Part shown: piece after piece, positions 1-26,936 of the stretch
Position numbering within the stretch: the stretch's first letter is position 1
Layout: the number at the start of each line of letters is the position of its first letter
Source: a virus
Strand: one strand, 5' to 3'
Virus record (IMG/VR): IMGVR_UViG_3300027598_000092
Coordinates: 1-26,936 of that record
Length of the DNA: 26,936 bases
Position numbers and translations under genes: made by a program
The notes under the pieces: generated by a model
Seen by the model: the letters and a program-made list of their open reading frames with translations, nothing else
What the model was told of the DNA's origin: nothing
The model's database searches: none

Positions 1-464
1 AATGAATATCTTTCATAATTGCAAGTGGGTACAAAGTGCACGGCGTCGTATTCAAATTCGATTTTTGCACCCGCTTCGTCGTCTATGCGGTGCAAACGAT
101 CGTCCTCAAAGACGTAGAATCCGTTACTTTGACTTGTGGTAAGGCATACGAGATGCAATTTTTTAATTGCATACTTGTCTTGGTGTGGTGCAATATAATC
201 GCCCGGCATGTAACGTTGAATTTGAATAAACTGATAGAAGTCCTTCAGGTCTTCATCCCATCCGCCCCCTGAAAAGATTAAATTAACTAATTCTTTTGGC
301 ATGTCTTCACTTAGAAGACTAGAGAATCGTGAGCTATGGCCATAGGTATCTCCGTGAGAAAGATGACCTTCTCTTGGTCTAAAAAGTTCTGCTATATGCG
401 GTTGTTGGACATATGCCACGATGGCGTCTGCGTTACGTTGAAATTTTGGAATAGTAAGAGGCAT
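1..464 (-). CDS. 2OG-Fe(II) oxygenase, prolyl-4-hydroxylase-like (C-terminus cut by window edge)
   Basis: The reading frame is open to the window edge, with 154 residues visible. It carries the full dioxygenase signature: RYMPGDYIAPHQD gives iron ligands H94 and D96, the segment VHFVPTCNYERYS gives the third ligand H143, and R152/S154 fit the 2-oxoglutarate-binding RxS. The strand before HxD (IQIQRYMPGDY) is typical of prolyl 4-hydroxylases, which hydroxylate proline using O2, Fe(II) and 2-oxoglutarate. The start overlaps the stop of the preceding gene as TAATG, implying translational coupling. It lies in a leftward cluster with two glycosyltransferases. Family membership is well supported. 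The substrate is inferred: a protein proline is my preferred guess because of the GT60 gene nearby, but phage 2OG oxygenases can act on other substrates, including nucleic acids. Confidence 0.85.
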   Translation of the reverse strand, partial: MPLTIPKFQRNADAIVAYVQQPHIAELFRPREGHLSHGDTYGHSSRFSSLLSEDMPKELVNLIFSGGGWDEDLKDFYQFIQIQRYMPGDYIAPHQDKYAIKKLHLVCLTTSQSNGFYVFEDDRLHRIDDEAGAKIEFEYDAVHFVPTCNYERYS

Positions 465-1117
465 TAGAGTTCTAGTATATGTTGTAATGTATTATCACCA
501 AGCATGATGTCTTTGGTCGAGTTATAATAGTGTTCAGGTACATTATATCTATTCAGATAAAGAGGATTATCAATTTTATTGTTTGCCACAGATCCACTAA
601 TAACAGATTCCGATACATCCGTAAATTCCTTAATGTATTTGGATGGATCTTTAACGTATCTCGCTACATCAAATTGAAGAGCAAACGACAAATCAAAAAC
701 ACCAGTTCTGCTTGCTTGTTCGAATTGAGATTTCCAACTTCTTACATGCGAATCATTCGTCAAAATAAACCGATTAATATCCTGAAGAGACAAAGATGCA
801 CTTTGCATTGATTCAATGGTCTTGTATAGAATATAATCATAAATGCTATATTTCAAATAAATCAATGTATATCGAAAATCTCCAGGAGGCAACTTTGAAA
901 ACACAGGCAACATATTGAGAGGATATGCTGGTAGATATACTGCTGTATGCGGAGATGCTTTGATTCTCTCTTTGATATTGATAACAGTACCAACATCTAA
1001 TGATTCTGCCGGAGTACCAATAATATTAGTAGAACTAGCCACATTGCTTAGTGATCCAAATATGTTTAATATTCGGTCGGACATGTAAGTTGGTAATCCG
1101 AAAAATATATATTTCAT
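464..1117 (-). CDS. Unknown 217-residue protein of the modification cluster
   Basis: I do not recognise the family. The protein starts MKYIFFGLPTYMSDR; the middle is mixed alpha/beta and the C-terminal half is polar and Asn/Tyr-rich. No membrane segment or clear catalytic motif is visible. The start at 1117 is chosen over an in-frame ATG at 1198 because it forms an ATGA overlap with the preceding glycosyltransferase stop and has an AGGAGG ribosome site 10 bases upstream. The 27-residue extension from 1198 would lie wholly inside the upstream gene. The TAATG junction with the next gene suggests it is co-translated with the oxygenase. Its place between a glycosyltransferase and a dioxygenase suggests a role in glycan or protein modification, but that is context only. 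Confidence 0.75.
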   Translation of the reverse strand: MKYIFFGLPTYMSDRILNIFGSLSNVASSTNIIGTPAESLDVGTVINIKERIKASPHTAVYLPAYPLNMLPVFSKLPPGDFRYTLIYLKYSIYDYILYKTIESMQSASLSLQDINRFILTNDSHVRSWKSQFEQASRTGVFDLSFALQFDVARYVKDPSKYIKEFTDVSESVISGSVANNKIDNPLYLNRYNVPEHYYNSTKDIMLGDNTLQHILEL

Positions 1118-1842
1118 AATTCTGTTGCCTCCTGAATATATTTTAGGGTGTCTGTGTAATATGACTGCGAATATAATCGCGAAACCACCGCACGACACCT
1201 ATAAGCGAATCGAATCAGGTTATTATAATTTTTCTCAACAACGCCAAACAATCCTGCGTAACATTCTTCACAAGGCACAAAATTTTCAGGACCATCCATA
1301 TTCTTGGTCTTGAAAAACAAGCTATTGTCGTCAGTCAAAAATTGCATACTGCCTCCAGAAGGGGATGATAAAATCGGCACAGAAAACATAGCGGCTTCTG
1401 CTAGATACCTACCAGAATAATTAGTACGATGATTAGAACAAATTAAATGACTATTTTGTAACAGTCCATAATATTCCTCTGTCGGAAGCTTGCCAATATA
1501 TCTAATATTAGCAATTGGCATAGTTTTTACAATATTAGGATGCGGATCGTAATTGAATTTAAATGTGACTGTATATTTTTGAGATAAGCCTGATTTTAAA
1601 ATATATTTAATCAGCGCCAAAGTGTCGCTAGTGTCGTAATATTCTTCCTTTTGGAATAAAAACGTAATATTAAAGGTGTGCTTAGAGTCGATATAAGACG
1701 AATTATAATTTTTTTGAAATACTGTGGGGTCAAAAGGTTTTATGAGCGTGAAAGAATTGGGATAGTCGGATTCCCAATAGCTAGATGGTATGACATGAAT
1801 ATTTTTTTCTTTTAAATATTCTTCATATTGTACGATATCCAT
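1114..1842 (-). CDS. Glycosyltransferase, GT-B fold, GT4-like C-terminal domain
   Basis: Likely a nucleotide-sugar-dependent glycosyltransferase. The segment from about residue 105 (RYIGKLPTEEYYGLLQNSHL) through SGRYLAEAAMFSVPILSS is the usual GT4/GT1 donor-binding half: the beta-alpha unit xxGxLPxxEYYxLL, then a helix with acidic residues before a VPI strand and a Gly-rich loop. At 242 residues it is much shorter than the 350-400 usual for GT4 enzymes, and the N-terminal acceptor-binding Rossmann domain seems reduced to about 100 unrecognisable residues. It may therefore need a partner. A late-type promoter motif lies 5 bases before the ATG, so expression with the virion genes is expected. 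It could extend the sugar added by the GT60 enzyme encoded just upstream. Confidence 0.75.
   Translation of the reverse strand: MDIVQYEEYLKEKNIHVIPSSYWESDYPNSFTLIKPFDPTVFQKNYNSSYIDSKHTFNITFLFQKEEYYDTSDTLALIKYILKSGLSQKYTVTFKFNYDPHPNIVKTMPIANIRYIGKLPTEEYYGLLQNSHLICSNHRTNYSGRYLAEAAMFSVPILSSPSGGSMQFLTDDNSLFFKTKNMDGPENFVPCEECYAGLFGVVEKNYNNLIRFAYRCRAVVSRLYSQSYYTDTLKYIQEATEL
1128..1133 (-). promoter_or_regulatory. Shine-Dalgarno site AGGAGG for the gene starting at 1117
   Basis: A perfect AGGAGG ends 10 bases before the ATG at 1117. It is the only strong ribosome-binding site noticed in the window, and with the ATGA overlap it decides the start of this gene. Confidence 0.6.
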
Positions 1843-1847
1843 GATGC

Positions 1848-1854
1848 TATTTAG
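1848..1854 (-). promoter_or_regulatory. T4-type late promoter element, CTAAATA
   Basis: On the minus strand CTAAATA is followed by 5 bases and then the ATG of the GT-B glycosyltransferase. It matches the NTAARTA motif shared by eight other leftward starts here and resembles the T4 late -10 element TATAAATA. It lies in the 58-base gap after the GT60 gene. Confidence 0.65.
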
Positions 1855-1900
1855 AACAGCAGGTATACATATTCAAATCAAAATTCTTTTCCAATTTTAG

Positions 1901-3154
1901 TTACAATTTACCTATTATTCTTCTACACCATCCTTTTGATTTTGAATGAGGATGAACAGCCCAATATGCGGGTTTTGTGTCTGTTGAAAATTCGCGCCAT
2001 ATTTTACAATACCCGTCGGGATCTCTTCGCATTAATGCGATTTCATCTATATTGGCATCGCTGCGATAAAGGACGTCGTTATTTGTGCTGTGGAATGTAA
2101 TCGACCAAAAATCATAATCGTCTTCGGCGAACTGACTGCAACTAATATCAATACAATGCTTAAAAATCGATTTAAAGCTATCGAGCCATAATTTCTCACT
2201 GATATACTCAGTTGGGTCTGGTGGATTATGTTTTTCTAAAGTATGCTTCTGTACAGATCTTTTTTCAAAAAGAATACCTGCATATTTTTCATAATCTCTC
2301 AGAGTTCTTGATTTGCCAAATCCGTATACACCATCATGACCTTCTTGCGTGATGCCGTCTATACCAAACAGTTTGCGATTGGTGGCATGTGATTTAATAT
2401 TCTTTTCGGCCCATTTTTTATCATCGTCCCAATGCTTTGTTCTTTCTTTTCTCGTATATTCGTGCCATATCAATACCCGATGTGGGTGAAACAAATCATA
2501 CCCGTGAGTATACGCCCTTGCTGCTATTGAAATTTCTTCTCCGTGAAAATAGTAATCGGGGTTATGTTGTACTACCTTTGCAAATTCGCCAGACGTGAAG
2601 CAAAAATGAGCGGAGTAAAATCTTGCGGGGACTGGTTCTTTTAGTTTTTCCCAATCAGGCATCACCTCCGGCACGAAGAATACAACACCTTCTGGGGAAA
2701 ATCTGTCAAATGACATTCGCCAAGGCACACGCACTCTTCCCTCAGGGTCATTGGCGGGATTAAATGATGACGCATATGCGGTTAATAGAGGTTTTTTATA
2801 TCCTCTTTTCTTTAAATCTTCTATCATTTCTATCATTTCGAAATCCCAATTCTTTTCAAACCGCATATGAGAATCAATTTGCAAAGTATATTCTTCCGAA
2901 TCATAAAGTTGCTGTACTGAATTGCGCGCCCAGCACACACCCTTTGATTGTTCATATGGAATATCTATAATTTTAAAGCGAGTATCGTTTTTATACTCAC
3001 TCAAATCATCGAATTTGTCCGCAGGATGATATTGCCGTGCGATTGCAAATACTAAATTTTCAGGAAATTTTGAATTGTCGATACACGATTTAAGGGTATG
3101 GCGCAATTGAGGGTCTCTATACGACGCTATCTGAATAAAAATGCGACTAGACAT
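1901..3154 (-). CDS. GT60 family glycosyltransferase (Skp1 GlcNAc-transferase-like)
   Basis: This belongs to the GlcNAc family typified by Dictyostelium Gnt1, which transfers GlcNAc from UDP-GlcNAc to hydroxyproline of Skp1. Visible family motifs, in order: FIQIASYRDPQLRHTL (residues 6-21), CWAR (74-77), LQIDSHMRFEKNWD (91-104, with the DSH metal/nucleotide site), HGEEISIAARAYTHGYD (204-220), and an IWHEY segment near 229. The catalytic domain covers roughly residues 1-240. The last 130 or so residues are an extra region I do not recognise. The protein has no signal peptide, so it should act in the host cytoplasm. It is followed by a second glycosyltransferase and, two genes on, by a prolyl-hydroxylase-like oxygenase. 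Family assignment is strong; the acceptor is inferred. Confidence 0.9.
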   Translation of the reverse strand: MSSRIFIQIASYRDPQLRHTLKSCIDNSKFPENLVFAIARQYHPADKFDDLSEYKNDTRFKIIDIPYEQSKGVCWARNSVQQLYDSEEYTLQIDSHMRFEKNWDFEMIEMIEDLKKRGYKKPLLTAYASSFNPANDPEGRVRVPWRMSFDRFSPEGVVFFVPEVMPDWEKLKEPVPARFYSAHFCFTSGEFAKVVQHNPDYYFHGEEISIAARAYTHGYDLFHPHRVLIWHEYTRKERTKHWDDDKKWAEKNIKSHATNRKLFGIDGITQEGHDGVYGFGKSRTLRDYEKYAGILFEKRSVQKHTLEKHNPPDPTEYISEKLWLDSFKSIFKHCIDISCSQFAEDDYDFWSITFHSTNNDVLYRSDANIDEIALMRRDPDGYCKIWREFSTDTKPAYWAVHPHSKSKGWCRRIIGKL

Positions 3155-3212
3155 GATAGTATATTAAATTATATTCAATATATTCTATTTCACTCTAAAT
3201 TATTCTGCTGAG

Positions 3213-5828
3213 TTACACGGGCGTCGGGGTAGGTGTCGGCGACGGTGATGTAGTTACTTCTACTGATGTGTATCCGCCAGGACCAACCTCATTTACTGCG
3301 CGGACGTAAATCGTGTATACACCATAGCTTCCTACATCAATAAGTAGAGGAGGTTCAGTCTCCACTGCATCTGTCCAAATTGTATAAGGATCAAGTGGAT
3401 CACTTAGTGTGTATTGGTATATTGTGATCGGCGATCCGCCATCATATGGTACTGTGAAGTAAAGTGCAGCTAAAGTATTGCTAGTATCGTATGTTATTGA
3501 CGGTATCGTCGTTGGGATTGTAGGCACAATTGGTACAATTGGTACAACTGGCGTGGCTGTTGGTGTGGCGGTTGGCGTAATCAAGACATCATTGCAATAC
3601 GAGTTATATGTTGCGCTATCGATGATAGTAGTATTTCCTGTTGTCAGGGTTATGATGGTAGCGATATCTGAGCGCAATCCATATGTAACGGCGTAATATT
3701 CACCGTTATAAATAAGATACTGACCGCTGTATACAAATCCATCTGCTGCATCTACCCCGTATTTGATAGTAGAGCCGCACATTTGCATAACTAAAATTTC
3801 ACCACAATCACCAAATCCAACACTAGCATTGGTTATAGTTGCTGGATATAATGTAACCGGACCGATATAAGCAATTGAATCTGTTTCTTCTCCGTATAAT
3901 TGGTTTCTTGAACCTCTCAATGTTTTGCGATACCTTTTAAACTCGACTTCAATTTCAAAATAGAGATTATTTTCTTTTAGGTATGTATCGGTCTCTGATG
4001 CAGTTTTACCCATTACAATGGATGCTAATTCGTCTAATTGATCGTTTGCAAAATTAAACCACGAATCCCCTACATACCATTCATCTAATATTTTCGAATA
4101 ATTTTCAACATAGTTAAAATTCCAGCTTCTTGATTTTTGGGCATCAGCGGCAAATGTTTGTGAGCTTAATACATTAGCAACGGCAATATTCCAAAATGAA
4201 TATCTGCGCTTACATGTTTCTACTGGCTTATTAGTATAGTTGATATTAGGACGAACATAATACTCGGCACCTCTAACGCTGTAATCAGGCAGTGCAGATA
4301 CAGAGAATAGAACAGTGGCTTGTTTTATTTTTTCGCCTGCTTGATATTCTGGTAATTCATATCCATATTGATATACATCTATTATGGTGACATTTTCAAT
4401 CAACTGGGATGTTTGAGGAACTATCGACACATAATAGTAATTTCGATTATCGAGATTGATATATACGACAGATCCTAGATATGGTTTGAGTAATGGATTC
4501 TTAGAATACAATACAGTCTTTGATGTATTAAAACACGACGGTGTTAATTTGTAAAGCAGTGTATCTTTAGGTTTTGGGATTTCTTGTGAATTACAATCTT
4601 CATAAAGATCTACAACAGTATACTCTTCTGTTATCTGCTGATTATCGTAAACTACCTTTTCAATATACCATCTTACTCCTGGATACTCTGCAAGAGTAAC
4701 AGCCTTGCCTGGGATTAAAATGCGTTTATTATCAATGACAAATAATTCTTTTCGAAGAGTTCCGTTAACAACATCTGGGCATGGCTGATATTTCCAACAG
4801 CAATTTGTCAATTTGATTATAACGGGTGCTGCTCTATTGATTCTATATTCACACCCACATTCGCAATCTTCAGATGATGCTACTACAGTCCAGTCACCAG
4901 CAAGACCATCTATTTGCACTGTAGTATCAGATCCAGCATAAAATTGGAATTCATCATTTGTTGCTACGATTTTTTCCTGAGTAAACGTATTGGTTAGGAT
5001 ATAACAAGTATCACTACAACCTTTCTTTGTTGTGAAAATAGGATTAAGATTTGTAGTGATTGCTTTATCTGCAACCGATACTTTACTTACTAAGAATCTT
5101 TGATCTGGGTATTTGTCCAGAACAACCCCAAGACCTACTAAATGGCTATAATCATTAGATGAATAAAAAGCAAGACCAGGAACTGAACAAGATGCAAATT
5201 TATAATAATAGCTAAAACCTTCTGGTTCTGGTTCACAAACCTCAATGACGGACTCTGGGCAATAAAAAGGATTCATTGTAGGCCAGTATTCCCATTTGAG
5301 TATGGGGTATCCTGTCTTGATAAATCGACCCATTAAGAATCTTTCGTTATTGTTAACCGCATTAAATTTGGATACAAAATACGGTGCCAGGATAGGATTC
5401 GGTCTATTTGTTTCATCTGCATATTGTCTTAATGCAAATACATATAAATCATTCAAACGGCAGTCTGCAGATTCTGCTGGAAACGTAGTTTCGAGCCATT
5501 TTGAAATAGTTGTTGCGAAGGTGGACCGGTCTGTTATTTTGATTGGGCAAAATACTGTTACAGGCTTTACTGCGAAACATGAAGTCGATCTGGTTATCGA
5601 CACCATATCGTTTAACGATTTGTATTTTTCTTTACCTGTAGATGTATCAAGCAAATATGCAGTTGTTGCTACAATATCCTGCAGAATCGGAACAGCTTCA
5701 GATATTTTTTTTGTCTGTGTGTATATAACACCCGTTTGTTTATCTATCCACTTAAAATGATCATTGATAAGCACAATGGCCGAACCTGCGCTTTCAGTGT
5801 CTTTAATTTGTGGATACGAACATGACAT
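3213..5828 (-). CDS. Large virion structural protein with FN3 domain and Pro/Thr-rich segments
   Basis: An 871-residue protein, probably part of the tail or its fibres. Residues 1-136 match the N-terminal module of the adjacent 266-residue protein: both have AG-x5-IN-x2-F-x3-D near residue 15-30, then TFxxxIxxWLxxxFP and VFxL. Residues about 209-490 hold four beta-rich units, several starting Y-K/R-hydrophobic and containing Cys pairs, including ECGC near 323-326. A Pro/Thr linker (751-777, PTATPTATPVVPIVPIVP) leads to a fibronectin type III-like domain (778-860), and the C-terminus is SPSPTPTPTPV (861-871). FN3 domains on phage virions are known to bind surfaces or carbohydrate. The gene starts one base after its neighbour's stop, with a late promoter motif inside that neighbour's end. 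The Pro/Thr tails are candidate substrates for the nearby hydroxylase and glycosyltransferases. Confidence 0.8.
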   Translation of the reverse strand: MSCSYPQIKDTESAGSAIVLINDHFKWIDKQTGVIYTQTKKISEAVPILQDIVATTAYLLDTSTGKEKYKSLNDMVSITRSTSCFAVKPVTVFCPIKITDRSTFATTISKWLETTFPAESADCRLNDLYVFALRQYADETNRPNPILAPYFVSKFNAVNNNERFLMGRFIKTGYPILKWEYWPTMNPFYCPESVIEVCEPEPEGFSYYYKFASCSVPGLAFYSSNDYSHLVGLGVVLDKYPDQRFLVSKVSVADKAITTNLNPIFTTKKGCSDTCYILTNTFTQEKIVATNDEFQFYAGSDTTVQIDGLAGDWTVVASSEDCECGCEYRINRAAPVIIKLTNCCWKYQPCPDVVNGTLRKELFVIDNKRILIPGKAVTLAEYPGVRWYIEKVVYDNQQITEEYTVVDLYEDCNSQEIPKPKDTLLYKLTPSCFNTSKTVLYSKNPLLKPYLGSVVYINLDNRNYYYVSIVPQTSQLIENVTIIDVYQYGYELPEYQAGEKIKQATVLFSVSALPDYSVRGAEYYVRPNINYTNKPVETCKRRYSFWNIAVANVLSSQTFAADAQKSRSWNFNYVENYSKILDEWYVGDSWFNFANDQLDELASIVMGKTASETDTYLKENNLYFEIEVEFKRYRKTLRGSRNQLYGEETDSIAYIGPVTLYPATITNASVGFGDCGEILVMQMCGSTIKYGVDAADGFVYSGQYLIYNGEYYAVTYGLRSDIATIITLTTGNTTIIDSATYNSYCNDVLITPTATPTATPVVPIVPIVPTIPTTIPSITYDTSNTLAALYFTVPYDGGSPITIYQYTLSDPLDPYTIWTDAVETEPPLLIDVGSYGVYTIYVRAVNEVGPGGYTSVEVTTSPSPTPTPTPV

Positions 5829-5829
5829 G

Positions 5830-6630
5830 TTAGCTACTTAAAGGAGTGGTCGTAACATACTGCCAGCGAGATCCGCTATTGTTTACAAATTTATAGTAAT
5901 TTTGGTAAACGGCTGGAATGTAATTCACTATAGATGAATTCAGATTTTCAAGACCTGCAATTTGCGCTAATAATGATACCGAGGTGCCTCCTGCTGCATC
6001 AAATCCTGTAGCTTTATTATCGCGTCTGCTTGCCACGTTATTGCGGTCATGGCCGATTACTGTTCTTGTATTAGTTACGCAACGACCTCGAATACTGCAG
6101 CTACGATAGCTCCAGGTAACAGCAGCTCGGCACTTAGCTGTCAGGTATCTTGTATCTGGTGCGATTGTTTCTAGATCTTTATAGAACCCCAATGTAAAGA
6201 CAAATATTTCTTGGCCTTTGCAATAATTCGTTACTGTATTCGAATCAATAGTAGCCGTAACAGGGAAGTTAGAATTTAACCACGATGAAATGCTGTTAAT
6301 GAATGTAGTTTGATTAATGGCATTATTATCTGGTGTCAATGGGAAAATAAGAGATATTGGTCTTAACCAACAAGCACTATATGAAGATACGGTGGTATAC
6401 GCATCGTTCCAATTTGCAGAGTTTGATTTTACAACAGTTGCAACATCCGCCCATGTGCTGGAAGTCTCTTTGGCTATTGTGTATAAAGCATTCCAATATA
6501 AATCAGCCGATAGAGAAATATTGGTTAGCTTGTAATCAAGCAACGCAAAATTTTGATTAATTGTCGACAGGGTATTGCCTGCACAGATGCGCGGGTCAAT
6601 TGATGTAATAGATTCGCTAAATGTCGGCAT
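5830..6630 (-). CDS. Virion structural protein, paralogue of the 871-residue protein's N-terminus
   Basis: A 266-residue protein starting MPTFSESITSIDPRICAGNT. Its first 150 residues align with the downstream 871-residue protein: AGNTLSTINQNFALLD against AGSAIVLINDHFKWID, and TTFINSISSWLNSNFP against STFATTISKWLETTFP, both followed by a VFxL strand. The TLSTINQNFALLD type of start is common in tail-associated proteins of T4-like phages and probably forms the attachment or trimerisation region; that role is inference. The C-terminal half lacks the Cys units and FN3 of its paralogue and ends YKFVNNSGSRWQYVTTTPLSS. No clear late promoter motif lies before its ATG, although the sequence there (TATAATTTT) is AT-rich. 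Confidence 0.75.
   Translation of the reverse strand: MPTFSESITSIDPRICAGNTLSTINQNFALLDYKLTNISLSADLYWNALYTIAKETSSTWADVATVVKSNSANWNDAYTTVSSYSACWLRPISLIFPLTPDNNAINQTTFINSISSWLNSNFPVTATIDSNTVTNYCKGQEIFVFTLGFYKDLETIAPDTRYLTAKCRAAVTWSYRSCSIRGRCVTNTRTVIGHDRNNVASRRDNKATGFDAAGGTSVSLLAQIAGLENLNSSIVNYIPAVYQNYYKFVNNSGSRWQYVTTTPLSS
5835..5841 (-). promoter_or_regulatory. T4-type late promoter element, TTAAGTA
   Basis: Minus-strand TTAAGTA ends 6 bases before the ATG of the 871-residue protein and lies within the last codons of the upstream gene. TAAGTA is the same variant seen before the tail tube gene. Confidence 0.55.
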
Positions 6631-6691
6631 AAAATTATAATGGGGATTGTCGGGCGCTCGTGGATAGAGTATTGCTAAGTCGGCTCACCAT

Positions 6692-6889
6692 CTAGTCTCT
6701 GCACCTTTCTAATAATACTGGGACTTTTATTAGAGTTGGCTCAAGATTGACTCCGAAGAGTTGTCCCTTGAATTCACCCGATATGGGCCGTGATAACCCT
6801 GCGCAGCAGCAAGTATTGTTATCGCAAAGCCGTTTAAACTTTGCTTCTACATGTCGCCATGCAGTTCGGACTATTTCTTCAATCCCCAT
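6692..6889 (-). CDS. Small Cys-rich protein, unknown (65 residues)
   Basis: An unrecognised 65-residue protein. The N-terminal helix (MGIEEIVRTAWRHVEAKFKR) is followed by a cysteine cluster CDNNTCCCAG at residues 22-31, and one further Cys lies near the end. It has no signal peptide or membrane segment. I accept it as a gene because a late promoter motif (GTAAATA) lies exactly 6 bases before the ATG, as in clearly real neighbours, and because it would otherwise leave a 300-base hole in a densely packed phage region. It sits between the tailspike and the small structural protein, so a minor virion or assembly role is possible. The 61 bases after its stop (6631-6691) hold nothing I can name. 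Confidence 0.6.
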   Translation of the reverse strand: MGIEEIVRTAWRHVEAKFKRLCDNNTCCCAGLSRPISGEFKGQLFGVNLEPTLIKVPVLLERCRD

Positions 6890-6895
6890 ATAACC

Positions 6896-6902
6896 TATTT
6901 AC
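6896..6902 (-). promoter_or_regulatory. T4-type late promoter element, GTAAATA
   Basis: Minus-strand GTAAATA ends 6 bases before the ATG of the 65-residue Cys-rich gene. It lies in the short gap after the tailspike gene and is the best evidence that this small gene is expressed. Confidence 0.6.
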
Positions 6903-6931
6903 CGGGTGTCTTTATTTTATTGCCACCTATA

Positions 6932-9118
6932 TTATAAAATTAATTGGTAATATGTTTTCTCCCAAGAACCTACTGGTTTGGCGTTAGTAATCCATGTGCC
7001 TGAACTCGTTGATTGCCTATATCCATTGAAAACTTGACCGGATCCAGACGGAGGATACACCCCAGGTGCAGTAGAAGCAGGAACATATGCAATTCCTCTC
7101 GAATATCGACAAATTCGGCTGTTGTACTCCGCATAATTGCTGCCGCCACCCCCATACCCAGGGATATCAATGCCATATTGTAAATCTCTCAAAAGATATT
7201 GAGTATAGCCTGCTAGGTTAGTTATATCGATAGTCGAAAACTGATTATTAGGATATGTACTGATAAATGCGGCATATTCAAATGAAGTACCGATTGTAAC
7301 TAATGCACTATATCTAAATAGGTAAGAACCTAAATCAGAGAAAAATCCATTATTAACAGAAGATAAGTGATTAAGGTATCCAAAAGATTGCTGGGTCATT
7401 TGTGTAGCTAAAGGCACTATCTTGGATGACAGTGGAATTAAAGCTTGTCTGTCTGTATCAGTCACACCAAAGTCCATCAATCGTTCGCTCTCCAATGAAG
7501 CAAGTCTGGTCATTGAACCTCCATCGTTTGTTGTTCCTATATGAATACCAGTGCCCATGCCCTCGAAATGGACGCTGTCCACAGACACCCCGTCACCTTG
7601 ATAAATTAATATTCCAAATAATGGCCAAGTTCTTATGTATGGGAAAGATGCAGTTAGCGCTGCTGATGTGGTAGAACAATCTATTGTCCCAGTTTTAATA
7701 TTACAAACTGATGTATTTTTATTAATAAAGATAGGTATCGCTCCACGACGGGTTGCTTCTTTAATCCAGAAATTCTGAATTTGCAATCCATTGATAATAC
7801 CACCATCTTGTTTCGTCGCGTCGCCAGCATTACGCCAAGTGTCATACATGCCGCCGCCAATTCCCATGCCGGAAAAATACTGAATATCCACATCACGGAT
7901 AATAGTATTCTCTTCGACATTATGTTTCCATGAAATTCCGCTAATTCTTTTAGTTGGATTATTAATTGTAGCCTCCGCAGCAACGATGGTCATGCCTTCT
8001 ACACCACTCCAGTATCGCGCCCCGCCCCCACCAGACATCGGAGCTACCCCAGACCAGTAGCTCCCGTTTCCACCCCCAATCCAAAATAGAGAAGAAGCAC
8101 AGCTGGCTGTTTCCATTTCAGTATCTAATGTGATTGGTGTGGCGAATCCTGTAGTTGTACCTACAAATGTAGTCCCAGAAAGAACTATTGATGTTAATGC
8201 CACTGCTGCTGTTGTACCGCTAACTGTATGGGTGCCGTTATACAGTGGCGAATTTGTTATGCGTGCCTGGCCGCCGCTTAAAAATTCAAATGAGCCACCG
8301 GTTGGGGTAATTAATTTAGTGCCACCAGGGACAGAACATGCAGCAGTAAAGTTGGTAGTCCCGCTGTATTTCATGAAATTACTCCAAAATCTGAATCGGG
8401 TCGTTGGTTGCCAAGTATCAGATGTCCATAATTTGGATGCGATTATTTTAGTAGCATTAGAACCAGCACCCTTAAATCGAATTGCTAATTCTGTAGCATC
8501 TAGCGGCCTTCCGACATAATAAATACCAGCAGCAAAGCTGATAGTTCTGCCGATACTAAAGGACGGATCTGATGTACGAATAGCGCAATTTATTGCAATA
8601 TCATGTCTACCGTCGTGCACTGTAGACCCCTGTAGACCCCACCACTCCGGAAATATTTCACTATTTCTCATTGTGCCTTTTATAGTACTAGCCGGCCAGT
8701 TGCTAAATATTTGCACCCGAGGGGCTACCACCTCGCCCTCGATAAACAAAATAGTTAAACCTGTTCTGATGAACTTATATCCATTAAAAATGATAGAACA
8801 TCGCGCTGGAATTGAAAGATTGCCCGGCGCGCTAAAGGAAATATCTTTGCCTAGAATTATAGTCTGAATTGATGAGTTGTTTTTAGCTGCTATGAGTTCG
8901 TCATACGTCGTAACAAATGCCTGCGACCCGCCGGCCCAAAAGCTAGAATTAGAACTAACTAACGAAAATAGAGGCAGACTATTATTTAAATTCAACAATG
9001 TAACTCGACCAAATCCATCTGCCCCTGGCTGGCCATTATCACGATAAATCAACATCTGGGCCGATGAGGACAAAGACGCTAACGAAGATAGATCCGTAAA
9101 ATTAACAATACATGCCAT
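6932..9118 (-). CDS. Tailspike / tail fibre protein with right-handed beta-helix (pectate-lyase-like)
   Basis: A 728-residue receptor-binding or depolymerase-type protein. The hallmark is EIFPEWWG near residue 175, the conserved entry to the beta-helix of many phage tailspikes (usual form FPEWWGAxGDG). It is followed by an AI-x2-A helix and repeated beta strands rich in Gly, Asn and Ser to about residue 600. The C-terminal part (GYGGGGSNYAEYNSR to the end) is a separate, probably trimerising or binding domain. I place the start at 9118 (MACIVNFTDLSS) because a late promoter motif lies 7 bases before it and it begins just after the upstream stop. An in-frame ATG at 9205 would overlap the upstream gene by 65 bases and add an artefactual hydrophobic leader. 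Active-site residues cannot be assigned. Confidence 0.82.
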   Translation of the reverse strand: MACIVNFTDLSSLASLSSSAQMLIYRDNGQPGADGFGRVTLLNLNNSLPLFSLVSSNSSFWAGGSQAFVTTYDELIAAKNNSSIQTIILGKDISFSAPGNLSIPARCSIIFNGYKFIRTGLTILFIEGEVVAPRVQIFSNWPASTIKGTMRNSEIFPEWWGLQGSTVHDGRHDIAINCAIRTSDPSFSIGRTISFAAGIYYVGRPLDATELAIRFKGAGSNATKIIASKLWTSDTWQPTTRFRFWSNFMKYSGTTNFTAACSVPGGTKLITPTGGSFEFLSGGQARITNSPLYNGTHTVSGTTAAVALTSIVLSGTTFVGTTTGFATPITLDTEMETASCASSLFWIGGGNGSYWSGVAPMSGGGGARYWSGVEGMTIVAAEATINNPTKRISGISWKHNVEENTIIRDVDIQYFSGMGIGGGMYDTWRNAGDATKQDGGIINGLQIQNFWIKEATRRGAIPIFINKNTSVCNIKTGTIDCSTTSAALTASFPYIRTWPLFGILIYQGDGVSVDSVHFEGMGTGIHIGTTNDGGSMTRLASLESERLMDFGVTDTDRQALIPLSSKIVPLATQMTQQSFGYLNHLSSVNNGFFSDLGSYLFRYSALVTIGTSFEYAAFISTYPNNQFSTIDITNLAGYTQYLLRDLQYGIDIPGYGGGGSNYAEYNSRICRYSRGIAYVPASTAPGVYPPSGSGQVFNGYRQSTSSGTWITNAKPVGSWEKTYYQLIL
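8621..8640. repeat. Perfect 10-base tandem duplication
   Basis: Two adjacent copies of TGTAGACCCC lie in the tailspike gene, encoding the residues just after FPEWWG. Ten bases is not a multiple of three, so gain or loss of one copy would shift the frame. Confidence 0.7.
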
Positions 9119-9125
9119 ATAATTG

Positions 9126-9132
9126 TATTTAC
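9126..9132 (-). promoter_or_regulatory. T4-type late promoter element, GTAAATA
   Basis: Minus-strand GTAAATA, preceded by an overlapping TTAAGTA, ends 7 bases before the ATG at 9118. It supports that start for the tailspike and sits just after the stop of the 2490-residue gene. Confidence 0.6.
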
Positions 9133-9140
9133 TTAATGGA

Positions 9141-12100
9141 TTAGCTTGACAAAGAATAAAGTGACAAAATACTAGAATTACCACCCAAGGAAAGAACAGA
9201 CCCATTCGGAGAAAGTGCCATATAACCTTGATGTATTTCTGGAATGCGTGTGCCGCTAAGTGTTACCACTTCGCAACAACCACTACCAACAGATGACATC
9301 TGTTCCCATGTTCTACCACCAATACCAGGACTATCTGATCTCAATTCAATAAATGAGATTGGATTTACGATACAATTCTTTTTAACTGGATCATAAGATC
9401 CCATCGATGCCCAAGACCAGCACCAGCTATTTTTACACATATCAGATCCAATGATTGTGTCAAGAGATACTCTTAGTTTATCAAGATTTGCATACAGATG
9501 CTTAATTACCCGATTGATAACGTCTGTAAATACAAGCTCATTTTGTCCAATGAAACATTGGCTGAAATCGAATTGCGGTAGTTCTGCTGTCAACATCGGT
9601 TCCATATCAATAGATATATTACCAGCAAGATCGATGCTTCTCACATATTTGGAATGTATGTTTTTGGCGAGCAATTCGAAATTATCTTTGATTCTGTTAA
9701 ATACGACATTATATACCCAGTCTTGAATCAAATCTTGTTCTTCGATCAAAATATCATCAGCTTTCCATAGTGCACCTTCAATATCATTTATAATGCTCTT
9801 GATTGAAACAAAATCTGTATTTTTATAGATTGATCGGGTGTCGATAATATAAACGCCTCTACCATACTGACAGATGCTATTGAGTTGAGTTACATATGGC
9901 GTATATAAAGGCATAAAATATCCGAGATAATACCCCTGAGACGTAATCTTGGATATGTGTGTATTATATACGATATAAATTATACCATCATCAATATTAT
10001 TAGCATGTATTTTAACAGGAGTGCCTGCAAAAGGATTGGCGATGCCTGATATTGTGCTAACATATTCGCCTGTGTTATTGAATGTGTATATCTGGCCATC
10101 TGCTGTTAATACATATACATTCGCTGCAGTATCTGTAGTGATGGATACTAAATTATTCTTCATTACCCATTCCCCGTGAGAAATGTTATAGAAGTATTGC
10201 ATCTTATCATTATAAACTTTAATGACATCATTATTCTTGTCAATCACGTATATCTTGCCTAGATTATAATGGATATCAGTCGGGGTGTTAAATCGATATG
10301 GGCGATGAGCATTGCCCAAACCACCGATTTTGTTTAAAAATGTAAACGTTCCAGTACTATATTCGATGCTGTAGACATATACGCAATGATTCGCGGTGTC
10401 TGTTATGTATATTTCTCCATCGTCATTAATAGCAATGGAGTCTAGCTTCCCTACGTAATCTTTTTCTCCGACGAGATTAGTATCGTTTAATTTTCTCGAA
10501 AGTCGATCCAAATCATATATTTTAATACTATCCGTGATTGTATTATCTGTATTCCGATCAATTACAATTAATCTATCATTGTATATCTTGGCATCTTGTA
10601 CGTCATGAAATTCAGTAGCGTCGAATTCTGGGAAAACATTAACCCAATCTGATTCGGATACATCATTCCAACGATGGCCTTTGCTATTCTCCGCTCCTAA
10701 CCATTTATTAAACAATACTGGCAACTTGGTATCATTAAGTTTTGATTTATTGATCAAATAATCAAAATTAGCAAGCAATTTCTTGAGTGAACTATTAATA
10801 TTATTAGCATTGGCAATCTCGTTTGGTGCTACATAGATTTGATCCAAACTATAAGGGAATATTAATTGTTCGTTGTATGTTCGTGCATTTTTGTCAAACG
10901 TGTCAAATGCATTAACTACATTGATAGCTCTATCATATTTCGATTCAATTGTCGTTTGAATTGATGATAGGAGCCCGTATGTATTCGCAGATACGGAGAT
11001 AGAATATACACCAATGTCATTAAGGTTGTTAAACGCAAACGTTTCAGTTGATGCTGGATATACTTGTGTCTGGCCATTAAATGTTATTGATATCGAGCCC
11101 AATCCATAATCAGCACCACCACAGTTTGTATTTTTGTAATAATTTTTGATTGTCAATGCAGACCCAATAGCATAATAATCTTCATCCCAGAATAGATTGA
11201 ATGTTGGTATCTTAATCGCCGTAATTGTGTCTACTCTTGTAGATGTTGTTGTTTTACCAATTTCTACAGAATTGTACGCATTAGTTACTATTGTATCTGT
11301 AGATGTGATAGCCAAGACGGCACAGTTGTATGAGTCTGGATCTGTGATGATATTATCAGGAATTGTAATGGTGTTATTGTTAAATCCAGAGACTAAGCTA
11401 TACTCAATCGGTCCATATGTTATTGATTGTTGTGTATCCAGACTACGAATGTTTACATATGAGGTAGTAGTACCCCCAACAACATATTCGCCTTTATTAT
11501 TTGAAGTAAATACAGCTGCATCATATAAACTACTAATTGAATCCGAATAAAAATATACATCTGCAGGCTCTGCTGATATCACAGGCGTTGCCAAATCGAT
11601 AAATTGCAATGGCTTGAAATAATCAGACGTGACGCTAGAGTTTGCTGTATAAATTACATTATTGCGATCTTGTAGTAAGTTAATTGCATTTTTAACATTG
11701 ACATATGCAGTTTTATTATCATCATAATCCGCTCTCGATGTAAGAGCAGTTAATGAAGGGACTACATCTAGCTGTAGATAATACCCCTTGACAGATATAG
11801 CAGATAATGTACCCGCAGTTCCTTTGATTGTGGCTGATGCAATTGGTGAATTGGTTACATATTCCTTTTCGTTTCCAATGGTCCATGCATATGTTTTATA
11901 TCGTGTTCCGAACGAGCTTAACACAAGTGTTTCTGTATGGCCATTTCCAACGGTTGTTAATTGTGTATTAACTGTTATTGAGTTTAGAGTGTTGACTGCT
12001 GACGGTCCTTGGTTGGTAAATGTATTAACCGTCCACACCTTTGCACTGAGCTCATTGACAGATGCTTGTGGTGATACATATACATAGAGTGGTTTTGACT

Positions 12101-15100
12101 TCAGAATAGCATACTCTCCATTTTGATATGTAAATTTTGATGATAAATTAAACGTACCAATGCCGGCGGATAATCCAGATAGTGTAGAGGATGTAAATAC
12201 CAATTTTTGCGTCGCAGATGCGACTGAGTATGTAGTAGATAATGCAGATGTTGATATCCATCCATGTTCGACTTGTGGTACAGTCAACGGAGTTAATTCT
12301 GCTGTAAATGGTTGTGTTATTGAGCTCAATACGACAAGCGTATTAATTGTATCAATATTGCCAATATAGAATGCAGATCCGGCAGTACCTGCGATTGCAA
12401 TATTAAATTTAGAATAGAATATATCTTGACTTGGGAAATAATTAACTGGCAATTGTATTACTTGCGTTGGTGCAATACATGCTGGGGTGTGGAATGTTTG
12501 AATAGTAAGTCGATCTTTTTCTGGTGCAACTACATTGAGAGTTTTAGGCATCAATGTTTTGACTTTGTAATAGGCCGTGTTTCTATTGTCAACACCCAAA
12601 GGAATTTCTTGCTCATTATTTCCGTTATTGTCACATTTAAATAAAAGCGAAACACCTCGGATGCTGTCGACATTAAATGTGGTATTCTCGTATACTGGCG
12701 GATTATAGATTCTATTGTTTTTGATGAAGTAGTTTCTTAATAGAAGACTATTATCAATATCACTATCATATGATACAACACTAAGTCTGCTAACAACAGT
12801 ACTGCTGTAACTGTATTGAGGTGTTAATAGATTTGTTGTGTTGTCTTGACCTAAATCCGGGTAATATATCATTTGCCCTGTCAAGATATTATTAGTAACT
12901 CCATAGTTTGACAAGGAAGCTCCTGTAACAGAAACACTGACAGTTATTGGATTAACTCCAATTTTATCAATTATAATTTCATTAGCATATGTTGCTTGTG
13001 TTTTGCTATGCGATGCAATTGTTTTTACAATTGGTGTTCTGGTGAATGTATTTGGTATTTCTGTAGGCTCGAGCGCATACTCTACAACATTAGTGTATAG
13101 AGGTAATGTTTGGAAACTTACATATGGCATCGCAGACATATTCACTACATTTGATGTGCCTGCTGCTGCGGTTATTGGTATAAATTTCGTTGTTGCATAC
13201 GTTCCGTCAATATCTAAGAATTGAACATTCCAAATAATAGAGCACGCGCTCGCACTACTGGATGCAAGCATATCTTCGATCGCAGGTAATGCTTTAATTC
13301 TGACAGAGTCCGTAGCATCATCATCTGTTGTATGATAAAAATTCAACACCATTGAATTATATGCTGCTGTTGGATACACAGTAAACGGATCCGCTCTATA
13401 TTGTAGCTGTCTGCCTAATTTAGGTGATTTATAGATATATGTTTTTGATTCTTTGATTGGTGTGGTGATATCATCATATTGGCATCCAATAACTTGTGAG
13501 TACATCTTCAATTCATAATCAACTTCTACTGGCGAATCTGGTGGTGTGATGATGCAGAATTTAGATGATAGAGGGACAAGCGCGGAGGTGAATCGATGTG
13601 TTTGTGGGTTGAGTGTTAAAATTCTGCCGTCATATGGCTCAATAGTCGCGCCTATGGTTTTGTCGTAAATTGTATTGCCTGTCGAATAACGAATATTCAG
13701 CATACCGACTTTATTATCGATCAGGTTAAAATTGCGGAAAAAGTTATTAAATACAGTCTCATTCGCATTGGTGTTAAATGCATATACATACTCAAACAAT
13801 GTGCCAAGTTCTTTTTCTGCAGTTGCAAGATAATACGCAATCGATATGTAATTTGTGCTACTATAATTTGGATTCAACGTCCCTTTGATTAGCGTTGGAT
13901 AATCAATCGCAGTTTTGATTAGCGATATCTCATAATTGAATCTAGCGTAGTTTTGATCGGCGTAGTATTTAAGAATTTCGTCATATTTCGTTTGTGTTAT
14001 GGCACCGCGGCGCAGTGTGTCTTTAAATGCCTTGACATACAAATCAAATACAGTCTCAAGACCAAGACTGAATATCAATTTAACAATATTCAAATTGGTA
14101 CCCAAATATGCAGGATTACTTAATGTTAATGACGAAGCAACATCATATGCGGCAGGCCAGGCTGCAAAGACAAAGCTCTTGGTCAACAAATCTATGATAA
14201 CGTTATATTCCTCTGCAGTAATACTTGTGCTTCCGATTAATTTGCCAATACTGAATAAATCATTTGTCAATACAAAGCTGAGAGTATCATTTCCAGTAGA
14301 CCCTGCAGCTGCTAGAGATGAGAGAACGGGGCTCAGTTCCGCACACAGACTTTCAATTGGAGTCTTAAATTCATTCGCAGTACTACTCGACGTCGACTGC
14401 AAGATATATGCACGACACTCTTCATTAAACGTGGTCTGTACATTTTTGAAATAATTGCCTGTTGTGGTGAGCTTGTAGAATATTTCAGTATCGAAATCAT
14501 CCAGGGATATGCTCGATCTCGATACTCCAGCCAATTCTTTTATTGTTTGCTGTATGAGATTAATGAATACTTTAGCACCGCCATTAATAAATGATATAGA
14601 TTGATCAAATATAGATGTTTTAATTGCGGTATTTAATCCGTACAATTGTAATGCAATTTTATTATCATCGTATAAATCAGATGCATCTGTTTCATAGAAC
14701 AATGCAACATCTCTTAATGACATTGACAGATCTCCTGACAAGAATGCAGTTTGAGCTGAAATCGCACTAGTTTCGACTTGATATGTTTGGTTTGCAGATC
14801 TTCTTAGTTCGTATGGATATGTTATGTCATACACATTCATAGACACTTCATATGGTGTTAATTGCCCGTTTGATTCAATTTTATATACAGATAGAGTCGG
14901 TGTTTGAGTTCTATTGTCTACTTTAGTAACCGCACCCAAGCAATTGAATTGCAAGTAGCCATAATATGCATCGCTTGAAGCGAATGGTAGTATTGTAGTG
15001 CCGTAATTGCTAACTATATGTGGTGTAATAAAAGCAGAATTGCTTGTCACAGCTGTTCTAGCACTTAGGGTGTTAAACACCATTTGAAGCCCGTTGACTT

Positions 15101-16613
15101 TTGATGTATTGGTATTTGAAGTTATTGTACTTGTGTATGTGAATAGCCACAGTGGCGTATTTGTCGAGCTGAATGAAATCGACGAAACGGCATTAAATGA
15201 AGTTAATGCATTCAAACCAATTTGTATCGATGATGCGTAATTATACGCCTTAATCGATGTGATTGTTGATGGATATGTTGGGTAGTCGTTTCTGTCTACA
15301 ATCGATGACAAATTATATACGCTAACATCGTATCTTGCAAATACATTATTGCCTACAGTTCGTACACTTTTATCAATCAGGCTCAATTCATGATCGTTAG
15401 GAGATTGGCCAATTACTTGATACGTAGGATAGCCAGCAAAATCGTCATACTTGTTATCGTAAAATCCACGCAACAGCGCATTTCCTGTAAGTTTATATCC
15501 CGTGTTTAAGAAAAGAGCAAACGCACCAGTTTGATAATTAATAACACTTGTTGCGCTGTTAACAAAATATTCATTGAAAATTGGGTCCCTCCCTACAAGG
15601 TTACCAGAGACTGGATTAGCTCCCGTCATAGGAATGTCCCGCACAAATGCAGTTCCAGAGCTGATAACAGGGACTGTAACGGATGACAATTCTTTTAGCA
15701 ATGTTTCGCGATATCCCGAACTATATCCATATGTTGCAGGTATTTCATCGAACGTATACTCACTATCTTTATAGAGAGGGCTGTCGTATGAAAATTCTAG
15801 AACAATGCTACCAGGCAGCAATTCTTCGCCTAGTGATTGTGACGCACCTGCTACTGATAATAAGTTATTCGAGAAAGACGACGCACCGTCTACTGTGGTT
15901 GCTACATTTACATCAACATGGCGATATACTTTTGGTGTGTTGATAATAGCACTTAACGCACTGATTTGATTCGTTGTAATTGGTGTATAAGATGCAGGCG
16001 AAACTGCATAATTCAAAAATGCAAAATTATATGGCGATGTATTTGCTTGGCCTGTTTCTAAAGTGCTACTTGTAAATAAGTCATATTCCCAATTTCTTAA
16101 TCTCGCAGATAAATCGAGACGACCCGATGCAATAATTGCTGATGGTTCCCTATTGTCTGTATATGTTAAATGCGATGGTATAATGTAATATGCAGACCCT
16201 GCCGTTAGTGCCATAGATGCCAACTGATCTTGTTGCTGCCCTTCTGTTCCTGAAAATGTAAATATCGATTTATTAAATATTCTACTAGTAAAAGTCGAAT
16301 GATCGTTAAACGGCAAATAAAGCCCGCTTGTTGTTGATTTGATTGTAAACGACGGCACCCCAGATAGTGTTGACTGTGCCAATTCTGTAATAACAGCTTC
16401 GACTGTTGCACCTGTTGTATATGTAAGTCGCGGCACAATTACTGCATTTAAAGATGCGGAATTGTGTATTCCGTCAATATTAATCGCAATCGTAAGAGGC
16501 GTATATCCCGCAATTGAATAAATGGGGCCCGAACCAGTAGTCGATAGTGCTGAATGCGTTACTCTGAACGATTCATTTGGCCAAGCAGTTAATGTCGAAA
16601 CTTCTACAAACAT
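9141..16613 (-). CDS. Giant virion protein (2490 residues) with NHL-like beta-propeller
   Basis: The largest gene in the window, probably a tail fibre or baseplate-associated protein. Residues 1 to about 1900 are Ser/Thr/Asn/Tyr-rich beta-sandwich-like sequence with very few Cys; stretches such as YKTYAWTIGNEKEY (about 1610) look like PKD/Ig-like domains. Residues about 2000-2265 form NHL-type propeller blades: repeated strand pairs such as GEIYITDTANHCVYVYS, GKIYVIDKNNDVIKVYN and ANVYVLTADGQIYTF. A C-terminal region contains CKNSWCWSW and a CC pair and ends in a Gly/Ser-rich tail. NHL propellers normally mediate binding to proteins, glycans or RNA. A late promoter motif lies 6 bases before the ATG. 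The gene has no visible disruption. The exact virion location is not determinable from sequence. Confidence 0.8.
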   Translation of the reverse strand: MFVEVSTLTAWPNESFRVTHSALSTTGSGPIYSIAGYTPLTIAINIDGIHNSASLNAVIVPRLTYTTGATVEAVITELAQSTLSGVPSFTIKSTTSGLYLPFNDHSTFTSRIFNKSIFTFSGTEGQQQDQLASMALTAGSAYYIIPSHLTYTDNREPSAIIASGRLDLSARLRNWEYDLFTSSTLETGQANTSPYNFAFLNYAVSPASYTPITTNQISALSAIINTPKVYRHVDVNVATTVDGASSFSNNLLSVAGASQSLGEELLPGSIVLEFSYDSPLYKDSEYTFDEIPATYGYSSGYRETLLKELSSVTVPVISSGTAFVRDIPMTGANPVSGNLVGRDPIFNEYFVNSATSVINYQTGAFALFLNTGYKLTGNALLRGFYDNKYDDFAGYPTYQVIGQSPNDHELSLIDKSVRTVGNNVFARYDVSVYNLSSIVDRNDYPTYPSTITSIKAYNYASSIQIGLNALTSFNAVSSISFSSTNTPLWLFTYTSTITSNTNTSKVNGLQMVFNTLSARTAVTSNSAFITPHIVSNYGTTILPFASSDAYYGYLQFNCLGAVTKVDNRTQTPTLSVYKIESNGQLTPYEVSMNVYDITYPYELRRSANQTYQVETSAISAQTAFLSGDLSMSLRDVALFYETDASDLYDDNKIALQLYGLNTAIKTSIFDQSISFINGGAKVFINLIQQTIKELAGVSRSSISLDDFDTEIFYKLTTTGNYFKNVQTTFNEECRAYILQSTSSSTANEFKTPIESLCAELSPVLSSLAAAGSTGNDTLSFVLTNDLFSIGKLIGSTSITAEEYNVIIDLLTKSFVFAAWPAAYDVASSLTLSNPAYLGTNLNIVKLIFSLGLETVFDLYVKAFKDTLRRGAITQTKYDEILKYYADQNYARFNYEISLIKTAIDYPTLIKGTLNPNYSSTNYISIAYYLATAEKELGTLFEYVYAFNTNANETVFNNFFRNFNLIDNKVGMLNIRYSTGNTIYDKTIGATIEPYDGRILTLNPQTHRFTSALVPLSSKFCIITPPDSPVEVDYELKMYSQVIGCQYDDITTPIKESKTYIYKSPKLGRQLQYRADPFTVYPTAAYNSMVLNFYHTTDDDATDSVRIKALPAIEDMLASSSASACSIIWNVQFLDIDGTYATTKFIPITAAAGTSNVVNMSAMPYVSFQTLPLYTNVVEYALEPTEIPNTFTRTPIVKTIASHSKTQATYANEIIIDKIGVNPITVSVSVTGASLSNYGVTNNILTGQMIYYPDLGQDNTTNLLTPQYSYSSTVVSRLSVVSYDSDIDNSLLLRNYFIKNNRIYNPPVYENTTFNVDSIRGVSLLFKCDNNGNNEQEIPLGVDNRNTAYYKVKTLMPKTLNVVAPEKDRLTIQTFHTPACIAPTQVIQLPVNYFPSQDIFYSKFNIAIAGTAGSAFYIGNIDTINTLVVLSSITQPFTAELTPLTVPQVEHGWISTSALSTTYSVASATQKLVFTSSTLSGLSAGIGTFNLSSKFTYQNGEYAILKSKPLYVYVSPQASVNELSAKVWTVNTFTNQGPSAVNTLNSITVNTQLTTVGNGHTETLVLSSFGTRYKTYAWTIGNEKEYVTNSPIASATIKGTAGTLSAISVKGYYLQLDVVPSLTALTSRADYDDNKTAYVNVKNAINLLQDRNNVIYTANSSVTSDYFKPLQFIDLATPVISAEPADVYFYSDSISSLYDAAVFTSNNKGEYVVGGTTTSYVNIRSLDTQQSITYGPIEYSLVSGFNNNTITIPDNIITDPDSYNCAVLAITSTDTIVTNAYNSVEIGKTTTSTRVDTITAIKIPTFNLFWDEDYYAIGSALTIKNYYKNTNCGGADYGLGSISITFNGQTQVYPASTETFAFNNLNDIGVYSISVSANTYGLLSSIQTTIESKYDRAINVVNAFDTFDKNARTYNEQLIFPYSLDQIYVAPNEIANANNINSSLKKLLANFDYLINKSKLNDTKLPVLFNKWLGAENSKGHRWNDVSESDWVNVFPEFDATEFHDVQDAKIYNDRLIVIDRNTDNTITDSIKIYDLDRLSRKLNDTNLVGEKDYVGKLDSIAINDDGEIYITDTANHCVYVYSIEYSTGTFTFLNKIGGLGNAHRPYRFNTPTDIHYNLGKIYVIDKNNDVIKVYNDKMQYFYNISHGEWVMKNNLVSITTDTAANVYVLTADGQIYTFNNTGEYVSTISGIANPFAGTPVKIHANNIDDGIIYIVYNTHISKITSQGYYLGYFMPLYTPYVTQLNSICQYGRGVYIIDTRSIYKNTDFVSIKSIINDIEGALWKADDILIEEQDLIQDWVYNVVFNRIKDNFELLAKNIHSKYVRSIDLAGNISIDMEPMLTAELPQFDFSQCFIGQNELVFTDVINRVIKHLYANLDKLRVSLDTIIGSDMCKNSWCWSWASMGSYDPVKKNCIVNPISFIELRSDSPGIGGRTWEQMSSVGSGCCEVVTLSGTRIPEIHQGYMALSPNGSVLSLGGNSSILSLYSLSS

Positions 16614-16619
16614 CTCTAA

Positions 16620-16626
16620 TATTTAG
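16620..16626 (-). promoter_or_regulatory. T4-type late promoter element, CTAAATA
   Basis: Minus-strand CTAAATA ends 6 bases before the ATG of the 2490-residue protein, within the 25-base gap after the LamG/NHL gene. Confidence 0.68.
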
Positions 16627-16638
16627 ATGACGTATTGT

Positions 16639-19600
16639 TTATTCCCACACGATTTTGTTTAGTTTAGCACCAACGGGTGTTATCTTCGTCAATGCCTTGC
16701 AAATAGCGTCCTCAATTGATTCTTTTAAATCTTCACTATCCAAGTCGCTATTCAAAATGCGTATGTTGAAAATATTTGACTTAAACCCAGGAGTCCTGTG
16801 CGTATTGAACCTATCAATCGTCTCTATATATTGCCTTGTCGGTGCCGTGACGTTAAATTCGACTGGGGTGAATTTAAGTTTCTTTCTAGATAACACCAAG
16901 ACATCTCTTTCAGATAGTGCGCAGGAATAAACTCTAATGTCATCGATCTTGCCCACCATAGTTGGTTTTTTATCTAAAAGCCATGTATATTCCTTTGTAT
17001 CGTGACTATCGTTTGTGTTGCCAATATAAAATGTATTTTTATTAGTATAATCCAACATGTATTGGCCCTCCGCAAATGAAATACTATCTATTGTTTGCCC
17101 ATCGACATATAGTCTGGCGACTCCATTAGCAGAATCAAAAGTAAGTGCTAAGTGGTGCCATCCTCTCGACAATGCGTTTGTAGGTGCTATAAGTTCTTTT
17201 GCCGATACGGATGTTCCGTTTGTAATTTTGAAATTGGCTGTAATATAATTTTTGTCATCCAAGCCAGGATTTAACAATTTGGCATCGCGATAAAAATTAT
17301 ATTTTGTGCAATATTTTGCGAAAGTCAAATTCAATTTGTTACGATCTCTGCCTGGATAATTGCCTGTGCTGAAATAATCGGTTGGTTTAATTATTTTCTC
17401 AAATCTGCCAGACGAAGAATATTTTATGATCGATTGTTTGTCCATAACCCAAATGAAATCCTTCCAACCAGAATTGGTGAGTTCACGAGTTATTGCTAAT
17501 TTTTTAGGCCCGGAGGATATATACGGGTATGTTCTTTTTAGTAAAATACTACCGTCTTTGTCAAAATGGTAAAGTGTATCATCTTTGATCATCCACAAAT
17601 TAAGATCACCATCTACTTTCAGATCGTCTGGTGATGTAATATGCAAAATGTAATTAATGTTATTTTTGATCAGGTTGCTTCCAAAATGATGCCAGTAGTT
17701 CCCGCTTAAATCCTCAAATGCTGTAGTACCAATATATGGTTGTATATTTGATGCACTGTCTATAAAAAATCCAGTAATATCAAATCCCTGCAGTGTTGAT
17801 AATGGCAAGAAAGTATTTGTGAGAAATGCTAAAGGTTTAGTAGTCAGAAGGTCGCCATTTCGGTCATATTTTTTAAATACCTTGTTACTGCTATACACGT
17901 AAAAATTGTTGTATTTGTCATGTCTGGCATATTTGTATGTCGTTGCCGGGAGGTCAATAATATTCTCAAATACATTATTAATTGGATTATAGACAAATAT
18001 TTTATTCTGATTATCGTCCAATATCCAAGCACGTCCTTCGCCATCAACGCTCATATCTGTAACCGCTGCATTTGTGCCTGGAATTGCTTTATCAAAAAGA
18101 TATCTTCCTTCTGTATTTGTTACGAAAATATGACCGTATGTGCTATCAGTATAAATCAAGAAATCATCTTTAATTCCTGTGTGATATGATAAACCATAAC
18201 CACCATTATAATAATTTCCAATTATTTGATCTGCTGCTGCATTTGACCAGTTGTCAAAATAAACCCACGCAGCCACGGTCAGGTTGTATTTTGCAAAGAA
18301 TGATTCGCTTGCGGAATACGAAATATACTCACTGCCTGTAAATGTAAATTCCGAGTTATTAAACCTTGTATAGGTTATGTTATCTTCGGTACTATTTGTT
18401 GCGTTTTCAAGATTGGCTTTAGTCCAATTTTTAATTTCAAGGACCTTGTCACAATTATTGAAATCAGCATCTTCAATTAGCTTTAAGCTATACTCTGCGC
18501 CGATATGAAAATATTTGTACAAAACACCAGCCTCGAATGTCAATGTTGATGGCGCGTCTGAAATATACGGATTTGGTTCATCTGCAGTTAGTGCTAGCTT
18601 ATATTCAATCTGTTGTGGATTATACCATCTATCAACCCATATAGACTGACAATTATTGCCACTCAGCCAACTGCAAAGCCATGTGCCGTTTCGTGTTGTA
18701 GAATTGCCATTGTTTGTGCTCGTTTCGTATCCGAATTGTGATTTCCAAATACGATCTGCTTTTATAGGAGATAGGCCAGCTATAGCACCAGCTTCAATCA
18801 AACCAGATGACGAAATTGGTACCGTTGATGTACCATATGGATAATGGAAGTATGTCAGCTTATCTGGTTCTAAATTAAATTGTTTCGTTGATGCACTATA
18901 TGATGTAGTGACTTTATTATAAGCGTCATCGACAATATTATCACCTAGAGTAACTGTTTGGTAGTCCCGATTTAACACTACATCATTTCTTTTACTATAT
19001 TTGTATTCTGGTGTGAAAAGATTCTTTAGAGATACCGCATTTGATTTTAGCTGTCCTGTATAGTCTGTGGTTGGTGTGTATGTGCCACTATCTTTGAACG
19101 ATGTGGCGATTAAATAGTTATTAGGAAACGATTGACTCGATGCGATTTCCATGTCTCCGTAAATTGTGTCATTATTATCAATTACACTTTCATATTTTAC
19201 ATAGCGGCTCGAATTTAATGTATATGGCTTGATAGACAAATCTACATTTTTAAGCTTGAACAAATATGAATAGCAGCTATTGGCAGATAATGGGTTGTAG
19301 GTTTCAAAGGTCACCAATGATGTTCCTGGTGTTGATTCGTCATATGAAACCACACGATACCCACTAGTGTCGCACGTGCTACAAAATAATACAAGAGTGT
19401 TTGTGTCTGTATTCAGAATATATTTGAATTTTTGAAGATGTTCTATGTCGGAGTTATATACATCAAAATAAGCACATGCTCCAGTGGCGTCGACTGTTAG
19501 ATATAAGCGCTGATTTAAATCTTCCGAAACAATGCTTAGTGCATCATCGTTTGTGTCAAACTCTAATTGGAATATATTATTCGTAGATTCCGCAGATGTT

Positions 19601-19911
19601 GCGATATTTGCAGAATCATACCGAGTTCTTGTTAAATAATACCCACTCGCTGAGGTCATAATACAGTTGCGTATTAAATTGTTTTGGTATTTGACCTCAT
19701 CTCTTTTTGTTTCAATGGTTGGTGCCTCTATAAGATCAGTTAAAAATACAAGACTATTTTCGTTAAAATCCAAACTACGAATACATGATGCAAGATTATT
19801 TTCTGAGAAAATTAACCCATCGCTGGTACCAATAACGGCATCGCTTAAATCTAGCTTATTATTGATATAGCTAACGCTAACTGGTTTCCAGTCGATGTAT
19901 TTTACTGCCAT
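16639..19911 (-). CDS. Virion protein (1090 residues) with LamG-like domain split by an NHL-like propeller
   Basis: Residues 1 to about 510 are an unrecognised beta-rich region. From about 520 the sequence enters a concanavalin A-like LamG fold: FTGSEYISYSASESF, LTVAAWVYFDNW, GGYGLSYHTG. It then switches at about 587 to propeller-type strands (TYGHIFVTNTEGRYLF, GRAWILDDNQNKIFVYN, NLWMIKDDTLYHFDKDG) lasting to about 840. It returns to the second half of the LamG fold at about 912 (SRGWHHLALTF, ARLYVDGQTI, GKIDDIRVYSCALSERDV). The C-terminal 80 residues (ending GAKLNKIVWE) are a separate alpha/beta piece, perhaps for virion attachment. LamG domains commonly bind glycans. A late promoter motif lies 5 bases before the ATG. 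Probable tail fibre or adhesin; the position on the particle is unknown. Confidence 0.8.
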   Translation of the reverse strand: MAVKYIDWKPVSVSYINNKLDLSDAVIGTSDGLIFSENNLASCIRSLDFNENSLVFLTDLIEAPTIETKRDEVKYQNNLIRNCIMTSASGYYLTRTRYDSANIATSAESTNNIFQLEFDTNDDALSIVSEDLNQRLYLTVDATGACAYFDVYNSDIEHLQKFKYILNTDTNTLVLFCSTCDTSGYRVVSYDESTPGTSLVTFETYNPLSANSCYSYLFKLKNVDLSIKPYTLNSSRYVKYESVIDNNDTIYGDMEIASSQSFPNNYLIATSFKDSGTYTPTTDYTGQLKSNAVSLKNLFTPEYKYSKRNDVVLNRDYQTVTLGDNIVDDAYNKVTTSYSASTKQFNLEPDKLTYFHYPYGTSTVPISSSGLIEAGAIAGLSPIKADRIWKSQFGYETSTNNGNSTTRNGTWLCSWLSGNNCQSIWVDRWYNPQQIEYKLALTADEPNPYISDAPSTLTFEAGVLYKYFHIGAEYSLKLIEDADFNNCDKVLEIKNWTKANLENATNSTEDNITYTRFNNSEFTFTGSEYISYSASESFFAKYNLTVAAWVYFDNWSNAAADQIIGNYYNGGYGLSYHTGIKDDFLIYTDSTYGHIFVTNTEGRYLFDKAIPGTNAAVTDMSVDGEGRAWILDDNQNKIFVYNPINNVFENIIDLPATTYKYARHDKYNNFYVYSSNKVFKKYDRNGDLLTTKPLAFLTNTFLPLSTLQGFDITGFFIDSASNIQPYIGTTAFEDLSGNYWHHFGSNLIKNNINYILHITSPDDLKVDGDLNLWMIKDDTLYHFDKDGSILLKRTYPYISSGPKKLAITRELTNSGWKDFIWVMDKQSIIKYSSSGRFEKIIKPTDYFSTGNYPGRDRNKLNLTFAKYCTKYNFYRDAKLLNPGLDDKNYITANFKITNGTSVSAKELIAPTNALSRGWHHLALTFDSANGVARLYVDGQTIDSISFAEGQYMLDYTNKNTFYIGNTNDSHDTKEYTWLLDKKPTMVGKIDDIRVYSCALSERDVLVLSRKKLKFTPVEFNVTAPTRQYIETIDRFNTHRTPGFKSNIFNIRILNSDLDSEDLKESIEDAICKALTKITPVGAKLNKIVWE

Positions 19912-19916
19912 AGATT

Positions 19917-19923
19917 TATTTAG
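19917..19923 (-). promoter_or_regulatory. T4-type late promoter element, CTAAATA
   Basis: Minus-strand CTAAATA ends 5 bases before the ATG of the LamG/NHL protein, in the 21-base gap after the PKD-like gene. Confidence 0.68.
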
Positions 19924-19932
19924 GGGTATAGT

Positions 19933-20484
19933 TTAATCATTGAAATACTTTGCACATAAAGAGCGATATGTGCTGTCTGAAGTAATCGAACTGTCAAAAT
20001 TTGGATCTGCTATTACTGTATATATTTTCCCTGTTGTTTGATTTTCAAAAACTAAGAGCATTTCATTTTTGTTGATGTACCTTGTTTTGATTAGTCTTGT
20101 TGTGCTTCCATTGATAGATGATGCTGAATCTAGACGTATCGGGCCCACCGGCACGGCGTATGCGGTTGGTTGGAAAGTAGTGACGCTGTATGCAGAAATG
20201 CGGACCGTGAATGTTTTTTGATCTAATATGCTCTGTCTTGTATATGTTTTGGAAATATTATAATTACGCACATTCCCGGGATCTGCCGAAACTGGAAGTG
20301 CTGAGACGGCCGAAGCAGGTGCAGACGAAGCAAACCAAAAAACGGTCCTAGACGAACCATCCCCAAAATCAAAATATACCTTTGCAAGATTTGCGGGTGG
20401 AAGTGTGGACATTAAGAACGTTACAGTTATAGGCGACGTCCCACTGATTGCTGATATGCTTGTTAGATTGACATTTGCTGTCAT
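19933..20484 (-). CDS. PKD-like domain protein, probable virion component (183 residues)
   Basis: The first 100 residues resemble a PKD/Ig-like beta sandwich: SPITVTFLMS, then KVYFDFGDGSSRTVFW (the FDFGDG turn is the PKD hallmark, residues about 35-50), then NISKTYTR and FTVRISAYS as later strands. The remaining 80 residues (TTRLIKTRYINKNEMLLVF onward) form a second small beta-rich domain. It has no signal peptide. It is the first gene of the leftward virion block, beginning at a late promoter motif 5 bases before the ATG, and is followed by the LamG/NHL protein. PKD domains on phage particles are usually decoration or spacer domains. Function beyond that is not visible. Confidence 0.72.
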   Translation of the reverse strand: MTANVNLTSISAISGTSPITVTFLMSTLPPANLAKVYFDFGDGSSRTVFWFASSAPASAVSALPVSADPGNVRNYNISKTYTRQSILDQKTFTVRISAYSVTTFQPTAYAVPVGPIRLDSASSINGSTTRLIKTRYINKNEMLLVFENQTTGKIYTVIADPNFDSSITSDSTYRSLCAKYFND

Positions 20485-20489
20485 ACAAA

Positions 20490-20496
20490 TATTTAC
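20490..20496 (-). promoter_or_regulatory. T4-type late promoter element, GTAAATA
   Basis: Minus-strand GTAAATA ends 5 bases before the ATG of the PKD-like gene, in the 47-base divergent gap. It is one base away from the -35 hexamer of the rightward promoter, so the two cannot easily be occupied together. Confidence 0.65.
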
Positions 20497-20497
20497 G

Positions 20498-20526
20498 TTG
20501 CAAATCTTTTAAACAAAGATTATAAT
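20498..20526 (+). promoter_or_regulatory. Sigma70-type promoter, TTGCAA-17-TATAAT
   Basis: A -35-like TTGCAA (20498-20503) is separated by 17 bases from a perfect TATAAT (20521-20526). The ATG of the dNMP kinase begins 5 bases later, so the predicted transcript start falls on or next to the start codon. It probably drives the rightward gene island with the host polymerase before late transcription. Confidence 0.7.
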
Positions 20527-20531
20527 ATTGC

Positions 20532-21206
20532 ATGAAATATTTAATTTTAGGAATTGCGGGCAAAGCGACGTCAGGTAAAGATACTTTTTACGAAATATTG
20601 AAAAATTCTTTACCGGAATACCAAGTGCGGAGAGTCTCGATTGGTGATTATATTCGTATCGACATAAATCATCTTGGGTACTTTGCTAGTAACAATCTTA
20701 ATGTTTTTAACTTTACGCCTGCGGAAAAAGAGGAAATCCGGCCGCTAATGGTGGAATATGCCAACCTAGTTCGCAGCAAATCAAAGGGCACTTATTTCTT
20801 AGATATAATTGATAAACAAATCGAGCACACCGTCACTCAGTCTGTAAATCGTTCGAAATACTATGATTCGGAACGAATTATAGGGTCGCAAACGAATCCC
20901 ATCGATTCGACAAAACCGTTAATTTTGTGTATTACAGATATTCGTTTTCAAGAATATGAAAATGACGAAGTTAATTGGTTGCAGCAGAGGCATAATGGTA
21001 AATTAATCTATATCGATCGATACGATCTTGTTGATGGAAACAAAATGCCAATTTCCTTTATCAATGAGACTGAAAAGGAACAAATCCCTAAATTGATGAA
21101 TCGAGCAGATATATGCATTAGCTGGCCAACCACTCCAGATCTTAACCTTAAAAATTATGTCACACCAATCGCAGACGAAATCCGACAAAATTGGTTGCCT
21201 GTATAA
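20532..21206 (+). CDS. Deoxynucleoside monophosphate kinase (T4 gp1-like)
   Basis: A 224-residue P-loop kinase expected to phosphorylate dNMPs to dNDPs for phage DNA synthesis. The first strand and Walker A loop are at the N-terminus: ILGIAGKATSGKDT (residues 5-18), with K16, D17 and T18 of the GKD[ST] form used by T4 gp1-type and related phage kinases. A later strand LILCITDIRFQEYEN fits the DxR motif region, and KLIYIDR precedes the lid segment. Length is close to that of T4 gp1 (241 residues). The gene starts the rightward island directly behind a sigma70-type promoter with no room for a ribosome-binding site. Which dNMPs it uses cannot be told from sequence. Confidence 0.82.
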   Translation: MKYLILGIAGKATSGKDTFYEILKNSLPEYQVRRVSIGDYIRIDINHLGYFASNNLNVFNFTPAEKEEIRPLMVEYANLVRSKSKGTYFLDIIDKQIEHTVTQSVNRSKYYDSERIIGSQTNPIDSTKPLILCITDIRFQEYENDEVNWLQQRHNGKLIYIDRYDLVDGNKMPISFINETEKEQIPKLMNRADICISWPTTPDLNLKNYVTPIADEIRQNWLPV

Positions 21207-21489
21207 AGCAACCTACATAGAAAGATTCTTTATTATCCTTGATGAATCTGAGCTGAGTTTGACATTACTGATTTACCCAACCTATTCCAAAGCTGTTGTG
21301 TCTAAAACAGAATTTTTAGCTAGCATTGCACAAAAACAAGTTGAGTATATTGCAACCCTGCCGCAAAGTGATATCACAGATCTACAGAAGTCATATTCTG
21401 GTGACAAATTAGAACCATTCAAACAAGCATATGAAGATTATCATCGACGGAAACAATCTATTATTTCGAGCGAGCTTTGCGATTCCTGA
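21157..21489 (+). CDS. Small protein of unknown function, overlapping both neighbours
   Basis: A 110-residue frame that fills the 224 bases between the dNMP kinase and the exonuclease, overlapping the kinase end by 50 bases and the exonuclease start by 59. The part outside the overlaps reads like a real soluble protein (RFFIILDESELSLTLLIYPT, then a charged helix EYIATLPQSDITDLQKSYSG). No ATG other than 21157 is available, and it has no ribosome-binding site, so a non-ATG start nearer 21195 is possible. No family is recognised. The two long overlaps lower confidence; the alternative is an untranslated spacer. Confidence 0.5.
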   Translation: MSHQSQTKSDKIGCLYKATYIERFFIILDESELSLTLLIYPTYSKAVVSKTEFLASIAQKQVEYIATLPQSDITDLQKSYSGDKLEPFKQAYEDYHRRKQSIISSELCDS

Positions 21490-22321
21490 ATTTCGGAATA
21501 GTGACGGCGTGAATATTGCTGCAATCGCACAGAGTTTGAAAATGATTCGGTCGTATGCTATTGGATATGATACCAAGGATGTCATCGTTACATGGGACCA
21601 GAAGCTTGATTATGATCCAGCAAGACCTTCGTTCCGCAGTGAGTTGAATGATAATTACAAGCAGAATCGAAGCGACAACACGGCAGTGTATCATACCGTT
21701 TCATATATTATTGAGTTTCTTAAATATATGGGCGTTCCTTCTATATATCCATATCGAATGGAGGCGGACGATGTTATTGCATGGCTTTGCCAAAAAGAAT
21801 CTGGCGCGATCACAGTCATTTCCGGTGATAAAGATCTTTTGCAGTTAGTAAATGAACGGGTTAGTGTTTTTAATCCATACCAGAAGAAAACATACACACA
21901 TTTGAATTTTGAAAATGAAGTAGGACTTCCTATCGAACAATTTGTATTGTATAAATGTATTTTAGGGGATCCTTCCGATAACATCAAAGGGCTCGATAGG
22001 TATGGTGAAAAGAAATCAAAGAAATTAGCTGTGGAGATTGGTGGCTTTGATAATTTGAGTAGTGTTTGCGATGCTCATCAGATTGAAGTCATTCTCACTA
22101 ATCGAAAAATCATGGATTTGGGTATGGGGTGGTCTTCAGAGCCAGACGAGATGAAATCGTATGAAGATCAATATGCTTGGTTAAATACTACACAGGATCC
22201 GGTGAAATTTGTCGAACTCGCGAATAAATTAGAAATGACCAAACTTGCCAATGATAGTCACTACTGGCTTAATCCATTTACATCGAAATTGAGTGACGTC
22301 ATGGCACAATGGTTTTCATAA
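21431..22321 (+). CDS. 5'-3' exonuclease / flap nuclease (T4 RNase H-type, FEN family)
   Basis: A 296-residue structure-specific nuclease that should remove RNA primers and 5' flaps during phage replication. The FEN active-site acids are visible in order: D6 (IIIDGNNLLFR), D56 (VTWD), the arch region FRSELNDNYKQNR (68-80), E111/D113/D114 (MEADDVIAW), D133/D135 (ISGDKDLLQL) and D180/D183 (LGDPSDNIKG). A helix-hairpin-helix-like DNA-binding segment follows (GEKKSKKLAVEIGG). Length matches T4 RNase H (305 residues). The start at 21431 is fixed by the first strand KIIIDG. In T4 the rnh gene is followed by dsbA, 33 and 59; here it is followed by small unknown genes in the same direction. Confidence 0.88.
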   Translation: MKIIIDGNNLLFRASFAIPEFRNSDGVNIAAIAQSLKMIRSYAIGYDTKDVIVTWDQKLDYDPARPSFRSELNDNYKQNRSDNTAVYHTVSYIIEFLKYMGVPSIYPYRMEADDVIAWLCQKESGAITVISGDKDLLQLVNERVSVFNPYQKKTYTHLNFENEVGLPIEQFVLYKCILGDPSDNIKGLDRYGEKKSKKLAVEIGGFDNLSSVCDAHQIEVILTNRKIMDLGMGWSSEPDEMKSYEDQYAWLNTTQDPVKFVELANKLEMTKLANDSHYWLNPFTSKLSDVMAQWFS

Positions 22322-22322
22322 T

Positions 22323-22511
22323 ATGGAAATACGTACGTATCCAATTAACGATTATAATCTTTATGCCTGCAATTTAAAATTGCACATATCAGAGATTCTA
22401 GCGTTGCACTATGATAGTGAAGCACTATTTGAAAAACAATTGATTCAGAAAATCAAAGAGCAAACTGCAGAAGTTGCTGAACGCATTAAAACCCAAAAAG
22501 AAAATGTTTAG
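22323..22511 (+). CDS. Small unknown protein (62 residues)
   Basis: Starts two bases after the exonuclease stop (MEIRTYPINDYNLYACNL) and ends in a long charged helix with coiled-coil character (EKQLIQKIKEQTAEVAERIKT). I choose the ATG at 22323 rather than 22293 because the latter lies inside the exonuclease gene. No family is recognised. The end overlaps the next gene by 8 bases (ATGTTTAG), so the two are probably translated together. A small replication or transcription accessory factor would fit the position, but nothing in the sequence proves it. Confidence 0.65.
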   Translation: MEIRTYPINDYNLYACNLKLHISEILALHYDSEALFEKQLIQKIKEQTAEVAERIKTQKENV

Positions 22512-22914
22512 TTCATTTTTTGTACCTCTCTTTAAATCGATTCTATTGCTGGTCGTAGTGGGGTCGAGTATATCTGGTGTATTCTCCTTATTCTTTGACT
22601 GGAGTCTGTTAAAATTCAGTATTGCGACGGCAATCGCGATAGTCTTGCAGATCACTGTTAAATGGTATGCGGATCTCTTTCGTTCCTCAAGAATTCAAGA
22701 ATTAGTTGATACAATGCCATCACCAACAATCAAAATGAATATTGAGTGTGCGTTCTGCAAAAAGCCCAGTATCATTGATTATAATGTGTATGAAGAAGAA
22801 TACGAATGTGTGCATTGCAAAAATATAAATGCCATTTACGGTAAATTTTATGCTGCTCGCAAGATCGTACCAGTAGATACTTTATTGACTAATCATGAAT
22901 CCTCAATACAGTAA
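22504..22914 (+). CDS. Membrane protein with two TM helices and a CxxC zinc ribbon
   Basis: A 136-residue protein. Two hydrophobic segments (residues about 9-30, FKSILLLVVVGSSISGVF, and 38-53, FSIATAIAIVLQITV) form a membrane hairpin. A soluble domain then has Cys pairs C82/C85 (CAFC) and C102/C105 (CVHC), the pattern of a zinc ribbon. Both termini are predicted cytoplasmic by the charge pattern, so the ribbon would lie at the inner face of the host membrane. The start at 22504 is chosen over 22474 because it follows a purine-rich AAAAAGAAA and gives a short overlap with the preceding gene. Function unknown; a membrane tether for a phage nucleic acid process is one possibility. Confidence 0.72.
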   Translation: MFSSFFVPLFKSILLLVVVGSSISGVFSLFFDWSLLKFSIATAIAIVLQITVKWYADLFRSSRIQELVDTMPSPTIKMNIECAFCKKPSIIDYNVYEEEYECVHCKNINAIYGKFYAARKIVPVDTLLTNHESSIQ

Positions 22915-23248
22915 CATCGATACATCAAAATATAGCGAAATGCTTCGTTCAATGGATATTTTTAAATCTTCTTTGATCGACGAAACGCCTGCAGATAGAA
23001 CCAAAAAACATCTAGTAGAGCTTACCTGCTTTGATAAAGACTGCTATACTGTGGGTGAGATGTTGAGTAAGCAAATATTAGATGCGAGAGACCTTGGCTC
23101 GTCGTTAAAGACATTATTGCATTCGATGTTCACAAATGCAGATCCTATGGTTATTGATGAAATAGTATCCGCTGCAAAAATTGACGACCACAAAAAGAAT
23201 CAAATAATCTCGTATATTGGAGGATTTATTTCTGGCTTAATAAAATAA
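22895..23248 (+). CDS. Unknown protein (117 residues), mostly helical
   Basis: An unrecognised soluble protein, predicted mainly helical. It contains LVELTCFDKDCYTVGEML around residues 41-58 and ends IISYIGGFISGLIK, a short amphipathic or hydrophobic C-terminal helix. It overlaps the zinc-ribbon membrane gene by 20 bases and has no ribosome-binding site, suggesting coupled translation. It lies four genes after the RNase H-type nuclease in a region that in T4 holds replication and late-transcription accessory genes, but I see no similarity to gp33 or gp59 convincing enough to name it. Confidence 0.68.
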   Translation: MNPQYSNIDTSKYSEMLRSMDIFKSSLIDETPADRTKKHLVELTCFDKDCYTVGEMLSKQILDARDLGSSLKTLLHSMFTNADPMVIDEIVSAAKIDDHKKNQIISYIGGFISGLIK

Positions 23249-23251
23249 TAT

Positions 23252-23695
23252 ATGCTCACGTGCAAATGTATTAAATGCCACAAATACAAACAAAGATCGC
23301 AAATAAGCTGGAAACAGGCTACTATTGAGTATGGTGCTAGAGAGCTATTACGTGCAAATTTTATTTGCGGTGAATGTCAGAAAAATCAACGCCAGGAAAA
23401 ATTCAAATACATGCTCGAGAGATCGAGTGATTATGTGCAGTTGATGCATAAAATCTCAAAAGAGAAACACAAATACGACACTACAAAATACGGATTGCCA
23501 TTTCCTCAATGCATACAAAAATTTAAAGAAACCATCGACAAATATCTTAGAGAATCGTATATACAAAATTATACTTTTATAGTTGAAAATAACAATTTAA
23601 CAGGCATATTAGTTAACAACATTCCTTTTATCAAACAAATAATTTTAAAAATCTATGAAAAAACTCCGCAAATACCAAAGGCCGAAACCGAATAA
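23252..23695 (+). CDS. Small protein with N-terminal CxxC zinc finger (147 residues)
   Basis: The N-terminus has CKCIKC (C4, C6, C9) and, about 30 residues later, FICGEC (C39, C42), so C6/C9/C39/C42 could bind one zinc. A long Lys/Glu-rich helical region follows (QRQEKFKYMLERSSDYVQ), then a beta-rich end (NYTFIVENNNLTGILVNNIP). It is Lys-rich overall, which fits nucleic acid contact. It starts 3 bases after the previous stop and overlaps the next gene by 41 bases. Possible zinc-dependent DNA/RNA-binding accessory protein; no family recognised. Confidence 0.7.
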   Translation: MLTCKCIKCHKYKQRSQISWKQATIEYGARELLRANFICGECQKNQRQEKFKYMLERSSDYVQLMHKISKEKHKYDTTKYGLPFPQCIQKFKETIDKYLRESYIQNYTFIVENNNLTGILVNNIPFIKQIILKIYEKTPQIPKAETE

Positions 23696-23927
23696 GTTTG
23701 AAGATCAAGATGTGCACGTCGTTTCACGATGGCTCGCGCTGATCCGTTCAGTAAATGTCATTTTTGATAAAGCCGATAAATTAGGAGTTCACGAAGATCT
23801 TGTTGATTTATCGCCAAACGACATTCAAGATTATATTGATGATATAAGCGGGGATATTTATTTTGAAATTATGGGATCTGGCAACGCCAATAAAATCCGA
23901 CCATACGCATCTCGTTTGACTGCATGA
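23655..23927 (+). CDS. Small unknown protein (90 residues), acidic core
   Basis: A basic N-terminus (MKKLRKYQRPKPNKF) is followed by helices VSRWLALIRSVNVIFDKADK and an acidic stretch SPNDIQDYIDDISGDIYFEI. The basic-then-acidic layout resembles small phage DNA- or polymerase-binding accessory proteins, but no family can be named. It begins 41 bases inside the preceding gene and ends in an ATGA overlap with the next, so the three are probably one translational unit. Confidence 0.65.
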   Translation: MKKLRKYQRPKPNKFEDQDVHVVSRWLALIRSVNVIFDKADKLGVHEDLVDLSPNDIQDYIDDISGDIYFEIMGSGNANKIRPYASRLTA

Positions 23928-24169
23928 ATTATATTCCTGGTGAAAAGCTTGAAGTGTTGAACGAACGATATTCATCCTTGGGATTTTCGCCTGGGGTATT
24001 TATCATACAAAATATCCGTCTCGATAGAGAGACACAAGAAATTGTCTATCGATTTACGAACGGCAAAACCATCAAATTTAAATCCATCCAAGAGGCGGAG
24101 GCGATTTTTGATAGAATAAAGGGCGTAGTCCGTGAGATGACTACGCCCTTAGGTGGTGACGGGTATTAA
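23924..24169 (+). CDS. Small unknown protein (81 residues), last gene of rightward island
   Basis: Predicted small beta-barrel-like fold with a C-terminal helix: EKLEVLNERYSSLGFSPGVF, FIIQNIRLDRETQEIVYRF, KTIKFKSIQEAEAIFDRIKG. The start is fixed by the ATGA overlap with the upstream gene. The last 17 codons lie on a 12-bp perfect hairpin (24119-24150) that looks like a terminator for the opposing strand, so this part of the protein sequence may be constrained by RNA structure. No family is recognised. Confidence 0.65.
   Translation: MNYIPGEKLEVLNERYSSLGFSPGVFIIQNIRLDRETQEIVYRFTNGKTIKFKSIQEAEAIFDRIKGVVREMTTPLGGDGY
24119..24150 (-). terminator. Strong hairpin, probable leftward intrinsic terminator inside a convergent gene
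   Basis: AAGGGCGTAGTC (24119-24130) and GACTACGCCCTT (24139-24150) form a perfect 12-bp stem with an 8-base loop. Read leftward, the stem is followed by TTTATTC, a T-rich tract, which suits termination of the tail tube transcript. Read rightward it is followed by AGGTGG, without T-run, so termination in that direction is less likely. It lies inside the coding end of the 81-residue gene. Confidence 0.72.
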
Positions 24170-24182
24170 TTGAGGTTGAGTA

Positions 24183-24824
24183 TTAGCAGGCGTTTCCAGC
24201 ACCAAGAGCAGGTGTAAGGCCAGTCGTTCTGTCGAAATCTGTAATGACTTGTGCCCCAGGAACTTTGGATTTATTGATACGGTAGTATTGATATGCCAAT
24301 GTTGCATTGAATGTCATGACTTCGGCATTGCCGGTCAATTCAAATGACAATCCATTAAACGCTACTGGATATACACCAATCAAATCATAGTATCTTACTG
24401 CTTCTCCCTTAATGTTTAACAAGGCTAGCGTAATGATATTTCTGCTATTAGGCACTCCATAGCAGCCCGTGGATGTTCCATCATCGAAGATATCGTAGCT
24501 CATTTGCTCGAATGCGTTTCGAATTGAAAGATCACCAGGCAATCTGAATGTAACTTGCCAGTTGTTGCTGTTATCATATTTGGCGTTGCCTGGTACATTA
24601 AAATCCAATCCCATAAATGGTGCGGTAACGTTTTGGATAGTCCGGCCTGGCACTGTGGCTGTCGTTAGATATGCGTTTGAAATGCCACCATCTAGAGACG
24701 TTAACTCTGCCGCCAGTTTAGATAAAATGCCATCTCCATTGATCGCAGCAATGCGGAAGAGATTTCTTCGCTGAAATCCCTTTCTTTGGATTGTGTCGTA
24801 GTAGTCTTGAATACCTTGTGCCAT
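24183..24824 (-). CDS. Tail tube protein (T4 gp19 family)
   Basis: A 213-residue subunit of the inner tail tube that polymerises inside the contractile sheath and carries DNA during ejection. Family features: an N-terminal segment RKGFQRRNLFRIAAI; the central TTATVPGRTIQNVTAPFMG strand-loop; FNVPGNAKY and WQVTFRLPGD; IRNAFEQMSYDIFDD; then beta strands IITLALLNIKGEAVRYYDLIGVYPV and VMTFNATLAYQYYRI. The arrangement (VPGR...F.G....PG....W...F) is that of gp19-type tubes. It is longer than T4 gp19 (163 residues), mainly by loops and a C-terminal tail. A late promoter variant lies 5 bases before the ATG, and a strong hairpin lies just beyond the stop. Confidence 0.88.
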   Translation of the reverse strand: MAQGIQDYYDTIQRKGFQRRNLFRIAAINGDGILSKLAAELTSLDGGISNAYLTTATVPGRTIQNVTAPFMGLDFNVPGNAKYDNSNNWQVTFRLPGDLSIRNAFEQMSYDIFDDGTSTGCYGVPNSRNIITLALLNIKGEAVRYYDLIGVYPVAFNGLSFELTGNAEVMTFNATLAYQYYRINKSKVPGAQVITDFDRTTGLTPALGAGNAC

Positions 24825-24829
24825 AAAAA

Positions 24830-24836
24830 TACTTAT
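24830..24836 (-). promoter_or_regulatory. T4-type late promoter element, ATAAGTA
   Basis: Minus-strand CATAAGTA ends 5 bases (TTTTT) before the tail tube ATG. It differs from T4 TATAAATA by two bases and begins a few bases beyond the stop of the preceding gene. Confidence 0.68.
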
Positions 24837-24839
24837 GAT

Positions 24840-25190
24840 TTAACCTTGATTTTCTTTTAGGAACGCATACATATCTTCCAAAATCTCTTCGACTGCGTTG
24901 AATTGGTCCATTCTATTTGTTTTAAAATAGCCTTCAAGGAACATAATCATACTTGAGTCTGTATTTTGATTTTTTTGATACTTTTCTCTCAATGATGTTT
25001 TCTGTGAGGCTTGGGGGGTATTAGATGCTGTTTTGACATGCATTCTCTCTGGCAAATATGTATTGATGACTGCTTCTCTCTCAGTCAGTTTTGCTGCTCT
25101 TGACGCTGGTGGTGCTTCAAACGGATCCATGTGAATAGAAGGTTTGCCAAATACTCTAGCGCCGTAAATTTCATCTAGTTTATTACTCAT
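24840..25190 (-). CDS. Unknown protein (116 residues) upstream of the tail tube gene
   Basis: An unrecognised protein. The N-terminal half is extended and Pro/Ala/Arg-rich (MSNKLDEIYGARVFGKPS, DPFEAPPASRAAK), the middle is polar and probably disordered (TASNTPQASQKTS), and the C-terminal 40 residues form two helices (SSMIMFLEGYFKTNRMDQF, NAVEEILEDMYAFLKEN). It has no signal peptide or membrane span. It is transcribed with the tail tube gene and has a late promoter motif 11 bases before its ATG, so a tail assembly or scaffold-type role is plausible but unproven. Confidence 0.7.
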   Translation of the reverse strand: MSNKLDEIYGARVFGKPSIHMDPFEAPPASRAAKLTEREAVINTYLPERMHVKTASNTPQASQKTSLREKYQKNQNTDSSMIMFLEGYFKTNRMDQFNAVEEILEDMYAFLKENQG

Positions 25191-25201
25191 AGGTTTGAAT
25201 G

Positions 25202-25208
25202 TACTTAT
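25202..25208 (-). promoter_or_regulatory. T4-type late promoter element, ATAAGTA
   Basis: Minus-strand GATAAGTA ends 11 bases before the ATG at 25190, the only copy of the motif with spacing outside 5-7. It contains the TAA stop of the upstream endonuclease gene. Confidence 0.6.
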
Positions 25209-26936
25209 CTATCTTTGTATACAAAAACTGCATGACCACAATCCCAAATTCTGTCAAATCCATTATTCAACATGTTTTGATACTCCGATAGATTCTCATC
25301 ATATTCTTTTAAGACCTTGTGTAATCTATGTTTCATAAATCCACTGCGGTGTTTGAGTGTATTGTTGATGACATACCAATAACCTGGTTTGCTGTCATGC
25401 TTATGTTTGAATCCTAATTTGTGGTATAGATCACCATTCGAATATCTCAAGTCGGCATAAGTGATGATGTTTTGTGGGTTGTGTGTATTAATGAAATATT
25501 TTAGAAGCCTCGAAGCACCACCAATGACAGTGTGGTTTAATTTATTACAAAACCGAATCATCTCCCAATCACTGTAATCACCTTTGACAATTTTACGATG
25601 ACCAAAAGTCATCATAGATACCAATTGACTGTCATGGTATAGCCCATAAGAAATTTGGCTATTATCGTTTCCTTGTATATGGTTCTCGTCTAGGAATTTG
25701 ACCTTCTCATGTCTATCAGTTATTTGGTGGATGGTGCACTTTCTGCCAAATATCCTTTTCGAAATACCCAATTTACTATCTATAATAGATTTGACAATTT
25801 GTTGCTTTGTTTGCCATTCAGATTCCCATATCTGGATTAATTGAATGTTTTTAGCTTTGCATTCCATATATTTATTACGATGGTAATTTTTGTCTTTTCC
25901 ATTTGATTCATTGTGCCAATATATGCCATTGCATTCGATTGCTATGTTTTTTGATGGAATAAATATGTCTATTTCTTTTGGTGGTATAACGTCTCTTGAA
26001 TTATTAATACACTCCAACCCAAGGGTTTTTATGTATTGATATACCTCTAATTCGAATGCACTTGATCGAGGATTGCATTGAGGGCATATAAGTGTGTTTT
26101 GCCACTGACCACTCGATATGGATCTGGTAAATTCGTGGCCACATGTCTGGTGCTTAATGTGATGTTTTCCTTCGTTTATGCCGTGGTTGGTAATCAATTC
26201 GTAGCCATTGTCTAAAAAATGTTCGGTCACTAATTTAATGCGATTTTTCTTTTTGGACTCTGCTACAAGTTGCTGGGAGCATCTTTTTGCATGGCATGAT
26301 GAATAGCCAAATTTGCTATTTCGGAAGTTAAGGTGATTACCACATTTATGGCATTTTGGTGGTGTGTGTATGTTATGTATAAAGTTATAAAATACTTGTG
26401 ACCATTTTATATCATCTCCATACTTAATATATCCGATTTTTAGCAGAGTAGATAGATGCGTACTATGTGTTCTTAGCAACGCTGTATTAAATGTTGAATT
26501 AGGTTGCTGAAGCCTTTCGAGGCAGAACGCCATTAAAGCATCATGTGATACTAATTCATGATTTGAATTTAAAATTTCAACAAATCCATTTTTTTTATTC
26601 TTCTCTGTGTTAATCTTTCCGTCTTTGCATGATTTCCATTTTGTAGATGCTCTCTTGCAAATGTTGTTTGAGCAAGTTTTTGAATATGGTTTGTTTTTAT
26701 ACCCCTTCCATTTTAATGGCTTATTGCAAGCTTTACATCTTTGCTGAGATGTGGTCTTATTGACGATACAGTAAATTCGTTCAGAACAGCATGCTTGCTC
26801 GTCTAGAAATTTGGTCTTTTCTTTTATACTTTGATACAATTCACTAGAATCAAACCCGGGTTGTCTTAGCACAGCACTATTAATGTTACCTGTTTTGGTG
26901 TATAATTGTGCTTTTATCTGTTCTATGAGTAATTCA
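25205..26936 (-). CDS. Freestanding homing endonuclease, Vsr/EDxHD-type with zinc modules (N-terminus off window)
   Basis: At least 576 residues. The frame stays open to the window edge, so the GTG at 26872 is not necessarily the start; visible upstream residues begin ELLIEQIKAQLY. Two similar N-terminal modules each carry N-S/T-A-V/L-LR followed by a Cys cluster (CKACNKPLKWKGYKNKPYS...C; CHKCGNHLNFRNSKFGYSS...C), and a third zinc-like segment (HQTCGHEF ... ICPQC) follows. Next is a Vsr-like nuclease core: SAFELEVYQYIKTLG, EIDIFIPSKNIAIECNGIYWH, LIQIWESEW. The C-terminal part (YGLYHDSQLVSMMTFG, WEMIRFCNKL, GGASRLLKYF, YADLRYSNGDLYHKLGF) is a GNAT-like domain often fused to such phage nucleases. 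It probably cleaves a related phage genome to spread itself. It sits next to tail genes, a common site for such elements in T4-like phages. Confidence 0.82.
   Translation of the reverse strand, partial: ELLIEQIKAQLYTKTGNINSAVLRQPGFDSSELYQSIKEKTKFLDEQACCSERIYCIVNKTTSQQRCKACNKPLKWKGYKNKPYSKTCSNNICKRASTKWKSCKDGKINTEKNKKNGFVEILNSNHELVSHDALMAFCLERLQQPNSTFNTALLRTHSTHLSTLLKIGYIKYGDDIKWSQVFYNFIHNIHTPPKCHKCGNHLNFRNSKFGYSSCHAKRCSQQLVAESKKKNRIKLVTEHFLDNGYELITNHGINEGKHHIKHQTCGHEFTRSISSGQWQNTLICPQCNPRSSAFELEVYQYIKTLGLECINNSRDVIPPKEIDIFIPSKNIAIECNGIYWHNESNGKDKNYHRNKYMECKAKNIQLIQIWESEWQTKQQIVKSIIDSKLGISKRIFGRKCTIHQITDRHEKVKFLDENHIQGNDNSQISYGLYHDSQLVSMMTFGHRKIVKGDYSDWEMIRFCNKLNHTVIGGASRLLKYFINTHNPQNIITYADLRYSNGDLYHKLGFKHKHDSKPGYWYVINNTLKHRSGFMKHRLHKVLKEYDENLSEYQNMLNNGFDRIWDCGHAVFVYKDR

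Follow-up and report, generated by a model that had tools for sequence, protein, structure and literature searches.

In phages and some bacteria, GT60 glycosyltransferase genes are genetically linked to genes for Thr-Pro-rich proteins. Because GT60 adjoins threonine-proline stretches of surface proteins in related phages and some bacteria, phages that carry it probably sugar-coat their own fibres. The explanation that we favour, and consider reasonably likely, is that the enzyme starts mucin-type O-GlcNAc on Thr/Ser within the Thr-Pro-rich parts of fibre/adhesin proteins that the phage itself encodes, that the products of neighbouring genes extend the glycan, and that three further genes found here beside GT60 are a clade-specific add-on. 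Our starting point was a 26,936-nucleotide stretch of viral DNA, analysed as a whole and referred to below as the window.

Results

Four genes, all leftward, occupy positions 3-3154 of the window, followed by a fifth that encodes the proposed acceptor:

3..464, minus strand: 2OG-Fe(II) oxygenase with a P4H-like fold, 154 of 159 residues (the contig end cuts the frame); HxD at 94-96, H143, RxS at 152-154
464..1117, minus strand: 217-aa protein of unknown family; start ATG at 1117 (ATGA overlap)
1114..1842, minus strand: C-terminal half of a GT-B (GT1/GT4-type) glycosyltransferase, 242 aa; PF00534 at residues 110-182
1901..3154, minus strand: GT60 polypeptide GlcNAc-transferase family enzyme, 417 aa; PF11397
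3213..5828, minus strand: probable fibre/adhesin protein, 871 aa; Thr-Pro-rich stretches; proposed GT60 acceptor

The overlaps joining the last three of the four genes are as originally described, ATGA at 1117-1114 and TAATG at 466-462. A late promoter had also been proposed before the GT-B gene, and virion proteins had been named as targets on that ground. The promoter does not hold up: TATAAATA occurs once in the window against 5.0 expected, and elsewhere, and TCTAAATA at 1848-1855, within a few bases of the start codon, is a one-mismatch form found 3 times against 2.5 expected. Virion proteins as targets are supported instead by the gene-order link to Thr-Pro tracts and by the virion glycoproteins of phage XacN1, both described below.

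Judged from its sequence, the product of the gene at 1901-3154 is certainly a genuine GT60 family member, matching PF11397 at 226 bits (cut-off 21; E=1.1e-66) and phrog_24687 with E=5.9e-154. The expected motifs were located at residues 74 (CWAR), 94 (DSH) and 204 (HGEE); neither DSH nor HGEE varies, and CWAR hardly does, across 15 GT60 relatives that include the distant enzymes of the cultured phages XacN1 (44% identity) and RAS14 (42%). The phage enzyme differs from the GT60 polypeptide alpha-GlcNAc-transferases in having about 110 further conserved C-terminal residues past the Pfam domain. A PDB sequence search with it returned no solved relative and nothing meaningful. Phages commonly carry GT60, which was found in 448 stretches; among open-licence papers we found none on GT60 in phages, none on the phage mucin-like/glycosyltransferase combination, and for PF11397 only a brown alga genome. 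The presence of GT60 does not imply hydroxyproline, because the family also holds the Thr-specific Trypanosoma cruzi enzyme that adds alpha-GlcNAc to Thr of mucins (PMC6939170, PMC3769586).

Directly upstream of GT60, and not mentioned in the original description, the 3213-5828 protein carries two stretches rich in Thr and Pro close to its end, TPTATPTATPVVPIVPIVPTIPTTIP and TSPSPTPTPTPV, which qualify as mucin-like tracts but are short, the rule used counting about 31 residues. The case for a Thr-Pro acceptor rests on relatives: in the homologue in contig L009, fibronectin-III-like stretches are separated by long TP tracts, and the tract in L011 is also long. Across 34 non-redundant GT60 loci, an S/T/P-rich tract occurs in the gene directly upstream of GT60 at 17 and in the gene directly downstream at none (p=1e-6), and in any gene of the locus at 28; the phage loci used are the 80 nearest among 448, and therefore shared descent inflates these counts. 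Of 35 GT60 records, 32 contained DNA coding for TPTxTPT; of 41 control records, one did. The contrast holds for records of up to 45 kb (7/9 versus 1/31). The controls had been selected through a gene with no relation to GT60, in most cases by an NrdA motif, a set adopted in place of an NrdB-anchored one that had too few loci; PF11397 was found in 0/40 of them. In the reverse test, contigs were selected by a repeat pattern: GT60 was detected in 10/50 of those chosen for (TP)4 and in 0/47 of those chosen for (GA)4. Many of the 40 TP-selected contigs that gave no GT60 match are fragments. In bacterial GT60 loci, S/T/P-rich genes numbered 12/259 within two genes of GT60 and 0/281 four to six genes away. 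GT60, the oxygenase and the Thr-Pro pattern are all absent from L380, a 90-kb close relative by NrdB; we claim little from this, since the syntenic region is not contained in the 19 kb around its NrdB.

The cultured carriers show the same pattern. There are 51 TPTxTPT sites in XacN1 and 22 in RAS14, with 0 of the reversed pattern, and those of XacN1 are spread over at least 13 proteins, several encoded beside tail sheath, baseplate and head genes. According to the main text of the paper describing Xanthomonas phage XacN1, its virions contain at least two glycoproteins (PMC5852040). Its GT60 corresponds to ORF334, one of only two transferases that the authors annotate (PMC5852040). The second transferase, ORF328, could account for the virion glycoproteins instead. 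That main text assigns neither the glycan nor the glycoproteins; it describes glycosylation of phage structural proteins as rarely identified, and the words 'threonine' and 'proline' are absent from it (PMC5852040).

The same gene neighbourhoods could be read as an island that modifies LPS or capsule during infection, for example for superinfection exclusion, the Thr-Pro tracts being mere flexible linkers in fibres. Such a role would suit the variable neighbours of GT60, which match the surface-polysaccharide families GT10, HtrL_YibB and Capsule_synth, as well as the 40/50 Thr-Pro contigs in which GT60 went undetected. We nevertheless consider it quite unlikely: the GT60 enzymes known so far have polypeptides as their substrates, the link to Thr-Pro is seen again in bacteria and distant phages, and glycoproteins do occur in XacN1 virions.

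The remaining three genes behave as a conserved unit in which the 217-aa gene is always in the middle, and in contigs L012 and L013 the trio is flanked by other genes. What had been called a GT-B glycosyltransferase is better described as half of one: the C-terminal nucleotide-sugar half (GT1/GT4-type) matches, but nothing else of GT-B does in the 242 residues, so that of the two Rossmann-like domains, acceptor and donor, the donor half alone is recognisable. Its PF00534 match at residues 110-182 falls below the cut-off, and that of the relative in L012 above it. For the 217-aa protein we obtained no Pfam or PHROG match, and its fold prediction (pLDDT 44) was discarded.

The HxD...H...RxS site expected of the oxygenase is present, although the window's frame ends after 154 residues of a protein whose full length, judged from relatives, is 159. 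HxD 94-96, H143 and R152xS154 are invariant in six relatives that are 65-100% identical. PF13640 was matched not by the window's protein but by relatives, in L012 and L014, weakly (E about 1e-4 to 1e-2) and below the cut-off. An AF2 model built from an alignment of six close sequences (pLDDT 71, pTM 0.72) has the double-stranded beta-helix of the superfamily, with a Foldseek probability of 1.00 for the modelled fold. Among the closest folds in the PDB are Pseudomonas P4H, PHD2, chlorovirus vCPH and a Dictyostelium PHD; PasI ranks third, ALKBH6/ABH2 24-25 and PolD 28. P4H/PHD structures make up most of the first 23 PDB matches, as kinship with prolyl hydroxylases would predict, but identity is 11-17% and AlkB proteins are also listed. 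The enzyme probably hydroxylates a protein or, as a dioxygenase, modifies a glycan. We found no close relatives of it in named phages; a profile scan for a wider family returned the same 13 contigs and nothing more, and a PDB sequence search with the profile gave one match, by chance. Collagen-like GXY repeats, a potential hydroxylase substrate, were absent from the four large proteins of the window that were searched.

It is possible, if on balance doubtful, that the oxygenase acts together with the half-GT-B on a nucleic acid or small molecule (AlkB-like repair, base modification, sugar/nucleoside tailoring) and has nothing to do with GT60. ABH2, AlkB, PasI and PolD structures lie within the same E-value range, and the half-GT-B is its constant neighbour. 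Yet prolyl hydroxylases form the largest group among the top PDB matches, and on our reading of gene order the cassette sits between fibre-like genes and genes resembling phage head-completion genes. This alternative concerns the oxygenase only and is compatible with Thr/Ser glycosylation by GT60.

The original prediction was a pathway in which the oxygenase hydroxylates virion proline, GT60 caps it with GlcNAc and the half-GT-B extends the sugar, as PhyA and Gnt1 do on Skp1. Gnt1 belongs to GT60, the active site is complete on a P4H-like modelled fold, and the 3213-5828 protein has proline-rich stretches (PTATPVVPIVPIVPTIP). Co-occurrence of the two enzymes depends on which is taken as the anchor. 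GT60 lies upstream on the same strand in 6/6 oxygenase contigs that reach far enough upstream, from three lineages, but the oxygenase occurs in 3/80 GT60 neighbourhoods (closest 80 of 448), all from one phage group. PF13640 was matched in 7/41 other GT60 records, about 40 kb away in the cases compared, and had no match in XacN1 or RAS14; of 10 bacterial neighbours scanned for carrying an oxygenase-like motif, one was a 2OG enzyme (PhyH, L516, four genes off) and the rest were unrelated or unmatched. Nearly all carriers of GT60 do without the oxygenase, and a proline-hydroxylation step would be possible in one small phage group only; in addition, the trio is retained beside different genes in L012/L013, identity to known prolyl hydroxylases is only 11-17%, and the scores of AlkB and of nucleoside-antibiotic oxygenases are similar to theirs. 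We judge the pathway unlikely, and hydroxyproline attachment in the window's clade likewise improbable. A composite, in which large phages and some bacteria share a mucin-type O-GlcNAc system to which this clade adds a virus-encoded prolyl hydroxylase making extra sites, strikes us as decidedly unlikely.

Discussion

In the Thr/Ser mechanism that we favour, a phage-encoded predicted polypeptide GlcNAc-transferase would begin O-glycosylation on Thr/Ser, its first acceptor being the product of the directly upstream gene at 3213-5828. Variable glycosyltransferases encoded beside GT60 would lengthen or diversify the glycan, and the half-GT-B, 217-aa protein and oxygenase would form a clade-specific module joined to the GT60 island.

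The nearest parallels are T. cruzi TcOGNT-2 and Dictyostelium Gnt2, which share PF11397; as with these, the proposed phage acceptor is Thr in Thr/Pro-rich mucin-like sequence. They differ in being Golgi enzymes, whereas the window's GT60 is phage-encoded and known here from its sequence. The Skp1 PhyA-Gnt1 pathway of Dictyostelium and Toxoplasma likewise combines a P4H-like oxygenase, a GT60 and another transferase, which here lie in one cluster; unlike that pathway, the phage pair is rarely found together, there is no Skp1, proline hydroxylation is only proposed, and the 217-aa protein and half-GT-B seem to lack a counterpart there. XacN1 resembles the window in its GT60 and its many Thr-Pro-rich proteins, and differs in having no PF13640 oxygenase. 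Chlorovirus PBCV-1 is likewise a virus that glycosylates its own virion proteins, as we propose here, and its vCPH fold is among the closest to our oxygenase; PBCV-1 is, however, a virus of eukaryotes, and its transferase families differ from those of the window.

Should the hydroxylation pathway prove true of the window's clade, bacterial viruses would have their first case of hydroxyproline glycosylation; the proposed GT60/Thr-Pro system is itself not known to have been described. A gene of the polypeptide GlcNAc-transferase family, tied genetically to long Thr-Pro tracts in fibre-like proteins, is present on hundreds of viral contigs, and one cultured carrier, XacN1, is already known for its virion glycoproteins. 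If our explanation is true, mucin-like coats on phages would have a named enzyme and a named acceptor, and bacteria too, as their GT60 loci suggest, may use GT60 to attach O-GlcNAc to surface proteins.

Gene cluster and GT60 family

The window, an entire virus record of 26,936 bases, carries a leftward gene cluster at its left end; here, as throughout, genes were called as simple open reading frames, and many contigs are fragments.

Genes at the left end of the window
3-464, leftward: 2OG oxygenase, frame cut by the contig end
464-1117, leftward: 217-aa protein
1114-1842, leftward: glycosyltransferase fragment (half-GT-B), 242 aa
1901-3154, leftward: GT60 enzyme
3213-5828, leftward: fibre-like protein, 871 aa

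Re-reading the sequence bore out the ATGA and TAATG overlaps in the cluster. The predicted GT-B gene does have glycosyltransferase sequence, but encodes a 242-aa fragment only. Since the record also encodes a tail tube protein and close contigs reach 193-196 kb, the window represents part of the genome of a large tailed phage. Near the tail tube gene lies a homing-endonuclease-like protein (25205-26935, minus strand; phrog_559/3339, REase_MTES_1575 weakly). The 757-aa protein at 6932-9205 (minus strand), weakly matching PF20585 (pectate-lyase-like adhesive domain), is probably another fibre protein.

The GT60 protein matches PF11397 (Glycosyltransferase, GlcNAc; E=1e-66), and its predicted DSH, CWAR and HGEE motifs are invariant or nearly so from the window contig to Xanthomonas phage XacN1 and Stenotrophomonas phage RAS14. 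The original prediction had GT60 add GlcNAc to hydroxyproline made by the oxygenase. The family holds both Gnt1, which acts on Skp1 hydroxyproline, and the T. cruzi polypeptide alpha-GlcNAc-transferase (PMC6939170), whose acceptor is Thr of mucins (PMC3769586). Because GT60 spans hydroxyproline- and Thr-modifying enzymes, family membership is no pointer to hydroxyproline.

The oxygenase is a clade-specific accessory

That the enzyme at 3-464 is a 2OG oxygenase is well supported. For the incomplete window protein, Pfam gave no match and PHROG only a marginal one; full 159-aa relatives keep HxD, the distal His and RxS without exception, and two full-length relatives match PF13640 weakly. Nearest to the AlphaFold2 model (pLDDT 71, pTM 0.72; six-sequence alignment) are Pseudomonas P4H, PHD2, chlorovirus vCPH and Dictyostelium PHD, with PasI and AlkB-type enzymes close behind. 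Active-site residues and fold thus uphold the 2OG class, while prolyl specificity is plausible from the modelled likeness, PasI and AlkB-type enzymes being near too.

The expected co-occurrence of the two genes holds in one direction. GT60 is present in all six oxygenase contigs reaching far enough upstream (three lineages, whose oxygenases share 100%, 98% and 82% identity with that of the window), but among 80 neighbourhoods surveyed around GT60 (10 kb or less on either side; the closest 80 of 448 loci, not independent draws) only 3 contain the oxygenase, all from the window's phage group. A motif screen of these 80 yielded no further convincing oxygenase. Among 41 large GT60-bearing records not belonging to the oxygenase group, PF13640 exceeded the cut-off in 6 and was marginal in one more; where positions were compared, its sites lay ~40 kb from GT60 (e.g. 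~29 kb vs ~69 kb in record G039). A profile search of XacN1 and RAS14 gave no PF13640 match. The constant unit is half-GT-B, 217-aa protein and oxygenase, flanked by different genes in relatives L012 and L013. This conserved trio and the one-way co-occurrence argue that the oxygenase is a clade-specific accessory.

GT60-bearing phage G043 (the 321 kb record behind locus L070) has three PF13640 oxygenases, none adjoining GT60. Relatives L009 (6058-8593) and L007 (2703-4370) carry extra genes between GT60 and the trio, without counterpart in the window; those of L009 include a GT10-like (fucosyltransferase family) and an HtrL_YibB protein.

GT60 tracks Thr/Ser-Pro-rich tracts

The 80 loci, dereplicated at 90% identity to 34 clusters, were scored for S/T/P-rich tracts, defined by a minimum of 5 Pro, 10 Ser+Thr and 18 in all per 30-residue window. 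Tracts occurred directly upstream of GT60 in 17/34 clusters, directly downstream in 0/34, and in any gene of the locus in 28/34. DNA coding for TPTxTPT was found in 32 of 35 GT60 records vs 1 of 41 control records picked via an unrelated motif (7/9 vs 1/31 at up to 45 kb), and GT60 in none of the 40 controls searched for it. Conversely, GT60 is encoded on 10/50 contigs chosen for a (TP)4 pattern, vs 0/47 chosen for (GA)4; p-values for these tests assume independent records and are thus too small. The other 40 (TP)4 contigs (within L114-L193) lack GT60, and their tracts may be served by other transferases. The window has only short Thr-Pro tracts, near the end of the protein at 3213-5828; its L009 homologue has long ones lying between stretches that we read, rather than matched by profile, as fibronectin-III-like.

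Among relatives, the NrdA frames L007:10302-12509, L011:15124-17328 and L012:8745-10934 have an intein-like insertion after MPCEK (CLKWDT...); L014 has the uninterrupted version.

Independent evidence comes from XacN1, whose GT60 is 44% identical to the window's, and from bacteria. In XacN1 the TPTxTPT pattern occurs 51 times and the reversed pattern never; the 51 sites fall in at least 13 proteins, of which several adjoin tail sheath, baseplate and head genes. The available part of the XacN1 paper reports at least two virion glycoproteins, there without named ORFs, and names ORF328 and ORF334 as transferases (PMC5852040). Of the two, ORF334 belongs to GT60.

Bacterial genomes have S/T/P-rich genes at 12/259 positions within two genes of GT60, vs 0/281 at four to six genes. 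In the clear cases, Saprospiraceae L510 and Jiulongibacter L518, a Thr-Pro-tract protein adjoins GT60 and, as we read its sequence, appears to start with an export signal. On the L518 (Jiulongibacter sediminis) chromosome (7942-11227), a 262-aa protein with a Thr-Pro tract sits between two GT60 genes, the second matching PF11397 at E 3e-34. Directly upstream of GT60 in L517 (Gemmatimonas MAG), the protein at 9167-9886 reads to us as PqqD-like in its first part and Ser/Thr/Ala/Pro-rich at its end.

Proposed mechanism

From these sequence patterns, GT60 would most likely put GlcNAc on Thr/Ser of virion-stalk Thr-Pro tracts in the host cytoplasm. Neighbouring transferases (half-GT-B in the window; GT10-like, HtrL_YibB-like and others in relatives) would most likely extend or vary the glycan, and the oxygenase could supply extra hydroxyproline sites within the same tracts. 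Dense glycans stiffen mucin tracts and shield them from proteases. By analogy, virion stalks so glycosylated would be stiffer and protease-shielded, in the fashion of mucins.
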